Below, one piece after another: positions 1 to 64,000 of a stretch of DNA of 64,000 bases. The notes under the pieces are model-generated. The model did no database searches and was not told the origin of the DNA. It worked only from the letters and a program-made list of their open reading frames with translations. The DNA comes from Saprospiraceae bacterium (lineage in GTDB: Bacteria; Bacteroidota; Bacteroidia; Chitinophagales; Saprospiraceae): positions 1-64,000 of the forward strand of contig JALHQW010000028.1 of the NCBI GenBank assembly GCA_022841745.1, read 5' to 3'. Numbering within the stretch: the stretch's first letter is position 1; every line of letters starts with the position of its first letter. Both the position numbers and the translations under genes were made by a program.

Positions 1-58
1 GTAGCCGAGAATAGTGTGCCAACATCAAAGCCTCCGTCTCCTGATTATATTTTGTCAT
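1..58 (-). CDS. N-terminal end of a gene leaving the left edge, possibly a transposase
   Basis: Only the first 19 codons are in the window, reading leftward from an ATG at 58. The peptide starts MTKYNQETEALMLAHYSRL. The pattern of a leucine-rich helix ending in HYSRL recalls the start of ISAzo13-type transposases of Bacteroidota, but 19 residues cannot settle this. A short GC stem with an A-rich loop lies just upstream of the ATG (59-76). The degenerate sequence that follows (59-440) fits an old mobile-element border. It could equally be the start of an unrelated gene. Confidence 0.3.
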   Translation of the reverse strand, partial: MTKYNQETEALMLAHYSRL

Positions 59-440
59 GCCGTTTTTTTTCCGGCAAAGAAAATCAATTTGTTACTTTAT
101 TTAAAATCTGTTCCTTAGTGGTTCATCCTTGTGCTTGAAACAAAGATAAACACGGTTAAGAGAAATATGGTATAAAAGCAATACAAGGTCGGCCAGCTTC
201 CAATCAAAAAGCAGGCACGTATAATCAAATCTTTGAAACTACCTCATGCAGATGGGCAATAGGTACAGCGTGTACAATAAAGCCAAGTTTATCCTTGGGT
301 TATCTCCTGAATTTTTGTCCAAAAAAGATTGAATGGAGATGCAATATTGGAAAGAATTACGGGTAATTGCAATAGGTCAAATGTTAAAGTTTGATTTTTT
401 AAGGCAGCTTTTGACGAGACCTAAGCTATATAGTATTTAA
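59..440. other. Gene-poor, AT-rich stretch with a possible ORF relic
   Basis: No convincing gene. One forward frame reads MGNRYSVYNKAKF from 252, hits a TGA at 330, restarts at ATG 333 (MEMQYWKELRVIAIG) and stops at 438. Two short open segments in one frame split by a single stop look like a decayed gene, but no family is recognised. Base composition is clearly more AT-rich than nadE downstream. Confidence 0.3.
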
Positions 441-632
441 AGCAGCGCACCACTAATTACATTGGAATCCGCCCGCCTGTTCAATGCGAATAGACAGTTG
501 GTAAGGCACTACGAAGACCTGAAGGCCAATGAACTGACAATTTCCCGTGGCGGGCTTCCGGCAGGGCTGTACTATTATGGTGCCCTGCTGGGAAATGGGC
601 TGTTGGCCACTGGCAAAATCGCTGTTCATTAA
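441..632 (+). pseudogene. Headless T9SS type A sorting domain (relic of a secreted protein gene)
   Basis: The frame opens after a TAA at 438 and reads to TAA at 630-632 without a start codon that makes sense. Its 63 codons give the typical last strands of a T9SS C-terminal domain: LFNANRQLVRHYEDL, then NELTISRGGLPAGLYYY, then LLATGKIAVH at the very end. The pattern of hydrophobic strand, LPAGLYYY turn and final GKIxV strand is diagnostic for type A sorting domains. The cargo part is missing, so this is the 3' remnant of a deleted gene. It is followed by an intact terminator. A similar orphan tail lies at 59975-60127. Confidence 0.7.
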
Positions 633-661
633 GTGTTAGGTGATAAATAGCAACCCCTTGG

Positions 662-693
662 AAAGCCCGCACTGAGGAGTGTGGGCTTTTTTT
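662..693 (+). terminator. Rho-independent terminator after the T9SS relic
   Basis: An AAAGCCCGCAC arm pairs with GTGGGCTTT across a short loop (one bulged base) and runs into seven T residues. It sits 30 bases after the stop of the relic at 441-632 and probably still ends transcription entering from the left. Confidence 0.6.
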
Positions 694-735
694 ATTGTTC
701 AAACGGCCTCATCCAAGTAGTTTTGTGCCCAGTAC

Positions 736-779
736 CCAGCATCCAGTATCCCCAAAGGGGTAAACCAGCATCCAGTATC
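736..779 (+). repeat. Short-word repeat ending one base before the nadE start
   Basis: The 15-base word CCAGCATCCAGTATC occurs at 736-750 and exactly again at 765-779, with a related word (CCAGTACC) just before. The second copy abuts the ATG at 780. This is one of about a dozen such tracts in the window. Confidence 0.7.
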
Positions 780-2417
780 ATGAAAATTGCCCTTGCCCAA
801 CTCAATTTCTTCGTCGGCGACTTCGACGGCAACGTGTCCAAGATGCTCACCGCCGTTGGCGAAGCCAAAGCCCAAGGTGCCGAACTTGTGGTGTTCCCAG
901 AGCTTTCGACCTGTGGTTACCCGCCCCGTGACTTCTTGGAGTTCGACGACTTCATCCGTCGTTCAGAACGGGCCGTGCTGAAGCTGGCAGAGGCGGCGCA
1001 GGGCATCGCCATTGCCGTAGGCTCGCCAAGCAGGAACCCCGTGGTGCAAGGCAAAGACCTCCACAACTCGGCCTATTTTCTCGAAGATGGAAAGGTGAAG
1101 CACGTGCAGCACAAGGCATTGTTGCCCACCTACGACGTATTCGACGAATACCGCTATTTCGAGCCGGCAAAGGAGTTCAAGGTGGTGGAGTTCAAGGGCA
1201 AGCGCATCGCCCTCAGCATTTGCGAGGATGCCTGGAACGTGGGCAACGAGAACCCGCTCTACACCGTGGTGCCCACCGACGAGATGATGCCGCAGCACCC
1301 CGATTTCATCTTGAACCTGAGCGCTTCGCCCTTCAACTACGGCCATGCCAAGGACCGCATCCAAGTGTTGCAGGCCAATGTCCGCCGCTATGGCATCCCC
1401 TTGTTTTATGCCAACCACGTCGGCTCCCAGACCGAAATCATTTTCGATGGTGGCTCGCTCGCAGTCTCCCCAAGCGGGGAGGTCTTCGAGGAACTGCCCT
1501 ATTGGGTGGAATGCGTGAAAACCTTTGATTTGGAGGAGGTCGTACGAGGCGGACGTCACGTGGAGCAGCCCAAGGAGAAGGTGGCGCTCATCCACGACGC
1601 CCTGCTGGTCGGCATCCGGGATTATTTCAAAAAATTAGGCTTCAAGCAGGCCATCCTCGGCCTCAGCGGCGGCATTGACTCGGCGGTGGTGGCCGTGCTG
1701 GCAGCCCGTGCGCTCGGCGAGGACAACGTGCGGGTGCTGCTCATGCCCTCGCAGTTCAGCTCCGACCACTCGGTAAACGACGCCCGCCAATTGGCCGTCA
1801 ACCTTGGCATCCAGTACGACATCGTGCCCATCGAGCCGATTTTCGAGCGGTACGAGGAGACGCTGCGCCCGCATTTCATCGGCACGCCCAACAACGTGAC
1901 GGAGGAGAACATACAGGCCCGCATACGGGGCATGCTGCTTATGGCCATGTCCAACAAGTTTGGGAACGTACTGCTCAACACCACCAACAAGAGCGAGATG
2001 GCCGTCGGCTACGGCACCCTCTACGGCGACCTCTGTGGTGGCCTTTCAGTGTTAGCTGATGTCTATAAAACGGAGGTCTATGAGCTTGCCCATTATATCA
2101 ACAAGGACGGCATCGTCATCCCCGAAAACAGCATCACAAAACCGCCGAGCGCCGAGCTTCGCCCCGGCCAAAAGGACTCGGACAGCCTACCGGAGTACGA
2201 TGTGCTGGACGCCATCCTGTTCCAGTATATAGAAAAACGGCAAGGCCCACACGAAATCATCCGCATGGGCTTCGACGAGGCCACCGTTCGCCGTGCGCTC
2301 CGGTTGGTGAACATGAGCGAGTTCAAGCGCCACCAATCGGCTCCCGTGCTGCGGGTTTCGCCAAAGGCGTTTGGGGTGGGAAGAAGGCTGCCGATTGTGG
2401 GGAAGTATTTGTCGTGA
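780..2417 (+). CDS. nadE: Glutamine-dependent NAD+ synthetase
   Basis: Converts deamido-NAD+ to NAD+ with ATP, using ammonia released from glutamine by its own N-terminal domain; last step of NAD biosynthesis, cytoplasmic. The nitrilase-type amidase domain (residues 1 to about 265) shows the catalytic triad Glu41 (FPELS), Lys112 (HKALLP) and Cys148 (SICEDAW). The synthetase domain (about 270-545) carries the pyrophosphate loop SGGIDSA at 296-302. At 545 residues it has the usual length of the two-domain enzyme. The frame stays open back to 681, but the ATG at 780 was chosen because MKIALAQLNF is the normal beginning of the nitrilase fold and the upstream codons are repeat DNA. No recognisable partner gene adjoins it. 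Confidence 0.96.
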   Translation: MKIALAQLNFFVGDFDGNVSKMLTAVGEAKAQGAELVVFPELSTCGYPPRDFLEFDDFIRRSERAVLKLAEAAQGIAIAVGSPSRNPVVQGKDLHNSAYFLEDGKVKHVQHKALLPTYDVFDEYRYFEPAKEFKVVEFKGKRIALSICEDAWNVGNENPLYTVVPTDEMMPQHPDFILNLSASPFNYGHAKDRIQVLQANVRRYGIPLFYANHVGSQTEIIFDGGSLAVSPSGEVFEELPYWVECVKTFDLEEVVRGGRHVEQPKEKVALIHDALLVGIRDYFKKLGFKQAILGLSGGIDSAVVAVLAARALGEDNVRVLLMPSQFSSDHSVNDARQLAVNLGIQYDIVPIEPIFERYEETLRPHFIGTPNNVTEENIQARIRGMLLMAMSNKFGNVLLNTTNKSEMAVGYGTLYGDLCGGLSVLADVYKTEVYELAHYINKDGIVIPENSITKPPSAELRPGQKDSDSLPEYDVLDAILFQYIEKRQGPHEIIRMGFDEATVRRALRLVNMSEFKRHQSAPVLRVSPKAFGVGRRLPIVGKYLS

Positions 2418-2420
2418 GGG

Positions 2421-2495
2421 GTGAAAATTGCGGGTCAATCAGCAATTTTAGCGTGAAAATTGCGGGTCAATCAGCAATTTTAGCGTGAAAATTGC
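2421..2495 (+). repeat. Two and a third copies of a 32-bp hairpin repeat
   Basis: A 32-base unit (starting GTGAAAATTGCGGGTCAATC) occurs at 2421-2452, again unchanged at 2453-2484, and its first 13 bases at 2485. Each unit holds an inverted repeat, AAAATTGC against GCAATTTT around a 10-base loop, so the tract can form tandem hairpins. It begins 4 bases after the nadE stop and could act as its 3' end. Confidence 0.85.
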
Positions 2496-2533
2496 GGTTT
2501 TTATTAAATTTAGTTTATTTTGCCGAAAAAAAG

Positions 2534-3673
2534 ATGATATCCCGGTTGCTCGAAGACAGGTTGGTTGAACGCCTAACAGAAGCCAAGCACAAGGTCGTGG
2601 TGCTTTATGGTGCCCGCCAAGTTGGAAAGACCACGCTTGTACTCCAAGCCCTAAAGCGGTTGGGTGGCAAAATACTTCAAATCAATGCAGATAGCCAGGC
2701 CTATTTGGAAGTACTGTCGAGCACAGACTTGAACAAATTGACTGGATTGGTTGCAGGATATGACATATTGTTCATAGATGAGGCGCAACGAGTACCAGAC
2801 ATTGGCATTAACCTAAAAATCCTTTACGACAATATTCCATCGTTGAGAATCATTGTAACAGGTTCGTCGTCCCTCGACCTCGCCAATCGGATAAAGGAAC
2901 CATTGACTGGTCGAACCTGGACTTACCGTCTCTATCCCATCTCACTGGCCGAATGGCAGGCATTTAGCGGGGTCAACGATTTCGGCGTGGGCATGAAGTT
3001 GGATGAGTTTCTGCGGTTTGGGCTGTATCCAGAAATATTGTCGCTGGAAAACCACGCCGATAAACAGCAGTACCTGAAAGAAATAAGCGAGTCTTACCTA
3101 TACAAAGATGTATTGGCTTTGGCCAACATCCGTTACCCCGAAAAACTCCGGCAATTGTTGAAATTGCTGGCCTATCAAATTGGCAGCTTGGTTTCCGTCC
3201 ACGAATTGGCAACTTCGCTGCAAATAAGTCGGGATACTGTTACGAATTATATAGACCTACTGGAAAAATCATTTGTGATATTCAGGTTGAGCGGGTTCAG
3301 TCGGAACCTCCGCAAAGAAGTAGTCAGTATGGACAAGATTTACTTCCACGATGTAGGTATAAGAAACAGCTTGATTGAGAATTTCAACCCGCTTGAATTC
3401 CGACAGGATATCGGGCCGCTTTGGGAAAACTTTCTGCTTTCGGAACGCCGGAAAAAGATAGAATACCAACGCTTGTTCGGCAATACCTATTTCTGGCGAA
3501 CCCATACTGGTGCCGAGCTCGACTATGTAGAAGAACGAAACGGCCAACTCCTCGGCTACGAATTCAAATGGAAATCCGGCAAAGTCAAGGCACCTGCCTC
3601 ATGGTTGGAAAACTATGAAAACGCCTCGTTTGAGGCAATCAACCGGGATAATTTTGCCAGCTTTGTGATTTGA
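2534..3673 (+). CDS. AAA_14 / DUF4143 ATP-binding protein
   Basis: P-loop ATPase of the large AAA_14-DUF4143 group found scattered through bacteria and archaea; its cellular role is not known. Walker A is GARQVGKT at residues 26-33, Walker B is ILFIDEAQ near 78-85, and a sensor-type strand IIVTGSSS follows near 106-113. The C-terminal half (about 190-379) has the winged-helix segment and the nuclease-like DUF4143 pattern, including GAELDYVEE near residue 330. The ATG at 2534 was preferred to the first in-frame codon at 2492 because family members start with MISRLLEDRL-type sequence. It is more AT-rich than nadE and stands alone between unrelated genes, which suggests acquisition by transfer. 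Confidence 0.85.
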   Translation: MISRLLEDRLVERLTEAKHKVVVLYGARQVGKTTLVLQALKRLGGKILQINADSQAYLEVLSSTDLNKLTGLVAGYDILFIDEAQRVPDIGINLKILYDNIPSLRIIVTGSSSLDLANRIKEPLTGRTWTYRLYPISLAEWQAFSGVNDFGVGMKLDEFLRFGLYPEILSLENHADKQQYLKEISESYLYKDVLALANIRYPEKLRQLLKLLAYQIGSLVSVHELATSLQISRDTVTNYIDLLEKSFVIFRLSGFSRNLRKEVVSMDKIYFHDVGIRNSLIENFNPLEFRQDIGPLWENFLLSERRKKIEYQRLFGNTYFWRTHTGAELDYVEERNGQLLGYEFKWKSGKVKAPASWLENYENASFEAINRDNFASFVI

Positions 3674-3708
3674 TGAATCGCCCATGTAATTAATCATGGC
3701 GGCAAGAA

Positions 3709-3716
3709 TACCTTTG
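3709..3716 (+). promoter_or_regulatory. Bacteroidota -7 promoter motif TACCTTTG
   Basis: TACCTTTG matches the Bacteroidota -7 consensus TAnnTTTG and lies 35 bases before the ATG of the lipoprotein at 3751. No clear TTTG -33 element is seen at the expected distance. Confidence 0.55.
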
Positions 3717-3750
3717 CAGCAAAGTCAAATCATCAACAGAAAATTGCTAC

Positions 3751-4551
3751 ATGAAAAATCACCTACCCGTCCTTGGCTTCTTGGCCCTGCTCGCCTTTGC
3801 TTCCCAATCCTGCAAGAACGAAGCACCACCAGCTGCGCCAAAACCGCTCACCATTGAATCCCTCAAAATCGAGCGCAAGAGCGGCGTGGACTGTGACAAG
3901 CCGGATTCTGTCATGGTCAATTGCGCATGGGTCAATTTCAAGTACCCAGCCTTGAAAGACGGCAGCGACTCCCTCAAGCAGGCCGTGGACATGTGGGCTA
4001 AGGAGTTCATGACCGGCTGGGTAGGCATGGCCGAAGAGCCCGACAACCTCCCACCGCTCGACGATGCCATCAACACCTTCTTCAACATGCAAGCCGAATC
4101 GGCCAAGGAGATGCCCGACGTCCCCAATGTGTTTTCGGCAGAAACCACCGATACTATTCTGCTGAACGACGGGAAACACCTTACGCTCTTATTGGACGGC
4201 TACAGCTTCACGGGAGGGGCACACCCAAACGCCACTACCGCCGTGGCTACTTGGGATGTTGCCACCGCAAAAAAACTGACCCTCGACCAACTGGTGAACG
4301 ACCTGAATGCGCTGCAAACCTTAGCTGAAAAAAAATTCAAGGAAGTGCGCCCAGAGCTTTTCACACCCGATGCAGACGGCGTCGTAATGCACACCTTTGA
4401 CGAAGCCTGGCCCTTCAAATTGGCCGATAATACTGGATTGGTAAAAGATGGCATCTACTTCATCTATGTGCCCTACGAGGTGGGGCCTTATGCCATTGGC
4501 GAAACGTCATTCGTGCTGACCTACGAAGAGTTGAAAGGAATCATGAAATAA
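3751..4551 (+). CDS. DUF3298/DUF4163 (RsiV-like) lipoprotein
   Basis: A 266-residue predicted lipoprotein. The N-terminal hydrophobic signal ends in a lipobox-like ASQSC with the lipidated Cys at residue 21, followed by a Pro/Ala-rich linker. The rest matches the DUF4163 plus DUF3298 arrangement known from the anti-sigma factor RsiV: a central YSFTGGAHPN segment, the typical TLDQL(V) helix, and the closing strand pair IYFIYVPYEVGPYAIG. There is no cytoplasmic domain or sigma factor nearby, so an anti-sigma role is not supported; a periplasmic or surface lipoprotein of unknown function is the safest call. It has its own promoter motif (3709) and a strong terminator-like hairpin downstream (4591). 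Confidence 0.75.
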   Translation: MKNHLPVLGFLALLAFASQSCKNEAPPAAPKPLTIESLKIERKSGVDCDKPDSVMVNCAWVNFKYPALKDGSDSLKQAVDMWAKEFMTGWVGMAEEPDNLPPLDDAINTFFNMQAESAKEMPDVPNVFSAETTDTILLNDGKHLTLLLDGYSFTGGAHPNATTAVATWDVATAKKLTLDQLVNDLNALQTLAEKKFKEVRPELFTPDADGVVMHTFDEAWPFKLADNTGLVKDGIYFIYVPYEVGPYAIGETSFVLTYEELKGIMK

Positions 4552-4590
4552 GGCTGCCCCCAGAAAACCACAAAACCCCAAAACAAAAAA

Positions 4591-4620
4591 GGGTTTGCCG
4601 GGCAACTGCCCGGCAAACCC
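4591..4620 (+). terminator. Perfect hairpin after the DUF3298 lipoprotein
   Basis: GGGTTTGCCGGGC pairs with GCCCGGCAAACCC around a 4-base loop, giving a perfect 13-bp stem 39 bases after the stop at 4551. A long T run is lacking, so this may be an mRNA-stabilising hairpin as much as a terminator. Confidence 0.5.
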
Positions 4621-4704
4621 AGAAATTTTAAACTACTCCCGGCACCTCGTTCGGTGCCGGGGTAGCCCACACACTATGAGAACACCCAATATTACAAGTC
4701 AGGG

Positions 4705-4777
4705 GTTTCGAGTTCCGAGTTCCAAGTTTTGAGTTGGCGTCCAACTCGTAACTCGAAACTCGTCACTCAAAACTTGG
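4705..4777. repeat. Short-word repeat folded as an inverted repeat
   Basis: Left half is built from variants of the word GAGTTCC / AAGTTTT (4705-4737). Right half is built from the complementary word AACTCG / AAACTTGG (4741-4777). The halves pair around a 3-base spacer, including CCAAGTTTTGAGT against ACTCAAAACTTGG. The structure resembles the one inside the E1 dehydrogenase gene at 36561. Confidence 0.75.
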
Positions 4778-5109
4778 TTTGGCAAGGAAGCGCCCTTTTT
4801 GGCCAGCGAGCTTAGGGGTTTTGGTGCCTTCCGGTTTAAGGGAAATCCATTTGGACGCTCGCCAGCTTTAGAAGCCTTTACCAGTTGTTTCCGGGCTGTG
4901 CTTCCTCGCCGAGGGGGTAGTTTTCACCCTTTCGTTTAATGCTCCAGGCACTTTTGCCAGGGTTATGATGTAAGGAAATAGAAGTTCAAAAAAGGGTTTA
5001 CCACCATTTGCTCCGGTAAACCCATCAACAGAAAATAACTACTTATAACCGCTCCAATCTCGTCGGTCAAATAGGGGTTTGTTCATAGTTTCATCTTGTC
5101 AATCTCGCA

Positions 5110-5217
5110 GTAGCCTAACTGCCAACTGTCGAACTGCCAACTGAGCTTCATGGCTTCACATTCCCAATTTTGCAGCGGCCTGACTGCCAACTGCAAACTG
5201 TCGAACTGCCAACTTGA
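5110..5217. repeat. Short-word repeat, ACTGCCA type
   Basis: The word CTGCCAACTGTCGAACTG and shorter variants (ACTGCCAACTG, ACTGCAAACTG) recur in two blocks, about 5115-5148 and 5178-5215, separated by unrelated sequence. The same word family appears at 22560, 46930, 48985 and, as its complement, inside dnaX at 50216. Confidence 0.75.
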
Positions 5218-5686
5218 AAAAGGCGGGTCATTGAGGTCAGGGTCTTACGAGGAAGTCTCATCACCCAACACCTGCCATCTCAAATTATAATCCCATGAAT
5301 ACGTTTGTTCAATGTCTGTGTCCCTCAGGTAATTTTATCGTTGCTTTCTTTTCTTGATTCCGTCCGTTGACTTAATCGCTTTTGATGATGCAAATTTAGG
5401 GTGGCCACCAAGGGGCCACAATCCATTTTATGTTCAAGTTGGTATTCCTAAAACTCAAAACCATAGCAATACAAGTTGAAGAGTTAGACTATTTATTAAA
5501 ATATTTTATCATAAATATTTGTCTATCATCACTTTAAGAAACAACAAACTGCTAAATTGAAAAAAATCTTGGTAAAAAAGCCGCACCAACTACTCTATGA
5601 AGTTGGAACTTCTAAAAGGCGAAAAAAAAATTAAATATTTTTCAAAGCCTGTCTTTTTGATAAAATTTGCACGACAAACCACCCTT

Positions 5687-7159
5687 ATGCGCAGCAAAGA
5701 AGACCTATTCCATCTCATCCAGGCCATGTCCAAATCGGAGAAACGTTACTTCGTACTGGACGCCAAGAAGTCGGGCCGCACCGACAGCCGCTACCTCAAC
5801 CTCTTCGACGCCATCAACGAGATGGAGGAATATGACGAGCAGCCGCTCAAGCAGCGCTTCGCCGCCAACCTCTCCTCCGACAAGGCATACCTCTACGAGG
5901 CCATCCTGCGCAGCATGAGGGACTACCGCAGCCAAAGCTCCAAGGCCGCCCAGGTAAAGGAGCGCCTTATGGACGCCCGCTTCCTCTACGAGCGTGGCCT
6001 CTACGACCAGAGCACCGAGCGCATCTCGGAGGCCAAGGCCATGGCCGCCGAACTAGAGGACCAGTTCACGCTGCTGGAGATAAACCGGGAGGAGCAGGTG
6101 TCGCTCTTCGACCGCCGGGCCAAGGTGCAGTTGGAGCACATCGAAAAGCTGAACGAGGAACGGGAACGGACGCTGAAGGCGATTGACGAGGAGTTGAAGT
6201 ACTTGGATTTGTATTATCGATTGTTGTTGGAGGTTTTTCGTGAATTTAATATCAAGGACGAGAAAAGGATTGAGCTTCTCCAGAGAAGCCTCCCTATACA
6301 TTTACTCAAGGAGGAAAGCAAGCCACAATTTGCCCAAGCTATTCGCCGATTCTATCAATGCAACGCTGTTTATTATAATCTTTTGGGAGACCTTGATAAA
6401 GTATATCAATATTCGCTAAAAGCTGTTGAGTGGTGGGATGGAGTTCCGATATTAAAAGAAGAAGAATTTCATCGATATATAATCAATGTGTCAAACCTTG
6501 TAAACATTTGTTACAAAATTGATGGCTATTTTTCAATTGCACAGGAATGGTTTGAAAGGTTAAAATCTGAAAAATCCAGCGTTAGCGCTCATAACCAAAA
6601 AGTCATTTTTCAATACCTGTCGCTTTCAAAACTACTATACCACCTTAATAAGAACGAATTTATTGAGGCAAGTAAAACTCTACCAGAGATTATAGAAGGA
6701 ATGAATAAGTTTGGTTTAAAACGGAATATTGCCTTAGCTGGAAATATTGCCACAGTCTATTTTTTAGTTGGCGATTACACCAACTGCATAAAGACTGTTG
6801 AAAGCATAACTAAGACAATGAAATACAGTGGGAGGGTTGACATTCAGCGTGTGGTACGGCTTTATAAAATAATCTCCTTATACGAAAAGAACGAGATTGA
6901 AGAAACTGAATTGGAAATACGGGCTACGAACAGGTTTTACAAAATGAACCAAAATGAAATTGGAACATTTGAAGACACAGTGCTTAATGTTTATTTAAAA
7001 CAAATATTCAACGCTCCCATTAATGAGTTCAAGCAAAATGTGAAGCACCTCAGAAATTACCTATTAGAAATTAAGCAACAACCCAATGCCGAGCAATTAT
7101 TAGGACTCGATGAACTTCTACTTTGGACAGATTCAAAGTTGAAGAAGTCTAACTATTAG
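5687..7159 (+). CDS. Helical protein of unknown function (TPR-like), mosaic composition
   Basis: A 490-residue, almost wholly alpha-helical soluble protein. The start MRSKEDLFHLIQAMSKSEKRYF and the dense Glu/Lys/Arg/Leu helices suggest a tetratricopeptide-like solenoid. No enzymatic motif, signal peptide or membrane segment is seen. The frame runs back to 5597, but that extension (MKLELLKGEKK...) is AT-rich and unlike a protein start, so ATG 5687 is preferred. Composition changes sharply near 6200: the first about 170 codons are GC-rich like nadE, the remaining about 320 are AT-rich with many Asn/Ile/Lys codons. This points to a conserved N-terminal half joined to a variable C-terminal half. 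It is convergent with, and overlaps by 11 bases, the gene at 7149-7625. Confidence 0.7.
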   Translation: MRSKEDLFHLIQAMSKSEKRYFVLDAKKSGRTDSRYLNLFDAINEMEEYDEQPLKQRFAANLSSDKAYLYEAILRSMRDYRSQSSKAAQVKERLMDARFLYERGLYDQSTERISEAKAMAAELEDQFTLLEINREEQVSLFDRRAKVQLEHIEKLNEERERTLKAIDEELKYLDLYYRLLLEVFREFNIKDEKRIELLQRSLPIHLLKEESKPQFAQAIRRFYQCNAVYYNLLGDLDKVYQYSLKAVEWWDGVPILKEEEFHRYIINVSNLVNICYKIDGYFSIAQEWFERLKSEKSSVSAHNQKVIFQYLSLSKLLYHLNKNEFIEASKTLPEIIEGMNKFGLKRNIALAGNIATVYFLVGDYTNCIKTVESITKTMKYSGRVDIQRVVRLYKIISLYEKNEIEETELEIRATNRFYKMNQNEIGTFEDTVLNVYLKQIFNAPINEFKQNVKHLRNYLLEIKQQPNAEQLLGLDELLLWTDSKLKKSNY

Positions 7160-7625
7160 AAGCCGATGACAGGTGGTAGAACCTAATGAATTTTTTTGCG
7201 CCTACCGTTTCAAGCCTTACAAGTATTACGTTTGGAGAAATAAAACCATTATTAGGTGAGCCCTTCATCTTGACTGCAAAAGTCTTCACTTTGCTCTGTG
7301 GCACTTCGGTTGGCCCTGCAAAACCAACCCCTATATCCGTTATCCCAATTATAAACACCACATTGTTCACATCATTATACGTGATGCAAAGCTGGCTCTT
7401 GCTCGTATCCGTAGAGGCGTCGAACTCGTAGAACGCCTTGTTTGTGCCAATGGACGTGTTCACGAACGACTCCATGTTGGTGGGCACCTCGCTGGCGCAG
7501 ATTTCCGTGCCGAGCACGTTGAGCAGCACACCCCGGCGGCTGATGACCAAACGTTGGTCGCCTTGGAGGGTGTCCACTAAGATGACGGCGTTGAGGTCGG
7601 AGGTGATAAGGAGTGAATTTCTCAT
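7149..7625 (-). CDS. Hypothetical protein
   Basis: A 158-residue protein read from ATG 7625 (MRNSLLITSDLNAVILVD...). The frame extends to 7796, but those codons show no protein-like pattern, so the internal ATG is chosen. It has alternating short beta-strand-like stretches (VVFIIGITDIGVGF, NVILVRLETVG) and no signal peptide or known motif. The family is not recognised. Its last codons overlap the 3' end of the gene at 5687-7159. Confidence 0.55.
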   Translation of the reverse strand: MRNSLLITSDLNAVILVDTLQGDQRLVISRRGVLLNVLGTEICASEVPTNMESFVNTSIGTNKAFYEFDASTDTSKSQLCITYNDVNNVVFIIGITDIGVGFAGPTEVPQSKVKTFAVKMKGSPNNGFISPNVILVRLETVGAKKFIRFYHLSSASNS

Positions 7626-7832
7626 AGTAATTTGTCGAAGTTTAAATTTTGTCTTGCAATCTGTTTTCCCAAGGCAAAGGAACGGCATTTTTCTGGCAAA
7701 CCCAGCGGATTTCAAATGGATTTGGCAGGTTTGCGAAAAAAATTGTCGGGGCTTCGGCCAAAATAGGCACGTTAGCTGGCCATCTTGCGGCAACAAAGCG
7801 CCGTACCCAGCGTTTTTTCAAAAAAAGCATTC

Positions 7833-9815
7833 ATGAAGATTTCCTACGCTTATTTATTGCTCTCCTTGGTGCTGCTTGCAGCCAGCTGTACCTACACCCA
7901 AAAAGTGAAGGACGGCACCTTCGCCCACGACCGCAAGCAGTACGCCGTGGCCGTTGACATGCTTAAAAAAGAGCATCAAAAGGCCAAGACCCGTTCCGAA
8001 AAGAACAAGCTCGCTTACCTGCTCGCCGACAGCTACCAGCAAATGGGCAAGCCCGCCAGCGCTTCCGATTGGTACAAAAAAGCCTACGACGACGGCTACG
8101 GCCCCGACGCCCTGCGGGAATACGCCTATTCCCTCAAGCAGCTGGAGCGCTACGACGAAGCCATCCGGGCGTTCAAGGAACTGGGCGCTGAAATCGGTAG
8201 CCCCTATGAGTACAAGCGGGAAATAACCGCCTGCCAGGCGGCAACCACTTGGAAGGCAGAAAAGTCGAAGGCTTATTCCGCCGCTACCCTACCCTTCAAC
8301 AGCCCCGGCGCCGACTATGCCCCCGTCATTTACAAGGATGGCAAAATCGTGTTCACCACCGACCGCCAAGCCGCCACGGGCGAAAAGAAATACAACTGGA
8401 CGGGCAATGAATTTTCCGACCTATTCATCGCCGATGTGCAATCAGGTGATGTTCAACCCTTTGATGCTCAACTAAATACGGAAGCGAATGAGGGCACCGC
8501 CACCTTCAACCGTGACCGAACGGAGCTGTTCTTCACCCGTTGCTTCAGCACCGACAAAAAAGAGGACAGCTACTGCCGCATCTTCTCTTGCCAATGGGAA
8601 GGCTCGGCTTGGTCGGCTCCCATGGCACTGAATTTTCAGCAGCCTGGCATCAACTATGGCCACCCGGCCCTTAGTGCCGACGGCAAGACCCTCTACTTTT
8701 CCTGCAACTCCAAGGACGGCTGGGGCGGCTACGACATCTGGACGAGCGACCGCCTGACCGACGGCGCTTGGGGAGAACCCAAGCTCATGGGCCGCAGCGT
8801 TAACAGCCTCGGCAACGAAAAATTTCCTTCGCTCGACGGCGATACGCTCTACTTCTCCTCCGACTATCACCCCGGTATGGGCGGCTTGGACATCTTTAAG
8901 ACCTATAAGACTGGCACCGCTTGGTCGCCCGTGCAGAACCTGAAACCGCCCATCAATTCAGGTTATGACGATTTTGCCTATATCGTTGATTATCAAGCAA
9001 AAAAACCGCAGGACGTGCTCCAAACGGGCTATTTCACCTCCAACCGCCCGCAGGAGTCGGGGGCCAGCGACGACCTCTACCGCTTCGAGCGCCGCATACC
9101 ACCGCCTGAGCCGCCGAAGCCTGTCGTAATTGACTACAAGCTGAAATTGGATGGTTTTGTGCTGGAGAAAATCTTCGCCGAGGCCGACAACCCCGACACC
9201 AAAGTGCTGGGCCGCAAGCCACTCAATGGCGCCACGGTGGAGGTTAAATTCGGCAAGGAGACCAAGAAGTTCACCGTGAAAGAAGACGGCTATTTCAATA
9301 TGGACTTGGCGGAAAATACCGATTACCAGTTCATAGCTAAAAAAGATGGTTACCTGACGGGTGAGGCGTTCTTTTCCACCAAAGGCATCGGGAAAGACCC
9401 CAATAACCCCGTGCAGACCTTCGAGGTGGAAGTAGTTTTGGAAAAAATCTTCCTCAACAAGGAAATCGTGCTGGAGGACATCTACTACGATTACGACAAA
9501 TGGGACATCCGCCCGGACGCCATGCCGACGCTGAACGCCTTGGCCCGCAACCTTGAACTGAACCCGAAAATCCGCATCCAACTCAGCTCCCACACCGACT
9601 GCCGGGGCAACGACGGCTACAACGCCGAACTCAGCCAACGCAGAGCGCAGAGCGCCGTGGACTACCTCGTATCGAAGGGCATCAACGTGGAGCGCCTATC
9701 GGCCCGTGGCTTCGGCGAATCGGTGCCAAAGGCCACTTGCGTATGCGCACGATGCACGGAGGAGGAGCACCAGTTGAACAGGAGGACGGCGTTTACCATT
9801 ATGGAGGGGTTGTGA
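7833..9815 (+). CDS. OmpA-family lipoprotein with TPR and PD40 propeller (PorE-like)
   Basis: A 660-residue envelope lipoprotein. The signal peptide MKISYAYLLLSLVLLAASC ends in a lipobox (Cys19). Then follow tetratricopeptide-like helices (about 25-130), WD40/PD40 propeller blades (about 150-420, for example the LSADGKTLYFSC and SLDGDTLYFSSD blades), a carboxypeptidase-regulatory-like beta domain (about 470-535) and an OmpA peptidoglycan-binding domain (about 545-655) with the SSHTD...NAELSQRRA signature. The same domain order is known from PorE (PG1058) of Porphyromonas gingivalis, a T9SS component that anchors the machine to the cell wall. Paralogues with this order are common in Bacteroidota, so assignment to T9SS is an inference. 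The ATG at 7833 is chosen over 7785 because it starts the signal peptide. The adhesin gene downstream faces it, with stops 2 bases apart. Confidence 0.85.
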   Translation: MKISYAYLLLSLVLLAASCTYTQKVKDGTFAHDRKQYAVAVDMLKKEHQKAKTRSEKNKLAYLLADSYQQMGKPASASDWYKKAYDDGYGPDALREYAYSLKQLERYDEAIRAFKELGAEIGSPYEYKREITACQAATTWKAEKSKAYSAATLPFNSPGADYAPVIYKDGKIVFTTDRQAATGEKKYNWTGNEFSDLFIADVQSGDVQPFDAQLNTEANEGTATFNRDRTELFFTRCFSTDKKEDSYCRIFSCQWEGSAWSAPMALNFQQPGINYGHPALSADGKTLYFSCNSKDGWGGYDIWTSDRLTDGAWGEPKLMGRSVNSLGNEKFPSLDGDTLYFSSDYHPGMGGLDIFKTYKTGTAWSPVQNLKPPINSGYDDFAYIVDYQAKKPQDVLQTGYFTSNRPQESGASDDLYRFERRIPPPEPPKPVVIDYKLKLDGFVLEKIFAEADNPDTKVLGRKPLNGATVEVKFGKETKKFTVKEDGYFNMDLAENTDYQFIAKKDGYLTGEAFFSTKGIGKDPNNPVQTFEVEVVLEKIFLNKEIVLEDIYYDYDKWDIRPDAMPTLNALARNLELNPKIRIQLSSHTDCRGNDGYNAELSQRRAQSAVDYLVSKGINVERLSARGFGESVPKATCVCARCTEEEHQLNRRTAFTIMEGL

Positions 9816-9817
9816 TA

Positions 9818-12800
9818 TTAGCGCACAATCGCCGCATCCCCCTTAAACAAGGTAACCTCCCCATCCAAAAACTCCACTTCGGCAAACCAAGTGAAGACGG
9901 CGGGCTGCATTTCCTTGCCACGGTACCTGCCGTCCCAGCCGTATGCTACCTCGTTGGGTGGTATGTTGAAATAGGTGAACACCGATTCGCCCCAGCGGGA
10001 ATAAACTTGGAATCCCCTCACCTTTGCCACATCCGGCCCAGCGAAGACCATGAGCACGTCATTGATGCCATCGTCGTTGGGGGAAAAAGCATTCGGCACA
10101 TAAATCGAGCGGTTTTTGAGGACGTGAATCGTCAATTCATCCGTAGCAGAACAGCCATCGGGGGTAGTGACGGTCAATGTGTAAACCCCATCCGCCAATG
10201 GCTGAACCTTGGGTCTTTCGCAATCCGTGCAACTGAGCCGTTCGCCCTGCCATGCATACATAGGATTGGAAGCATTGGAAACTGGAACCAGCGTCACTGC
10301 CTCGCCAAGTTCCACGATTAGGTCAGCACCGAGCGAAACCTGTACCTCCTCAAAACCTTGCAATGAAACCGTTGCGGCAAGCTGGCAACCGTTAGCATCC
10401 TGCCCGACCAACGTGTAACTGCCAGTTGCCAGCCCCTCGAAACTATTTTGCGGAGCAAAGCCACCACCGTCCAAAGCAAATTGATATGGCCCTACCCCGC
10501 CCGACATAGCAGCGACGCTTAGGCTGCCGAGCGGTTCCGTGCAGGTAGGCTCCGTCGTTTCAATTTCCCAAGCTATGGCCGGAGGTTCCAACAAATTGGC
10601 GAGTAATTCGAGCTGGCAGCCGTGTGCGTCCATCACGGTCAGGGCATAGCTGCCTGCGGGCAACCCCGTCAGGACGGGCGACGATTGACCCGTATCCCAT
10701 GCAAATTGATAGGGCGGAGTGCCGCCGCTGGTATTACAGGAAACCGAACCATTTTGGTCGCCGTGGCAGCCCAGGTTGTAGTTGCCGATTTGCGAAGCAA
10801 CCAAACCACCAACAAGCGCCGAGGGCTGGGTGACCGTGGCCGAGAACGTGCCAGCAAAACCATCGGCCCCAGTGATGGTCACGGTATAAGTCCCAGCGGG
10901 CAGGTCTGGCAAAATGGTCTGCGTTCCGAGGGCCGCCACCGTGCCATTGCCGCTAGGCAGGCCAGCGCCACCCCAGTCGTAGCTGAACGGTGGTGTGCCA
11001 TCGTTGATGGTGAATGCCAAACTGCCATCGGAGCCGCCATTGCAATTCACGGGGCTTGCGGCAAGGCTCGCCACCACGCCGCAATTGGTTACGCTCAGGT
11101 TCAGGTGTACGATGCTGTCGCAATTGCTGGTAGCTTGCAACACGACCTGGTAAGCGCCAGTCTGCGTAAACTGCTGATTGCCAACAGTATAAACATCGCC
11201 CTCACAAATCTGGGCAGTCAGGTTACTGGTAGCAACTGGCGTTACCGTCAAAGCCAAATTCACCGTGGAGTCGCAGCCTTGGGCGGAACTGAGCACTACC
11301 GAGTAATTGCCCGATAGAGAAAACACCTGGTTGCCAATAGGGTAAGATTCACCTTCGCAAATGGTCGCCGAAAGGTTGGTCGTAGGGTTCGGCAGCACGT
11401 TGAGGTCAAGGTAAACTACGCTGTCGCAGCCGCCATTGGTCACGAAAGCGACTTGGTAACTGCCCGTTTGCTGGAAGCTTTGGTTGCCCACTTGGTAGTT
11501 CGTGCCCTCGCAAATTTGCTCGTTCAGAAAGGTTTCCAAAAAATCGCTGAACGTCAAATTGAGGTTCACGGTGCTGTCGCAACCAGCGAACGAGGTAAGC
11601 GGCACCGAGTATTGGCCCGCTTGGCTAAAGGTCTGCCCGCCGACCGAGTAGTTTTGGCCAGTGCAAATATTTACCGAAAGCGGCGTCAGAATGGGTGGCA
11701 GCACGGTCAGGTCGAGCAGCACGAGGCTGTCGCAGCCCCCCGTGCTCGTGAAAAGGACTTGGTGCTGGCCCGTTTGGTTGAAAACTTGGTTGCCGACGGC
11801 AACACTCCCACCTGCGCAAACCGTCTCGGCAAGTGGCGTCACGATTTGTGGCGATACCGTTAGGTCGAGCGTGACGGTGCTGTCGCAACCTGCCACGGAA
11901 CTGAGCAGCACGGTGTAGGTGCCCGTTTGGCTAAAGGTCTGACTGCCTACGGCAACGCTCTGCCCTGTGCAAACCTGCTCCTGCAAATCGGTTTGAAAAC
12001 TGGTCAAAACGCTCAGGTCGAGCGTCACGGTGCTGTCGCAACCTGCCACGGAACTGAGCAGCACGGTGTAGGTGCCCGTTTGGTTAAAGGTCTGGTTGCC
12101 TACGGCAACGCTCTGCCCTGTGCAAACCTGTTCCTGCAAATTGGTTTGCAAACTGGTCAAAACGCTCAGGTCGAGTATCACGGTGCTGTCGCAACCGGTG
12201 TAAGACGACAAGGTGATTTGGTAAACGCCGCTTTGCGTAAACGATTGATTACCAACGGCATAACTGCTGCCTTGGCAGATGCTTCTCGTCAGCGAAGTGC
12301 TTGGGTTAGGCTGCACGTCCAGGTTCAAAATCACAGTGCTGTCGCAACCACTGGCCGAACTTAACACGACTTGGTAGTTGCCCGTTTGTCCGAAAACCTG
12401 ACCGCCCACCTGCACCGTTTGACCTTGGCAAACAGCTTCATTCAGTACGGTCGTTGGATTGGTGGGCACCGCCAAATCAAGTTGCACGATGCTGTCGCAA
12501 CCCGCTACCGAGGTCAAAACGACTTGGTATTGTCCTGTCTGCGAGAAACTCTGCCCGCCCACCTGGTAGCTCTCGCCTTGGCAGATTTGAACATCGAGGT
12601 TTGTTTGCAAGGAAGACAGTACCTGAAGGTTGAGGGTCACCACGCTGTCGCAGCCAGCCACCGAGGTCAGCGTCACGGAATAGGTGCCAGTTTGGCTGAA
12701 AACCTGCGCACCGACCTGGAAGGACTGTCCTTGGCAAATCTGCTGGTTCAGCGTCGTGGCCAATGCTTGCACCACGCTCAGAGCGAGGTTCACGGTGCTG

Positions 12801-14281
12801 TCGCAACCCGTTGACGAAGTCAAAACGACCTGATAATTGCCGCTGCTCGAAAAGGTTTGGGTGCCCACGGCGTAGGTCTGCCCTTGGCAAATTTGAGCGG
12901 ATAGGTTGGTGACTGGGTTGAGGTTCACGTCGAGGTCGAGCAGCACGGTGCTGTCGCAACCAGCGGCGTTTTCCAGTAGCACCGAATAGTTGCCAGTGAC
13001 AGTAAACGATTGATTTCCAACCTGATAGGACTCGCCTTGGCAGATAGTTTGGGAGATGAAAACGGAGTCCTCCCCCATCACTGTCAGGTCGAGGTTGATG
13101 GTGCTGTCGCAACCCAGCCAGTTGCTGAAAACCTGCTGGTACATGCCCGTTTGGTTGTAAACCACATTGCCAAACACATAGGTCTCGCCCTCGCAAATGC
13201 TGACCGAATAGTTTTCGACGATGGGCGGGTAGTTTTCAAGGTTCAGCACGACGATGCTGTCACAGCCCTGCCAGTTGCTCAAGACTACATTATAAGTTCC
13301 GGGCGATGAAAAGCTCTCTGGGCCAATCATCACCCACTCGCCCTCGCAGATGGTCATGCTCAGCACGGTGGTAGGCGGCTGTATGACCTGTATGGTATAA
13401 TTGACGACACTATCGCAACCCTGCCAACTGTCCAAGGTGATGGGGAAAAAACCGGGCGAACAGAGCTGGCTGCCATCTGGGGCCTGAAAGCAATCGCCGA
13501 GGCAGATGATTTCGGTGACGGCAGTGGGCGGTATATTGGCAACGACGACCGTGGTACAAAGCGACACGGGTGGGTTGCAAGGATTGGAAGCTTCTACACA
13601 GACCTGGTAGTTGCCCGCCGAGGGGAACTGGTAGTTGAGGCTGAGGCCGCTGCCCACCGACTGGCCGTTCACTTCCCAGCTCACGTTCGGCGCTCCCGTA
13701 ACGGGCAGGATGGAATAATTCACCGTCAGGCCGGGACAAATCGCAGTCGGCCCATTGATGGCTGGAATGGCGGATGGCGGCGGCACCACCGTTGAGCCAG
13801 CGGTTACGTTGATACTGAAATCGCAGGCTGGGCCGCCGTTGCTGTCCATGACCAACCAGTAATATTGGCCGATGACCAACGGTACGTTGGTAGTCATGGT
13901 GACTGTCGTGTTGTTGAAAATCGCAGTTTCGCAGTTGGAAATGAGCGAGAAATTTTGGCAGTCAATACCTTCGTATATACCTGCTTCGAGGCCAGGATTG
14001 GCCGAGCAGTTGCTGACCGAAAGCTGAAAGGAGAGGTTGGTGGAGCCAGCTATGAACCCTATCCACTCGGCATGATGCAAGACTTGGGTACAGTAGCCGG
14101 GCGGCAATTGTCCGCCTCCCGCGCCTTCGTTAAAACTTGCAAAGCCGTCCAAGTCGCAAACGATGCAGGCGGCTGCGCAGGTGCTGGCCATGTTGTTGTT
14201 ACTGCAAACGGGCGGCTGCCCCAAGGCCAAAAAACCAAAACAACAAAGGGCAAATAAGATGGGAGTCCTTAGAATATACAT
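9818..14281 (-). CDS. Giant secreted adhesin-like protein with 16 repeats and T9SS type B tail
   Basis: A 1,487-residue secreted surface protein. ATG 14281 starts a clear signal peptide (MYILRTPILFALCCFGFLALGQ); the frame extends to 14392 without coding character. After an N-terminal Cys-rich domain and a PKD-like region come 16 tandem repeats of about 51 residues, each centred on GCDSxVxLxLxV and opening with ICQGQSYxVG. Then follow SprB-type repeats (CNGGSDGSLAF..., GTPPYQFAWD) and a gliding-motility-associated C-terminal domain with YVPNAFSPNDDGINDVL, the signal for T9SS type B export. Such proteins act in adhesion or gliding in this phylum. Repeats 10 and 11 are nearly identical in DNA with a 153-bp period, so copy number may change by recombination. 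Confidence 0.9.
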   Translation of the reverse strand: MYILRTPILFALCCFGFLALGQPPVCSNNNMASTCAAACIVCDLDGFASFNEGAGGGQLPPGYCTQVLHHAEWIGFIAGSTNLSFQLSVSNCSANPGLEAGIYEGIDCQNFSLISNCETAIFNNTTVTMTTNVPLVIGQYYWLVMDSNGGPACDFSINVTAGSTVVPPPSAIPAINGPTAICPGLTVNYSILPVTGAPNVSWEVNGQSVGSGLSLNYQFPSAGNYQVCVEASNPCNPPVSLCTTVVVANIPPTAVTEIICLGDCFQAPDGSQLCSPGFFPITLDSWQGCDSVVNYTIQVIQPPTTVLSMTICEGEWVMIGPESFSSPGTYNVVLSNWQGCDSIVVLNLENYPPIVENYSVSICEGETYVFGNVVYNQTGMYQQVFSNWLGCDSTINLDLTVMGEDSVFISQTICQGESYQVGNQSFTVTGNYSVLLENAAGCDSTVLLDLDVNLNPVTNLSAQICQGQTYAVGTQTFSSSGNYQVVLTSSTGCDSTVNLALSVVQALATTLNQQICQGQSFQVGAQVFSQTGTYSVTLTSVAGCDSVVTLNLQVLSSLQTNLDVQICQGESYQVGGQSFSQTGQYQVVLTSVAGCDSIVQLDLAVPTNPTTVLNEAVCQGQTVQVGGQVFGQTGNYQVVLSSASGCDSTVILNLDVQPNPSTSLTRSICQGSSYAVGNQSFTQSGVYQITLSSYTGCDSTVILDLSVLTSLQTNLQEQVCTGQSVAVGNQTFNQTGTYTVLLSSVAGCDSTVTLDLSVLTSFQTDLQEQVCTGQSVAVGSQTFSQTGTYTVLLSSVAGCDSTVTLDLTVSPQIVTPLAETVCAGGSVAVGNQVFNQTGQHQVLFTSTGGCDSLVLLDLTVLPPILTPLSVNICTGQNYSVGGQTFSQAGQYSVPLTSFAGCDSTVNLNLTFSDFLETFLNEQICEGTNYQVGNQSFQQTGSYQVAFVTNGGCDSVVYLDLNVLPNPTTNLSATICEGESYPIGNQVFSLSGNYSVVLSSAQGCDSTVNLALTVTPVATSNLTAQICEGDVYTVGNQQFTQTGAYQVVLQATSNCDSIVHLNLSVTNCGVVASLAASPVNCNGGSDGSLAFTINDGTPPFSYDWGGAGLPSGNGTVAALGTQTILPDLPAGTYTVTITGADGFAGTFSATVTQPSALVGGLVASQIGNYNLGCHGDQNGSVSCNTSGGTPPYQFAWDTGQSSPVLTGLPAGSYALTVMDAHGCQLELLANLLEPPAIAWEIETTEPTCTEPLGSLSVAAMSGGVGPYQFALDGGGFAPQNSFEGLATGSYTLVGQDANGCQLAATVSLQGFEEVQVSLGADLIVELGEAVTLVPVSNASNPMYAWQGERLSCTDCERPKVQPLADGVYTLTVTTPDGCSATDELTIHVLKNRSIYVPNAFSPNDDGINDVLMVFAGPDVAKVRGFQVYSRWGESVFTYFNIPPNEVAYGWDGRYRGKEMQPAVFTWFAEVEFLDGEVTLFKGDAAIVR
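11091..13530 (-). repeat. Tandem about 153-bp repeats inside the adhesin gene (16 copies)
   Basis: Each unit encodes one GCDS repeat of about 51 residues. The DNA word GCTGTCGCAACC recurs through the tract, for instance at about 11880 and again 153 bases later. Units around 11860-12160 are almost identical and outer ones are diverged, the usual sign of recent unit duplication in the middle of an array. Confidence 0.85.
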
Positions 14282-14315
14282 AGCTGGGCAAAGGTGTTGT
14301 AAATAGTGTCGCCAG

Positions 14316-14323
14316 CAAATGTA
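14316..14323 (-). promoter_or_regulatory. -7 promoter motif TACATTTG for the adhesin gene
   Basis: On the minus strand TACATTTG (14323 down to 14316) fits the Bacteroidota consensus TAnnTTTG, 34 bases before the adhesin ATG. The -33 TTTG element is not clear. Confidence 0.5.
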
Positions 14324-14365
14324 ATTAAAGGACGGTAAAAGGAAGATATTATATGGAGCAACTCC

Positions 14366-14465
14366 AAGTTTTGGGCAAGGCCAACCGTACACCGAAACCC
14401 CAGTTTCGGTGTCATTACGCCGGAACTGGGGTTCCGGCCTACAATGGGGGCTATGCCCAAAACTT
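14366..14465. repeat. Composite 100-bp palindromic element
   Basis: Outer arms AAGTTTTGGGCA (14366-14377) and TGCCCAAAACTT (14454-14465) are perfect inverted copies. Inside are two hairpins, ACCGAAACCCCAGTTTCGGT (14391-14410) and GCCGGAACTGGGGTTCCGGC (14419-14438), whose loops CCCCAG and CTGGGG are complementary to each other. The element lies in the region upstream of the adhesin. Confidence 0.75.
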
Positions 14466-14633
14466 TGAGGTTTGAGCTATAAGCGATGTTTTTGACCTAA
14501 ACTGAGATGACGACCCAGTCCTTCCGCAGTTGACTGAAAATCATAGCGTTACAGCAATGACAAATGTCAGACTACTTATCACTGCTATTCTCAGCGGGAA
14601 TGCCTACCTTGCCGAAAAATAAAATTCAACAAC

Positions 14634-14756
14634 ATGGCAAAGGACAAATCGCCTTCAAAATCGAGTGACAAAAAAGCGCCCACCAAGAACCTGAAGGAAA
14701 AGCGGGCTGACAAGAAAGTGAAGAAGACCGCCAAGAAATCCAGCAGTTCTGATTAA
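14634..14756 (+). CDS. Small Lys-rich protein (40 residues)
   Basis: Reads MAKDKSPSKSSDKKAPTKNL and continues KEKRADKKVKKTAKK before a Ser-rich end. About 40 percent of the residues are Lys or Arg. Such short basic peptides recur in Bacteroidota genomes; nucleic-acid binding is a guess from charge only. A weak promoter-like TACCTTG lies about 30 bases upstream. It stands alone, and no partner is seen. Confidence 0.6.
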   Translation: MAKDKSPSKSSDKKAPTKNLKEKRADKKVKKTAKKSSSSD

Positions 14757-14844
14757 AAGCCAAGCTGCTCGTTTCTGTGGCCCGATTCGCTATCCTCCAT
14801 TTTTGCTTCGCAATGGGTTGGATAGGTATGTGCCAATATTTGCT

Positions 14845-15447
14845 TCAAGCCGCTACCGCTACCACCACCTGCCGCCTCGCCTTGTTCTCGTCCAACTTGA
14901 CCAACCGCCGTATTTTATAGCAAAGAATCTGCCCGACACCGAGTAGGCAGTGCCGACGGGGGCCGGTATAGATGAACGTCCGCCGGTTGTTGATGCAATC
15001 TGTATGGAGCAGCCTGCACTTGGGCGTGGCGCTGTATAGTAGCGCCAATCTTGCCGAGTTGGTGCCGAAAATCAGTTGCTCGGTACCGAAGACCTGTAGG
15101 CTGTAGGCCATGCAGCACCAGACGAAGAAGTTCAACCAGGTCTTTTTGCGGGTGGCAGGATCCATCCAGAAGCAGCAAATCTCGGTTGCCGCTTGGACTT
15201 GCTGCATTTCATGGTAGAGAGCCGGGCGGCTCTCGTTGCCCGCAAAGACCTCCAAGGTGCGCAGCCGCTCGCCCGTGCCCAGTACAAAACCTCCCACCAT
15301 CTTGCCCTTCCACTGAATGCCGAACACTTGGTTGGCCATGAAATAGGCAAGGTTGACATCAAAGCCGGAACACTGGAAATAGGTCCTCGAAAAAGCCTCC
15401 AGTTCGCTGGAGGTACGCAGTCTTTTGAATGTTGGAAGTTTGAACAT
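14845..15447 (-). CDS. Hypothetical protein
   Basis: A 200-residue protein starting MFKLPTFKRLRTSSELEAF. The segment VFGIQWKGKMVGGFVLGTGERLRTLEVF and the alternating strands and helices loosely recall the first half of a GNAT acetyltransferase, but the acetyl-CoA loop is not evident. It is rich in Cys and aromatic residues (CCFWMDPATRKK, FFVWCCMAY). The end is basic and may be a degraded or simply disordered tail. It lies at the downstream end of the Roco island on the same strand, about 95 bases after the SHOCT-like relic, and may not be part of it. Confidence 0.5.
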   Translation of the reverse strand: MFKLPTFKRLRTSSELEAFSRTYFQCSGFDVNLAYFMANQVFGIQWKGKMVGGFVLGTGERLRTLEVFAGNESRPALYHEMQQVQAATEICCFWMDPATRKKTWLNFFVWCCMAYSLQVFGTEQLIFGTNSARLALLYSATPKCRLLHTDCINNRRTFIYTGPRRHCLLGVGQILCYKIRRLVKLDENKARRQVVVAVAA

Positions 15448-15541
15448 GACGCAATTGTTTTACAAGGTTTTTTAAATAATTACCCTGCAAAGTTGCGCCG
15501 TGGGGATGTGGGGGTGTTCCACATCTTGATGTTGGGGGGGG

Positions 15542-15697
15542 CTATGCCAATTTGAGTGCTGCTGCCAGTATTCGGTTTTTTATCGCAGCATATTCCTTTT
15601 CGCTGATAAGTCCTTGCAAAAACTCCCTTTCTGCACTGTCTCCCGCTCGGGCTTCGCCTTATTTTCCGCAATCCGTTTCAAAAGCTAGTTCAGACAT
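15542..15697 (-). pseudogene. Frameshifted SHOCT-like small protein
   Basis: An ATG at 15697, two bases after the TAG of the preceding gene, opens MSELAFETDCGK and stops. A shifted frame continues LKRIAENKAKPERETVQK, and a further shift gives REFLQGLISEKEYAAIKNR followed by ILAAALKLA and a stop. The last segment has the LxxGxISEEEYxxxKxxIL pattern of SHOCT-type short C-terminal domains. Two frameshifts separate the pieces, so this is called a broken gene. The family assignment is from pattern only. Confidence 0.4.
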
Positions 15698-15699
15698 GG

Positions 15700-16101
15700 C
15701 TATCTTGATTTTTTAAATTGGTTTATGATTAATTCTAATTCGGAAACCTGCTCTGACAGCCTGAAAATTGCAGGAGGTCCGCTGATACGGGGTTCATTCC
15801 TACGTTCAATGTTCTTAATATCTAATTCAAATATATCCAGAATTGCCAAAATGCCATTGACTGCCTTAGAGCGTTCTCGGTTCATCAATTCAAAATCAAT
15901 GATGCCAATAGCAAAGGCATTGTTCAATCTGCTTACAGATGCCGAGATAACGATGAATTGGGAACTAGGCAATTTTTGTTTGAAGTATGGTTGGTTGACT
16001 TCAATAAAATTAAAGAGAGCGGTCAGTGCTTCTTCAATTTTATCATTCTTGAGAAGCTGCTCAATCCGCATTCTAAATTGGAGAAATTGAAAGCTATTCA
16101 T
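15700..16101 (-). CDS. EAD11-like effector-associated protein
   Basis: A 133-residue helical protein. Residues about 10-95 (RIEQLLKNDKIEEALTAL, then SRLNNAFAIGIIDFELMNRER, then ILAILDIFE) follow the pattern of effector-associated domain 11: a short helix pair, the SRLNxxxxxGxIxxExxNxERxxI core, and a final leucine-rich helix. EADs are adaptor domains that link sensors to effectors in bacterial conflict systems by self-association. The context fits this: it lies on the same strand just downstream of a Roco-TIR gene and a DUF6922 gene. The C-terminal 35 residues are of unknown type. The family call needs a profile search. Confidence 0.6.
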   Translation of the reverse strand: MNSFQFLQFRMRIEQLLKNDKIEEALTALFNFIEVNQPYFKQKLPSSQFIVISASVSRLNNAFAIGIIDFELMNRERSKAVNGILAILDIFELDIKNIERRNEPRISGPPAIFRLSEQVSELELIINQFKKSR

Positions 16102-16155
16102 GCGTTTCGTTTTTCATCGAGATTTTAGAAATCGGGCAACCAAAGTGGTTGAACT

Positions 16156-16467
16156 TCAATAATCCCAATGTCCCGGGTTCGACTGTGCGTAATTGTAGCA
16201 TCTGAAATTGGTGAGTGGTTCGTCGAAATAGGCAGCGCAGAAATGAAGGGCGTAGCGGTCGAGGTAGCGTTGGTTCAGGGCCACTTCACGAATGGCATCT
16301 TTGCCATAGTACGCTTTGATAAGCTGCCAATCGGTCAGCATCCCATGCGAGAGCACCCGGTCAATGACATAAACCTTGCTGTCCTCCAACGACAGTTTTG
16401 TCCGGTCAACGTCCCAGAACAGGTAGCCGCTGAAGTCGGCTTGGCTGATGTTTTGTTTTTGCTTCAT
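16156..16467 (-). CDS. DUF6922-like protein
   Basis: A 103-residue protein from ATG 16467 (MKQKQNISQADFSGYLFWDV); an in-frame ATG at 16491 would add eight residues. The pattern FWDVDRTKL near 16-24, VIDRVLSHGMLTDWQLIKAYYG in the middle, and FRCYNYAQ near the end is that of DUF6922, small proteins often paired with nucleotidyltransferase-type toxins and thought to act as antitoxins. No such toxin is adjacent. Instead the gene lies 26 bases downstream of the Roco-TIR gene, so it may be a regulator of that protein or a stranded antitoxin. Confidence 0.6.
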   Translation of the reverse strand: MKQKQNISQADFSGYLFWDVDRTKLSLEDSKVYVIDRVLSHGMLTDWQLIKAYYGKDAIREVALNQRYLDRYALHFCAAYFDEPLTNFRCYNYAQSNPGHWDY

Positions 16468-16493
16468 TGGCGATGCAGGTTGAAGTGGCAAAT

Positions 16494-19082
16494 TTAGCGT
16501 TTTTCCCTTACCCTTTTCACCGCCCCCTCCATCCCCGCAAACACCTCACCCCAGCCGTCGTCCCGTGGCTTGAAGGAACTGATGGGCTTGGAGGGCAGGC
16601 CCTGTATTTTCCCGAAGGGCAGTTTCGTCCAGGCGCAGGTCTTGATTTGGATGGGCACGACGATTTTGGTGCCAGCCTCGTGCCCCTCCAACGCCTCCTT
16701 CAACTCAATGGAATAGCAAAAATCCGAAGCAATAAAATTACTACTCACCAGACAAATAACGATTTCCGCCTCCGCCAGTTTCTCAAAAATCTCCTTGCGC
16801 CACTCCATGCCCGCCTCGATGCGACCATCCTGCCAAAGCTCGATTTCCTCCATGCGGGCAAGGTAGGCAAGGGCGGTCACGAGTTCGTCCTTGTACTCGG
16901 CGTCCTTGTGCGAGTAGCTGACGAAGACCTTCACCGGTGCATGGCGGCGGGGCTGGCGGCGCTCCGGCGCTTCGAGGCCACTGAGCATTTCCTCGACGTT
17001 GAACTTGCGGCGCAGCTTGCCCACGGGGTAGTCGGCGAGGCCCATTTCCTCGTAGCCCACCAGTTCGGCGTATTCGATGAAAATATCGTCGTGGCCGGGC
17101 ACGGGCACGAGTTCCGTCACGGTCAGTTTCTCGAAGCTGTTGTGGATGTCGTGCAGAGTCTTGCGGATGAAGTTGAAGAAATTGCGGCGGTTGTCCCGGT
17201 CGGGGCCGTTGACCCAGAGGTAGAGGCGCTTCTCGTCCCGGTCGGCCTTCACTACGGCCTTGCTCTTGAAGATAGGGTCGGTAAGGGCCGCCCCTGTGCG
17301 CCACTGCTCGCCCTCCACGATGCGGGTATGCAACTGCACCATGAAGCGGGGCAGCACCGAAGCGGGAAGGAAGTCGTATTGCAGAACGAAGCGCAGGGCG
17401 GCGGCGTAGTCGAAGCCGGGCACGGGCTGCTCCTCTACCGTGAGTAGGTCGGGTACGATGAACACGTCCTCGGCGATGCGGTAGCACAGCTCGAACTCCT
17501 GCATGATTTTCACGATGTAAAGGAACTTGTTCCGGGGGTATTTGAAGCCTACGTGGGCATAGGTCGGGTCATTGAGGATGACGTCGAGGTCGGAGAGGTG
17601 GAGGTAGCCCTTCTTCCCGGCCACTAATTTGGAATTGATGATGCGATAGACCGCATTGGTGAGCCAGAGAGGGTTGATGACCTGCGTGTCGTGCAACTCC
17701 AGCTTGCGAAATGCTAGAACAACTCCAAGGTCATGGAGAAAATCAAGCAACACATTTTTTGTTTGCTCATCCTCCAATTCATGCTCTCTGCAAAGGGAAT
17801 AATAGAGTTCATAGCTTATAAAATCATCTTTCATGTTGTCGAGAGCATCTTTTACAGCAAACCAGCTACTAGCAAAAGGAGTTAGTCTCATCTCTAACGT
17901 GCTGATTTGCTTTTCAAGCTCCACGAGTATCCTTGATGTTCCCTCACCAGTTGCACAAGAGACCCTAAAAAATGCACATATATTAGGGTATTTTTGTTGT
18001 AAAAATGAGCGATTTACATCAAATGATGGGTTTTCATCAATTTTATTAAGTACTATGATGATAGGGGAATTCCCTCCAAAGCTCTCTACATTCTTCAACC
18101 AATAATCCTCTTTTCCTTCTCTTCTTGAATCTAGGACTAGAATATAAATTGAGCGCTTTGAAAAGAAAAAAGAGTGTGTACCATGCATTACTTCTTGACC
18201 GCCAAAATCCCAAAACTTGACTTTGACGATTTCGTTTCCTATGATTAAATCCTTGAATTGGATGTTAATTCCATGCGTTTGGGATTCAAATTCGTCAAAT
18301 TCAAGCCCCATCAAATTATTTAGCAAGGACGTTTTCCCTGCACCACCATCACCTATTAATATCACTTTGGCTTGATTTAGAGGTTTGTTGGTAGTTTTTT
18401 TGTCTGGCTTATTTACTGAACTAAGGAAAGTTAATATCTCCTTCTTACCTTTTTCGAGAATTTCAGGAGGAGGAACAGAAAGAGGGTTGCCTTCAAGTAC
18501 TACTTGGTTGTTGGATTGAAATAAAGGGAAGCCCTTTAACGCTTCCTTTTTTAATTTCCATGTGAAATTCATGTCTAGTAATACAACATACTCATGAAGT
18601 GTCTTAATTCTATTGTGTCTAAAGTCTATATATCTTATAGAAGGAAGGTGCCTGATGAATGAGATATTATTCAATTTGTTTCCATTAATTATAAGTGATT
18701 TTAACTTTTCAAGTTTTGCTATAGAATCATCAATTTTGAAAATTCTGTTTAAATTTGATTCCGATTCAACTCTTCTTTCTACTCGTACGAAAACTTCTAG
18801 TTTTGTTCCTAAAATTATTGGTCGATTTTCTATAGATTTTACATCCACACTACCATACCTATTGTCAAGGTTTCGTATATAGTTTGAAATAGCACTGACT
18901 CCTTCTTTTATATCTTCTCTTAAGAAAAATTGTGTGCCTAAACTTAAATGCTCCAACCAAACACACTCAAATACTTCCTCTGGGATCTCCGTCAGCCCGA
19001 GGTTGCCGAGGTTGAGGAAAGGAGAGTGGGTTCGCTTGTTTTCGGCGATGAGTTCGAGGGCTTTTTTGTGACCGTCAGTCAT
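16494..19082 (-). CDS. LRR-Roc-COR-TIR protein (bacterial Roco with TIR effector)
   Basis: An 862-residue putative sensor-effector. The N-terminal leucine-rich part (about 20-220) ends in LEGNPLSVPPPEIL, the usual cap of bacterial Roco LRRs. The Roc GTPase (about 237-395) has Walker A GDGGAGKT (244-251), switch II DFGGQE (292-297) and NKID (346-349). The COR dimerisation region spans about 400-700. A TIR domain (about 717-855) opens with VKVFVSYSHKDAEYKDE and carries a conserved Glu at 793 (YSIELKEA), the position of the NADase glutamate in this family. TIR domains that cleave NAD act in many antiphage systems; that role here is inferred. Codons about 39-458 are strikingly AT-rich, while both ends are GC-rich, so the gene is mosaic. 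Two relics of the same 5' end lie upstream (19896, 20279). Confidence 0.9.
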   Translation of the reverse strand: MTDGHKKALELIAENKRTHSPFLNLGNLGLTEIPEEVFECVWLEHLSLGTQFFLREDIKEGVSAISNYIRNLDNRYGSVDVKSIENRPIILGTKLEVFVRVERRVESESNLNRIFKIDDSIAKLEKLKSLIINGNKLNNISFIRHLPSIRYIDFRHNRIKTLHEYVVLLDMNFTWKLKKEALKGFPLFQSNNQVVLEGNPLSVPPPEILEKGKKEILTFLSSVNKPDKKTTNKPLNQAKVILIGDGGAGKTSLLNNLMGLEFDEFESQTHGINIQFKDLIIGNEIVKVKFWDFGGQEVMHGTHSFFFSKRSIYILVLDSRREGKEDYWLKNVESFGGNSPIIIVLNKIDENPSFDVNRSFLQQKYPNICAFFRVSCATGEGTSRILVELEKQISTLEMRLTPFASSWFAVKDALDNMKDDFISYELYYSLCREHELEDEQTKNVLLDFLHDLGVVLAFRKLELHDTQVINPLWLTNAVYRIINSKLVAGKKGYLHLSDLDVILNDPTYAHVGFKYPRNKFLYIVKIMQEFELCYRIAEDVFIVPDLLTVEEQPVPGFDYAAALRFVLQYDFLPASVLPRFMVQLHTRIVEGEQWRTGAALTDPIFKSKAVVKADRDEKRLYLWVNGPDRDNRRNFFNFIRKTLHDIHNSFEKLTVTELVPVPGHDDIFIEYAELVGYEEMGLADYPVGKLRRKFNVEEMLSGLEAPERRQPRRHAPVKVFVSYSHKDAEYKDELVTALAYLARMEEIELWQDGRIEAGMEWRKEIFEKLAEAEIVICLVSSNFIASDFCYSIELKEALEGHEAGTKIVVPIQIKTCAWTKLPFGKIQGLPSKPISSFKPRDDGWGEVFAGMEGAVKRVREKR

Positions 19083-19116
19083 AGGGATGAGGAATGAGGG
19101 ATTAGGGATGATAGGG

Positions 19117-19338
19117 TTAGTGGTCGGTCAGCGTCCATTTCAGATTCAGCCGCTGGAGTAGGGCGATGAGGAAGTCAAGGTCTTTTTTGTCGGTGACTTC
19201 GACCTTTAGGGCGGCTGGGGCAGTGCCGTGTTCTGCCTTGTATTGTTGGATAAAGGCAGTGATTTCATCGGCTTCTTTTTTTGTAAGGTGTTTTGGGTTT
19301 ACGGTCAAATCCACGTCATCGGGTTCTATGAAATTCAT
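19117..19338 (-). CDS. Hypothetical small protein
   Basis: A 73-residue acidic protein starting MNFIEPDDVDLTVNPKHLTK. It has one amphipathic helix (KKEADEITAFIQQYKAEHG) and a C-terminal half with KVEVTDKKDLDFLIALLQRL. No family is recognised. It lies 4 bases after the stop of the 166-residue gene and 34 bases before the Roco start, so the three are probably co-transcribed. Confidence 0.6.
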   Translation of the reverse strand: MNFIEPDDVDLTVNPKHLTKKEADEITAFIQQYKAEHGTAPAALKVEVTDKKDLDFLIALLQRLNLKWTLTDH

Positions 19339-19342
19339 GTTG

Positions 19343-19843
19343 TCAAGGTTTTGGAAAGTGAAACGAAATCAATGTCTGTGCTTGTTTTTCGTCAATGAAC
19401 ATCCTACTTGAATGGCCGATACTTTGCGCACCGAGCGTATTCCGGTAGTGTTCCATCAAAGTGGTTTTGGCGTCGAAAGCCACAAAGCCTCCAAAGTCTT
19501 TTTCATCGGATAGTTTGCAGGCGAAAGCAAACAAATTGCCGGGAACTGCCCTGAATTCTTTGTCTTTGCTCCTATTATGAGGGGCATTTTCAATCAACGG
19601 GACGAAAAGAAAACCTTTGTTTTCTTCTACGCACATCAGTCCTTGTATGGTTTCAGGGTTGGCAACGGTCGTCAGCTTATAGACTGGATACTTTGCATAC
19701 GCTGTTTTCCAATCAAACAGCCAAGTGCTGGGCAGGTTCTGTATTTCGCTAAAAACAGCATTTGTGACCAAGGTGTCCACCCACCTGCCGCTTTCCCGTT
19801 GTTGAATCGAATTGCTCCTGTGCGTAATTTGTGTTTTTCTCAT
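19343..19843 (-). CDS. GNAT-like hypothetical protein
   Basis: A 166-residue protein. The arrangement of WLFDWKTAYAKYPVYKL, then TIQGLMCVEE, then PGNLFAFACKLS, then FGGFVAFDAKTTLMEHYRNTLGA resembles a compact GNAT acetyltransferase fold in which the last segment is the usual helix that packs behind the acetyl-CoA site. The R/QxxGxG/A loop is not clear, so acetyltransferase activity is uncertain. Members of this family are common in Bacteroidota next to short partner genes. Here the partner could be the 73-residue gene 4 bases downstream. It lies between a Roco 5' relic (upstream) and the intact Roco gene. Confidence 0.55.
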   Translation of the reverse strand: MRKTQITHRSNSIQQRESGRWVDTLVTNAVFSEIQNLPSTWLFDWKTAYAKYPVYKLTTVANPETIQGLMCVEENKGFLFVPLIENAPHNRSKDKEFRAVPGNLFAFACKLSDEKDFGGFVAFDAKTTLMEHYRNTLGAQSIGHSSRMFIDEKQAQTLISFHFPKP

Positions 19844-19895
19844 AGGGGAGTGAGTTTTTCAACGCCACAAAATACGAAAAATATTAACCAAACAC

Positions 19896-20000
19896 CTACT
19901 CCGACACCTCCGTCAGCCCCAGCTTTCCGAGGTCAAGGAAAGAGGAGCGGGTGCGCTTGTTTTCGGCGATGAGTGCGAGGGCTTTTTTGTGACCATCCAT
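19896..20000 (-). pseudogene. Relic of the 5' end of a second Roco gene
   Basis: From ATG 20000 the frame reads MDGHKKALALIAENKRTRSS and then FLDLGKLGLTEVSE, stopping at 19896. This is nearly the same as the first 34 residues of the intact Roco protein (MTDGHKKALELIAENKRTHS, FLNLGNLGLTEIPE). The DNA upstream of the ATG also matches the leader of the intact gene, including the tract GGGATGAGGAAT and GGGATGATAGGGTT. The rest of the gene is gone. It could be expressed as a 34-residue peptide, but a relic is the simpler reading. Confidence 0.75.
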
Positions 20001-20042
20001 ACAGGGATGAGGAATTAGGAATGAGGGATGATAGGGTTCGTG

Positions 20043-20261
20043 CTATTGCTGATACCAATCGTGTTTATTGGGCTGATAGCCCGTGGAGTATTGCTTCAAT
20101 GCGCCTTTGAATGGTTTCAGCGCCTTGATGCGCCGTTGAATTTCCGATTTTGAAACGATTGACGTTTCCTGTTCGACTTTGACCTTCACATTCAGCGCCT
20201 TTGCCATTGCTGAAATGGCTTGAATGGCGTCGGTATTATTGGATTCGATGATTAGTACCAT
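20043..20261 (-). CDS. Antitoxin-like small protein (DUF2683 type)
   Basis: A 72-residue protein starting MVLIIESNNTDAIQAISAMA, followed by KALNVKVKVEQE, and ending ALKPFKGALKQYSTGYQPNK. This is the layout of DUF2683-type antitoxins: a beta-alpha start, a basic middle, and a C-terminal toxin-binding tail. No toxin follows. The next sequence on this strand is the Roco relic at 19896-20000. It may be an orphan whose partner was lost when the locus was rearranged. Confidence 0.5.
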   Translation of the reverse strand: MVLIIESNNTDAIQAISAMAKALNVKVKVEQETSIVSKSEIQRRIKALKPFKGALKQYSTGYQPNKHDWYQQ

Positions 20262-20278
20262 GTGATTTTATTTATTTT

Positions 20279-20398
20279 TCAAACAACGCCTAAAAATACA
20301 AAGTTTCTAGTAGAAAACACCTCCTCCGCCCCCTCCATCAGCCCGAGGTTACCTAGGTCGAGGAAAGGCGAGCGGGTACACTTGTTTTCGGCAAGTCG
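20279..20398 (-). pseudogene. Third copy of the Roco 5' end (headless relic)
   Basis: A frame opening after a stop at 20399 reads LAENKCTRSPFLDLGNLGL, then MEGAEEVF, before leaving the Roco pattern (STRNFVFLGVV) and stopping at 20279. It matches residues 13-38 of the intact Roco protein (IAENKRTHS...EEVFE) but lacks the start codon. Homology ends at the same EEVF position where the intact gene changes base composition. Confidence 0.7.
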
Positions 20399-20465
20399 CT
20401 AGTATTTAAAAGATGACGCTATATCCTATGGCATTTACCCAAAAACCGCTACAGCTTTGCCCAAC

Positions 20466-22109
20466 CTACTTAAAATACCTCCCCAACTCCTCCCCAAAAT
20501 ACTTCATCGCATTCATCACTGGCAGCGGGATGCCGCCGCCGAGGGCGCAGAGCGAACCTTTTTTCATGGTGTCCAGCAGGTCGCTGAACAGTTCGTTGTC
20601 AATCTTGTAGTCGCTGGTCTGTGCTTTTTGCAGCAGCTCCTTGCCACGCACCGAGCCGATGCGGCAGGGGAAGCACTTTCCGCAGCTTTCGTGGGCAGTG
20701 AAGGCGAAGAGATGTTCCAGGTAGGCCACCATCGGGTAGTCTTCTGGCACGCTGACGATACTGGCATGGCCGAGCAGGAAGCCGTTCTGGGCGAAGCTCT
20801 CGAAGTCCACGGTCAGGTCGAATAGTTTGCTCATGGGCACGAGGCCACCAAGCGGGCCGCCGATGTGCAGCGCCTTGGTCGGGCGACGGAAGCCACCGCC
20901 CAATTCATCAACGACCGTGGCCAGTGGTGTGCCCATGTCCACTTCATAGATGCCGGGGCGGTTGAAGGCGCTGTCCAGGGAAACGAGCTTGGTGCCCGTG
21001 CTGCGCTCCGTGCCGATTTTGGCGAATGCCTCGCCGCCATTTTTCACAATGAAATGGAGGCTGGCCAGGGTCTCCACGTTGTTCACGATGGTCGGCTTGC
21101 CGAAGAGGCCGTATTCGACGGGATATGGTGGGCGCACCCGCACCTCTGGCCGCTGCCCTTCGATACTGGCCAGCAGCGCTGTTTCCTCACCGCAGATATA
21201 GGCCCCACGGGCCTCGATGATTTTGAAGTCAAACTCGAAACCACTGCCGAGGATGTCCTTGCCCGTCAGCCCAGCGGCGGCGAGGTCGGCGATGGCCTGC
21301 TTGGTCGTTTCGATGCTCTCCGGGTACTCGAAGCGGATGTACATCACGCCCCGGTTGGCCCCGGTCACGTAGCCAGCGATGAGCAGGCCAATAAGCACTG
21401 CAATGGGTTGATGCTCCAACAAATAGCGGTCGGAGTAGCTGCCCGGGTCGCCCTCGTCTGCATTGCAGACGATGTACTTCTGGTCGCCCTCTGCCTTGCG
21501 GCAGCCGTCCAATTTGATGGCAATGGGAAAGCCCGCACCACCCCTGCCCCGCAGGCCGGATGCCTTTATTTGCGCCAGCACCGCTTCGGGCGAAGTGGCG
21601 AACATAGCGGCCAAATCATTGCGGAGCACCTCCAGTCCCACGAATGGTTTTGTCAAAATACCCGCCCCGATGGCCTGCACGTTGTAGTCGTCCATGCAGC
21701 CCACGCAGTCCGAGTGGTCGAACGGGGGCAGGTTGCCGCCGGAATAGTTGTGTCCGTTGAAATGGAAGGCGCTGTTCTCGTGGCAGCGGCCCAGACAGGT
21801 CATCTCGCCGATCTCTTCTGGGTTGAAATGCTGCCGCAACTGCTCCTTCAACCCCTCTTGCGTGCCCGCCACGAGGCAGGCGCTGCCGTTGCAGACATAG
21901 ACTTTCTTGCCCTTGTTCTCTGGGCGTGTAAAATCGTAAAACGTGCTCGCCCCATACACGGCGGCATCGCCAACGAGGTACTGCTCGGCCAATTTGGCGG
22001 CCTCGTTTTTATCCAAAAAGCCGGTTGGCTCGGTAAGGTTTCCAATGGCCTCGAACAGGTTGTCGGTGAGGCCCTTTCTGCTGGACAAGGCGGTTAGATT
22101 CTTTGACAT
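20466..22109 (-). CDS. NuoE-NuoF fusion: NADH-binding flavoprotein subunit (HoxF/FdsB-like)
   Basis: A 547-residue NADH dehydrogenase-type module that moves electrons between NAD(H) and iron-sulfur partners. The N-terminal thioredoxin-like domain (about 1-140) has four Cys for a [2Fe-2S] cluster (73, 78, 105, 109). The NuoF-like domain has the NADH/FMN loop GRGGAGFP (188-195), ICGEETALL near 305-313, and a [4Fe-4S] motif with Cys476, 479, 482 and 521. Such fusions serve NAD-linked hydrogenases (HoxF), NAD-dependent formate dehydrogenases (FdsB) or bifurcating complexes. No catalytic partner is next to it, so its electron donor cannot be named. Cytoplasmic. Confidence 0.88.
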   Translation of the reverse strand: MSKNLTALSSRKGLTDNLFEAIGNLTEPTGFLDKNEAAKLAEQYLVGDAAVYGASTFYDFTRPENKGKKVYVCNGSACLVAGTQEGLKEQLRQHFNPEEIGEMTCLGRCHENSAFHFNGHNYSGGNLPPFDHSDCVGCMDDYNVQAIGAGILTKPFVGLEVLRNDLAAMFATSPEAVLAQIKASGLRGRGGAGFPIAIKLDGCRKAEGDQKYIVCNADEGDPGSYSDRYLLEHQPIAVLIGLLIAGYVTGANRGVMYIRFEYPESIETTKQAIADLAAAGLTGKDILGSGFEFDFKIIEARGAYICGEETALLASIEGQRPEVRVRPPYPVEYGLFGKPTIVNNVETLASLHFIVKNGGEAFAKIGTERSTGTKLVSLDSAFNRPGIYEVDMGTPLATVVDELGGGFRRPTKALHIGGPLGGLVPMSKLFDLTVDFESFAQNGFLLGHASIVSVPEDYPMVAYLEHLFAFTAHESCGKCFPCRIGSVRGKELLQKAQTSDYKIDNELFSDLLDTMKKGSLCALGGGIPLPVMNAMKYFGEELGRYFK

Positions 22110-22293
22110 TTGCTAAAAAAATTGGTCAGGTAAAACTTGGAGCGCCAAGTTAGGGAAATGTTCGTGGTGAGGAAATTTCAAGGCAAAAGTTTTATTCCAC
22201 AAACCGCTACCCTACCCAACAACTGCCAGCACCGTTAAGGCAACGCCTGCAAATGGCTATTTAAAGAGGAACGCAATTAGAGTTGATGGCAGT

Positions 22294-22456
22294 CGCCCTT
22301 GAGAGGCCGGGTTATCAAACCCGGCTGTTCCTCGCCCTTGAGAGGCCGGGTTATCAAACCCGGCTGTTCCTCGCCCTTGAGAGGCCGGGTTATCAAAACC
22401 GGCTGCTCCAGAACGCCGGGGTTTGATAACCCCTTCTCTAGAAGGCGGCTGCTAAA
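22294..22456. repeat. Three 39-bp tandem hairpin units plus an inverted relic
   Basis: The 39-base unit begins CGCCCTTGAGAGGCCGGGTT and contains the hairpin GCCGGGTTATCAAACCCGGC. Units start at 22294, 22333 and 22372; the third has small changes. A fourth piece, GCCGGGGTTTGATAACCCC (about 22415-22433), is a related stem in the opposite orientation. It lies in the region upstream of the NuoE-NuoF start and upstream of the DUF5916 gene on the other strand. There are no spacers, so it is not a CRISPR array. Confidence 0.85.
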
Positions 22457-22559
22457 TTGCAAAAGATGTACATCAAGGTAAAATGAGGCTGCCTATAGTA
22501 TGTGCGGGTTTGCAGGATTTGAAAGGCCATTTGGGGTTGCCCCCTCAACTTTTACAATG

Positions 22560-22640
22560 TGCCCGTCCCCCGACTGCCCACTGTCGAACTGAAAGACTGA
22601 CTGCGAACTGCCCCCTGCCGAACTGCCAACTCCCAACTCT
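22560..22640. repeat. Short-word repeat, ACTGCC type
   Basis: Variants of GACTGCC, AACTGCC and TGTCGAACTG fill about 80 bases and end just before the promoter motif at 22647. Same word family as 5110, 46930 and 48985. Confidence 0.75.
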
Positions 22641-22646
22641 TTTCCC

Positions 22647-22654
22647 TACTTTTG
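22647..22654 (+). promoter_or_regulatory. -7 promoter motif TACTTTTG
   Basis: Matches TAnnTTTG, 26 bases before the ATG at 22681. The short-word tract occupies the place where a -33 element would lie. Confidence 0.55.
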
Positions 22655-22680
22655 CCCATCACCAACTTTGTCACCCGACC

Positions 22681-24885
22681 ATGCGAATCATCACCTGCCT
22701 TTTGGCATTGGCTTTTTTGCCATTGGCTGCCGCAACAGCCGGCAATCCGCCCAACAACGCGGATATTTACCAGTACCGAATTGCCCGCACTACCACCCCC
22801 ATCAGCGTGGACGGGGAACTGAACGAGGCCACCTGGCAGTCCGCACAGGTTGCGACCGACTTCTGGAAGCAGCAGCCCGTTGACGACCAGCGGGCCAGCC
22901 GCCGAACCGAGGTGCGCCTCGTCCACGACGGCCAAACGCTCTACCTCGCTGCCACTTGCTACGACAGCGCCGGGTATTTCATCAATACCTTGAAGCGGGA
23001 CAATTATGGCAAAAGCGATGAATTCGCCTTGCTGCTTGACCCACAAGGCCAAAAAACCAATGGCTACGGCTTTGGGGTGAACGCTCTGGGCGCCCAAACA
23101 GAGGTGCTGCTGACCAATGAAGATGCCGACGAGAGTTGGGACAACCGCTGGTTCAGCGCCGTGCGCCGCTACCCCGACCGCTGGACGGTGGAAATGGCCA
23201 TCCCCTTCAAGACGCTCCGCTTCAAGGACGGTGAGATGCGCTGGGGCATCAATTTCATCCGCACCGAGCCGGGGCTGAATGAGGTCAACGCTTGGGCGAG
23301 GGTGCCCCGCCAGTTCGAGCAGCACGACTTCGGCTACTATGGTTCGCTCATCTGGGACGAAGCCCCGAGGCGGCAGGGCGGCAACGTGTCGCTCATCCCC
23401 TACGCCACCACGGCTTTTCGGCAGGACAGCTTGGCATTTGACATCAACGACGGTAAAACGAAATTCGACATTGGCGGCGACGCCAAAATAGCCCTCTCCT
23501 CCTCCCTCAACCTCGACCTCACCACCAACCCCGACTTCTCGCAGGTGGAGGTGGATGCCCAGCAGACCAACCTGACCCGTTTCAGCATTTTCTTCCCGGA
23601 GCGTCGGCAGTTTTTCATCGAAAACGGCGATGTTTTCAACAGCTTTGGCAATTTTTTCACCGGCGACCAGATTTTTTTCTCCCGCACCATCGGCCTCGAC
23701 CCCAACCGAAGACCAGTGCCCATCCTCTACGGCGCAAGGCTGACGGGCAACCTCAACCCCCGTCTGCGCATTGGTGCCTTCAACATCCATACCCGCACCA
23801 CCAAGGCAGCCCTTGGTCAGAACTACAGCGCTGCCACTTTCCAGCACCGGGTATGGAAGCGTTCGGCCATCAAGGGTATCTTCTTGAATAGGCAAAGCTT
23901 TGATGGCACCGATGCCATTAGTGGAGACCATGGACGAAATGCGGGCGGGGAATTTGAGTATAGCTCCGACAACGGCAAATGGGCGGGCAAGCTCGGATGG
24001 CTGCACTCCATCAAAAAGGGTTTTTCAGCTAAAAACAACCATCGCTATGGGCGTTTTGCCTATAATGGCACCCGCTTCCAGACCTTCGTGGAGGTGCAGA
24101 ACATGCAGGAGAACTTCTTCTCGGATATGGGGTTCACAGGGCGGCTCGTACAAGATGACGAGAATGGCGACCCCGTCCGGGTGGGCTTCACCCAAATCGG
24201 CAGCATGACCGACCTCATCACCTTCCCACAGGGCGAGTCGCCGCTGAACTACCACTGGTCGGGCATCGAGAACTTCGTCTGGCTGAACACCGACGGCTCC
24301 CTCAACGAATGGTACACCCGCCTTCGGCATTTTTTCTTCTTCAAAAACACGGCGCAACTGCGCTTCCGCCTCAACAACAACTACGTTGACCTGCTCTACC
24401 CATTCGCCATCACCGACGTGCCGCTGCCCGCCAAGTCGTACAACATGACGGAGTTCAACGTGGAGTTCCGCTCTGACGAGCGCAGGCTGTTGGCCGTGGA
24501 GACCTTTGTGGTATATGGCCAATTCTTCAATGGAACAAAGCTCACCAGCCGAAGCCTTGTCAAGTTCAGGGCGCAGCCCTGGGGCAATTTCAGCGCCGGG
24601 CTGGAGCACAACGCCATTCGCCTGCCCGACCCCTACGGCGATGCCGATATCGTACTGGCCACGGGTCGGCTTGAGTTGAACTTCACCAACAACCTCTTCT
24701 GGACCACTTTCTTGCAGTACAATACCCAAGCCGACAATTTCAATATCAACAGCCGATTGCAATGGCGCTTCGCCCCCATGTCCGACCTGTTCTTCGTCTA
24801 TCAAAACAACTACCGCATCGAGGGGCTGTTCGGCCCGGTGGACAGGGCACTGATTCTGAAATTGAACTATTGGTTTTCGCTGTAG
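22681..24885 (+). CDS. DUF5916 outer-membrane protein with CBM9-like N-terminal domain
   Basis: A 734-residue envelope protein. Signal peptide MRIITCLLALAFLPLAAATAG; the frame extends to 22483 but that part is repeat DNA, so ATG 22681 is used. Residues about 30-220 form a family-9 carbohydrate-binding-like domain (ISVDGELNEATWQ, then RLVHDGQTLYLAATCYD). The remainder is the DUF5916 domain with LTTNPDFSQVEVDAQQTNLT and FFPERRQFFIENGDVF, ending in amphipathic strands and an aromatic C-terminus (LILKLNYWFSL) typical of an outer-membrane beta-barrel. Function is unknown; a link to polymer binding or export is inferred from the fold. A 96-residue membrane protein follows after 35 bases. Confidence 0.88.
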   Translation: MRIITCLLALAFLPLAAATAGNPPNNADIYQYRIARTTTPISVDGELNEATWQSAQVATDFWKQQPVDDQRASRRTEVRLVHDGQTLYLAATCYDSAGYFINTLKRDNYGKSDEFALLLDPQGQKTNGYGFGVNALGAQTEVLLTNEDADESWDNRWFSAVRRYPDRWTVEMAIPFKTLRFKDGEMRWGINFIRTEPGLNEVNAWARVPRQFEQHDFGYYGSLIWDEAPRRQGGNVSLIPYATTAFRQDSLAFDINDGKTKFDIGGDAKIALSSSLNLDLTTNPDFSQVEVDAQQTNLTRFSIFFPERRQFFIENGDVFNSFGNFFTGDQIFFSRTIGLDPNRRPVPILYGARLTGNLNPRLRIGAFNIHTRTTKAALGQNYSAATFQHRVWKRSAIKGIFLNRQSFDGTDAISGDHGRNAGGEFEYSSDNGKWAGKLGWLHSIKKGFSAKNNHRYGRFAYNGTRFQTFVEVQNMQENFFSDMGFTGRLVQDDENGDPVRVGFTQIGSMTDLITFPQGESPLNYHWSGIENFVWLNTDGSLNEWYTRLRHFFFFKNTAQLRFRLNNNYVDLLYPFAITDVPLPAKSYNMTEFNVEFRSDERRLLAVETFVVYGQFFNGTKLTSRSLVKFRAQPWGNFSAGLEHNAIRLPDPYGDADIVLATGRLELNFTNNLFWTTFLQYNTQADNFNINSRLQWRFAPMSDLFFVYQNNYRIEGLFGPVDRALILKLNYWFSL

Positions 24886-24920
24886 GCAGTGTATGTTTGT
24901 TCTCCAAACCAATCATCAAG

Positions 24921-25211
24921 ATGAAAGCAATCCACTGGTTTTACCTCGGCGTAGGCATTGATGGCCTCGCCATGTGCATCGCCATTTTCCACGTCATTTC
25001 AGATAGTCTCAAAGGCTATCGAGGCACCAATAACCCTACCATGTACACAGCCCTGCTTGGCATGGGCGCCCTCATCGGTGCTGCTTTTTTGTTGAAACAT
25101 TTTGGTAAAATCGGCTTCGCCAACGCCCTGCTCTGGATTCCTGGCACCCTGCTGGCTGGCTACGGCCTGATGACCCTGCTGTTCATCCTCTTCAAACCCG
25201 ATATGCGCTGA
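24921..25211 (+). CDS. Small membrane protein
   Basis: A 96-residue protein from ATG 24921 (MKAIHWFYLGVGIDGLAMCI). Three hydrophobic segments at about 5-24, 45-60 and 68-90 suggest an inner-membrane protein. The frame runs back to 24762 inside the DUF5916 gene, which is ignored. No family is recognised. The next gene begins 4 bases after its stop. Confidence 0.65.
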   Translation: MKAIHWFYLGVGIDGLAMCIAIFHVISDSLKGYRGTNNPTMYTALLGMGALIGAAFLLKHFGKIGFANALLWIPGTLLAGYGLMTLLFILFKPDMR

Positions 25212-25215
25212 ACCC

Positions 25216-26610
25216 ATGCTGATAAAAGAAAACAGCATTGTGCAAAACCGCTTTGTCGTGGAACGGGAGTGGTCCATTCCCGAGTTGCTGGAGTCATTCG
25301 ACCCGCTGTACGGCGAGCCACTGGCCGAGCGGAATGCTGCCATTCAACAGTTGTTGCCGAAGGCAATGGAAATCTACGACGACCTGAGCGACCTCGCACG
25401 CCTGCGCCTTGAATTTTGGCGGCTTTTTGCTCCGCAACGGGTTGACGAGCAATGGTTTAAGTACACGACTACAGTTACCAATTCCTATACTTGGGAACTT
25501 ACCGTGAATGCCGACGGCTTGTTTTTCAACGACCTATCGGGGGAGTACAGCAGCCATCCCGGTAGGGTTTACGAGCAAATGCACTGCGATTTTTGGTTCT
25601 TCGGCCCCATGATGCCGATGCCCGATTTGGAGATGCGGAAAAGGGTTTTGTCGGTGCTCCGCAATGCGCTCTTAGACGTGGACAGCCCCGTTGCAAAGGC
25701 CCATTTCGAGCTGTTCGAATATCCCTCGCTGGAGATTGCGCCCATGTGGGAGGAAGGCGACCACTACCGCACGGACTATGTCACGCTGCGCAAACACGGC
25801 ATCGAACATGGCGCCACCACTTGGAGGGATGGGCTACTTTACACCTCTTTCATCGCCTATGAGCGTTTTTTGGCGGAGCCAGCCGCCACTTTGGATGGCA
25901 CTATGCTGACGCCAACGATAAGGGAAAGCATCGAACAGCACATTTCTCGGAGGTTCAAGGTAAAGCCCCAATTGGATGACCTTGCCCCAACACCCAATGC
26001 CAAGTCGAAGCAATTGTTCATGGAGGCCAAGGGCAAGCCTAAGCCCAGCCAGCAAGGCTACGAGGCAAGCCCCAAGGAAGAGGAGGTTATTTGGCCTCTC
26101 GAACTCAACGACCGCCTTGCACAGCAGCTGCGGGAATCAGACAAAGAGGAGGTGCTGCGCCAATTGGCGGAGTCGCTGCACGAAAACGGCGCACCCGTGG
26201 CCGACCTGCTTTATGAAGTTGGCAAAGCCGCATTGCCGAAGGCAAAAATGGCCTTGTCCAAGCTGCTCATGGAAAAATACGATCCCGAACGGGGTGTGGA
26301 AGTCCACCTGACACTGCTGGAATACGAAGCACAGGACAGCTATTGGAGGGACTATGTGTTCAGCGCCTTCAATCGGCAGCGGCACAACCCCGCCGTGCAA
26401 CGCTGGTTGGTGCAGTGCCTGCGTGGCGACAACGAGTTGCATTTCAAAAAAGCCGTGGATGTGCTCGTGGGCTGGGGACTGATGTTTGGCCATACCGAGT
26501 TCGCCGACCGGGATATGCTCCGTGCCCTCAACTGGCAGGACGCCTTCGCCGCCGATCCTGATTTCAACAAGGCACTTGAAAAAGTAGTTAAAGTGATTGG
26601 TGATTCGTGA
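25216..26610 (+). CDS. Hypothetical protein, HEAT-like C-terminus possible
   Basis: A 464-residue soluble protein (MLIKENSIVQNRFVVEREWS). The N-terminal 230 residues mix helices and strands. A Lys/Pro-rich linker follows (about 255-280: PTPNAKSKQLFMEAKGKPKP). The C-terminal 180 residues are regular helices (EVLRQLAESLHENGAPVADL, KAALPKAKMALSKLLMEKYD) that could form a HEAT-like solenoid. No enzymatic motif is seen. Translation may be coupled to the membrane protein 4 bases upstream. The last five codons and the stop (VIGDS) lie in a GTGATTGGTGATTCGTGA word repeat that runs on into the intergenic region. Confidence 0.65.
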   Translation: MLIKENSIVQNRFVVEREWSIPELLESFDPLYGEPLAERNAAIQQLLPKAMEIYDDLSDLARLRLEFWRLFAPQRVDEQWFKYTTTVTNSYTWELTVNADGLFFNDLSGEYSSHPGRVYEQMHCDFWFFGPMMPMPDLEMRKRVLSVLRNALLDVDSPVAKAHFELFEYPSLEIAPMWEEGDHYRTDYVTLRKHGIEHGATTWRDGLLYTSFIAYERFLAEPAATLDGTMLTPTIRESIEQHISRRFKVKPQLDDLAPTPNAKSKQLFMEAKGKPKPSQQGYEASPKEEEVIWPLELNDRLAQQLRESDKEEVLRQLAESLHENGAPVADLLYEVGKAALPKAKMALSKLLMEKYDPERGVEVHLTLLEYEAQDSYWRDYVFSAFNRQRHNPAVQRWLVQCLRGDNELHFKKAVDVLVGWGLMFGHTEFADRDMLRALNWQDAFAADPDFNKALEKVVKVIGDS

Positions 26611-26894
26611 TTGGTAACTGGTGATTCGTGATTGGTGATTGGTGGCGCTACCCTGATAATCAATCACCAAATTAGGGGTGTTTAGAAATTTTTTCTTGTT
26701 GTACTTTTCCGGGAGAACATCCCCCTCACCCCCTTCAAAGGGGGAATTCATGTCTGCTAATTTTTACGATTCGAGCAATTTAGCAGGGTCTTATTCCCCC
26801 TTTGAAGGGGGTGAGGGGGATGTTTGGGAGAGATGCTGACACTTCAATTTTTCCTTAACACCACCAATCACGAATCACCAATCACCAATCACCA
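26592..26894. repeat. Nested inverted-repeat element of about 300 bp with short-word arms
   Basis: The outer arms are word repeats in opposite orientation: GTGATTGGTGATTCGTGATT types (26592-26645) and CACCAATCACGAATCACC types (26859-26894). Inside is a perfect 32-bp inverted repeat, 26716-26747 against 26793-26824 (core CCCCCTCACCCCCTTCAAAG). Inside that, CTGCTAA and TTAGCAG form a small third stem. The whole can fold into one long cruciform. It overlaps the 3' end of the gene at 25216-26610 and ends 4 bases before ATG 26899. Confidence 0.85.
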
Positions 26895-26898
26895 TACA

Positions 26899-27264
26899 AT
26901 GCGCTATTTACTCGGTCCCGAACTACTTTGGCTGTTGTTCTACGGCGTGGCCAGGCTCATCGTCAAGGCCAACGTGCCACCTTCCAAGCGGATGGACAAT
27001 TTCATTGACACCTGTTGGTTTTGGGTGCCAGTTGTTTGTGTCATCCTAACCTTTGCGCTGTGGTGGTTGCCCACCGTGGAGCGCCGATGGCTTTTGCCAC
27101 GGGCTTGGGTGGTCGGCATCTTGGGAGGCCATTTTGTGCTGGAAACAATCATGTCGGCGTACAGCGTACAAGGGCCGGGCAGCGGAATGGGCTATTTGGC
27201 AGGGATGATATTGGTATTTTGCCTGCTCGTTGCGGGCAGTGTGGTCATTTTGATTAAATTCTAA
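26899..27264 (+). CDS. Small membrane protein
   Basis: A 121-residue protein from ATG 26899 (MRYLLGPELLWLLFYGVARL). Hydrophobic segments near 5-22, 40-58, 70-88 and 98-118 suggest three to four membrane helices. A repeat tract ends directly before the start, so the in-frame extension to 26824 is not used. No family is recognised. It is followed after 2 bases by the 60-residue gene. Confidence 0.65.
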   Translation: MRYLLGPELLWLLFYGVARLIVKANVPPSKRMDNFIDTCWFWVPVVCVILTFALWWLPTVERRWLLPRAWVVGILGGHFVLETIMSAYSVQGPGSGMGYLAGMILVFCLLVAGSVVILIKF

Positions 27265-27266
27265 CC

Positions 27267-27449
27267 ATGAAACGATTGCACCTAAATTCGTTGCAAGCCT
27301 GGCTTTTTCTAACAGGCCCCGGCGTGCGCTATGTGCCAGAGCATGTTTGGCGCTCCAAGTTCTTTTGGGTGGCGCTGGCGGTAATGGTGGTCGGCATTTT
27401 AATTTATCACAACACCCGTAAAAACAAGCATGATGGCAGGCATTTTTGA
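27267..27449 (+). CDS. Very small membrane protein
   Basis: A 60-residue protein (MKRLHLNSLQAWLFLTGPGV) with one strong membrane segment, FFWVALAVMVVGILIYH, and a basic tail. Its 3' end overlaps the next start by 20 bases, and it begins 2 bases after the preceding stop, so these genes form one transcription unit. Function unknown. Confidence 0.6.
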   Translation: MKRLHLNSLQAWLFLTGPGVRYVPEHVWRSKFFWVALAVMVVGILIYHNTRKNKHDGRHF

Positions 27450-27768
27450 TGCTTTGAAATCCCTTTTCGGGCAAGCGCCAGCCGATGGCAGCTACCAAGT
27501 TTCCTACGCCAACCAAGGCAGGTGTGGCTACGTTTATTATCGCAGTCGGGAATGCGACCTTGACATGTATTTCGAGTTCGGCGGCGGCGATGTGGTGGCG
27601 AGCATTAACGTGCCCAGCCCCGCTGAATGGACGGCCAAGACAGGGCTTCCGTTGGAGCGACGGTTGCCCATCCTGAACAATATCGGCAAGCAGGTGGTGC
27701 GAGACCAAACGACGATGGGCAGGGGTGCGTACGAAATCGAGGATGGGTGGATCATCATCAAAAATTGA
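27430..27768 (+). CDS. Hypothetical small protein
   Basis: A 112-residue soluble protein (MMAGIFDALKSLFGQAPADG). A central stretch alternates beta strands (GRCGYVYYRSRECDLDMYFE, then DVVASINVPSP) and a C-terminal strand GAYEIEDGWIIIK. The second ATG, one codon on, is equally possible. It overlaps the 60-residue gene by 20 bases. The gene on the other strand faces it, with 6 bases between the stops. Confidence 0.65.
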   Translation: MMAGIFDALKSLFGQAPADGSYQVSYANQGRCGYVYYRSRECDLDMYFEFGGGDVVASINVPSPAEWTAKTGLPLERRLPILNNIGKQVVRDQTTMGRGAYEIEDGWIIIKN

Positions 27769-27774
27769 TGGATC

Positions 27775-28713
27775 TCACTGCATTTTCTCTGGCTCGAACT
27801 TGATGCCCCAATGCTCGATATATTCCTCTATTGGCCCAAGACCCACCTCCGCCCGCCGTTTATTGACATTGGATGGGTCTTCGAGGGGGTAGATTTCATA
27901 GCCATTCTTGTCTTCCCTAAGCCGCATTTGGGAACCATAGATTTGCTTCACGCCCCGGTTCATGTTCATGCGGTCAATGAGGTAAGCCCAATTGCCCATT
28001 GAGGTCTTGCCTTCCCGGGCCGCATGTTCCACCAAGGGATAGTACCGTTGCTGGTATTCAATGGGCGCATGTTGGATGACAAGCCATGTCGTATTGGCTT
28101 CAGACTTCCCCACCACTTCTGGGCCTGGATAGCCTCCTATTTCTTGGACAATGGCCGCCAGCCTTACCTCGTTCACGCTGTCCACTTGCCGGAAACTCAT
28201 GCCGGACCAGTAGTATTTGCTGCCTGCGCAATCCGTGGCATCGGGCAGGCGGTGCTCCGTGCGGATGAACTGGTCGAAATGGTGGATTTCTGCCATTTGG
28301 GCCTTCAAGCGGTAATCGTACTGCGGCAACTGGCGTATGCAGGCCCTTTGCAATGGGTGCCAGTTGAGGAAAGGGCGAAAGCGGTAAAGCTCGGAGCCTT
28401 CGTCGAGCACCAGTTCGCAGAGGTCGGCGGGGTGCTGCAAGGCGCATTTTTGCAGCCAATGGTTGGCGGAGGCAAACTCCCTTGTTTGCAGGTAGGAGAA
28501 TGCCAGCCGGTATTTGGAACGGAATGCTGCCTCCGTGATTTCCATGGCTTTTTTATAAAAATAAATGGCCTCCCAGTAACTGCCCGCCTCGAAGAACTCA
28601 TCGCCCGCATCTATGTTGCGGATGTAGGCAGGTGCCGTGGTGATGTACTGCTTTACCTGAGACAATAGACAACAAGGGCAACAGACGGCAAGGGCAAAAA
28701 GGAAGGCTTTCAT
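27775..28713 (-). CDS. DUF6624 protein with N-terminal TPR-like helices
   Basis: A 312-residue exported protein. The signal peptide MKAFLFALAVCCPCCLLSQ has a Cys-rich core; the first Cys of CCLL could be lipidated but the lipobox is poor. Residues about 35-110 look like two TPR-like helical pairs (AGDEFFEAGSYWEAIYFYKK). The C-terminal 170 residues match DUF6624, with NTTWLVIQHAPIEYQQRYYP, LIDRMNMNRGVKQIYGSQ and EDPSNVNKRRAEVGL. Members are frequent in Bacteroidota as secreted or periplasmic proteins of unknown role. Confidence 0.8.
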   Translation of the reverse strand: MKAFLFALAVCCPCCLLSQVKQYITTAPAYIRNIDAGDEFFEAGSYWEAIYFYKKAMEITEAAFRSKYRLAFSYLQTREFASANHWLQKCALQHPADLCELVLDEGSELYRFRPFLNWHPLQRACIRQLPQYDYRLKAQMAEIHHFDQFIRTEHRLPDATDCAGSKYYWSGMSFRQVDSVNEVRLAAIVQEIGGYPGPEVVGKSEANTTWLVIQHAPIEYQQRYYPLVEHAAREGKTSMGNWAYLIDRMNMNRGVKQIYGSQMRLREDKNGYEIYPLEDPSNVNKRRAEVGLGPIEEYIEHWGIKFEPEKMQ

Positions 28714-28974
28714 CGTGGTGTGGCGGTTTTATTGGGTAAAAATAACCGTTATTTTATGTTTTTTGAACCATTGGATCATACCTAAAAACCTGCTTGGCAA
28801 AACAATGCCCAATCGCATTACAAACCACAGGAGCAGATGGGCGGGCAAAATGTACAGACAGTTTTACAAAGCAATTTGGCTGGTTAAAGCAGTGTATCGT
28901 TTCCAGTCGTTTTATTGGGCACCCACGATTTTTTATAAGCCAAAAGTCCCCTACTCATTGAACTTCTCACCCCC

Positions 28975-29018
28975 TATCTTTGTCCTAAAGTCGCCCTAAT
29001 TTTGCCTTTCTACTTTTG
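28975..29018 (+). promoter_or_regulatory. Three tandem -7 motifs upstream of uvrB
   Basis: TATCTTTG (28975-28982), TAATTTTG (28997-29004) and TACTTTTG (29011-29018) all fit TAnnTTTG, within 65 bases of the uvrB ATG. The TTTG ending the first copy could also serve as a -33 element for the second, at a short spacing of 14. Several start sites, or one promoter among look-alikes, are possible. The rest of 28714-28974 shows nothing clear. Confidence 0.5.
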
Positions 29019-29037
29019 CCTTTTTCCTTGAATCACA

Positions 29038-31053
29038 ATGTCCATCTTCCACCTCGATAGCAATTACAAGCCCACCGGCGACCAGCCACAAGCCATCCGA
29101 CAGCTGGTATCGGGCGTACAGAACCACGAACGGGCACAGGTGCTGCTCGGCGTCACGGGTTCGGGCAAGACCTTTACCATCGCCAACGTCATTGCGCAGC
29201 TCGACCGGCCCGTGCTTGTACTTACGCACAATAAAACGCTCACGGCGCAGCTCTACGGCGAGTTCCGGGAGTTCTTCCCGGACAATGCAGTGGAGTATTT
29301 TGTCAGCTACTATGATTACTATCAGCCGGAGGCTTACATCTCCGTCACCGATACCTTCATCGAAAAGGACATGAACATCAACGAAGAGGTGGACAAGCTG
29401 CGGCTACGGGCCACCTCGTCGCTGCTGAGTGGCCGGCGGGACATCATCATCGTGGCCTCGGTCTCCTGCATCTATGGCATGGGCAACCCCGAAGACCTCA
29501 GCACGAGCATCATCCGCATTGCCGAAGGCATGAAAATAACGAGGAATTCGTTCCTCCTCAAACTCGTCGAAAGCCTATACGCCCGCACCGAGGTGGACTT
29601 CAAGCGGGCCACCTTCCGGGTGCGGGGCGACACGGTGGACATCAACCTGCCCTACGTGGACTACGGCTATCGCATCATTTTTTTTGGCGATGAAATAGAG
29701 GCCATCGAACGGCTCGAAATCGAGAGCGGGAAGCGGATAGAGAAACTAAGCACTGCCGCTATTTTCCCCGCCAACCTCTACGTGCCGCCCAAGGAGCGCA
29801 TGGGCGACATCATCCGTGACATCCAGGACGAACTTTGGGAGCAGGTCAAGTATTTTGAAAAAGAAGGCCGCTACTCGGAGGCCAAGCGCATCAAGGAGCG
29901 CACCGAGTTCGACCTCGAAATGATAAAAGAACTCGGCTATTGCAGCGGCGTGGAGAACTACTCCCGCTTCTTCGATGGCCGGGTGCCGGGCACGAGACCC
30001 TTCTGCCTCCTCGATTATTTCCCCGACGACTACCTGATGGTGATTGACGAGAGCCACGTGACCATTCCGCAGGTACGGGGCATGTGGGGCGGCGACCGTG
30101 CCCGCAAGATGAACCTCGTCAACTGGGGTTTCCGGCTGCCTTCGGCAATAGACAACCGACCGCTCAGCTTCACCGAGTTTGAGAGCTTGCAGAACCAGGT
30201 CATCTACGTCAGCGCCACGCCCGGCGACTTTGAGATGGAACAAACTGGCGGCGAAATCGTCGAGCAGCTCATCCGCCCGACAGGACTGATTGACCCGCCG
30301 ATAGAAGTGCGGCCCAGCCTGAACCAAGTGGACGACCTGATGGCCGAGATACAGGAACGGGTGGTGAAAAACGAGCGCATCCTCGTCACGACGCTCACCA
30401 AGCGCATGGCCGAGGAGTTGGCCAAGTATTTTGCGAAGCTGGACATAAAAGTACGCTACATCCACTCGGAGGTGGAGACGATGGAGCGGGTGGAAATCCT
30501 GCGGGACCTGCGCCTCGGCGAGTTCGATGTGCTCATCGGCGTGAACCTCTTGCGGGAGGGCCTCGACCTGCCGGAAGTCTCGCTCGTCGCCATCCTCGAT
30601 GCGGACAAGGAGGGCTTCCTTCGCAACGACCGCTCGCTCACCCAGACCGCTGGCCGTGCTGCCCGTAACGTGAACGGCCTCGTTATCTTCTACGCCGACG
30701 TCATCACCGACTCCATGCAGCGCACCATTGACGAGACGAACCGCCGCCGCAGCATCCAGATTGCCTACAACGAGGAGCACGGAATCACGCCAAGGACCTT
30801 GGCCAAGAGCCGGGAGGAAATCCTCGCCCGCAGCAGCGTACTCGACATCCGGGGCAAGCGGGAATACTATATCGAACCAGAAACCCTCAGTATCGCCGCC
30901 GACCCCATCGTGGCGCACATGACCCGTGACCAAGTGGAGCGCCTCATCGCAGAGACGGAAAGCAAGATGAAGAAGGCAGCGAAGGATTTGGACTTTATCT
31001 CGGCGGCGCAGTTTAGGGATGAGATGTTGGCGTTGAGGGAGAGGTTGAAGTAA
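29038..31053 (+). CDS. uvrB: Excinuclease ABC subunit B
   Basis: The damage-verifying DNA helicase subunit of nucleotide excision repair, working with UvrA and UvrC in the cytoplasm. At 671 residues it has the usual length. Walker A is GVTGSGKT (38-45); the beta-hairpin that probes DNA contains YYDYYQPEAY; the helicase domain 2 motifs LLREGLDLPEVSLVAILDAD and QTAGRAARN are intact; the C-terminal UVR motif that binds UvrC is present (DLDFISAAQFRDEM). ATG 29038 gives the standard MSIFHLDSNYKPTGDQP start. It is transcribed alone; uvrA and uvrC are not in the window. Confidence 0.98.
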   Translation: MSIFHLDSNYKPTGDQPQAIRQLVSGVQNHERAQVLLGVTGSGKTFTIANVIAQLDRPVLVLTHNKTLTAQLYGEFREFFPDNAVEYFVSYYDYYQPEAYISVTDTFIEKDMNINEEVDKLRLRATSSLLSGRRDIIIVASVSCIYGMGNPEDLSTSIIRIAEGMKITRNSFLLKLVESLYARTEVDFKRATFRVRGDTVDINLPYVDYGYRIIFFGDEIEAIERLEIESGKRIEKLSTAAIFPANLYVPPKERMGDIIRDIQDELWEQVKYFEKEGRYSEAKRIKERTEFDLEMIKELGYCSGVENYSRFFDGRVPGTRPFCLLDYFPDDYLMVIDESHVTIPQVRGMWGGDRARKMNLVNWGFRLPSAIDNRPLSFTEFESLQNQVIYVSATPGDFEMEQTGGEIVEQLIRPTGLIDPPIEVRPSLNQVDDLMAEIQERVVKNERILVTTLTKRMAEELAKYFAKLDIKVRYIHSEVETMERVEILRDLRLGEFDVLIGVNLLREGLDLPEVSLVAILDADKEGFLRNDRSLTQTAGRAARNVNGLVIFYADVITDSMQRTIDETNRRRSIQIAYNEEHGITPRTLAKSREEILARSSVLDIRGKREYYIEPETLSIAADPIVAHMTRDQVERLIAETESKMKKAAKDLDFISAAQFRDEMLALRERLK

Positions 31054-31056
31054 TGC

Positions 31057-32301
31057 TCAATCGTACTTTGCGATCCGAAACCTCCCCAAATCCGCCCTCA
31101 ACTTCTTCTTCCGCTGTTTTTCATGTTCATACACCACCCTCCCCAGCTCCCCAAAAAATGGCAGCCCCACCGTTTCATACTCATACTGGTCATCATTGAA
31201 AACACCATCGGCGTTCACATGGATGGTGGCGGCTAAGAAGAACTCCACCCCTGCGTCGAAGTCCACGATATAGGACACATCGGTCAGGAAGCCGTAGGCC
31301 CAGCCTACTTTGTTGAAGATGCGGATATTGGGCGGGATGCGGTCTGTTTCCTTGTTATCTCCGAAGAGAAAGAACTTGACGTAGTGGTCGGGTTCGTGGT
31401 CGTATTTGGGGTGCTGGCTTTCCCTCGGCAGTTCCGACATGACTTGGTAAAGGTAGCGGTAGTCGTCGTCGGTGAGGTCGAAGCGACGGGCGGGCGGCAC
31501 GGCTTCGGGGAAGATGACGGCTTGCAGGATGTCGTGGAAGTCTTGTAGGGAAAAGTAGTTCTTCTTGGAAAAATCAAACGGCTGTTTGATGAGGGAGTCG
31601 CCTTCGTAGTAGCCCTTGCCACGTTGCGTTTCGGTCAGTTGGAAATCGGTCGTGGCCTTGCTATAGACTTCGCCTTGGTGGTAGCGCAGCTTTTCCCCAT
31701 CATAAAAACTGACGGGGTTTGTGTGGCGGTTGGCCGCTTCGTCGTAGCCCGGTACGCCAAGGCGGTGGACGATGCGCACGTCCTCATAGCCCTTTGCCCA
31801 AAGCCCCTCGTTTAGCGCCTGCTGCCCCACGAACTCGTAGAGGCGGTTGCTGGCATCGTTGTCACTCACGATAAAGAGCTTCTTGGCGTAATGCGCCACG
31901 GAAGGCTGGCCGTTGGCAGCAGTAGAGTCCGTTTCGGCTGCGGTCTGCGGGGAGCTTGCAGCGCCGTTTTTCATGGTTGAATACTTATCCAAGCCCTTGA
32001 TTTTCAGCTTGTTCAGCTTTTCCATCGCCATGAGCGCAATCGGCATCTTCACCATGCTGGCGGGGTAGTAGTAGTGGTTTTTATCCAACTGGTAGCTGTG
32101 CTGCTTGAAATGCGGGAAACCTTTTTCATCCCTATTAATCTGGGTATAAATGATTTGGATATCGTACTGCCCAGGGTTGTCGAGCAGTTGTTGGAAGGCC
32201 GCTGGTCGGGACTTCATCAGTTTTTGCAGGAGGTTTTTCTGCGCCATGGTTGGCCAGCAGAGGAGCAGGGAACCCAAAACGGCAAGGCAAGTGCGGTTCA
32301 T
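31057..32301 (-). CDS. Class A beta-lactamase-like serine hydrolase
   Basis: A 414-residue exported protein. Signal peptide MNRTCLAVLGSLLLCWPTMAQ. The three active-site elements of the penicillin-binding fold are visible: SMVK (Ser82-Lys85), SDN at 146-148, and KVG in place of KTG (FNKVGWAYGF near 342). The replacement of Thr by Val in KTG and a length well above class A beta-lactamases argue for a peptidase or esterase rather than a drug-hydrolysing enzyme. Insertions between SxxK and SDN (a Ser/Thr/Ala-rich loop) are unusual. It faces uvrB, with stops 3 bases apart. Confidence 0.8.
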   Translation of the reverse strand: MNRTCLAVLGSLLLCWPTMAQKNLLQKLMKSRPAAFQQLLDNPGQYDIQIIYTQINRDEKGFPHFKQHSYQLDKNHYYYPASMVKMPIALMAMEKLNKLKIKGLDKYSTMKNGAASSPQTAAETDSTAANGQPSVAHYAKKLFIVSDNDASNRLYEFVGQQALNEGLWAKGYEDVRIVHRLGVPGYDEAANRHTNPVSFYDGEKLRYHQGEVYSKATTDFQLTETQRGKGYYEGDSLIKQPFDFSKKNYFSLQDFHDILQAVIFPEAVPPARRFDLTDDDYRYLYQVMSELPRESQHPKYDHEPDHYVKFFLFGDNKETDRIPPNIRIFNKVGWAYGFLTDVSYIVDFDAGVEFFLAATIHVNADGVFNDDQYEYETVGLPFFGELGRVVYEHEKQRKKKLRADLGRFRIAKYD

Positions 32302-32393
32302 CTTGTTTTTTGCCGCAAGGTAAAAACTGGAAATTAGTTCTACCTTGTTACTTTAGCCAATTCCAAATTCAAGACCTGAAAGAAGGCCGTCAA

Positions 32394-32574
32394 CGTCTCG
32401 GAACACGTCGCTTTTGTCATTCCCGAAAAATCGGGACAGGCTGTGAAAAGACCCGTCCATGTCGTGAGGGCAGCCATGCATGACCTCCCTCACGACGTGG
32501 ACAGGTTCCTTCGGAATAGCCTGTCCCGCACTGCGGGAACAAAAGCGACATGTTCCGAGACGTGTTCCGAGACG
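32394..32574. repeat. Nested inverted-repeat element of about 180 bp
   Basis: Outer arms CGTCTCGGAACACGTCGCTT (32394 on) and its near-perfect inverted copy ending at 32562. Within the arms lie two small hairpins with TCCCG and CGGGA stems. A central perfect 16-bp stem pairs GTCCATGTCGTGAGGG-type sequence (32455-32470, one mismatch) with 32487-32502. The right end carries a second direct copy of TGTTCCGAGACG (32551 and 32563). No coding capacity. It resembles a MITE or a large REP-type element. Flanks: the hydrolase gene starts at 32301 and the next gene ends at 32679. Confidence 0.8.
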
Positions 32575-32678
32575 TGTTCCTAAACTTTGAAGCGTTCCTT
32601 AGGGTTACTTTCTAAAGTAACAAAGTAGAATTAAGAAATTGAGAAACTGGGGAATCGAAGATTCACGCCAGTAAATTG

Positions 32679-32963
32679 TCACACCAGCCGCACCCCCTGC
32701 ACCTGCCAATCGCCACGGGGAAGGAAGTTTGCGAACTGCACCTCCACGCTGTGCTGCTCATAGTCAAAACGGTATTCGTTCAGGGAGAGGTCGTCGCCCA
32801 GGGATTTTTGGCGGCTTTGGCTGCCGGTGAAGTGCCCAAGCACATCGGTGTGTTGCTGTAAAATGCCCCGTACCCGGTACAGCATTTCAACTTCCGTCAT
32901 GGATTGCCCGGCGGCTTCCAGGGCGATATTGGCAAATTCTATGGTCAAGTCCAGCGTTTTCAT
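32679..32963 (-). CDS. Hypothetical protein
   Basis: A 94-residue protein from ATG 32963 (MKTLDLTIEFANIALEAAGQ); the in-frame ATG nine codons upstream has no support. Helical first half, then a strand-rich second half (YRFDYEQHSVEVQFANFLP). No family is recognised. It is transcribed alone. Confidence 0.55.
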   Translation of the reverse strand: MKTLDLTIEFANIALEAAGQSMTEVEMLYRVRGILQQHTDVLGHFTGSQSRQKSLGDDLSLNEYRFDYEQHSVEVQFANFLPRGDWQVQGVRLV

Positions 32964-33122
32964 GATGCAAAAATTTAGAAAGAGCGTCATCTATATTCCC
33001 ATTATTGCTGTTTTACGGGAATAGGTAACCCAATTTCAGGTTATTTTTTTCTTTTTGCCCTTTCTATCAAAAACATACGGAAATTTGCGCCCCCTTGGAT
33101 TTTGGAGGGGAGAAAAAAGACT

Positions 33123-34574
33123 ATGACACGAAAGCAGAAGAAGCCAATCATTGTTGAGAACGTCGAGATAACCGCCATGGCCGACAAGGGCCGGGGTATT
33201 GGCCGTGACGCCACAGGCCGGGTGGTGTTCAGCGAAAGCGTGGCCCCCGGCGACGTGGTGGACGTGCAGGTGACGAAGAAGAAACCAGAGTACGTCGAAG
33301 GTTATGCCATCCACCACCACCGCCTTTCCCGTGACCGGGTGGATCCATTCTGCCAGCATTTCAAGCTATGTGGCGGCTGCCGCTGGCAACACCTGAAGTA
33401 CAGTGCCCAAGTGCGGGAAAAAGAGCAAGTGGTGCGGGATGCTGTTCGCCGCATCGGGAAGATAAGGGAGGGCGAGTTCCTGCCCATCGTACCCTGCGCT
33501 GAGACCACCTACTACCGTAACAAGTTGGAATACACTTTTTCCAATAAAACCTGGATTACAAAGGCTGAAATGGATGCGGGCATGTCCAACCGACAGAACG
33601 TGCTTGGCTTCCACCGACCCGGTGCTTTCGATAAAATCGTGGACATCAAGCACTGCTACTTGCAGGCCGACCCATCCAACGCACTTCGCCTCACCGTCAA
33701 GGCCGTCGCCGATGAAATGGGCCTCAGCTACTACGACCTCATCGTGCAGCAGGGCATGATGCGCCATATCATGATTCGCCTGACGACGCTTGGCGAACTG
33801 ATGCTCATCGTCAGTTTCCATGAAAACGACAAAAAAGTCATCAAGCAGTTCATGGACGAGGTCGTCAAGCGCACCCCACAGCTCACGAGCGTGTTCTATT
33901 GCATCAACCCAAAGATGAACGACTACGTGGGCGACCTCGACATGGTTTGCCACCACGGCAAGCCCTTCATCGAGGAGCAATTGGGGCACGTTCGCTTCAA
34001 AATTGGCCCGAAGTCCTTCTTCCAGACCAATTCCAAGCAGGCCAAGGTACTCTACGACAAGGTCGTGGAATTCGCCGGGCTGACGGGCAACGAAAACGTC
34101 TATGACCTCTACACGGGCGTGGGTAGCATCGCCCTGTACGTAGCCAAGTACTGCAAGCAGGTCGTCGGCATCGAGGAAGTGCCGGAAGCCATCGTGGACG
34201 CCAAGGAGAATGCCCGCATGAACGCTACGGAAAACTGCGTTTTTTATGCTGGCGACGTGCAGAACATCCTCACCGCCGAGTTTGCTGCGCAACATGGCAA
34301 ACCCGACCTCGTCATCACCGACCCGCCCCGTGCGGGCATGCACGAGGCCGTTGTGCGGATGTTCCTGCAATTGGAAGCGCCCCGCATCGTGTATGTGAGT
34401 TGCAACCCCTCCACGCAAGCCCGTGACCTCAATCTCTTGAAAGAAAAATACCGCCTCGTGAAAATCCAGCCCGTGGACATGTTCCCGCATACGCACCATG
34501 TGGAGACAGTGGCACTGCTGGAATTGCGGGAAGCAAGTGAGCAGCAGTCAGCAATTGAAGGAGAGAAAATTTGA
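33123..34574 (+). CDS. rlmD: 23S rRNA (uracil-5-)-methyltransferase, RlmD type
   Basis: A SAM-dependent enzyme that makes 5-methyluridine in 23S rRNA (U1939 in E. coli numbering). The 483-residue protein has an N-terminal TRAM domain (IVENVEITAMADKGRGIG), the [4Fe-4S] Cys motif around FKLCGGCRW, the methyltransferase domain with YDLYTGVGSIAL, the DPPRAG motif and the catalytic Cys in YVSCNPSTQ. ATG 33123 has a good purine-rich GGAGGGGAG upstream and is preferred to a TTG at 33102. Bacteroidota enzymes of this group can methylate more than one uridine, so the exact site is inferred from the family. Confidence 0.92.
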   Translation: MTRKQKKPIIVENVEITAMADKGRGIGRDATGRVVFSESVAPGDVVDVQVTKKKPEYVEGYAIHHHRLSRDRVDPFCQHFKLCGGCRWQHLKYSAQVREKEQVVRDAVRRIGKIREGEFLPIVPCAETTYYRNKLEYTFSNKTWITKAEMDAGMSNRQNVLGFHRPGAFDKIVDIKHCYLQADPSNALRLTVKAVADEMGLSYYDLIVQQGMMRHIMIRLTTLGELMLIVSFHENDKKVIKQFMDEVVKRTPQLTSVFYCINPKMNDYVGDLDMVCHHGKPFIEEQLGHVRFKIGPKSFFQTNSKQAKVLYDKVVEFAGLTGNENVYDLYTGVGSIALYVAKYCKQVVGIEEVPEAIVDAKENARMNATENCVFYAGDVQNILTAEFAAQHGKPDLVITDPPRAGMHEAVVRMFLQLEAPRIVYVSCNPSTQARDLNLLKEKYRLVKIQPVDMFPHTHHVETVALLELREASEQQSAIEGEKI

Positions 34575-34606
34575 GAAAATGAAGGCTGCCAAGTCGTTGC
34601 TTTCTG

Positions 34607-34650
34607 CACCCTCTCACCCTCTCACTTCTCTCACTCTCTCACTTCTCTAA
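34607..34650. repeat. Short-word repeat, CTCTCAC type
   Basis: CACCCTCTCACCCTCTCACTTCTCTC and similar words run up to 12 bases before the enoyl-CoA hydratase ATG. The complementary word tract (GGGTGAGAGGGTGAGAGAAG) is found after dnaX at 50976. Confidence 0.7.
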
Positions 34651-34661
34651 AAAGCTTTAAC

Positions 34662-35432
34662 ATGGATAAAACCCAACAAGGCAGCGTCAATCTTTCAGTA
34701 AAAGAAGGCGTTGCCACCATCGAATTTTCCCACCCCGCCCAAAACTCCCTGCCTGGCAGGCTGTTGGCCGAACTCGTTCAGGCCATCGAAGCCGCTGGGG
34801 CCGACAAGGACTCGCACATCGTACTGCTGCGCAGCGCTGGCGACCGTACCTTCTGCGCCGGGGCCAGCTTCGACGAGCTTTCCAGCATCCGTGATTTCGA
34901 GACGGGCAAACGGTTTTTCCTCGGCTTCGCCAACGTTATCAACGCCATGCGGCGCTGCCCCAAGCTCATCATCGGGCGGGTACATGGCAAGGCCGTGGGC
35001 GGTGGTGTGGGCCTTGCTGCCGCAACGGACTATTGCATGGCCACCCAATGGGCCACCGTGCGCCTGAGCGAATTGGCCGTAGGCATCGGGCCGTTCGTGG
35101 TGGGGCCAGCCTGCGAGCGCAAACTCGGCCTCTCGGCCTACAGCCAAATGGCCATCAACGCCACCGAGTGGCAAACCGCCTATTGGGCCAAGGAAAAAGG
35201 CTTGTTCAACGAAGTCTTTGAAAAAACGGAGCAAATGGACGACTACCTGGAGCGTTTCACCAAAATCCTCGTCAACTCCAGCCCGGACGCCATGCGGGAA
35301 CTGAAGCGGGTCTTCTGGCAAGGCACTGAGAATTGGGACACGCTGTTGGATGAGCGAGCGGCCATCAGTGGTCGGTTGGTGTTGTCGGATTTTACAAGGG
35401 AGGCGATTGAGGCGTTTAAGGCGAAGGCTTGA
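34662..35432 (+). CDS. Enoyl-CoA hydratase/isomerase family protein
   Basis: A 256-residue crotonase-fold enzyme acting on acyl-CoA thioesters. The oxyanion-hole segments are present: FCAGASFDEL near 62-71 and GKAVGGGVGLAAATDY near 108-123. The first catalytic Glu of hydratases aligns with Glu in RLSELAVGIG; where the second Glu is expected the sequence is LSAYSQM, with Gln. This makes a classic hydratase less sure, and an isomerase or another crotonase-type reaction is possible. No beta-oxidation partners are adjacent. A short-word tract precedes the start. Confidence 0.82.
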   Translation: MDKTQQGSVNLSVKEGVATIEFSHPAQNSLPGRLLAELVQAIEAAGADKDSHIVLLRSAGDRTFCAGASFDELSSIRDFETGKRFFLGFANVINAMRRCPKLIIGRVHGKAVGGGVGLAAATDYCMATQWATVRLSELAVGIGPFVVGPACERKLGLSAYSQMAINATEWQTAYWAKEKGLFNEVFEKTEQMDDYLERFTKILVNSSPDAMRELKRVFWQGTENWDTLLDERAAISGRLVLSDFTREAIEAFKAKA

Positions 35433-35476
35433 AACTAAGGGCCAATTAGCGTAGTTTTACCTGAAAATTCAATGAA

Positions 35477-35683
35477 ATGAGAGAAATAAAAGCACCGCTA
35501 ACCAATCTCCAGATGGAGTACTTAAAGTTACTTTCGTTCGATTTAGCGGAAAACGAAATGAAAGAACTTCGGCAGTTGATTGCCAAGTTTTTAAACGAAA
35601 AAATGCAGAAAGAAATGGACAAGGTTTGGGCTGAAAAGGGCTATTCCGAAGAAACAGTCAACCAGTGGCTAAATGGGAACTGA
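35477..35683 (+). CDS. Antitoxin of a type II PIN toxin-antitoxin pair
   Basis: A 68-residue protein: MREIKAPLTNLQMEYLKLLS, a helical middle, and an acidic-aromatic C-terminus KGYSEETVNQWLNGN. It overlaps the PIN toxin gene by 11 bases, typical for antitoxin-toxin order. It is clearly homologous to the antitoxin at 63673 (shared PLTNxQxExLxLxS and KGxxxxTxxxW patterns), so the window carries two related modules. It probably represses its own promoter and masks the toxin. Confidence 0.75.
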   Translation: MREIKAPLTNLQMEYLKLLSFDLAENEMKELRQLIAKFLNEKMQKEMDKVWAEKGYSEETVNQWLNGN

Positions 35684-36125
35684 CCGTTTACGAGTGGTAC
35701 TTGACACCAATATTATCCTAAGTGTGGTGTCACGAAACTCACCTTTTCACATGGTTTGGCAAGCGTTATTATCCGGTACTTTCGATTTGTACATCACTAC
35801 CGAAATATTGCTTGAGTACGAAGAAAAATTAGCTTCCAACTTTAACCCAATAGTGGCCGAAATCAATTTGCAAATCCTTTCGGTGCTTCCCAACGTATTT
35901 CCTCAAACGGTGTTTTTCCATTTCCCTATCATTGTGCAAGACCCCGACGACAATAAGTTTATAGACTGCGCATTTGGTTGCAACGCCCATTTTTTGGTCT
36001 CAAATGACAAGCATTACCAGATTTTGAAGCAGTTGGGATTTCCAAAAATCAACCTCGTAAAACTGGAAGAATTCATAGAAATTTTGAGAATAACAAAAGC
36101 CGGAACTCCACCCGGCATCGCCTAA
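35673..36125 (+). CDS. PIN-domain toxin (type II toxin-antitoxin RNase)
   Basis: A 150-residue PIN-domain protein, a metal-dependent RNase. VLDTNIILSVVS near residue 9 gives the first acidic residue; TEILLEYEE near 46-54 gives the second; DPDDNKFIDCAFG and VSNDKHYQILK near 95-120 give the last acidic residues of the site. It overlaps the antitoxin upstream. The C-terminus RITKAGTPPGIA looks like an added tail. It is transferable and slightly AT-rich compared with neighbours. Confidence 0.85.
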   Translation: MGTDRLRVVLDTNIILSVVSRNSPFHMVWQALLSGTFDLYITTEILLEYEEKLASNFNPIVAEINLQILSVLPNVFPQTVFFHFPIIVQDPDDNKFIDCAFGCNAHFLVSNDKHYQILKQLGFPKINLVKLEEFIEILRITKAGTPPGIA

Positions 36126-36130
36126 CCAAC

Positions 36131-38239
36131 ATGATTCTAAGCAAAACCAACATACAAAAATCAACCCTCCAGACCGCCTTCCGCCTCATGGCCACGGCCA
36201 AGAGCATGACGGAGGTATTTGAAGAAAACTTCAAGTTCGTCGCCAAGTACGTCCATGCCACCAGCCGGGGGCACGAGGCCGCCCAAATCGCCCTCGGCCT
36301 GCAACTGTTGCCGCAGGACTGGGTAGCCCCCTATTACCGTGACGACTCCATCCTCCTGTCCATCGGCATGACGCCCTACGACCTCATGCTCCAACTCATG
36401 GCCAAACGGGACGACCCCTTCTCCGGTGGCCGGGCCTACTACTGCCACCCCAGCCTAAAGGACGACGACAAGCCCAAAATCCCGCACCAATCCTCGGCAA
36501 CTGGAATGCAAGCTATTCCAACAACCGGGGTGGCAATGGGCATCCAATACCATGAAAATATTTCGGATTACGGATTGCGGATTGCGGATTCAGCAGCCCC
36601 CCAATCCGCAATCCGAAATCCGAAATCCGAAATCGCTGTATGCAGCCTCGGCGATGCCTCCGTCACCGAAGGCGAGGTGGCTGAAGCCCTGCAAATGGCC
36701 GCCCTCAAGCAGTTACCTATCCTCTACTTCGTGCAGGACAACGGCTGGGACATCTCCGCCAATGCCGCCGAGACCCGTGCGCAGGATGCCGCCGATTACG
36801 CCAAAGGTTTTCACGGCATCGAAACGAGGCGCATGGACGGCAGCGATTTTTTCGATTGCTACGCAACCCTGCAAGAGGTCATCAAGACGATGCGGCGGGA
36901 GCGCAGGCCCTTTCTCGTGCATGTGAAAGTGCCGCTACTCAACCACCACACCTCCGGCGTGCGCAAGGAATGGTACCGGGATGATTTGGAGGAGGCACAA
37001 AGCCGTGACCCCTACCCCATTTTCCGAAAGCAATTGCTCGAAGAAGGTTTCACGGAAAAGGAACTTAAAAAACTGGAGGGCGAAGCCCGGAAACTGGTCG
37101 AGGCCGACTACGAGCGGGCCAAGGCCGCCGAAGACCCACGCCCCGAAGACCTCTACACCCATGACTTCGCCCCGACACCCATCACCGAGGAACAGGGCGA
37201 GCGGGAACCTGCCAACGGCGAGGTGAAGGTGATGGTGGACTGCGCCCTCTTCGCCATTGAAGAACTGATGCACAAGCACCCGGAGTGCCTGCTGTACGGG
37301 CAAGACGTTGGCCGCAGGCTCGGCGGCGTGTTCCGGGAGGCAGCGACGCTGGCTGAGAAGTTCGGCGACCACCGGGTATTCAACACGCCCATCCAGGAGG
37401 CGTTCATCATTGGCAGCACGGTGGGCATGAGCGCCGTGGGGCTGCGGCCCATCGTGGAAGTGCAGTTCGCCGACTATATCTGGCCGGGGCTGAACCAGCT
37501 TTTCACGGAGGTGAGCCGCTCCTGCTACCTCTCCAACGGCAAGTGGCCCGTTAGCTGCATCATCCGGGTGCCCATCGGGGCGTATGGCAGCGGCGGGCCT
37601 TACCATTCGAGCAGCGTGGAGTCGGTTTTGACGAACATACGGGGCATCAAAATCGCCTACCCCAGCAATGGTGCCGACCTGAAAGGGCTGATGAAGGCCG
37701 CTTATTACGACCCGAATCCCATCGTGATTTTGGAGCACAAAGGACTTTATTGGTCAAAAGTACGGGGCACGGAGACAGCCAAATGCGTGATGCCCGCCGA
37801 GGATTATGTATTGCCTTTCGGCAAGGCGAGGACGGTGGTTGTTGCGGAGCAAAACGAGGTGGAAAAAGGCCGCACGATGGGCGTCATCACCTACGGAATG
37901 GGCGTCCATTGGGCACTGAACGCCGCCAAGCAATACCCCGGCCAAGTGGAAGTGCTCGACCTGCGCACCCTGTACCCGTTGGACGAAGCCGCCATCTACA
38001 CCATTGCGAAGCGCCATGGAAAATGCCTGGTAGTGACCGAGGAACCCGTTAACAATACCTTCGCCCAGAGCATCGCCGCCCGCATTTCGGAGCATTGTTT
38101 CCAATGGCTCGATGCCCCCGTGCGCACGCTCGGCGCAGCGAACATGCCCGCCGTGCCGCTCAACGAGACGCTGGAGCGGGAGATGATACCAAGCATTGAG
38201 AAGGTGGCCAAGGTAATGGGGGAAGTTTTGGGGTGGTGA
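36131..38239 (+). CDS. Fused alpha-beta E1 component of a branched-chain/2-oxoacid dehydrogenase
   Basis: A 702-residue thiamine diphosphate enzyme that decarboxylates a 2-oxo acid and passes the acyl group to an E2 lipoyl protein. Residues 1 to about 370 are the alpha part with SLGDASVTEGEVAEALQ and QDNGWDIS of the ThDP motif; about 400-702 are the beta part with LYGQDVGRRLGGVF, FNTPIQEAFI and the terminal transketolase-C domain. Alpha-beta fusion is usual in Bacteroidota. Residues about 144-169 (GLRIADSAAPQSAIRNPKSE) are encoded by a folded short-word repeat and replace a variable loop just before the ThDP motif. No E2 or E3 gene is nearby. Confidence 0.9.
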   Translation: MILSKTNIQKSTLQTAFRLMATAKSMTEVFEENFKFVAKYVHATSRGHEAAQIALGLQLLPQDWVAPYYRDDSILLSIGMTPYDLMLQLMAKRDDPFSGGRAYYCHPSLKDDDKPKIPHQSSATGMQAIPTTGVAMGIQYHENISDYGLRIADSAAPQSAIRNPKSEIAVCSLGDASVTEGEVAEALQMAALKQLPILYFVQDNGWDISANAAETRAQDAADYAKGFHGIETRRMDGSDFFDCYATLQEVIKTMRRERRPFLVHVKVPLLNHHTSGVRKEWYRDDLEEAQSRDPYPIFRKQLLEEGFTEKELKKLEGEARKLVEADYERAKAAEDPRPEDLYTHDFAPTPITEEQGEREPANGEVKVMVDCALFAIEELMHKHPECLLYGQDVGRRLGGVFREAATLAEKFGDHRVFNTPIQEAFIIGSTVGMSAVGLRPIVEVQFADYIWPGLNQLFTEVSRSCYLSNGKWPVSCIIRVPIGAYGSGGPYHSSSVESVLTNIRGIKIAYPSNGADLKGLMKAAYYDPNPIVILEHKGLYWSKVRGTETAKCVMPAEDYVLPFGKARTVVVAEQNEVEKGRTMGVITYGMGVHWALNAAKQYPGQVEVLDLRTLYPLDEAAIYTIAKRHGKCLVVTEEPVNNTFAQSIAARISEHCFQWLDAPVRTLGAANMPAVPLNETLEREMIPSIEKVAKVMGEVLGW
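36561..36635 (+). repeat. Short-word inverted repeat inserted in the E1 coding sequence
   Basis: Left arm (36562-36590) is four copies of CGGATT-type words; right arm (36603-36631) is four copies of the complementary AATCCG word. The 29-base arms pair with two mismatches around a 12-base loop CAGCAGCCCCCC. The insert keeps the reading frame. Confidence 0.9.
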
Positions 38240-38306
38240 AAATATCGAAATTCATCTTTGCCTTTGCAGAATTTTTCCCCCATAATTTTTGCTTTATCTT
38301 CATTAT

Positions 38307-39947
38307 TTACCTCCCCACCACCAGCCTCGTCCCAGCCCTGGCCCTTCCATTTTCCAACAGCACCACATTGTACAGCCCTGCTGTCCACTCCGACACATCA
38401 AAACTGTGAAGGTAGGCATACGGCGGGAAGCGGTGCCGGTGCACCGCCCGGCCCAGCATGTCCACCACCTGCACCTCGGCGACCACATGGCTGCCGTAGG
38501 CAGGCAGGGTGATGGCCACCTCCACTTGCCCGCTGGCCACCGTGGGCGATGCCGTGACGCCGTAGCGGCTTGCCCCTGTGGGGCCACCAGCCAGTGGCGG
38601 CTGGGCGCTGCTCAGGATGGTGTCGCAGCCGCTGCCCGTGAGGAGGCCGAGGCGGTAGTTGGGGTGGGGGGTGGAGTAGAGCCAGTAAGGTACATCAGGG
38701 CCGAGGCAGGAACCTGGGGCGTTGTCCGCAGCGATGCAGGTGCCGCTCGCAGCCCCTTTCTCGTCAGGGTACTCGATGGCGCTGTGTGTGGTGCGCCACA
38801 GGTTGTATATCTTCCCGTCTGGGCCGTGGGCAAATGTCCAAAAACCACCAGCTGAGGAGGTGACATTTTGGTTGTCGTCCAGCGCATAAGGAATGCCACC
38901 GAGTTGCACCTTACTTACAGATATATCAGCCGCTTCTAAATCCCATTGAGCAAACTCGCCGTAACCTGCGCCATACAGGTAGCGGCCAGACGGTGAGAAC
39001 TCGTGCACGGAAATTGAACTGGGCAATATTTCACCATTTCCCCAATCAAACGGTACAAAGCCCGTGCTGATGGTGTCAATAAGGGACACCTCCCCGCTGC
39101 ACCGGTCAAAGGAGAGGAGCTTGGAATAGCCTAAGCCATATATATCAACCAGTTTGGTCCCGTCCCTGGAGGGCTGCAGTAAATTGTGATTGGTAGCCTG
39201 CCAACCTTCGCAGGTGAACCAATCCGAACTAAGGCCTGGTATCTCGCTATCCAAGACCAGCACGACCGAATCCCTTTGCAGCAAAATGGACCAATATTTT
39301 AGCCCATCCTGGCTGCGCCGCACAGCCCACCAATCACGCCCGTTGCCATGCCTGACCAAGGCAAAGCTCGGTCCTGCAATCAGCCCCTCGGCAAAATAGC
39401 GGTTTTTATAGACCACTTTGCCACGCCCCCCGTTCGCCGACATGTCTATCTTGCTGATTTGCATCTTGGGAACGTCAAACAGGAAGCACCCACCCTCTTC
39501 ACCATTAAGAACAAAGGAGTGGAGCATGTAATATATATGTCCGTCATTTGCATCGGGAATGATTTGATAGGTATAGGGTAGGTAATCCCAGTTCCAAAGT
39601 GTGTCAGCTCCGTTGATGCCGAAGTCGTCGTATGGAGAGCCTTGGTTAAATCCCTTGCCGCCTTCCATGATATTGTTGTCCCATGAAGCCACTACATTTC
39701 CATTGGTATAGAATTGAAGTTCTCCTGCTTCATTGCTAATGGCTATCACCCCATTTTCAATATGAATTTCGGAAGTATCGGAAACCACTTGGTATCCGAT
39801 GCCATTATCTCCAAACTCCATAAAAACAGGTTGGTAGATTAGGCCCCATCCAAGCCAGTGCCTGTCATATTGCTGGCAATAAGCAATTTGGTCAAGTGCC
39901 AACATTATTCCAAAGGCAGCAATGAATTGGTGTATATTTTTTTTCAT
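38307..39947 (-). CDS. Secreted protein with T9SS type A sorting domain
   Basis: A 546-residue secreted protein from ATG 39947 (MKKNIHQFIAAFGIMLALDQ). The body looks like a beta-propeller of repeated short blades (for example QPSRDGTKLVDIYG, EFSPSGRYLYGAGYGE, FAHGPDGKIYNLW), common in Saprospiria. The last 80 residues are a type A T9SS tail with VQVVDMLGRAVHR, DVSEWTAGLYNVVLL and a final GTRLVV strand. The 3' third (C-terminus) is GC-rich and the 5' two-thirds clearly AT-richer. It faces the E1 gene and lies downstream of the next T9SS cargo gene, separated from it by a strong terminator. Confidence 0.85.
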   Translation of the reverse strand: MKKNIHQFIAAFGIMLALDQIAYCQQYDRHWLGWGLIYQPVFMEFGDNGIGYQVVSDTSEIHIENGVIAISNEAGELQFYTNGNVVASWDNNIMEGGKGFNQGSPYDDFGINGADTLWNWDYLPYTYQIIPDANDGHIYYMLHSFVLNGEEGGCFLFDVPKMQISKIDMSANGGRGKVVYKNRYFAEGLIAGPSFALVRHGNGRDWWAVRRSQDGLKYWSILLQRDSVVLVLDSEIPGLSSDWFTCEGWQATNHNLLQPSRDGTKLVDIYGLGYSKLLSFDRCSGEVSLIDTISTGFVPFDWGNGEILPSSISVHEFSPSGRYLYGAGYGEFAQWDLEAADISVSKVQLGGIPYALDDNQNVTSSAGGFWTFAHGPDGKIYNLWRTTHSAIEYPDEKGAASGTCIAADNAPGSCLGPDVPYWLYSTPHPNYRLGLLTGSGCDTILSSAQPPLAGGPTGASRYGVTASPTVASGQVEVAITLPAYGSHVVAEVQVVDMLGRAVHRHRFPPYAYLHSFDVSEWTAGLYNVVLLENGRARAGTRLVVGR

Positions 39948-39972
39948 TTTGAAAGCTGAATTGTTGGACAAA

Positions 39973-40017
39973 AAAATGAGGCTGCCCTTCCCGCGTTGGC
40001 AAAAGCAGCCTCATTTT
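39973..40017 (-). terminator. Terminator of the beta-helix cargo gene
   Basis: AAAATGAGGCTGC (39973-39985) and GCAGCCTCATTTT (40005-40017) form a perfect 13-bp stem. Read on the minus strand the stem is followed by a T run, 11 bases after the stop of the gene at 40028. Confidence 0.8.
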
Positions 40018-40027
40018 AAGAACATAA

Positions 40028-43000
40028 TCAACGATGTTGGACGATAAAGGTCTGGCTAAACGTTTCCTTGCCACGGATTGCCCGTGCCACGTAAACGCCG
40101 TCGTGCCAGCCCTTCACGGGCACGGCCAGTTCCCCATTTTTCAGTGACAGGGTGACAGTATGTACCTCCTGACCGCTCAGGGTCAGGAACTGCACCTTTA
40201 CGGAGCTGCCATCGTTGGGCAAGTTCAAGGATACCCGCACCTCGTCATCAGCCGGATTTGGCACGATGCGCAGCATGAGGCTGTTCGCTGCACCTGGAGC
40301 CGCTGCACCCTCTGCGCTGCGGCCTCCCAAGCCGTTGCAGTTGTCTTCGTCATAGTATTCCTTAAGCCAGGTCTCACAGAGGCCCCTGGCACCCATGACT
40401 GCCCTGCCGCCAACGTTCAGGCAGGTCTGTGCGATGGTGCGTAGGTCTGCAATGGCAGCGGCATCTGGCGCTGTTCCAGCCAAATGGTTGAGTGCTATCT
40501 GGTTGTAACGCTTCTCGCTCCATGTGTGCGTGGTGCTTTCGTCCACGGCGGCGTTCTGCATCAATAACTGGCTAACAGTAGCCTGTACGGTCGGATAGAA
40601 CTGGTTGTCCGCTAGTTCCAGTTGGGCAGCCAGCATATCGCTTTGTAGCTGGGCAGCATCAATCTGTGGCTGTAAATTGGCCTCCAAATTGGGGTCGGCC
40701 ATGATGGCTGCCAACCAGCCTTCCATTTGGTCGGATAATGCGGCGAGGTCAGCACGGGTTGATGCCTGAGACGCCTGGTGGGTCGCTATGCTGTTCATCA
40801 ATTGCTGCCAAGCCCTGCGCAGCGACTCACTTTGGCCAATAAAGCTGGCATCTTGTGCAGACTTGAAGCCGGACAGGGTGGCATTACTGCTTACCCAATT
40901 TGGTTGCGCCAACAGTAGCCCATATATTTCCTGCCTCATCATCGCCTGTTCCGCTGGCGTCAACCCACTCCAGTAGGCGGGGTCCTGTACGATGGATGCC
41001 CATGTCCCCGCTGGGTCCGGGTCCAGTGGTGACATCGCTGCTACGGCATCATTTGCGCTTGTACAGAAATTGGTATCGGGAATACTATCTATGAGAACCC
41101 CAGGTGTGTTTTGGACAAATAAAGCCGCTGGATTGCTAGAAGGGTGCATAACGGTATTGGGAGGTGCACCAAAGGGAAACGCAAACCGACAAGCTGCAAC
41201 AATTATGCTCGAAGTGCTTGAATGCACTGCCTCATTTCCATTCCGCTCATGCCACTTGTTATACTGGTTGTGAAGCTGAGGGCCGGTTTGGACGCCTGGG
41301 TTGTACAGTATGCTTTCAAAATCGCTGCTGCGGAAGGTGTTCCACCTGATAAGGGAGCCATTGACCGCATTTCCGTCCCCCGTGAATATCAAGTCACGCT
41401 TGTTCCACCGAAGGTTGTTGCTGCTGTATTCGACTTCAAAGCTGGAATTAGCGTTAATGCCCCTGGTCTTATCTCGGACATCGTTGCAGTCCACCCTACC
41501 GGCGCCACCTTCCCTCAAGTTGATGCCAGTGATGCCAGCTGGGTTGAGGAGCTTGTTCCTCCGGGCGCTAAAGCCCCTGGCATTGGTGATGCCGATGCCG
41601 ACCCCATTATTGTTCAACAGTACATCAATGGTGTTGTCAAGAATGTTGTAGTCCTGGTCCATTTCGGCAGGGCTGGCCAACACGATGCCTCCGTTCAGAC
41701 TGGAACTGGAGCCAGTGGATATGTTCATCATATTGCTGTTCAGATTGAGGACATTGTCGGCGGAATTGATGGCGCCATTGATGCCGAAGCCAAACTGGGT
41801 GCCGCCATTGGTGTTGATGGTATTGCCCTTTATGGTGCCTGAGATTTTTGCCTGGCTGCCCACGATGAGTTCATAGCCGGCTGCTACGTCGCCTATAAAA
41901 ATGGACTGGTTAGAAGTGGAAGCTGTGAGGGTATGCTTCCCGCCAGTGATGTTGTCCCTAACAGCGACCGACCTTGCCTTGCTCTGGTCTGTCTGGAAAT
42001 TCGTGAACCCAATCTGGTCGATGTTCAGCGAAGAATTGGGGGAGTTTGACCACAGAAAGTCAATGCCAATCGCAGCGTCGCCAGGAGCGTTGTTGAACGG
42101 CAGTGGAACAGGGTCATAATCCTTCAAAGTATGGATTTCAAAGTTCCTGACCCTCAGTCTGCTGTTGTTGAAATTGAAGGCTTTCTCATAGTTGAACACT
42201 TCGTTTTCCGCTCCGCCCGCAATATTGACCGTCAACTGCGGGTTGACATTGGCGAAGTCGAAAGCGTTTGCTGACTGACAACCGCAAACATGGGGGTTTT
42301 CCTGTGCGCCATTCATGGTATTGCCTGAGAAACTATTGGCGAAGTTGACAAACTGTCTTTCAGATTTTATCCTATAAAAATTATTGATGAAAAACGAGCC
42401 CGTGCTCAGGATTTGCGGGAAAAGCCCACCGGACACCACGCCCAAGGTAGTCGGGTAACGGATTGCGTAGTCGGCATCCATGAGGCTGGCACCACCCAAG
42501 GTGATACGAGTGCGCCCCTCGGAGTGGAGACCCCGCCAACGGCAGCAGCCGCCGTTGCCAGTGAGCCTGACGGCACTTTGAATGACCGTTCCATTCAGCG
42601 TGAGCCCAATAAATGCGGTTGTATTGAAAGGACCTGGAATAAGTACCTCTGAGTCAAAGCCCATATTCCAAGTGCCAACTCCAAACGCAGCGGTCACATT
42701 GGCTACCAGTGTGCCATCAATGAACAGGGGCCAAGGGGCGTTGGCATTCTGCACGATAAACTGCCGCACGGTCTGGCCTGTGAAAGGCAGGATGTCCGTA
42801 AAGAACAACTGTTGGTTGGGTGTTCCTATGAAAGCTCCCTGCGGGTGGGGGGCACATGCGGTGTACGAAGCCGTATCCTCACAGCAGATAATAATATGTG
42901 TAACACATACCTCTCCCGTAAAATCTATGAAATTAGTGAACAAGTGGTCGGGCGGGTTAGTACCAATAAATACGGTGCTATCGCTAAACACCCAAATATG

Positions 43001-44026
43001 GGTAGCTTCCACAATGCTGCTTTGGCACTCTGCATCAGAAATCCGGTACAGTGGGTTGACACAAGAAGGGCTGGGGCTTATCGCATTGATTTCGAAGTAA
43101 GGGTTTAGGCAGCAGCCGGGTATGTTGACCCATTCGCAGCACTGAACGGTATCACCGGGAAATGGCACGTACGCGTAGCACACATAATAGTTGCCAGGGT
43201 CGGGATAATCATGGGAAACATTGGGGCCGTTAACCACACCGCTGGTGCTGTCGCCAAAATCCACCGAAATGGGGAAATAGGCACTTTCCAGGTCAAACAG
43301 CAGGGAGGCTACCCAGGTGCATGGCTCCACCGATAATACGCTGATGGCATCGGCAGGGCAAGTGCAAGCGGGTGGTGCGACCACCTGTATCGGATAGCAA
43401 CAGGTGACGATGCCAATCTCCCCGACCGTGTAGGTTAAGCAGACATCATAAGTGCCTGGCTGGCTATACGTATGGGTGATTTCGGTAGCGGAGGTCTGTT
43501 GCGCCAAGCTCCCATCACCGAAGGTAATTACATAAGGCGTGCTTATTCCGCTGACATCGATGGTGATGGTCGTTTCCAACTTGCAGTTTTTGACATTCGC
43601 CGTCACGATATCCTTCTCGCAAAGTGTATCGGGGAAAATGAAGATTGTTCTAAAACAGACCAATGAATCCCCTTGGGTATTATAAACCACATGCCGGAGG
43701 GTGAACGTCGGACCGAAGTTGGCGGAGGAAAACTGCCAGCAAGGGTTGGGCAGGTTGCTGGTGGCGATGGCTGGTGGCGCAAAGCCATCCCAAACTTGCC
43801 AGCTCTGTACAGCGAACTGGGCAGTCGCTTGGGCGCAGACCTCGTAATTGCCGTTGGACAAAATGGATGCGGAAGTGACCAAGAACCCGCAGTCCAGGGT
43901 CGTCAAAGAAGTACCGTTCGCAAAATTGTTGGCCACGTTTGATAGGTTCCTGCACACTGGCGTTTCTGAAAAGTAGTTGGTAGCGGCAGCTTGCATCGAG
44001 AGTAGAAGTAGCAGTGCTTGCAGCAC
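40028..44026 (-). CDS. Large secreted protein: PKD-like domains, beta-helix, T9SS type A tail
   Basis: A 1,332-residue secreted protein. The N-terminal third has PKD-like or Cys-rich beta domains (THTYSQPGTYDVCLTY, VSHDYPDPGNYYVCYAY). The middle (about 560-1000) has regular short strands with Asn/Gly turns (NTINTNGGTQFGFGINGAIN, RNKLLNPAGITGINLREGG) typical of a right-handed parallel beta-helix. A helical stalk follows, then a type A T9SS domain (MLRIVPNPADDEVRVSLNL...GVYVARAIRGKE). The best start is a GTG at 44026 followed by LQALLLLLSMQAAA as signal peptide; no ATG is in frame upstream. Octanucleotide repeats lie 75 bases upstream. Confidence 0.85.
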   Translation of the reverse strand: MLQALLLLLSMQAAATNYFSETPVCRNLSNVANNFANGTSLTTLDCGFLVTSASILSNGNYEVCAQATAQFAVQSWQVWDGFAPPAIATSNLPNPCWQFSSANFGPTFTLRHVVYNTQGDSLVCFRTIFIFPDTLCEKDIVTANVKNCKLETTITIDVSGISTPYVITFGDGSLAQQTSATEITHTYSQPGTYDVCLTYTVGEIGIVTCCYPIQVVAPPACTCPADAISVLSVEPCTWVASLLFDLESAYFPISVDFGDSTSGVVNGPNVSHDYPDPGNYYVCYAYVPFPGDTVQCCEWVNIPGCCLNPYFEINAISPSPSCVNPLYRISDAECQSSIVEATHIWVFSDSTVFIGTNPPDHLFTNFIDFTGEVCVTHIIICCEDTASYTACAPHPQGAFIGTPNQQLFFTDILPFTGQTVRQFIVQNANAPWPLFIDGTLVANVTAAFGVGTWNMGFDSEVLIPGPFNTTAFIGLTLNGTVIQSAVRLTGNGGCCRWRGLHSEGRTRITLGGASLMDADYAIRYPTTLGVVSGGLFPQILSTGSFFINNFYRIKSERQFVNFANSFSGNTMNGAQENPHVCGCQSANAFDFANVNPQLTVNIAGGAENEVFNYEKAFNFNNSRLRVRNFEIHTLKDYDPVPLPFNNAPGDAAIGIDFLWSNSPNSSLNIDQIGFTNFQTDQSKARSVAVRDNITGGKHTLTASTSNQSIFIGDVAAGYELIVGSQAKISGTIKGNTINTNGGTQFGFGINGAINSADNVLNLNSNMMNISTGSSSSLNGGIVLASPAEMDQDYNILDNTIDVLLNNNGVGIGITNARGFSARRNKLLNPAGITGINLREGGAGRVDCNDVRDKTRGINANSSFEVEYSSNNLRWNKRDLIFTGDGNAVNGSLIRWNTFRSSDFESILYNPGVQTGPQLHNQYNKWHERNGNEAVHSSTSSIIVAACRFAFPFGAPPNTVMHPSSNPAALFVQNTPGVLIDSIPDTNFCTSANDAVAAMSPLDPDPAGTWASIVQDPAYWSGLTPAEQAMMRQEIYGLLLAQPNWVSSNATLSGFKSAQDASFIGQSESLRRAWQQLMNSIATHQASQASTRADLAALSDQMEGWLAAIMADPNLEANLQPQIDAAQLQSDMLAAQLELADNQFYPTVQATVSQLLMQNAAVDESTTHTWSEKRYNQIALNHLAGTAPDAAAIADLRTIAQTCLNVGGRAVMGARGLCETWLKEYYDEDNCNGLGGRSAEGAAAPGAANSLMLRIVPNPADDEVRVSLNLPNDGSSVKVQFLTLSGQEVHTVTLSLKNGELAVPVKGWHDGVYVARAIRGKETFSQTFIVQHR

Positions 44027-44100
44027 CCTCGGCAGTATCCTGTTTGAGGCCGCAGGTCGCTGGGTGCAATCATGCTGTTTGTTTTCATTTAACCAAAATT

Positions 44101-44160
44101 GTGTCGTTGTGTCGTTGTGTCGTTGTGTCGTTGCGTCGTTGCGTCGTTGCGTCGTTGCGT
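44101..44160. repeat. Octanucleotide tandem repeat (7.5 copies)
   Basis: Four copies of GTGTCGTT, then three of GCGTCGTT and a half copy, 60 bases without a break. It lies upstream of the cargo gene starting at 44026 on the minus strand. The rest of 44161-44471 holds a CCCGACC/GGTCGGG hairpin (about 44287-44303) and AT-rich promoter-like sequence for the next gene. Confidence 0.9.
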
Positions 44161-44471
44161 AAGAAAACCACGGTGTCTGAGATTTGAAGAAAATGTGTCA
44201 TAAAAATAGTTTATAGGTTATGAAAAAAATGAAAAACCTTTGTGTGTGTTTACCATCAACCAGAAATAATACATAGCGAACCCGCCCGACCCATGGTCGG
44301 GTCAATTTTAAGAAAGCCTTATTTAATGTTTGTGTGGATTAAGAAAAATTTTGTGCAATATATGGCCTGAGTTGTTTAAGGCAAAATTATTTAACATTTT
44401 TTTTCAAATTTACAAACTTTGGCTATGGCCGCACATGATGGCCAAAACGCCACTTAACAACGACAAACGTT

Positions 44472-45158
44472 TTGAAACTCATCCTACTACACGGCGCCCT
44501 CGGCGCTGCCTCCACCATGACGCCACTATCGGAGCGGCTCCGCCACAATGGTTTTGCTCCACAAACCCTGAACTTCCCTGGCCACGGCGGCGCTCCCTTT
44601 TCGGAGGGCTTCGGCATCGAACAGTTTGCCAAAGAAGTGCTGCGTTTCATGGATGAAAAGGGCCTCGAAAAAGTGGACATCTTCGGCTACAGCATGGGCG
44701 GCTATGTGGCGCTGCATCTGGCCAGCCAGCACCCTGAGCGGGTGGGTCGCATCATCACTTTAGCTACCAAGTTCGATTGGACGCCAGAAGGGGCCGAGCG
44801 GGAAGCCAAAATGCTCGACCCTGAAAAAATCGAGGCGAAAGTACCTGCCTTTGCTGCGCAATTGAGGGAGCGCCATGCCCCCAACGACTGGAAGCTGTTG
44901 CTCCGCAAAACCGCCGACATGATGCTTGAACTCGGACAGCGCCCGCTGCTCACGCCCACTGTTTTATCGAAAATAATAAACCCCTGCCACATCTGCCTCG
45001 GCGATGGAGACCAGATGGTGAGCCTCGCCGAAACCACCCAAGCTGCAGAGACATTGCCCAACGGGCAACTGCATGTTTTGGAACAAACGCCACACCCCTT
45101 CGAGAAGGTGGATTTGGATGCCTTGTACTACGTCATACGTTCGTTTTTGCTTGCCTGA
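44472..45158 (+). CDS. Alpha/beta hydrolase
   Basis: A 228-residue hydrolase of the alpha/beta fold. The oxyanion segment LLHGALGA is near residue 5, the nucleophile elbow GYSMGG has Ser74, the acid is Asp178 or Asp180 (LGDGDQMV), and the base is His208 (TPHPFEK). The frame has no ATG at its beginning: an in-frame stop lies at 44436 and the first usable codon is TTG 44472, giving the expected M-KLILLHG start. Substrate unknown; family members include esterases and thioesterases. Cytoplasmic, single gene. Confidence 0.85.
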   Translation: MKLILLHGALGAASTMTPLSERLRHNGFAPQTLNFPGHGGAPFSEGFGIEQFAKEVLRFMDEKGLEKVDIFGYSMGGYVALHLASQHPERVGRIITLATKFDWTPEGAEREAKMLDPEKIEAKVPAFAAQLRERHAPNDWKLLLRKTADMMLELGQRPLLTPTVLSKIINPCHICLGDGDQMVSLAETTQAAETLPNGQLHVLEQTPHPFEKVDLDALYYVIRSFLLA

Positions 45159-45251
45159 AAAAACAAATTGGCCAATTTCCTTTTCGATTTCCCACCTTCG
45201 CCTTACATTTTCGGCCAATTTCACAACTAAACGAAAAACAAACATTCAATT

Positions 45252-46766
45252 ATGTCCACTTCTCGCACAACCGACGCCCCCGACATGGGACTTTTCTGGG
45301 GCTGTTTTATCGCATTGATAGCCACTTCTTTCGGCTTCATCATCCGGGCCCTCATCATCGGCGACTGGGCCACCGACTTCAACCTGACCGAGACCCAAAA
45401 GGGTGAATTGCTTGGCGTTGGCCTCTGGCCATTTGCCATCAGCATTGTCCTTTTTAGCCTCGTGATTGACCGTATTGGCTACCGCATGGCCATGATCATC
45501 GGCCTCATCTGCCACGTGCTAAGCGCCATCATCACCATCATGGCCAAGGACTACACCATGCTTTACATCGGCACTTTCATCTGTGCCCTCGGCAATGGCA
45601 CGGTGGAAGCATACATCAACCCCGTGGTGGGCACCATCTTCCGCAACGACAAGACCAAATGGTTCAACATCCTGCACGCTGGCTGGCCCGGTGGCATGGT
45701 GCTGGGCGGTATCCTGTTGATGATGATGGGGACAGGCTTTGGCTGGCAGGTGAAGGTCGGCCTGATTTTCATCCCAACTATCCTCTACGCCGTGCTGCTT
45801 TGGAGCAAAAAATTCCCCGTACACGAGCGGGTGGCGGCAGGTGTGAGCTACCAAGAAATGCTCAAGGAAGTGGGCATCCTCGGTGCCTTCATCATCAGCT
45901 TGATGGTGTTCAAGCAGTTGGGCGTCATCATGGGCCTCGGCAATGTGGCCACTTGGGTCGTCATCTTGCTGGCGACGGGGGCTTTTGGATACTATACCAA
46001 ATCGCTGGGCAAGCCGCTGTTTATCGTCATGCTGCTCATCATGATTCCGCTGGCCATTACCGAGCTTGGGGTGGACAGTTGGAGCGCCGACCTGATGGCG
46101 GGCGAAATGGGCAAAATGGGCATTGGCGGTGGCTGGGTGCTCATCTACACGGCCTTGTTGATGATGCTCCTGCGCTTTTTTGGTGGGCCTATCATCCATA
46201 AACTATCGCCCATCGGCTTGCTAGCTGCTTGTGCGGGCTTGGCGGCACTTGGCTTGTTCCTGCTCTCCAGTGCTACTGGCGGCATGATACTCTTGGCTGC
46301 TACCATCTATGCCGTAGGCAAGACCTTCTTCTGGCCGACGACCTTGGGCATCGTTGCAGAGCAATTCCCCCGGGGTGGCGCCCTCACGCTGAACGGTGTT
46401 GCCGCCGTGGGCATGTTGGCTGCTGGCATCGTGGGCGGGCCATTCCTCGGCAACGTGCAGGATAAACAGGTGGACGCACAAACCGCCGTTTACGACACAG
46501 CCAACAATACCCAATTGCACAGCACCTATGTGACCACAGAAAAGGAAAGTTTCTTTGGTAAATACATGGGCATTGATCAAGCCAAGCTCGACGCCGCACC
46601 TGATGCGGACAAGGCCGCCGTGGCCACCATCCAAGGTGAGGCCAAGAAATCGGCTTTAAAGACAGTGGCGATACTGCCCGTGATTATGCTGCTATGCTAC
46701 CTCGGCCTGCTCTTCTACTTCAAAGGGAAAGGCGGCTACAAGCCAGTGGAGATTGGGGGACACTGA
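45252..46766 (+). CDS. MFS transporter
   Basis: A 504-residue inner-membrane protein with about 12 hydrophobic helices. The first loop motif region DRIGYRMAMIIG (between helices 2 and 3) fits the major facilitator signature D-R-x-G-x-R. A long hydrophilic segment (about 415-470, rich in Asp/Ala/Lys) precedes the last helix (VAILPVIMLLCYLGLLFYF), which is unusual and may be a periplasmic loop. Substrate unknown; similar Bacteroidota proteins are annotated as sugar or general transporters. It ends at a bidirectional terminator. Confidence 0.85.
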   Translation: MSTSRTTDAPDMGLFWGCFIALIATSFGFIIRALIIGDWATDFNLTETQKGELLGVGLWPFAISIVLFSLVIDRIGYRMAMIIGLICHVLSAIITIMAKDYTMLYIGTFICALGNGTVEAYINPVVGTIFRNDKTKWFNILHAGWPGGMVLGGILLMMMGTGFGWQVKVGLIFIPTILYAVLLWSKKFPVHERVAAGVSYQEMLKEVGILGAFIISLMVFKQLGVIMGLGNVATWVVILLATGAFGYYTKSLGKPLFIVMLLIMIPLAITELGVDSWSADLMAGEMGKMGIGGGWVLIYTALLMMLLRFFGGPIIHKLSPIGLLAACAGLAALGLFLLSSATGGMILLAATIYAVGKTFFWPTTLGIVAEQFPRGGALTLNGVAAVGMLAAGIVGGPFLGNVQDKQVDAQTAVYDTANNTQLHSTYVTTEKESFFGKYMGIDQAKLDAAPDADKAAVATIQGEAKKSALKTVAILPVIMLLCYLGLLFYFKGKGGYKPVEIGGH

Positions 46767-46821
46767 AAGGATTAGGTTCCCTTCGGGAATGACAAAGAAG
46801 GAAAGAAGGATTGAATATACC

Positions 46822-46872
46822 TTTCAACAAAAAAAGCCGTGGTGGATTTCCATCACGGCTTTTTTGTTGAAA
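46822..46872. terminator. Bidirectional terminator between MFS and YugP genes
   Basis: A 22-bp stem, from TTTCAACAAAAAAAGCCGTG to CACGGCTTTTTTGTTGAAA, with one G-T pair. A-rich and T-rich arms serve both strands, and the two genes converge here. Confidence 0.85.
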
Positions 46873-46929
46873 GGATTGTCTTTAGTGCTATCCAACTTAT
46901 TGCACAGCATTGAATCCAAAGCTGTTCTC

Positions 46930-47014
46930 CGACTGCCGACTGCCGACTGCCGACTGCCGACTGCGGACTGCCGACTGTGGACTGCCGACTGCGGACTCTG
47001 GACTGACTACTGCC
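46930..47014. repeat. Short-word repeat, ACTGCCG type
   Basis: The seven-base word ACTGCCG (with ACTGCGG and ACTGTGG variants) is repeated almost without a break about nine times, then TGGACTGACTACTGCC. It overlaps the last codons of the YugP gene, which ends at 47007. Confidence 0.85.
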
Positions 47015-47690
47015 GGTTCGACCCCATGTAGCGAAGCACCAGATAGACCAGCATCACCAAGGAGGACAATGCGGCGGAGACGTAGGTCATGGCGGCCCAC
47101 TTGAGTGCGTCTTTGGCGCCTTCATGTTCTTCGCCACGGGCCGTACCGCTTTCTTCGAGCCAAACCAAGGCCCGGCGGCTGGCGTCGAACTCGACGGGCA
47201 GGGTGATGAAGGCAAATGCAGCAGTCACTGCAAAGGCTATTATAGTTATCAACAAAAGGTTCGGGAAACTACCTGCCAAGCCCAAGGCAAGGAGGAGCAG
47301 CCATTGCTGCGCCATTGCCGCCACGTTCACCACGGGCACAATGGCAGAACGCAACTTCAGCCACGTGTAAGCATTGGCATGCTGCACGGCGTGGCCACAC
47401 TCGTGGGCTGCTACCGCCGCTGCCGAGATGCTGCGACCTTGGTAAACATCGGGGCTGAGGTTCACGGTCTTTGTCATCGGATTGTAGTGGTCGGACAGGA
47501 AGCCTTGGCCCATCGTGATTTTCACATCATTGATGCCGTAGTGGCGCAGCATCCGCTCGGCCACTTCCGCACCACTGAGGTTGGCCCTGAGGCCGAATTG
47601 CGCATAGTGCGCAAACTTGCTTTTTAGTTTTCCGCTTATGAACATCCCTATCAGTGAAAGGCCTATCGTAAGCACATAGTAGAACATCAT
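47007..47690 (-). CDS. YugP-family zinc metallopeptidase
   Basis: A 227-residue membrane-bound metalloprotease. An N-terminal helix (MMFYYVLTIGLSLIGMFI) is followed by the zinc site HECGH (96-100) and by hydrophobic helices near 115-165 and 195-220. The HExxH with FxxDxxRRALVWLE (third ligand region) is that of the Zn_peptidase_2 / YugP group. Substrates are unknown. The stop lies in a word-repeat tract. Read alone, toward the terminator at 46822. Confidence 0.88.
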   Translation of the reverse strand: MMFYYVLTIGLSLIGMFISGKLKSKFAHYAQFGLRANLSGAEVAERMLRHYGINDVKITMGQGFLSDHYNPMTKTVNLSPDVYQGRSISAAAVAAHECGHAVQHANAYTWLKLRSAIVPVVNVAAMAQQWLLLLALGLAGSFPNLLLITIIAFAVTAAFAFITLPVEFDASRRALVWLEESGTARGEEHEGAKDALKWAAMTYVSAALSSLVMLVYLVLRYMGSNRQ

Positions 47691-47849
47691 TTTGGTAGCG
47701 TTTTAGTGATAAACTAAGCTCTGAATTAGTTTTTAAACAGCAAAGAAAGCACGGTGTTCATGTCTTATGATAAATCACATGTACAGCGTCTTCCAATATA
47801 ACTATTTTTCCGACGAGCAATCTGACGTAGCTATAACAAGTCAGTCACA

Positions 47850-47905
47850 AAAAAACAAAAGGCCCCCCATTTGGCACTTGACCGAATGGGAGACCTTTTG
47901 ATTTT
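47850..47905 (-). terminator. Terminator of the DUF2911 gene
   Basis: On the minus strand CAAAAGGTCTCCCATT pairs with AATGGGGGGCCTTTTG (two G-U pairs) and runs into TTTTTTT. It starts about 20 bases after the stop at 47927. The stretch 47691-47849 shows nothing else clear. Confidence 0.8.
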
Positions 47906-47926
47906 TTAAATGCGAGCGGCTAATGC

Positions 47927-48787
47927 TTACATCTTCTTTTTCCACTCTGCGATGGATGCTGTGTTCATGCGCTCGTAGTCCTTGTTCTTGGCTTCAACGG
48001 CCAATTTCAGTGATTTTTCAGCTACCGCAGTGGCATCCTTGTACTTGCCAAGGGCGGCCAGTACGAGCGACTCTTGGCGGAGCTTCCAGAACTTCTGGGT
48101 TGCACCGTCCATTTCGTTGGATTTGTGAATCCACTCATAGGCCTTGTTCAAGTCCTTGCCGGAGTCGAAATAGTAGCGGCCAGCTGCGTAGAAATCATCG
48201 CCACTGGGGCCGTTCATCACCTTCGTGATGGAAGCAGTGACTACTTCGTCGGTGGTCAGTTTGACAGGGATGTTTATCCAAGTTTTCTCCCAGCCAATGC
48301 CGAGTGTAAAGCTTTCGTTGGTCAGGTCGCCAAGGTCAACCATGAACGACTCGATGTTGAAGTCCATTTTATCGGCCTTTACCTTCATGCGAACGGCCTC
48401 TTTTGTAGCATCCCAGTTCTCTGGCACACCCCAGTTCTCGGTGTCGGTGTAGAAAATGACTTCCCATTCGGTCTGGCCAGGCACGGTGAAAATGGCATAG
48501 CTGCCAGCCTTGAGGTCCTTGCCGCCAATCTTGACGGGGGCGCTGAAGGTAATCATGGTGTTCTTGTTGGCACCCGTGCGCCACATTTCACCATAAGGCA
48601 CCAGTCCACCGAAGATGGTGCGGCCCTTAACGCTGGGGCGGCTGTACTCGACCGTCACGTCCGTCAGGCCGATGGTCTGCGTGATTTTTGCCGATGGGCT
48701 TGCTGCCGGCGTCTTGATTTGGGCAGTGGCCATGCTGAAAATGCCAACCACCATAAAAGCAGAAAGTGTCAGGATAAGTTTTTTCAT
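47927..48787 (-). CDS. DUF2911 secreted protein
   Basis: A 286-residue exported protein. Signal peptide MKKLILTLSAFMVVGIFSMATAQ. The DUF2911 core covers about 25-175, with VTVEYSRPSVKGRTIFGGLV, PYGEMWRTGANKNT and LKAGSYAIFTVPG. The last 100 residues are helical and TPR-like (DDFYAAGRYYFDSGKDL...NKAYEWIH). DUF2911 proteins are abundant and often strongly expressed in Bacteroidota envelopes; the function is unknown. Transcribed alone, ends at a terminator. Confidence 0.9.
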   Translation of the reverse strand: MKKLILTLSAFMVVGIFSMATAQIKTPAASPSAKITQTIGLTDVTVEYSRPSVKGRTIFGGLVPYGEMWRTGANKNTMITFSAPVKIGGKDLKAGSYAIFTVPGQTEWEVIFYTDTENWGVPENWDATKEAVRMKVKADKMDFNIESFMVDLGDLTNESFTLGIGWEKTWINIPVKLTTDEVVTASITKVMNGPSGDDFYAAGRYYFDSGKDLNKAYEWIHKSNEMDGATQKFWKLRQESLVLAALGKYKDATAVAEKSLKLAVEAKNKDYERMNTASIAEWKKKM

Positions 48788-48947
48788 GCTGATTAATTTA
48801 TGAAGTGAACTAGTTTTTTGAAATCGGGCGTGAAATTAGCCAATTCGCTGTGAATACAGCTTTTTGAATAGCAACCTTAACAGTTTCCTAAAACTTGGGT
48901 TGAGCAATGTGGAAAAAAAGAATTGAAACCACTGCTAGGCGGCCCCT

Positions 48948-48976
48948 TTTGCCCCGAACTTAATTTCCTACCTTTG
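48948..48976 (+). promoter_or_regulatory. dnaX promoter (TTTG, 17 bp, TACCTTTG)
   Basis: TTTG (48948-48951) and TACCTTTG (48969-48976) fit the Bacteroidota -33 and -7 elements at a spacing of 17. The dnaX ATG is about 150 bases downstream, and the leader between them is largely short-word repeat. Confidence 0.6.
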
Positions 48977-48984
48977 CCTAAATA

Positions 48985-49120
48985 AGTTGGCAGTTAGCCA
49001 ATTTGCAGGTGGCAGTCAGTGTGCAGTTGATTAGTCAGGGCCGAGTTGAACGGCTAAAGACTTGAAGACTGTAGACTAAATGACTGACTGCAAACTGCCC
49101 CCTGTCGAACTGACGAACTG
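48985..49120. repeat. Short-word repeat filling the dnaX leader
   Basis: Words such as GGCAGT, GACTG and AACTGCC in both orientations fill about 130 bases from 48985 up to 3 bases before the dnaX ATG (ending CTGTCGAACTGACGAACTG). Left part carries GTTGGCAGTTAGCC, right part the complement-type ACTGCAAACTGCCCC, so the tract can partly fold on itself. Confidence 0.75.
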
Positions 49121-49123
49121 AAA

Positions 49124-50971
49124 ATGGCTTTCTTAGTATCCGCAAGAAAATACCGTCCCGTACATTTTGAGGATGTCGTTGGGCAAGCACACGTGTCGCA
49201 GACGCTGAAAAAAGCGTTGCAGACCGACCATGTGGCCCATGCCTTCCTGTTCTGCGGCCCCCGTGGCGTCGGCAAGACGACCTGTGCCCGCATCCTCGCC
49301 AAGGTGCTCAACTGCCAGAACGTGACGGCCAATTTCGAGCCGTGCGGCGAGTGCGAAAGCTGTCGGGCCTTCTCCGAGAACGCCTCCTTCAACATCATGG
49401 AGCTCGACGCCGCCTCCAACAACAGCGTCGAGCATATACGCACACTCGTGGACCAAGTGCGCTTCCAGCCGCAACAAGGCAAGTACAAGGTCTTCATCAT
49501 TGACGAGGTTCACATGCTCTCGCAGGCGGCCTTCAACGCCTTCCTGAAAACCTTGGAGGAGCCGCCGAGCTACGCCATCTTCATCCTCGCCACCACGGAG
49601 AAGCACAAAATCATCCCGACCATTCTCAGTCGCTGCCAGATTTTCGATTTCAAGCGTATACAGGTCGGCGACACAGTGGCACATTTGCAAAAAATCTGCG
49701 ACGCCGAAGGGATTGAAGCCGAGGGCGACGCCCTGCACATCATCGCCCAAAAAGCCGATGGCGCCCTGCGGGACGCACTTTCCATTTTCGACAGGATTAC
49801 TAGTGCCTCCGGCAAAAAAATAACCTACGAAGACGTCATCACCAACCTGAACGTCCTCGACTACGACTACTTCTTCCGCCTCACCGATGCCCTGCTCACC
49901 GAGGATTTGCGGCAAGTGCTGCTCATCCATGACTCGGTGCTGCGCAACGGCTTCGAGGGCGACCATTTCATCAACGGCCTTGCAGAGCACCTGCGCAACC
50001 TGCTCGTGTGCAAGGACCCCGATACGCTCCGCCTCCTTGAAGTGAGCGACAACCTGCGAGACCGCTACCGCCAACAGTCCGCTTTGGCCCCCGCCTCCTT
50101 CTTGCTCACGGCCCTCAACCTCTGCAACGACTGCGACATCAATTACAAAATGGCTCGGCAAAAGCCGCTTCATGTCGAACTGTATTTGATAAAAATGTGC
50201 TACGCAAACCAGGCTGTCCAGTTGGCAGCAGGGAGTTCGCAGGGGGTAGTTGGGGCTGAAAAAAAAACTCCTGACGTAAGTGATCCAGTGGGCAGTTCGA
50301 CAGTGGGCAGTGGGCAGTCAGTGCCGAGTGATGCCACTAATTCATCTACTATTGCAAGGCAATCGGCGGCGGCCCAACAGCCATCGTATGGCATTTCTCC
50401 ACCGGGGTATGCAGAAGTAGTACCGCCGCTGCCAGTTGAAACGGTAACGGTAAAAGAGCCACCCATCGAACCAGCCCCACCGCCGCAGCAGGCTGGATTG
50501 CTGCGCAAAACAGGCTTGCCGGGGCTTTCTTCCGTTTCGCTGCAAAATATCCACGATGAAATTGCGGAAGCAGAAGCCAATGGTGGGCCTGTACAGGAAG
50601 CAAAACTGACGCTTGAAGACTTGCGGGAAGCATGGGTCGCCTATATAGATTCCATTGACAAAGACTCCGTGAAGACCATCTTGCGGGGTGCCGATATAGA
50701 CATCAACCCGGAGGAAGTGACCGTGACCGTCGGTTCAGCCCTCGCCGAGAGCACCGTTCGGCAAGAGAGCATGCTCATGGATTTCCTTCGCAAACGGCTC
50801 CACGCTCCGCTGCTCGCCCTTACCATCAAGCTCGACCCCAGCCGCTCCAACGCCGCACCTGCCAAACCCAAACGCCTCACTGACAGCGAGAAGTACCACG
50901 CCATGCGGGCCGTGAATCCCCTCGTGGACGAGGTGAGAAAACGGTTTGACCTTTCTTTTGAGAATGAATAG
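49124..50971 (+). CDS. dnaX: DNA polymerase III subunit tau (and predicted gamma)
   Basis: The clamp-loader ATPase subunit of the replicative polymerase. The 615-residue tau form has Walker A GPRGVGKT (45-52), zinc-binding Cys64, 74, 77 and 80, the DEVHMLSQ motif and sensor TTEKHKI. The AAA and collar domains end near residue 365. A low-complexity linker (about 365-480) made largely of short-word repeat DNA follows, then a C-terminal domain. At codon 379 a run of nine A (50259-50267) sits in the frame GAA AAA AAA ACT. Insertion of one A leads to a stop three codons on; deletion of one A leads to a stop four codons on. This would give a gamma form of about 383 residues. Confidence 0.93.
   Translation: MAFLVSARKYRPVHFEDVVGQAHVSQTLKKALQTDHVAHAFLFCGPRGVGKTTCARILAKVLNCQNVTANFEPCGECESCRAFSENASFNIMELDAASNNSVEHIRTLVDQVRFQPQQGKYKVFIIDEVHMLSQAAFNAFLKTLEEPPSYAIFILATTEKHKIIPTILSRCQIFDFKRIQVGDTVAHLQKICDAEGIEAEGDALHIIAQKADGALRDALSIFDRITSASGKKITYEDVITNLNVLDYDYFFRLTDALLTEDLRQVLLIHDSVLRNGFEGDHFINGLAEHLRNLLVCKDPDTLRLLEVSDNLRDRYRQQSALAPASFLLTALNLCNDCDINYKMARQKPLHVELYLIKMCYANQAVQLAAGSSQGVVGAEKKTPDVSDPVGSSTVGSGQSVPSDATNSSTIARQSAAAQQPSYGISPPGYAEVVPPLPVETVTVKEPPIEPAPPPQQAGLLRKTGLPGLSSVSLQNIHDEIAEAEANGGPVQEAKLTLEDLREAWVAYIDSIDKDSVKTILRGADIDINPEEVTVTVGSALAESTVRQESMLMDFLRKRLHAPLLALTIKLDPSRSNAAPAKPKRLTDSEKYHAMRAVNPLVDEVRKRFDLSFENE
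50216..50332 (+). repeat. Short-word repeat inside dnaX (linker region)
   Basis: Words GGCAGT, GGGAGTTCG, GTGGGCAGT and their variants, the complement of the ACTGCC family, fill codons about 365-403 and include the A9 run. The encoded linker is Gly/Ser/Val-rich (GSSQGVVGAEKK, VGSSTVGSGQSV). Confidence 0.75.
50258..50279 (+). promoter_or_regulatory. Predicted slippage site (A9) with stops in both alternative frames
   Basis: G followed by A9 then CTCCTGACGTAA. In frame 0 this reads E K K T P D V. One extra A gives E K K N S stop (TGA, 50272-50274). One A fewer gives E K K L L T stop (TAA, 50277-50279). The site lies just after the clamp-loader core, where gamma ends in other bacteria. Confidence 0.6.
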
Positions 50972-51301
50972 AGAAGAGGGGTGAGAGGGTGAGAGAAGTG
51001 AGAATATGAGTCACTTCTGCCGCATTTGGGGGGTGTTTTTTTGGGGATTTTTCAATCCTTCCTCTCAAGTCCAAGTTGCGGAACGTCATAGCTTTCCATC
51101 AAAACTCAGTTTAAATCTTTTTTCCGGCTGCATCGCAGTTAGGCAGGACACCTTAAAGGGGCGGCAACTTGCCTTTGTTAAATATATCAATGAAATTAGT
51201 TTAAGTTATTTCGCTTGAAAATAGCTGTATAATCAATTGATTACAGCCTTTTACAACAATCATAGCAATCTTAACAAATTTCAACAATTACTTACTTCCA
51301 T
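50972..51301. other. Intergenic region with a short-word tract
   Basis: The first 40 bases after the dnaX stop are a GGGTGAGAGGGTGAGAGAAG word tract (50976-51012), complementary to the one at 34607. From about 51020 on it is AT-rich. It holds no gene or clear terminator. Confidence 0.6.
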
Positions 51302-51796
51302 TCAATTTAAAAATGCTCCAAGTGGTTGATCGTCGCCCACCTGTACGTCAATATTCTCCAACAAGGTAGTGGCCAAGGAGATACCAAAATAGTCAACCTT
51401 TACAGGGAAGGATTTGTGAGAGCGGTCAACAATGACGGCCACCTCCACCTTTTTTGGTAGAGTTTCGAGCAGGGGCTTGCAGGCATAGAAGATGGTGCGG
51501 CCCGTGTTCGCCACATCGTCCACGACGATGACCGCTTTGCCCCGTAGCGCCTCGATTGGCATGCCGATGGTCACTTCCGTGGACAATGGGTCGGCTGGGC
51601 TTACCCGAATCTGGGTCAATGTGATGGGCAGCTTGGAAAAAGACTTTAGCTCGGCTTCCAACAGCTTGGCAAAGGCCATCCCCCGGTTGTTGATGCCTGC
51701 CAGTATCAGTTCCGTCTCATCGTGGTTGTGCTCCAGTATTTCGATGGCGAGCCGCCGTATTTTTTGCCGTATCTTCCGGTCGTTGAGAACTTGCAT
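51302..51796 (-). CDS. PyrR-like phosphoribosyltransferase
   Basis: A 164-residue type I phosphoribosyltransferase from ATG 51796 (MQVLNDRKIRQKIRRLAIEI). The PRPP-binding motif is VIVVDDVANTGRT near 91-103, and an N-terminal GINNRGMAFA loop and the VDRSHKSFPVKVDYFG segment match the PyrR group. PyrR proteins sense UMP and act as uracil phosphoribosyltransferases. No pyr gene is near, so only the family is called. A word-repeat tract lies directly upstream. Confidence 0.82.
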   Translation of the reverse strand: MQVLNDRKIRQKIRRLAIEILEHNHDETELILAGINNRGMAFAKLLEAELKSFSKLPITLTQIRVSPADPLSTEVTIGMPIEALRGKAVIVVDDVANTGRTIFYACKPLLETLPKKVEVAVIVDRSHKSFPVKVDYFGISLATTLLENIDVQVGDDQPLGAFLN

Positions 51797-51800
51797 TTTT

Positions 51801-51835
51801 AAAATGATAAATGATGAATGATAAATGATGAATTG
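51801..51835. repeat. Short-word repeat, AATGATAA type
   Basis: AATGATAAATGATGAATGAT and variants fill 35 bases, 5 bases upstream of the minus-strand start at 51796. A related ATTCATC word tract lies at about 52858-52876. Confidence 0.7.
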
Positions 51836-51946
51836 GGGGTGCAATTAGAACTCGCTGAGATCTCTTGATGCAAATTACATGATAATCTCGAAAATTACCA
51901 TGCACCCTAATCCGAAATCCTTGTCATTCCCGGAGGGAACCCATCG

Positions 51947-52417
51947 TCAGGTTCCAGCCACCCTCGTTGTGGCGAACAGCCGTTTGATGCTGTACCGGCC
52001 GCTGCCGTTCACCATCACCAGGAGCAGGCCACCAGTGACGGCGAGGTTTTTCATGAATAGCACGCCTTGCATCCGTCGGTAAACTTCTTCGCCCGCCACG
52101 CCAATTTCGGGGCAGGTGATGCTCATCTTGCAGGAATCAGGCACATGCCAGAAATCGTGGACGATGAAGGTCACGGGCACCCAATAGAGCATCAACAAGA
52201 AGGCTCCTAAGCTGGAGCGGTATCCCGATAGGATCATCAAGCCGCCCATCACCAGCACCACGATGGCACTGTAGAGCAAGAAGTCAGGCTGCCATTTCAG
52301 CCCGTAAAAGTCCATTTTTGCCTTCGTTTGTTGGAAAAAGAAGATGGAGTCGTACGCTTCGTACAAGAAAATAAAGGATAACAGGATACGCCCCAATAAG
52401 TCGGTAAAGTCTTTCAA
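51947..52417 (-). CDS. DoxX-family membrane protein
   Basis: A 156-residue inner-membrane protein with four hydrophobic helices (about 5-22, 45-63, 68-85 and 120-138). The start MKDFTDLLGRILLSFIFLYE and the second-helix pattern LLYSAIVVLVMGGLMILSGY are those of DoxX proteins, which often act with oxidoreductases; the role here is unknown. It has two Cys in the loop near 95-103 (SCKMSITC). Confidence 0.82.
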   Translation of the reverse strand: MKDFTDLLGRILLSFIFLYEAYDSIFFFQQTKAKMDFYGLKWQPDFLLYSAIVVLVMGGLMILSGYRSSLGAFLLMLYWVPVTFIVHDFWHVPDSCKMSITCPEIGVAGEEVYRRMQGVLFMKNLAVTGGLLLVMVNGSGRYSIKRLFATTRVAGT

Positions 52418-52884
52418 TTGCTTTTTTTTGATGTGAAAAATTCAAATGGGCTGCGAAGTTGGGCTAAAATCCGAAAACTTAGCATACTTTTTAAACCAAA
52501 CAATGCTGAATGAGTGTGCACATGAGCCGTTTATCTTAGCAAAAATAGGGGGTTCATTGAATTTACGTGGTTAATTTGCCCTTCCCAAACATGAAATCTT
52601 ATTCTCACCTTTACGCCCTTATTCTTTGGACTATGCGAATCAGGATGAAAACAGGTGCGGAGCACCGAAATCTTTGTAGTTATAGCAGAATCCCAAGCTT
52701 TGAGGTGCAGCGCACCGGAACATTTTGGTTTGCTGCACCTCAAAGCAATCTCAGAACAATTCGATTATAAATATTTCGCCGGTATGGTTTGCCGGTACGA
52801 GTATGGCGGCTATGGGTTCCAGCAAAATTGTGCGATTTAAACCCCTAATTTGCATTGTTCATCATTCATCATTCAAGATACTAG
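52418..52884. other. Intergenic region with hairpins
   Basis: No gene seen. It has a perfect 15-bp inverted repeat, GCTTTGAGGTGCAGC (52697-52711) against GCTGCACCTCAAAGC (52732-52746), with a GGTGCGGAGCACC hairpin shortly before it. An ATTCATC word tract (about 52852-52880) precedes the permease start. Confidence 0.6.
52697..52746. repeat. Perfect 15-bp inverted repeat
   Basis: Arms GCTTTGAGGTGCAGC and GCTGCACCTCAAAGC around a 20-base loop containing CGCACCGGAACATTTTGG. No T run follows, so it is not a standard terminator. REP-like. Confidence 0.7.
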
Positions 52885-54183
52885 GTGTTCTTTCAGAAAA
52901 AAGCAAACAAGCTCGCCGAGCAATCCTCCCTCGCCCAAACACCTTGGGCACAGGTTTGGCGGCGCTTCCGCAAGGGGCGCACGGCACGGTGGTCGTGGCG
53001 GGTACTGGTGTTCATGGGACTTATCGCCGTGTTTGCTGATTTCATCGCCAACGAGCGGCCACTGTACTGCAAGTTGGGCGGCAGTACCTACTTCCCTGTG
53101 TTCAAGCAATACGCCGTGGACCTGGGACTTGCGAAATGGGATACGGTCTTCTTGCAAAAAAGCTGGGACGAGCACGCCTATGAGGCAGCCATTTTCCCAC
53201 CCATACCGTATTCTTCTTCCACCTTGGACTTACGGAACACCCGTTGCCGAAGCCCGTTCAGCAGCCAAGCGGTGAAGTCGCTACGGTGGCGTCACTGGCT
53301 TGGCACCGACCAATTGGGGCGTGACGTAATGGCAGGCATCGTAAAAGGCACGAGGGTAGCGCTGCTGGTGGGCATCGTTTCGATGGGCATTGCCACCTTG
53401 CTGGGCATCCTGCTCGGCTCGCTGGCGGGCTTCTTCGGCGATGACCGGATGAGGGCCAGTTGGACGGGCATTTTGCTCAACTTGCTGGCACTGTTTTTCG
53501 CTTGGTTCTATGGCTTCGCTGCAAGGAGCTTCGTACTGTCGGAAGCGGCCAAGAACGGTGGCATTGGGTTGGAACTGTTCACGGCACTTGGCATTGCGGC
53601 TGCAATTTTCCTGTTGGCCAATGGCCTCAATTATTTCATCAAGAAATGGGCGAAGCCCCGCCGCATCACGCTCCCGCTCGACCTGCTCATCATGCGGGCA
53701 GTAGAGGTGATGAACGCTGTGCCCGGCCTGCTGCTCTTGCTGGCGATGGTGGCCGTACTACAAAAAAGCTCGATTTTCCACATAATGGCCATCATCGGCC
53801 TGCTGCGTTGGACGCCCGTGACCCGCTTCCTACGGGCCGAGCTGCTGCGCATCCGCAACCTCAACTATATAGAGGCCGCCCGTGCAATGGCCTTCCCAGA
53901 GTGGCGCATCCTGTGGCGCCATGCCTTGCCAAACGCCATTGGCCCCGTGCTCATCGTGGTGGCATTTGGGGCCGCTTCCGCAATATTGATGGAGTCCACC
54001 CTTTCCTTTCTTGGGTTCGGTATTGGGTCGGGCGGTGTGACTTGGGGCAGTATGTTGTCGGAAGTGAGGAGCAACCCTTCGGCCTGGTGGCTGGCGGTGT
54101 TTCCCGGAGGGGCCATCTTCGTGGCGGTGACGGTGTTCAACCTGATTGGCGACGGGCTTTCGGAGGCAATGGCCGAACGATAG
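52885..54183 (+). CDS. ABC transporter permease of the OppC/DppC type
   Basis: A 432-residue inner-membrane permease for peptides or similar. The binding-protein-dependent signature is clear: WLGTDQLGRDVMAGIVKGTR near 138-157, and the EAA loop EAARAMAFPEWRILWRHALP near 329-348. Residues about 187-266 are an insertion with two extra hydrophobic helices between the first core helices and the NAVPGLLLL segment; a standard DppC has no such insertion. The start codon is GTG 52885; no ATG is closer. No ATPase or binding protein is adjacent, so the rest of the transporter must be elsewhere. Confidence 0.85.
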   Translation: MFFQKKANKLAEQSSLAQTPWAQVWRRFRKGRTARWSWRVLVFMGLIAVFADFIANERPLYCKLGGSTYFPVFKQYAVDLGLAKWDTVFLQKSWDEHAYEAAIFPPIPYSSSTLDLRNTRCRSPFSSQAVKSLRWRHWLGTDQLGRDVMAGIVKGTRVALLVGIVSMGIATLLGILLGSLAGFFGDDRMRASWTGILLNLLALFFAWFYGFAARSFVLSEAAKNGGIGLELFTALGIAAAIFLLANGLNYFIKKWAKPRRITLPLDLLIMRAVEVMNAVPGLLLLLAMVAVLQKSSIFHIMAIIGLLRWTPVTRFLRAELLRIRNLNYIEAARAMAFPEWRILWRHALPNAIGPVLIVVAFGAASAILMESTLSFLGFGIGSGGVTWGSMLSEVRSNPSAWWLAVFPGGAIFVAVTVFNLIGDGLSEAMAER

Positions 54184-54347
54184 GGCTTGGGCTAAAGAAC
54201 GCTGCGGTGCTGTGTAATCCCACCAAATACATTAATTCTACTGCGCCAAAGGAGCAATTCGCCTTCCGAAGTGCATTTTTTTCGAGAAAATGCAGCAAAC
54301 AAGGCAAAAACCCAGTAAATACTGAAACACCCGCTTGGAGGGATGCG

Positions 54348-54545
54348 TTATTTTCCTCGTTTATAGACGCTTTTCGGGAAAAGCCCCGACTTGGCTTTTG
54401 ATTTTTTGTAGTTGCCCTTTTTGTCAGGTTGCACATGTGCCGACTCGTTCATTGGGCAGCCAGTGCCACGGTTGCAGCCGGTGGTGGAAAGGAGAAAGGT
54501 AAAGGCGGCGAGGCCGAAAACAATCAAAAAAGGCGATTTCTTCAT
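54348..54545 (-). CDS. Small lipoprotein
   Basis: A 65-residue protein from ATG 54545 (MKKSPFLIVFGLAAFTFLLS). The lipobox TTGC places the lipidated Cys at 24, followed by NRGTGCPMNESAHVQPD. A basic tail (KGNYKKSKAKSGLFPKS) follows. Small lipoproteins with the GCPMNE-type and SGLFP-type segments recur in Bacteroidota; function unknown. The stretch 54184-54347 has no gene. Confidence 0.7.
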   Translation of the reverse strand: MKKSPFLIVFGLAAFTFLLSTTGCNRGTGCPMNESAHVQPDKKGNYKKSKAKSGLFPKSVYKRGK

Positions 54546-54760
54546 AGTCAAGAAAAAAAATTATGGTCTTGCAGGTTTTATGGCATTTGGAGAAACTGGC
54601 ACTCTTCAGCAGATCTCCCAAAGATGTTAAACCTTCAATACCAAGCTTTTACAACAAAATTCAATCTAAAGAAAGCGGCTGCAAAGTTGCGCATATTCCT
54701 TGTCAAAAGCCAGTGTTGCGTGAAAAGCCCAATAAAATCAGGCAATTTTATGCTAAAAAC

Positions 54761-54791
54761 GTTGGCGGATATGGATGCTTGTATATTTTTG
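54761..54791 (+). promoter_or_regulatory. Promoter of the HU gene
   Basis: TATTTTTG (54784-54791) fits TAnnTTTG, with GTTG (54761-54764) 19 bases upstream as a weak -33 element. ATG is 42 bases downstream. The upstream region 54552-54760 shows no gene. Confidence 0.6.
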
Positions 54792-54832
54792 CGCCTCTTT
54801 TTTAAAACTGTAAATTTTTTAAACCATTTAAG

Positions 54833-55105
54833 ATGAACAAAGGAGATTTGATCAACAAGGTAGCCGAAAGCGCTGGCCTTACGAAAGCTCAAGCCACTTC
54901 TGCCGTTAACACTGTTTTCGAAGCAGTTGGCGAATCACTCAACAAAGGCGACAAAGTAACCATCATTGGTTTCGGTACTTTCTCTGTTTCCAAGCGTGAA
55001 GCTCGTCAGGGTCGCAACCCACAGTCTGGCCAAACTATCACCATCGCAGCCAAGACTTCCGTGAAGTTCAAGGCTGGCAAAGAACTGGCGGATTCTGTGA
55101 ACTAA
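54833..55105 (+). CDS. HU-family DNA-binding protein
   Basis: A 90-residue nucleoid protein that bends and packages DNA as a dimer. MNKGDLINKVAESAGLTKAQ matches the helical dimer region; GTFSVSKREARQGRNPQSGQ is the DNA-binding arm with the conserved RNP; FKAGKELADSV ends the protein as usual. Standard HU length. It has its own promoter and terminator. Confidence 0.96.
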   Translation: MNKGDLINKVAESAGLTKAQATSAVNTVFEAVGESLNKGDKVTIIGFGTFSVSKREARQGRNPQSGQTITIAAKTSVKFKAGKELADSVN

Positions 55106-55140
55106 TCACGAACCGAAAGATTTAGCTTTCAAAGAGGATA

Positions 55141-55175
55141 GGGCAACTTGGGTAACATTCCCAGTTGCCCTTTTC
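55141..55175 (+). terminator. Terminator after HU
   Basis: GGGCAACTTGGG pairs with CCCAGTTGCCC (one bulged T) and is followed by TTTTCC. It lies 36 bases after the HU stop. Confidence 0.75.
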
Positions 55176-55190
55176 CTTTGCGGAAAATCG

Positions 55191-55198
55191 TACCTTTG
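55191..55198 (+). promoter_or_regulatory. -7 promoter motif TACCTTTG
   Basis: Fits TAnnTTTG, about 110 bases before the PLP-enzyme start. A TTTG lies only 10 bases upstream, too close for a -33 element. The 110-base leader includes a CCGTCCATCG/CCGTCCACCG short-word tract (55264-55300). Confidence 0.5.
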
Positions 55199-55310
55199 CG
55201 GGCCTTTTGGACGTGAGCGCCTTTTTTGGCACAAAACATTCATAAACAAGCGATTGCACCGTACGCCGTCCATCGTTGGCCGTCCACCGTTAATCGTCAA
55301 CCGATAATAC

Positions 55311-56447
55311 ATGAAATTCGCAACCAAGACCATCCACGCTGGCATCGAGCCAGACCCCAGCACGGGGGCCGTGATGACGCCCATTTACCAGACAAGCACC
55401 TATGCCCAGGCTGCACCCGGCGACCACCAGGGCTACGAATATGCCCGCACCCAAAACCCCACCCGCCATGCGCTGGAGGCCAACCTCGCTGCCCTCGAAA
55501 ACGGGGCCGACGGCATCTGCTTTGGTAGCGGCCTTGCCGCAATGGACGCCATCCTCAAAATGCTCAATGCTGGCGACGAAGTGGTGGCCACCAACGACCT
55601 CTACGGCGGCTCCTATCGCCTTATAACCAAAATATACGAGCGCTTTGGCCTCAAGGGGCATTTCGTGCCCATGTACGACGCCAGCCAGTTCGAGCAATAC
55701 CTGACGCCAAAGACGAAGCTGATTTGGATTGAAACGCCCACGAACCCCATGCTCAACATCGTGGACATCGAGGCCATCTGTGCCATCGCAAAGCGGCGAG
55801 GCATCCTAACGGCAGTGGACAATACCTTCGCATCGCCCTACCTCCAGAACCCGCTCGACCTCGGTGCCGACATGGTCATCCACTCAGCCACGAAGTACCT
55901 CGGCGGCCACTCCGACACCGTACTTGGGGCAGTCGTAGCCAAGGAAGCTGAAGTTGCGAAGCAACTCCATTTCATCCAAAACGCCAGCGGTGCCGTGCCA
56001 GGCCCGATGGACTGCTTCCTCGTGCTGCGGGGCATCAAAACGCTGCACCTGCGGGTGCAACGGGCCTGTGAAAACGCCGAGAAAATCGCCCATTCCCTAC
56101 TGGGCAACCCCAAAATCAACAAAGTCTATTACCCCGGATTCGCCGACCATCCCGGTCACGAACTAGCCAAAAAGCAGATGCGCCATTTCGGCGCAATGGT
56201 CTCTTTTGACCTCAAAGAAGACACCCTTGAAAATGCCAACCAAATTTTGACCAAAACCAAGCTCTTCACGCTCGCCGAGTCGCTCGGTGGTGTTGAATCG
56301 CTCATCGGGCACCCTTCCACCATGACCCACGCCTCCATCCCAAGGGAAGAGCGGCTGAAGGTCGGCCTCACCGATTCGCTCATCCGTCTGAGCGTCGGCG
56401 TAGAGGACGTGGACGACTTGCTTGCTGATTTGCAGCAGGCTTTGTAA
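55311..56447 (+). CDS. Cystathionine gamma-synthase/lyase family PLP enzyme
   Basis: A 378-residue pyridoxal-phosphate enzyme of sulfur amino acid metabolism. Landmarks: YEYARTQNPTRHALE near 42-56, FGSGLAAMDA near 71-80 (PLP phosphate region), AVDNTFASPYLQ with Asp170, and HSATKYLGGHSD with the Schiff-base Lys195. The C-terminal domain ends with GVEDVDDLLADLQQAL, as is standard. Cystathionine gamma-synthase, gamma-lyase and methionine gamma-lyase cannot be told apart by eye here, so no symbol is given. Cytoplasmic. Confidence 0.9.
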   Translation: MKFATKTIHAGIEPDPSTGAVMTPIYQTSTYAQAAPGDHQGYEYARTQNPTRHALEANLAALENGADGICFGSGLAAMDAILKMLNAGDEVVATNDLYGGSYRLITKIYERFGLKGHFVPMYDASQFEQYLTPKTKLIWIETPTNPMLNIVDIEAICAIAKRRGILTAVDNTFASPYLQNPLDLGADMVIHSATKYLGGHSDTVLGAVVAKEAEVAKQLHFIQNASGAVPGPMDCFLVLRGIKTLHLRVQRACENAEKIAHSLLGNPKINKVYYPGFADHPGHELAKKQMRHFGAMVSFDLKEDTLENANQILTKTKLFTLAESLGGVESLIGHPSTMTHASIPREERLKVGLTDSLIRLSVGVEDVDDLLADLQQAL

Positions 56448-56535
56448 TCGTCATTGGTCATTAAAGTCATTAGACATTGGAGTCATTGGTCATTAAACAA
56501 TGCTTGACACCCAATGACCAATGACTAATGACCAC
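56448..56535. repeat. Short-word repeat, GTCATTGG / CCAATGAC type
   Basis: GTCATTGGTCATTAAAGTCATT (left, from 56453) and CCAATGACCAATGACTAATG (right, ending 56534) are complementary word blocks around a spacer containing AACAATGCTTGACA. The tract begins right after the preceding stop. Confidence 0.75.
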
Positions 56536-56691
56536 CTCGTTCGGACAAAGCTGGGAACGCCCGGTGACGCATTGTTCGGCAGGGTTAACATTGCTGAATT
56601 GTTTTATTGTTGAATTGTTGTGTGCCGAGCAATAAGCCAACAACCCCAAACAATTTTAACAATTTAGCAATACAACAATTTTTACCAATAA

Positions 56692-58539
56692 ATGAAATTC
56701 ACAGATTTGAACCTCATCGAACCTATCCTGCGCTCTTTGCAGGAAGAAGGTTATGAGATCCCAACCCCCATCCAACAACAGAGCATACCGCATTCCATCG
56801 AAGGGCGAGACCTGCTCGCATGCGCCCAGACAGGCACTGGAAAGACCGCTGCATTTGCCATTCCGATTTTGCAAAGATTGAATGAAAAATATGGCACCAA
56901 TCCACCGCACCATATCAAAGCGTTGATTTTGACCCCGACCCGTGAGCTGGCCATCCAGATTGGCGAAAGCTTCACGGCGTATGGCCGACACTTAAAGCTG
57001 CGCAATTTCGTAGTTTTCGGTGGCGTGGGGCAAAAACCGCAGGAAGACGCCATGCGCCGTGGCGTGGACATCCTCATTGCCACGCCGGGCCGCCTGCTCG
57101 ACCTGATGAACCAGGGCTTCGTGAAGCTCAACCAACTCGAAATCTTCGTGCTGGACGAGGCCGACCGGATGCTCGACATGGGCTTTATCCACGACGTGCG
57201 CAAGGTCATAAAAGTACTGCCAACGGTGCGCCAAACGCTGTTCTTCTCGGCCACCATGCCCCCGGAAATTGCGAAGCTGGCCCACGACATCCTAACCGAC
57301 CCCATCAAAGTAGCCGTGACGCCCGTGAGCAGCACGGCGGAGCTGATTGACCAGAGCATTTATTTTGTGGACAAAAACCGCAAAAAGCACCTGTTGCTGC
57401 ACCTGCTCCAGACGCATGACGTCAAGTCGGTGCTGGTATTTACCCGCACCAAGCACGGCGCAAACCGAGTGGCTCAAGACCTCACCAAAGCAGGCATTGA
57501 GGCCATGGCCATCCACGGAAACAAGTCACAGACGGCCCGCCAGGCAGCTTTGCAGAACTTTAAAACGGGAGAAATCAAGGTGCTGGTCGCAACGGATATT
57601 GCCGCTAGGGGAATTGACTTGGAGGAATTGTCTCACGTGGTTAATTTTGACCTGCCCAATGTGCCCGAAACCTACGTCCACCGCATTGGCCGTACGGGCC
57701 GGGCCGGTGCCAGCGGTATCGCCTTTTCATTTTGCGACAGCGAGGAAAAAGCCTACTTGCGGGACATTGAGAAGCTAATCAATAAAAAAGTGCCAGTCGT
57801 GAACGAACATCCATACCCGCTCGGCAGCGCTCCAAAGGACGAAAGACCCGACGACGACCGACCACCCCGCCAGCCTCGAAATCAACCTCGAAACCCCCAA
57901 AGGGACAAGCAGCCAAGGCGGAACGAACCCCAAAGGGGCGAACCCCGCAGAGAGCAGCAAGGCGGCAACAGGCCGCCTAGAAATGAGCGGCAGGGTGGCG
58001 AGCCTCAAAGGGGCGAGCCTCGCCAGCAGCCGCAAGGCGACCGCCCGCAAAGGGACGAGCAACAAAGAGGCGAGCAGCGCCCGCAAAACGCCCAAGGCGG
58101 CGATGCCCGCCCAGCGGTAGGCAACGGCGACGAAGGGCGCTCGAACGCCTCCCGTCGCCGTGGTGGTCGTGGCGGAAGGGGACGAGGTGGCCGCAGCCGT
58201 GAGAACACCCCAAGCACCGAAAACCGCCAGCCACAAGGCGAGCGGGAGCCGCGCAGCGAGCAACCTCGTCAGCAACAAGGCAGCAATCCGCAAAGAAGCG
58301 AGCAGCGCCCGCAGCAACAACCGCCAAGGCCGCAACAGCAGCCGAAGCCGAAGCAAGAAAGTGAATCTTCCGATAGCGGTGCTAAGTGGTCGTCCCTTTT
58401 CCAAGCGACCAAGACTGGTGCCAAAGGCTTCATCATCAAGAGCGACCGGGACGAGATGGCTGCCAACAAGAAGAAAAAAGACTGGAAAGGCGGCGGAGGC
58501 AATGACCGCCGTGGGCCGAGAGGCGGGGGCGGAAAATAG
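56692..58539 (+). CDS. DEAD-box RNA helicase with long R/Q/P/G-rich tail (RhlE-like)
   Basis: A 615-residue ATP-dependent RNA helicase. Q-motif region [10 protein letters not shown], Walker A AQTGTGKT (45-52), PTREL, TPGR, DEAD (155-158), SAT (186-188), [10 protein letters not shown] and HRIGRTGR are intact, in RhlE order. From about 380 to 615 the tail has very low complexity, mainly Arg, Gln, Pro, Gly, Asn and Glu, with an RGG-type segment ([13 protein letters not shown]). Such tails bind RNA and promote condensates. Transcribed alone after a word-repeat tract; ends with a hairpin. Confidence 0.93.
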
Positions 58540-58550
58540 TAATGGTCATA

Positions 58551-58582
58551 GGGGTGGCACCTTTTCAAGAAGATGCCACCCC
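58551..58582. terminator. Hairpin between convergent helicase and secreted protein genes
   Basis: GGGGTGGCA (58551-58559) and TGCCACCCC (58574-58582) form a perfect 9-bp stem between the two stops (58539 and 58593). No long T run, so it is a weak terminator candidate. Confidence 0.5.
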
Positions 58583-58592
58583 TTGCCCGTAG

Positions 58593-59879
58593 CTATTTCA
58601 ATACAACCAACCTCGCCGTAAACACTTGATTATCAAATTTCAGGGATGTAAAGTACACGCCCTCATTTAATTGTTGCGTAGGTAATACGTAGCCGTTCAG
58701 CCCTTGGCCGACTTTCAAGTTGGCTTGGAAAACCGTTCTACCCTGCACATCGATCAGGTTAAGCGTTGCTTGGCTGACAGCTTTTTGGGCAGTGAAAACC
58801 AAATTGGCCGCTGCATTGGCAGGGTTCGGATAAATCCCATAATCAAGAAGCGGGACATTAGGGTCAAGTACCGCATTTACCTCACCGACTTTTTCCTTTT
58901 CAAAAATGGCTTTCCCCGTTTGGCTTCCGCCAAAACCAGTGAAGTTTATCTTCCAAATCTCACCGGCAGTGGTCTGCACGAAATAGGCGATGTTTTGATA
59001 GATGAGCCAAGATGTACCTGAAAAAGCCTTCCAATCGTAGCCAATTACATCAATATCGGCACTTAGGCTATCTGCCCAGTCGTCGAAGCTGACGTTGGCG
59101 GGATCAACGCTATTGGCCTGCGCCACTTGCACACCGGGGCCTGAGAGGACGCCCATGACGCCCGTCGGTACCACCTCCGAAGTGCCCGGTACGGGGAACG
59201 GGGTGATGTAACGGCAGTACAACAGGTCGAATCCATCGGTAGGCTCCACGTTGACGGTGTTGCCCGTTGCGAAGCTAAAATAAGCCAGCGTGCTGCCCGC
59301 ATGGTCGGCCTTGTTGATGGTTTTGGAGGTCTCGTTGGAGCCGTCGAGGTTGGCGTAGCGGAAGGTATAGACCCCGTCAACGAGCGACTGCACTTGCAGC
59401 TTGCGGTATTGCCCATTGCGGAGCTTCACCACAAAAACCCGTTCGCCTTCCACGTTTTGAGAATTGGCGTCCCGAACGCCCCAACCCAGGTCGAGCGGGT
59501 CGGAAGGGTCTGCAACCTCGTTCAGTGCCCCTTTCGACCACGATTTTTCGGCGTTGAAAACCTGGAAGTCTTCCAGCGAGGAAGGTTCGGGCTGGTCGTC
59601 GAAATCGGTGGAAAGGGCATCGTACAGCTCGATATAGGGCAGGGGCTGGCCCATGCTGGAGCCGCTGCTCTCGTTGATGAAGATACCTGCATCTGCTGCC
59701 GCCACGCTGAAGGCGAGGTCCCAGGCATCGTTGGCTACGGGCGTTTCATCGCCTGTGGGAAGGCTGTAATAGCTTTGAAAGGCATAGCCTGCACCAGCGT
59801 TCAGTTCTTGGAGTTCTTGCGCCGGCAGGCACTGTGAGGTGGCCAACAGCAAGCCGAGTTGGAGTATTTGTCTTTTCAT
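58593..59879 (-). CDS. HmuY-like secreted protein with T9SS type A sorting domain
   Basis: A 428-residue secreted protein from ATG 59879 (MKRQILQLGLLLATSQCLPA). Residues about 20-300 show repeated beta strands with the pattern AWDLAFSVAAADAGIFINE, WGVRDANSQN and VFVVKLRNGQYRKLQVQSL, which resembles HmuY, the haem-binding lipoprotein family of Bacteroidota. His/Met haem ligands cannot be assigned by eye. The tail has PNPANAAANLVFTAQ, IDVQGRTVFQANL and a closing ARLVVL strand, a T9SS type A sorting domain. A combination of HmuY-like domain and T9SS tail would place it on the cell surface. Confidence 0.78.
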   Translation of the reverse strand: MKRQILQLGLLLATSQCLPAQELQELNAGAGYAFQSYYSLPTGDETPVANDAWDLAFSVAAADAGIFINESSGSSMGQPLPYIELYDALSTDFDDQPEPSSLEDFQVFNAEKSWSKGALNEVADPSDPLDLGWGVRDANSQNVEGERVFVVKLRNGQYRKLQVQSLVDGVYTFRYANLDGSNETSKTINKADHAGSTLAYFSFATGNTVNVEPTDGFDLLYCRYITPFPVPGTSEVVPTGVMGVLSGPGVQVAQANSVDPANVSFDDWADSLSADIDVIGYDWKAFSGTSWLIYQNIAYFVQTTAGEIWKINFTGFGGSQTGKAIFEKEKVGEVNAVLDPNVPLLDYGIYPNPANAAANLVFTAQKAVSQATLNLIDVQGRTVFQANLKVGQGLNGYVLPTQQLNEGVYFTSLKFDNQVFTARLVVLK

Positions 59880-59974
59880 GTTGCTGCGCAATTTTTAATG
59901 AAGAATGAAAGATTGTTTGCGAAGCAAAAGTCCAATTAAATCAAATCGTTTGCGTCAGGGATTTGTCAGAATGA

Positions 59975-60127
59975 GAGGCCGATAGCACACTCGTGCAAGT
60001 AGTCGAGGCGGATTGGAGCGATGGTGCTATGCGATTGGCTGCTGCCGATTGGCCGACGGGCACCTATACCGTAACTTTAATGGATGAAGTTGGGAGTAGT
60101 GCAAGTAAGCGCCTGGTGGTACACTAA
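59975..60127 (+). pseudogene. Second headless T9SS type A sorting domain
   Basis: The frame opens after a TGA at 59972 and reads TLVQVVEADWSDGAMRLAAA, then DWPTGTYTVTLMDEVG, ending SASKRLVVH and a stop at 60125. The strand-turn-strand layout and the final KRLVV strand are those of a T9SS tail. No start codon and no cargo part. It lies between the HmuY-like gene start and the patatin gene stop on the other strand. Confidence 0.65.
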
Positions 60128-60138
60128 TGATTTTTCAG

Positions 60139-61779
60139 CTATGCCCTAAGCCGCTTTCCGTTCTCCTCCACCAACCAAAAAGGATTTTGTATAAACCGAT
60201 TAAAATCCGCCTTGAATCGTTGCGAAAGATCTTCTATGTCTTGTTTGGTAGCTGCGTCCAAGCTGTCCCAGACTACTGGCTTTTTCTTCACCGTGTTTTC
60301 GATATAATCTATTAGGTTAAAGCAAAGGGAGAACTGACCGCAGGCGATGAGTTTTTGCTGCATATTGTTCGCCGTGTCCGTTTCACTCCACCAAAGGGTA
60401 GTGGGCATGGAATTGGCGGTTTTAATGGCGTCTATCATGGCATCGCTCATGGCTCCCAAACCGAATTCTTTTAGTTTTTTATTGACCGTTTTATCGTCTT
60501 CGCAAAGGGTGTAGATATTATTTGAATGGATGCGATAATTCCAGTTGTTATCAGCGTACAAAGCGTCTAATTGCAGCGTACGGATACGTTTCATAAACAC
60601 ATCCGTCACCATTTTCATGACGGAAGTAGCCCTGAATTTGAGCAGATAAACTAGGATGTAAATGGGGGTTTTATTGACAAACCCTAAATCCTTGAAAAGG
60701 CGAGGCGCCTCTTTATTGCCAAAATTACTGTCCAGTGCTTCGATGATATAACTGCGCAATTTAAAATAAACCCAAAACCAGTTTGCTCCCAAGGTCAATA
60801 CACAAGCACATAAAGCTGTGCAAACCGTTGGCATGTCAACAAACACCAATAAACCAATCAGCACTGCCATCAAAATGCCTGCAAACCAATTCACCCGTCG
60901 CAGGGTCACGAAATTTTGGAACCATTTATTCTTGAAAACGGGCACTTCGTAGGGCGCCATGTTCCGGCCAGAGACATCCGAAATTATATACGTCCCAGTG
61001 AAAGGCTGGTCGTCACGGTGGTAGGAACGCTTCTCGGCCAATTCCACGCCCTCGATGCCTTGGTTGTCAATCACGCCGCCGTCCATGATGGCGGTGGGTT
61101 GGTAGCCCTTTTCCTTCCAAGTGGCAGCAATGGGGCCGGTCGGCGATCCAGAAAAATCCTTGGCCATCACGATTGGCTCGAAGCCGCCAGGGAAGCAACT
61201 CGAAGCCGCCGCCGCATCGGCCAGCCTCACACCCTCTGCCACCGAGTCGGGCAGGTTCAAGTCCTTGTTGCCGAACCGTCCATCGCCTCGGTTCTGCGTG
61301 AAGCGGAACTGCTTGCCCGTGGTAAACTCCGTGGACCCGAAAATCACGTCGGTCAAGTGGCTGCTCGTACTCTCGAACAGCGCCTTGAAATGCTCACGGT
61401 CGAAAAAATCGCTGTGATAAACCTCCGAAAAGGCGTTGATAACGTCCTTGGTTTTGTTGGGGTCGTCCCAATTACCTGGGTTGTTCAGTTTCTGAAAGGC
61501 TTTTTCAACCAGTTCGTCCTGCTCCAGTAGCAGGTACAGTTTGTCGTAGCAATCATCAAACGGTTTGGCTTTGGCGGAACAAAGGGCATACATGACGCCC
61601 GTGAGCGTGCCGCCCGAAATCGTGGACAGAATGCGCAGCCGCTTGAGCAGGTTCTCGCCTTTGTACGTTGAAGCATGAAGGTAGGACAGTGCGCCCAAAT
61701 GAAAAGCCGTAGCCCGGTAGCCTCCTCCCGACAGGGAAATGGCCATGTTGGTGAATGGTTGCGAAACTTTTGTTTTCAT
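60139..61779 (-). CDS. Patatin-like phospholipase with membrane segments
   Basis: A 546-residue lipid acyl hydrolase. SLSGGGYRA (16-23) is the oxyanion loop, STISGG (52-57) holds the nucleophile Ser55, and DGGVIDN has Asp233, so the Ser-Asp dyad is complete. Residues about 290-340 form two or more hydrophobic helices (ILMAVLIGLLVFVDMPTVCT), which is unusual for patatins and suggests membrane anchoring. The C-terminal 200 residues are of no known type. Codons after about 275 are clearly more AT-rich than the patatin part. No CBASS cyclase or other defence partner is adjacent. Divergent from the RNA ligase gene. Confidence 0.85.
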   Translation of the reverse strand: MKTKVSQPFTNMAISLSGGGYRATAFHLGALSYLHASTYKGENLLKRLRILSTISGGTLTGVMYALCSAKAKPFDDCYDKLYLLLEQDELVEKAFQKLNNPGNWDDPNKTKDVINAFSEVYHSDFFDREHFKALFESTSSHLTDVIFGSTEFTTGKQFRFTQNRGDGRFGNKDLNLPDSVAEGVRLADAAAASSCFPGGFEPIVMAKDFSGSPTGPIAATWKEKGYQPTAIMDGGVIDNQGIEGVELAEKRSYHRDDQPFTGTYIISDVSGRNMAPYEVPVFKNKWFQNFVTLRRVNWFAGILMAVLIGLLVFVDMPTVCTALCACVLTLGANWFWVYFKLRSYIIEALDSNFGNKEAPRLFKDLGFVNKTPIYILVYLLKFRATSVMKMVTDVFMKRIRTLQLDALYADNNWNYRIHSNNIYTLCEDDKTVNKKLKEFGLGAMSDAMIDAIKTANSMPTTLWWSETDTANNMQQKLIACGQFSLCFNLIDYIENTVKKKPVVWDSLDAATKQDIEDLSQRFKADFNRFIQNPFWLVEENGKRLRA

Positions 61780-61878
61780 TGTTTTAAGGTTGATGTGATT
61801 GAAAATGAGTGGAACAAAGGCGAAGGTAACTGGAATTTTTCCGACCTAATAGCCGTTTCACACCCAAAAATACCGAAA

Positions 61879-62538
61879 ATGCAATCCCGCAAATATCCCC
61901 GTACCTATCACTTCCCGTTTTCACCGGGCACCACCTCCGACGACCGCATCGCCTCGGACTGGGCCGATATTTTGCAGCACGAACTCGTGATGACTGAAAA
62001 GCTCGACGGCGAGAACACCTGCCTGAAAGCGGAGGGGGTATTCGCCCGCTCCCACGCTGCTCCGACCCTCAACCCCTGGGCAGTGAAGATGCGGGAACTC
62101 TGGGAACTGCACCGCCATGCACTGAACGACTTGGAGATTTTTGGCGAAAACCTCTACGCTGTCCATAGCATCGAGTACGAGCGGTTGGAGAACTACCTCT
62201 ACGTCTTTGCCATCCGGCAAGGCGACGAATGGCTGGCCTGGGACGAGGTGGTGTTCTACGCTACCCTACTCGACCTGCCTACCGTTCCGGTACTGGGCCG
62301 GGGCATTTTTTCAACGAACGACATCGAAACAATCATTGAACGGGAAATGGCCGCAGGGAGCCGCCTTGGCGGTGCCTGCGAGGGCTTCGTTTTCCGCAAC
62401 GCCGGGCGCTTTTCTGTGGACGATTTTGAACAAAACGTCCTGAAATACGTCCGCAAAAACCATGTGCAAACCGATGAGCATTGGACAAAAAACTGGCAGC
62501 GGGCCAAACTTTGGTTTGAGCGGCCTACTGAAAAATAA
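61879..62538 (+). CDS. ATP-dependent RNA ligase
   Basis: A 219-residue nucleotidyltransferase that seals RNA ends via an enzyme-AMP intermediate. Motif I is KLDGEN with the AMP-accepting Lys41; motif IV is CEGFVFR near 176-182; motif V is VLKYVRKN near 195-202. It is shorter than T4 Rnl1 or Rnl2 and lacks an obvious extra domain. ATG 61879 starts MQSRKYPRTYHFPF; the frame upstream (to 61675) lies in the patatin gene's region and is ignored. It overlaps the HD-Pnk gene, so the two are translationally coupled and form a healing and sealing pair. Confidence 0.85.
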   Translation: MQSRKYPRTYHFPFSPGTTSDDRIASDWADILQHELVMTEKLDGENTCLKAEGVFARSHAAPTLNPWAVKMRELWELHRHALNDLEIFGENLYAVHSIEYERLENYLYVFAIRQGDEWLAWDEVVFYATLLDLPTVPVLGRGIFSTNDIETIIEREMAAGSRLGGACEGFVFRNAGRFSVDDFEQNVLKYVRKNHVQTDEHWTKNWQRAKLWFERPTEK

Positions 62539-63595
62539 CGAGCCAGACTGGGACAGCTTGCGCAAAACCGATTGGTTTTCAGCGCTTTACGACTGTCCGC
62601 AAGAACCCGACTACCACGCCGAGGGCGACGTGGGCACGCATACCGAGATGGTGGTGGCTGCCCTCCTCGCCCTGCCCGAATACACCGACCTGCCGGAGCG
62701 GGAACAGGCTGCATTGCTCGCCGCTGCACTATTGCACGACGTGGCCAAGCCCGCCTGCACGGTCATCGAAGACGGTAAAATCTCGTCGCCCCGCCATGCT
62801 GCCGTGGGCGAAAAAATGGCCCGTGACCTGCTCTGGGATGCCGATTTCCACCTTCGGGAAATGGTGTGCAGCCTCGTGCGCCTGCACGGTTTGCCGCTTT
62901 GGGTATTGGAAAAGCCCAACCCTTGGTCGGCGGTTACTGCCGCCAGCCTGCGGGTGAGCAATCACCTCGTTTATCTGCTGGCAAAGGCCGATGTGTTGGG
63001 CCGCATCTGCACCGACCAGCCCGCCCTGCTGGAGCGCTGCGAGTATTTCCGGGAGTTTTGCCTCGAAAACGACTGCTTCGAGCAGCCACGGCCATTCCAC
63101 AATGCGCATAGCCGGTTCCGCTATTTCTTCACCGATGCCCGCTACCCCGCCGAGTTGTTCGACGACACGAGGTTCACCGTGGAAATCCTCTCCGGCGTGG
63201 CGGGCAGCGGCAAGGACACCTATTTGCTCCGCAACCAACTCCCCATTGTCAGCCTCGACGACCTGCGTCGGGAGATGGGCGTGGCGCACGGCGACAGCAC
63301 GGGCCAGGGTCACGTCATCCAGCGGGCGCAGGAACTGGCGAAGCGCTACGCCGCCGCCCAGCAGTCCTTCGTCTGGAACGCCACCAACCTGACCGCCGAC
63401 CTCCGTTCGAAAATCATTGGATTGCTCAGCGTTTACAATCCTTTTTTCAAAATCACTTATTTGGAAACGAGCCGGGAAAACGTCTTTGCTCGCCGGAAGG
63501 AGGACATCCCACGGGCGGCACTGGAAAAGATGTTTAGGATATTGGACATGCCGCTGCCAGTGGAGGGGCATGAGGTGGGGTGGGTGAGGGGGTGA
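62462..63595 (+). CDS. HD-Pnk: HD phosphoesterase fused to polynucleotide kinase
   Basis: A 377-residue end-healing enzyme. The HD domain (about 50-215) has HAEGDVGTHTEMV, LLHDVAKPA (the HD pair) and SPRHAAVGE. The C-terminal kinase domain (about 240-377) has the P-loop GVAGSGKDT near 245-253 and the lid-type RKEDIPRAAL segment. The same fusion is known from Runella slithyformis HD-Pnk, which removes 2',3' phosphates with its HD domain and phosphorylates 5'-OH ends with its kinase. Start options are ATG 62462, ATG 62474 or TTG 62513; all overlap the RNA ligase gene. The pair can turn RNA ends left by an endoribonuclease into ligatable ends and join them. Confidence 0.85.
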   Translation: MCKPMSIGQKTGSGPNFGLSGLLKNNEPDWDSLRKTDWFSALYDCPQEPDYHAEGDVGTHTEMVVAALLALPEYTDLPEREQAALLAAALLHDVAKPACTVIEDGKISSPRHAAVGEKMARDLLWDADFHLREMVCSLVRLHGLPLWVLEKPNPWSAVTAASLRVSNHLVYLLAKADVLGRICTDQPALLERCEYFREFCLENDCFEQPRPFHNAHSRFRYFFTDARYPAELFDDTRFTVEILSGVAGSGKDTYLLRNQLPIVSLDDLRREMGVAHGDSTGQGHVIQRAQELAKRYAAAQQSFVWNATNLTADLRSKIIGLLSVYNPFFKITYLETSRENVFARRKEDIPRAALEKMFRILDMPLPVEGHEVGWVRG

Positions 63596-63625
63596 GGAGA
63601 AGCAGCTCTTGCATCGGAAATTGAC

Positions 63626-63657
63626 TTTGGAATACTCATCAGTTGCGTCTATCTTTG
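63626..63657 (+). promoter_or_regulatory. Promoter of the second toxin-antitoxin pair
   Basis: TTTG (63626-63629) and TATCTTTG (63650-63657) at a spacing of 20 fit the -33 and -7 elements well. The antitoxin ATG is 15 bases after the -7 element, so the leader is very short. Confidence 0.7.
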
Positions 63658-63672
63658 AACAAAATTCTATCA

Positions 63673-63945
63673 ATGACAGCTTCACTTAAACAACCGCTGA
63701 CAAATGCCCAACTCGAAATTCTGGGACTGTTTTCGGAAAACCTATCCGAACAGGATATGAAGGATTTGCACCAATGGCTGTTGGAATTTCGTTACCGTCG
63801 CCTGCAAAACACCTTGAACCAGGTTGCCGATGAGAAGGGCTGGACGGAAAAAACGTTTGAGGAATGGGGCAAGGCGCATTTGCGCACAACATACAAGTCA
63901 CAACAGCAGCACCTAAAAAGAGCAGCCGATGAAGGCAGTCATTGA
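63673..63945 (+). CDS. Antitoxin of a second PIN toxin-antitoxin pair
   Basis: A 90-residue protein from ATG 63673 (MTASLKQPLTNAQLEILGLF). The shared pattern with the antitoxin at 35477 is PLTNxQxExLxLxS and KGWTEKTFEEW. A basic C-terminal extension (AHLRTTYKSQQQHLKRAAD) is absent from the first copy. It overlaps the PIN gene by 17 bases and is preceded by a strong promoter. Confidence 0.75.
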   Translation: MTASLKQPLTNAQLEILGLFSENLSEQDMKDLHQWLLEFRYRRLQNTLNQVADEKGWTEKTFEEWGKAHLRTTYKSQQQHLKRAADEGSH

Positions 63946-64000
63946 CACCAATGTGCTGTTGGTCAGCCTATCTGCCCGTTCGGCTTGGCATCCGATTTTC
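63929..64000 (+). CDS. PIN-domain toxin, cut by the window edge
   Basis: 24 codons are visible: MKAVIDTNVLLVSLSARSAW, then HPIF. The VIDTNVLLVS segment carries the first catalytic acid of PIN RNases, like VLDTNIILSVVS in the toxin at 35673. The rest lies beyond the window. Confidence 0.8.
   Translation, partial: MKAVIDTNVLLVSLSARSAWHPIF

Follow-up and report, generated by a model that had tools for sequence, protein, structure and literature searches.

A short-word hairpin in an E1 dehydrogenase gene and its probable origin from elements that carry an S23 gene

Introduction

An E1 dehydrogenase gene in a 64,000-nt stretch of DNA from a Saprospiraceae bacterium (the whole of which is referred to as the window) carries, in frame, a hairpin made of complementary arrays of a short word. 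The parent of this insert is likely an element in which a PF05635 gene stands between complementary word arms and which, judging from sequence comparisons, is apparently mobile and occurs in many bacterial phyla. Our preferred explanation, which we consider reasonably probable, is that the insert is a gene-less miniature copy of such an element, whose S23 protein would recognise its own word hairpin and promote its copying in trans. Here we describe the anatomy of the elements, the coupling between protein and word, the same unit of gene and word at unrelated sites, in-frame copies in enzymes, and an orthologous site at which forms with and without the gene both occur.

The S23 family is widespread and its function little understood; it gains a testable partner in the form of a lineage-linked DNA word, and is connected to short-word repeats whose spread lacked an explanation in the literature consulted. 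The pairing of repeat and protein offers a specificity that can be read, and the in-frame inserts in the E1 and dehydroquinate synthase genes illustrate how elements can add loops to essential-type enzymes. An earlier sequence-only reading of the window had drawn attention to the E1 hairpin; what goes beyond it is the recognition of a 7-nt unit, the finding that words are exchanged at a single site, and the full form with an S23 gene.

The hairpin in the E1 gene

The host gene (36,131–38,239, forward strand), recognised from its open reading frame and domain matches, encodes a fused alpha/beta E1 protein of 702 aa that matches PF00676, PF02779 and PF02780, and its frame is open across the insert. 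Word and arm analysis places the hairpin at 36,560–36,633, with a left arm of NCGGATT words (36,560–36,590, forward strand) and a right arm of AATCCGN words (36,603–36,633, forward strand), each 31 nt long and together 94% complementary with two mismatches. The arms enclose a 12-nt loop, CAGCAGCCCCCC (36,591–36,602, forward strand), which is similar to the inner right end (GCAGCCCCCC-words) of the source genome’s CGGATT-S23 element. The free energy of positions 36,555–36,640, folded as single-stranded DNA, is −31.4 kcal/mol, whereas shuffles average −10.67 (z −9.05) and none of 200 folds as well. The hairpin noticed in the sequence-only reading is therefore present, and it does consist of complementary CGGATT and AATCCG words; the unit, taken there as six nucleotides, is in fact 7 nt, one free base plus CGGATT, and both arm mismatches fall on the free base.

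About 25 residues encoded by the insert (SDYGLRIADSAAPQSAIRNPKSEIA) come just ahead of CSLGDAS, which we take to be the start of the thiamine-diphosphate motif. The same reading saw an in-frame insert of 75 bp; the frame is indeed open, but the gene has not undergone a clean 75-bp addition, since the shared codons on either side lie 126 nt apart in the source gene and 81–108 nt apart in 25 element-free genes, most commonly 90 nt (14/25), a net gain of about 36 nt. The E1 copy is without an ORF, and no S23 gene is found in its hairpin. A motif that borders the S23 gene, GCAGCCCC or GGGG..CTGC, is kept in the E1 loop, and also in the loops of two of the four other strict CGGATT hairpins among the five that the source genome contains.

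S23 genes between word arms

A pair of CGGATT arms about 0.5 kb apart in the source genome encloses a gene matching PF05635/TIGR02436, the 23S rRNA intervening-sequence protein or ‘four helix bundle protein’ (S23/IVP); 2gsc and 2rld are structure relatives of a related S23. The genome has 13 S23 genes, one of them cut by a contig end, and word arrays adjoin all 13, with 13 different words by eye. The arm unit of full elements is a 7- or 8-nt word.

Arms were scored as the best local match between the upstream and the reverse-complemented downstream sequence, using flanks of 350 nt (400 nt for a set of 19 genus loci), and the scores were compared with 28, the 99th percentile of mismatched pairs, and with 31, the maximum of 187 control ORFs. 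Twelve of the 13 S23 loci of the source genome exceed 28. The genus yielded 133 S23 matches, of which 120 were read (100, 19 and 1), the other 13 being mostly fragments or second pieces of split genes; scores above 31 were obtained for 85/100, 18/19 and 1/1 of these, 104/120 in total, compared to 0/187 control ORFs. Elsewhere in the phylum 18 of 30 S23 loci exceed 28 and 13 exceed 31, while 12 are without clear arms. Among 21 genomes from several phyla, chosen for carrying CGGATT hairpins, 24 of 30 loci exceed 31 and six are without clear arms, two of the 30 coming from G213, which is identical to G012. The RAYT (Y1_Tnp) loci L432–L451 serve as a positive control for this test, since 17 of these 20 score above 31 and their flanks mostly bear, by eye, REP-type inverted palindromes and not words, often with GTAG nearby.

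Of the 148 genomes sampled from the phylum, 113 have PF05635 above the Pfam cut-off. Within a family that is otherwise very variable, a glutamine (207/208 rows) and a glutamate (208/208) are nearly invariant, which argues for a conserved S23 activity; we know of no catalytic role for these residues. Plasmids carry a relative in 24 of 72,556 records, 11 of them from Nostoc, and six of the seven plasmid loci read score above 31, some weakly; Planktothrix has ACGATT words. On Gloeocapsa, Planktothrix and Chlorohelix plasmids (L423, L424 and L426) large genes lie on both sides of the S23 gene, their annotation being that of DUF1156/Swt1-HEPN or DISARM/BREX proteins. Fusion of S23 to other domains was considered and rejected, most of the seven long frames having the appearance of run-ons over arms and neighbours. 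The exceptions are L272 and L273 (G003:C40 and G005:C77), where the S23 frame continues through the right word arm into a DegT/DnrJ-type aminotransferase (assigned by Pfam for L273).

Coupling of protein and word

Across 85 genus loci the similarity of S23 proteins correlates with that of their words (Mantel r 0.53; none of 2000 permutations came above 0.10). The word is shared by 36 of 38 pairs with a relative protein score of 0.8 or more, by 22 of 43 between 0.6 and 0.8, by 7–10% between 0.4 and 0.6 and by about 1–3% below 0.4. Pairs with homologous outer flanks invariably have the word in common (17/17); at unrelated sites, where no flank homology was found, it is common to 41 of 64 pairs and differs in 23. 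When only the closest relatives (score 0.8 or more) with non-homologous flanks are considered, the word is common to 21 of 23 pairs, and the two exceptions have close words (GTGATTC/GTGATTG and AATGGAG/AATTGAA). The coupling weakens beyond the genus (62 loci, r 0.30, 0 of 2000 permutations).

One S23 lineage is accompanied by CGGATT as far as Planctomycetota and Acidobacteriota. Seven of 26 out-of-genus relatives of the source genome’s CGGATT-S23 have CGGATT arms, compared to none of 28 other S23 loci taken from CGGATT-hairpin genomes (Fisher p 0.0037); the rows of G230, G239 and G213, which share identical 300-nt stretches with and are the same as G006, G013 and G012, were removed from these counts. 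The armed relatives are 39–67% identical and belong to Fibrella, a Saprospiraceae bacterium, Phycisphaerae, Sedimentisphaerales and Acidobacteria. On a 210-row S23 tree, which retains two duplicate pairs (L360/L405 and L387/L406), the 15 CGGATT rows need three changes against a shuffled mean of 14.7, with 0 of 500 shuffles as low. Further CGGATT/AATCCG elements, a search for which the sequence-only reading had recommended, do exist; the hairpins occur in at least 119 stretches (L080–L198) from at least 13 phylum-level groups, as judged from titles, counted by eye and with no control pattern alongside. The 82 elements of L080–L159, among the matches listed, most commonly have a left arm of 27 nt and four words (40/82), left words are separated by a free base that is G or T in 205 of 218 cases, and ATT precedes the left arm in 56/82 and AAT follows the right arm in 57/82. 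Viral spread was considered and set aside: CGGATT hairpins are present on four viral contigs, compared to two for the reversed pattern and one for GTGATT, and the one S23 query made against phages gave no match.

At the level of whole genomes the link between S23 and word counts is only weak across the 148 genomes sampled. The number of S23 genes correlates with ATT-word matches (rho 0.58), nearly as well with matches to the reversed pattern (0.54), an imperfect control since it also matches TTA-type words, and less with the excess of one over the other (0.29). A word excess occurs in seven of 32 genomes without an S23 hit (for example, 29 vs 3 in G192 and 17 vs 0 in G097), and is lacking in 12 of 63 genomes with five or more S23 genes; three of 24 CGGATT-hairpin genomes have no PF05635 match, and eight of 34 such genomes have no relative of CGGATT-S23. 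This weak association slightly lowers our confidence in the preferred explanation and in the wider reading given below.

Word exchange in the E1 loop

All 60 relatives searched have some E1-type match, and 32 genes were compared, namely the best 30 loci from this search, that of the source genome among them, plus two partial genes. Alignment of these homologues confines the words to seven genes, all from the source genus and all in frame (7/7), and the same loop was not seen in unrelated genera among the 32. Four word families are represented: CGGATT in the source genome (G000), ACGATT in G001, G011 and G013, GGGTATT/GGGAATT in G008 and G012, and a one-armed CACCAAT array, equivalent to GTGATT, in G004. 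In the other 25 genes, six of which are from the source genus, the loop is ordinary; that of G006 lies outside the comparison.

In a tree of E1 computed with the loop left out the seven bearers group together as a single clade (SH-aLRT 100); one change suffices for the presence of words, whilst the word state needs four, which amounts to one gain and at least three word switches. For this loop only, separate insertions into a hot spot could account for four words, and the ACGATT row L061 does group with the CGGATT row, apart from the other ACGATT rows; the single clade and the single change for presence argue against it, and we regard this reading, which is compatible with the preferred explanation, as possible but doubtful.

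An S23 locus with the matching word was found in the same draft genome for G000, G008, G012 and G013; that of G008 has an arm score of 31, which is not above the control maximum, and the S23 genes of G012 have three candidate words. Among the loci read in G001, G011 and G004 none had the genome’s own E1 word. G001 has one GTGATT S23 locus, whereas its E1 word is ACGATT, and CGGATT-S23 is present in both G001 and G011 despite the ACGATT in their E1 loops.

Gene-bearing and gene-less forms at one site

The most direct evidence that gene-less hairpins and S23 elements represent variants of a single entity, evidence compatible with either form having come first, is provided by a site that has a DUF58 gene on one side and, on the other, a converging gene bearing a type IX secretion signal (Pfam). 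Measured from the end of the DUF58 gene to a shared anchor, a full CGGATT-S23 element spans 586 nt in G000, 517 nt in G001 and 665 nt in G013, where the copy has a duplicated tail; this is the sole site at which the limits of full elements are visible. A gene-less CGGATT hairpin with the same ends occupies the site in G011 (146 nt) and G006 (153 nt), so that, as in MITEs, a gene-less derivative shares its ends with a longer element. In G004 (100 nt) a TTTTATTG-type hairpin lies inside one remaining CGGATT word per side, which suggests that an old hairpin can receive a new word in its interior. In the remaining seven genomes that contain the DUF58 gene the neighbour at this place is, by eye, a different one. 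The element ends overlap and supply stop codons (TGATTGCGG...CCGCAATCA in G000), and none of the elements read showed a transposase gene. The gene-less CGGATT hairpins of G011 and G006 (L455 and L457) themselves contain a second hairpin (GGGAAGTGTGTGCT...AGCACACACTTCCC).

Proposed mechanism and alternative explanations

The full element is composed of a single S23/IVP four-helix-bundle gene flanked by inverted arms of its 7- or 8-nt word. According to the preferred explanation, the S23 protein would recognise its own word hairpin, either as DNA or as RNA, and act in trans to promote the copying of hairpins that lack the gene, along the lines suggested for RAYTs and REPINs, while a separate partner would supply the cutting and copying chemistry. 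Incoming elements may favour existing hairpins, and with such a preference one site would change its word. By analogy, we read this as a REPIN-like logic with a non-transposase protein. A wider reading, which we put forward tentatively and hold to be possible rather than probable, is that these are pan-bacterial two-part selfish elements, in which each S23/IVP reads its own 7–8-nt word and spreads hairpins in trans to intergenic positions, to hairpins already present and, with the frame kept, to enzymes; the orphan heptamer repeats of Bacteroidota, Cyanobacteria and others would then be miniature copies, and rRNA intervening sequences one branch.

Hairpins might instead grow and change by mutation, through slippage and template switching between the arms, with S23 genes as passengers that landed in them. 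One base per unit varies while the arms stay alike, the E1 loops of G004 and G008 look overwritten in place, tandem-only arrays exist and words are found in genomes without an S23 hit, all of which suits this account; yet it predicts neither a word common to close S23 relatives at unrelated sites (21/23) nor the tracking of one S23 lineage by CGGATT across phyla, and we deem it unlikely. The protein–word coupling would fit any cognate binding, including that of an RNA- or DNA-binding regulator with the words as its operators and dispersed arrays regulating other genes. Regulation has been proposed for TAACTGA repeats before start codons (PMC4679880), and some arrays in the window do end beside an ATG (at 26,900 and 55,310). 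Arrays inside the E1, dehydroquinate synthase and other coding regions, or between convergent genes, would however make poor operators, and the word at one site differs between sister species; such a regulatory role appears distinctly unlikely.

Lastly, hairpin transcripts excised by RNase III, as in 23S rRNA intervening sequences, might be reverse transcribed and re-inserted, with S23 acting like the Avd protein of diversity-generating retroelements. S23/IVP resembles Avd (PMC10053308), one S23 gives a weak bAvd-like match, the Coxiella 23S intervening sequence combines a terminal stem of 28 bp with an S23p gene (PMC4990558), and two of nine RVT_1 matches, in G010:C118 and G001:C51, have an S23-like gene within about 0.5 kb. 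RVT_1 is found in just seven of 14 genus genomes (6/10 well-complete ones), and in none of G003, G004, G008 and G012; a reverse transcriptase was accordingly rejected as general mover, and the pairing of reverse transcriptase with an Avd-like gene that marks diversity-generating retroelements is not a general feature of the word elements. The G001:C51 gene moreover sits among REP-like palindromes and not words, and we judge this RNA route very improbable. That gene (L392), with its GCCGAACTGGGGTTCGGC palindromes, perhaps belongs to another kind of retroelement. RAYTs were likewise rejected as mover: Y1_Tnp occurs in 12 of 14 genus genomes, but with REP flanks.

Relation to known systems

The full elements resemble 23S rRNA intervening sequences in that an S23/IVP gene lies inside a long terminal inverted repeat of a few hundred nucleotides (428 nt in total for that of Coxiella; PMC4990558), although the E1 copy is without the ORF. 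They differ in having word-array arms with a 7/8-nt word common within a protein lineage, and in having gene-less copies dispersed between and within protein genes; the copies in the E1 gene, in the dehydroquinate synthase gene and at the DUF58 site are not located in a 23S rRNA helix. With REPIN-RAYT systems they share a gene flanked by its own repeat class, gene-less hairpin copies (doublets) elsewhere and a repeat class that matches the protein lineage. In contrast to these systems, the adjacent gene is not a Y1 transposase but PF05635, there is no REP palindrome, and the RAYTs found in this genus have REP flanks of their own. Rickettsia palindromic elements, compared here by description, are also palindromic inserts tolerated in frame in protein genes but are not word arrays, and to our knowledge have no linked gene.

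Heptamer repeats include TAACTGA repeats, long simple sequence repeats and the cyanobacterial STRR sequences. Tandem heptamers in Bacteroidetes and Cyanobacteria often lie just before start codons (PMC4679880), and the word arrays likewise contain tandem heptamers in several copies; the available portion of that account presents its repeats as direct (one indirect), with no evident mechanism of transfer and no link to S23. Tandem repeats in proteins are known from Borgs (PMC9879509), and further related literature comprises PMC3116915, PMC10910872 and PMC8700078. At title and abstract level, in a literature search mostly of papers outside subscription, no tie between S23/IVP genes and word arrays was encountered.

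Further word arrays in the window and genome

Two hairpins that the sequence-only reading had likened in layout to the E1 insert both exist, built from other words: intergenic hairpins of GAGTTNN words (4,705–4,767; word and arm analysis) and of GTCATTN words (56,448–56,535), the latter beginning right after a TAA. Further word arrays are present in the window, some of them tandem-only. A nested case spans 26,593–26,900, where a GTGATTN array (26,593–26,646) and AATCACN words (26,859–26,900, ending beside an ATG) surround another inverted repeat at 26,716–26,824. The GGCAGTN-type inverted arrays at 48,991–49,112 have the word of an S23 gene of the same genome (L199), and CCGTCNA-type words (55,255–55,310) stand just before an ATG, their counterpart in G007 being a GTAGGC-word hairpin.

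Genome-wide, SNNATTNSNNATTNSNNATT has 237 + 153 matches and the reversed pattern 3 + 4, overlapping matches counted, and in the part of the source genome’s match list considered, 18 of 21 CGGATT clusters run in one orientation only. The words GTCATT, GAGTT, GAGGGAT, CCGACTG and GTGTCGTT have no counterpart among the 13 S23 genes of the source genome. Sixteen distinct word-array loci, hand-chosen from this genome, were translated, and six (L001, L004, L011, L024, L419 and L414) have an open frame of 100 codons or more on each side, which supports the suggestion that such elements can enter genes and be tolerated in frame. At L419 the array interrupts 3-dehydroquinate synthase between two conserved stretches, the second essential-type enzyme to be hit, and the alignment to the solved enzyme 3okf is interrupted where the insert lies (query 255 to 281 vs chain 284 to 291). 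Rfam reports no family in L410, L414 and L455.

Three one-armed CGGATT arrays, L001, L004 and L025 (G000:C1:152404, C1:158321 and C3:24109), have an identical stretch, AGGTGTCGGGACAAGTTCCG, in front of them, as though the words had been joined to a second repeat family. Tandem arrays with an 8-nt unit are found at 44,095–44,164 of the window (GTGTCGTT), in L078 (18,658–18,725; GGGTTTTC, also the word of the S23 gene L202 of the same genome) and in L076 (17,478–17,579; GTGCGTCC). Inverted repeat families without words occur in the window at 22,289–22,452 (GGCCGGGTTATCAAACCCGGC) and, inside the nested array described above, at 26,716–26,824 (CCCCCTCACCCCCTTCAAAGGGGG).
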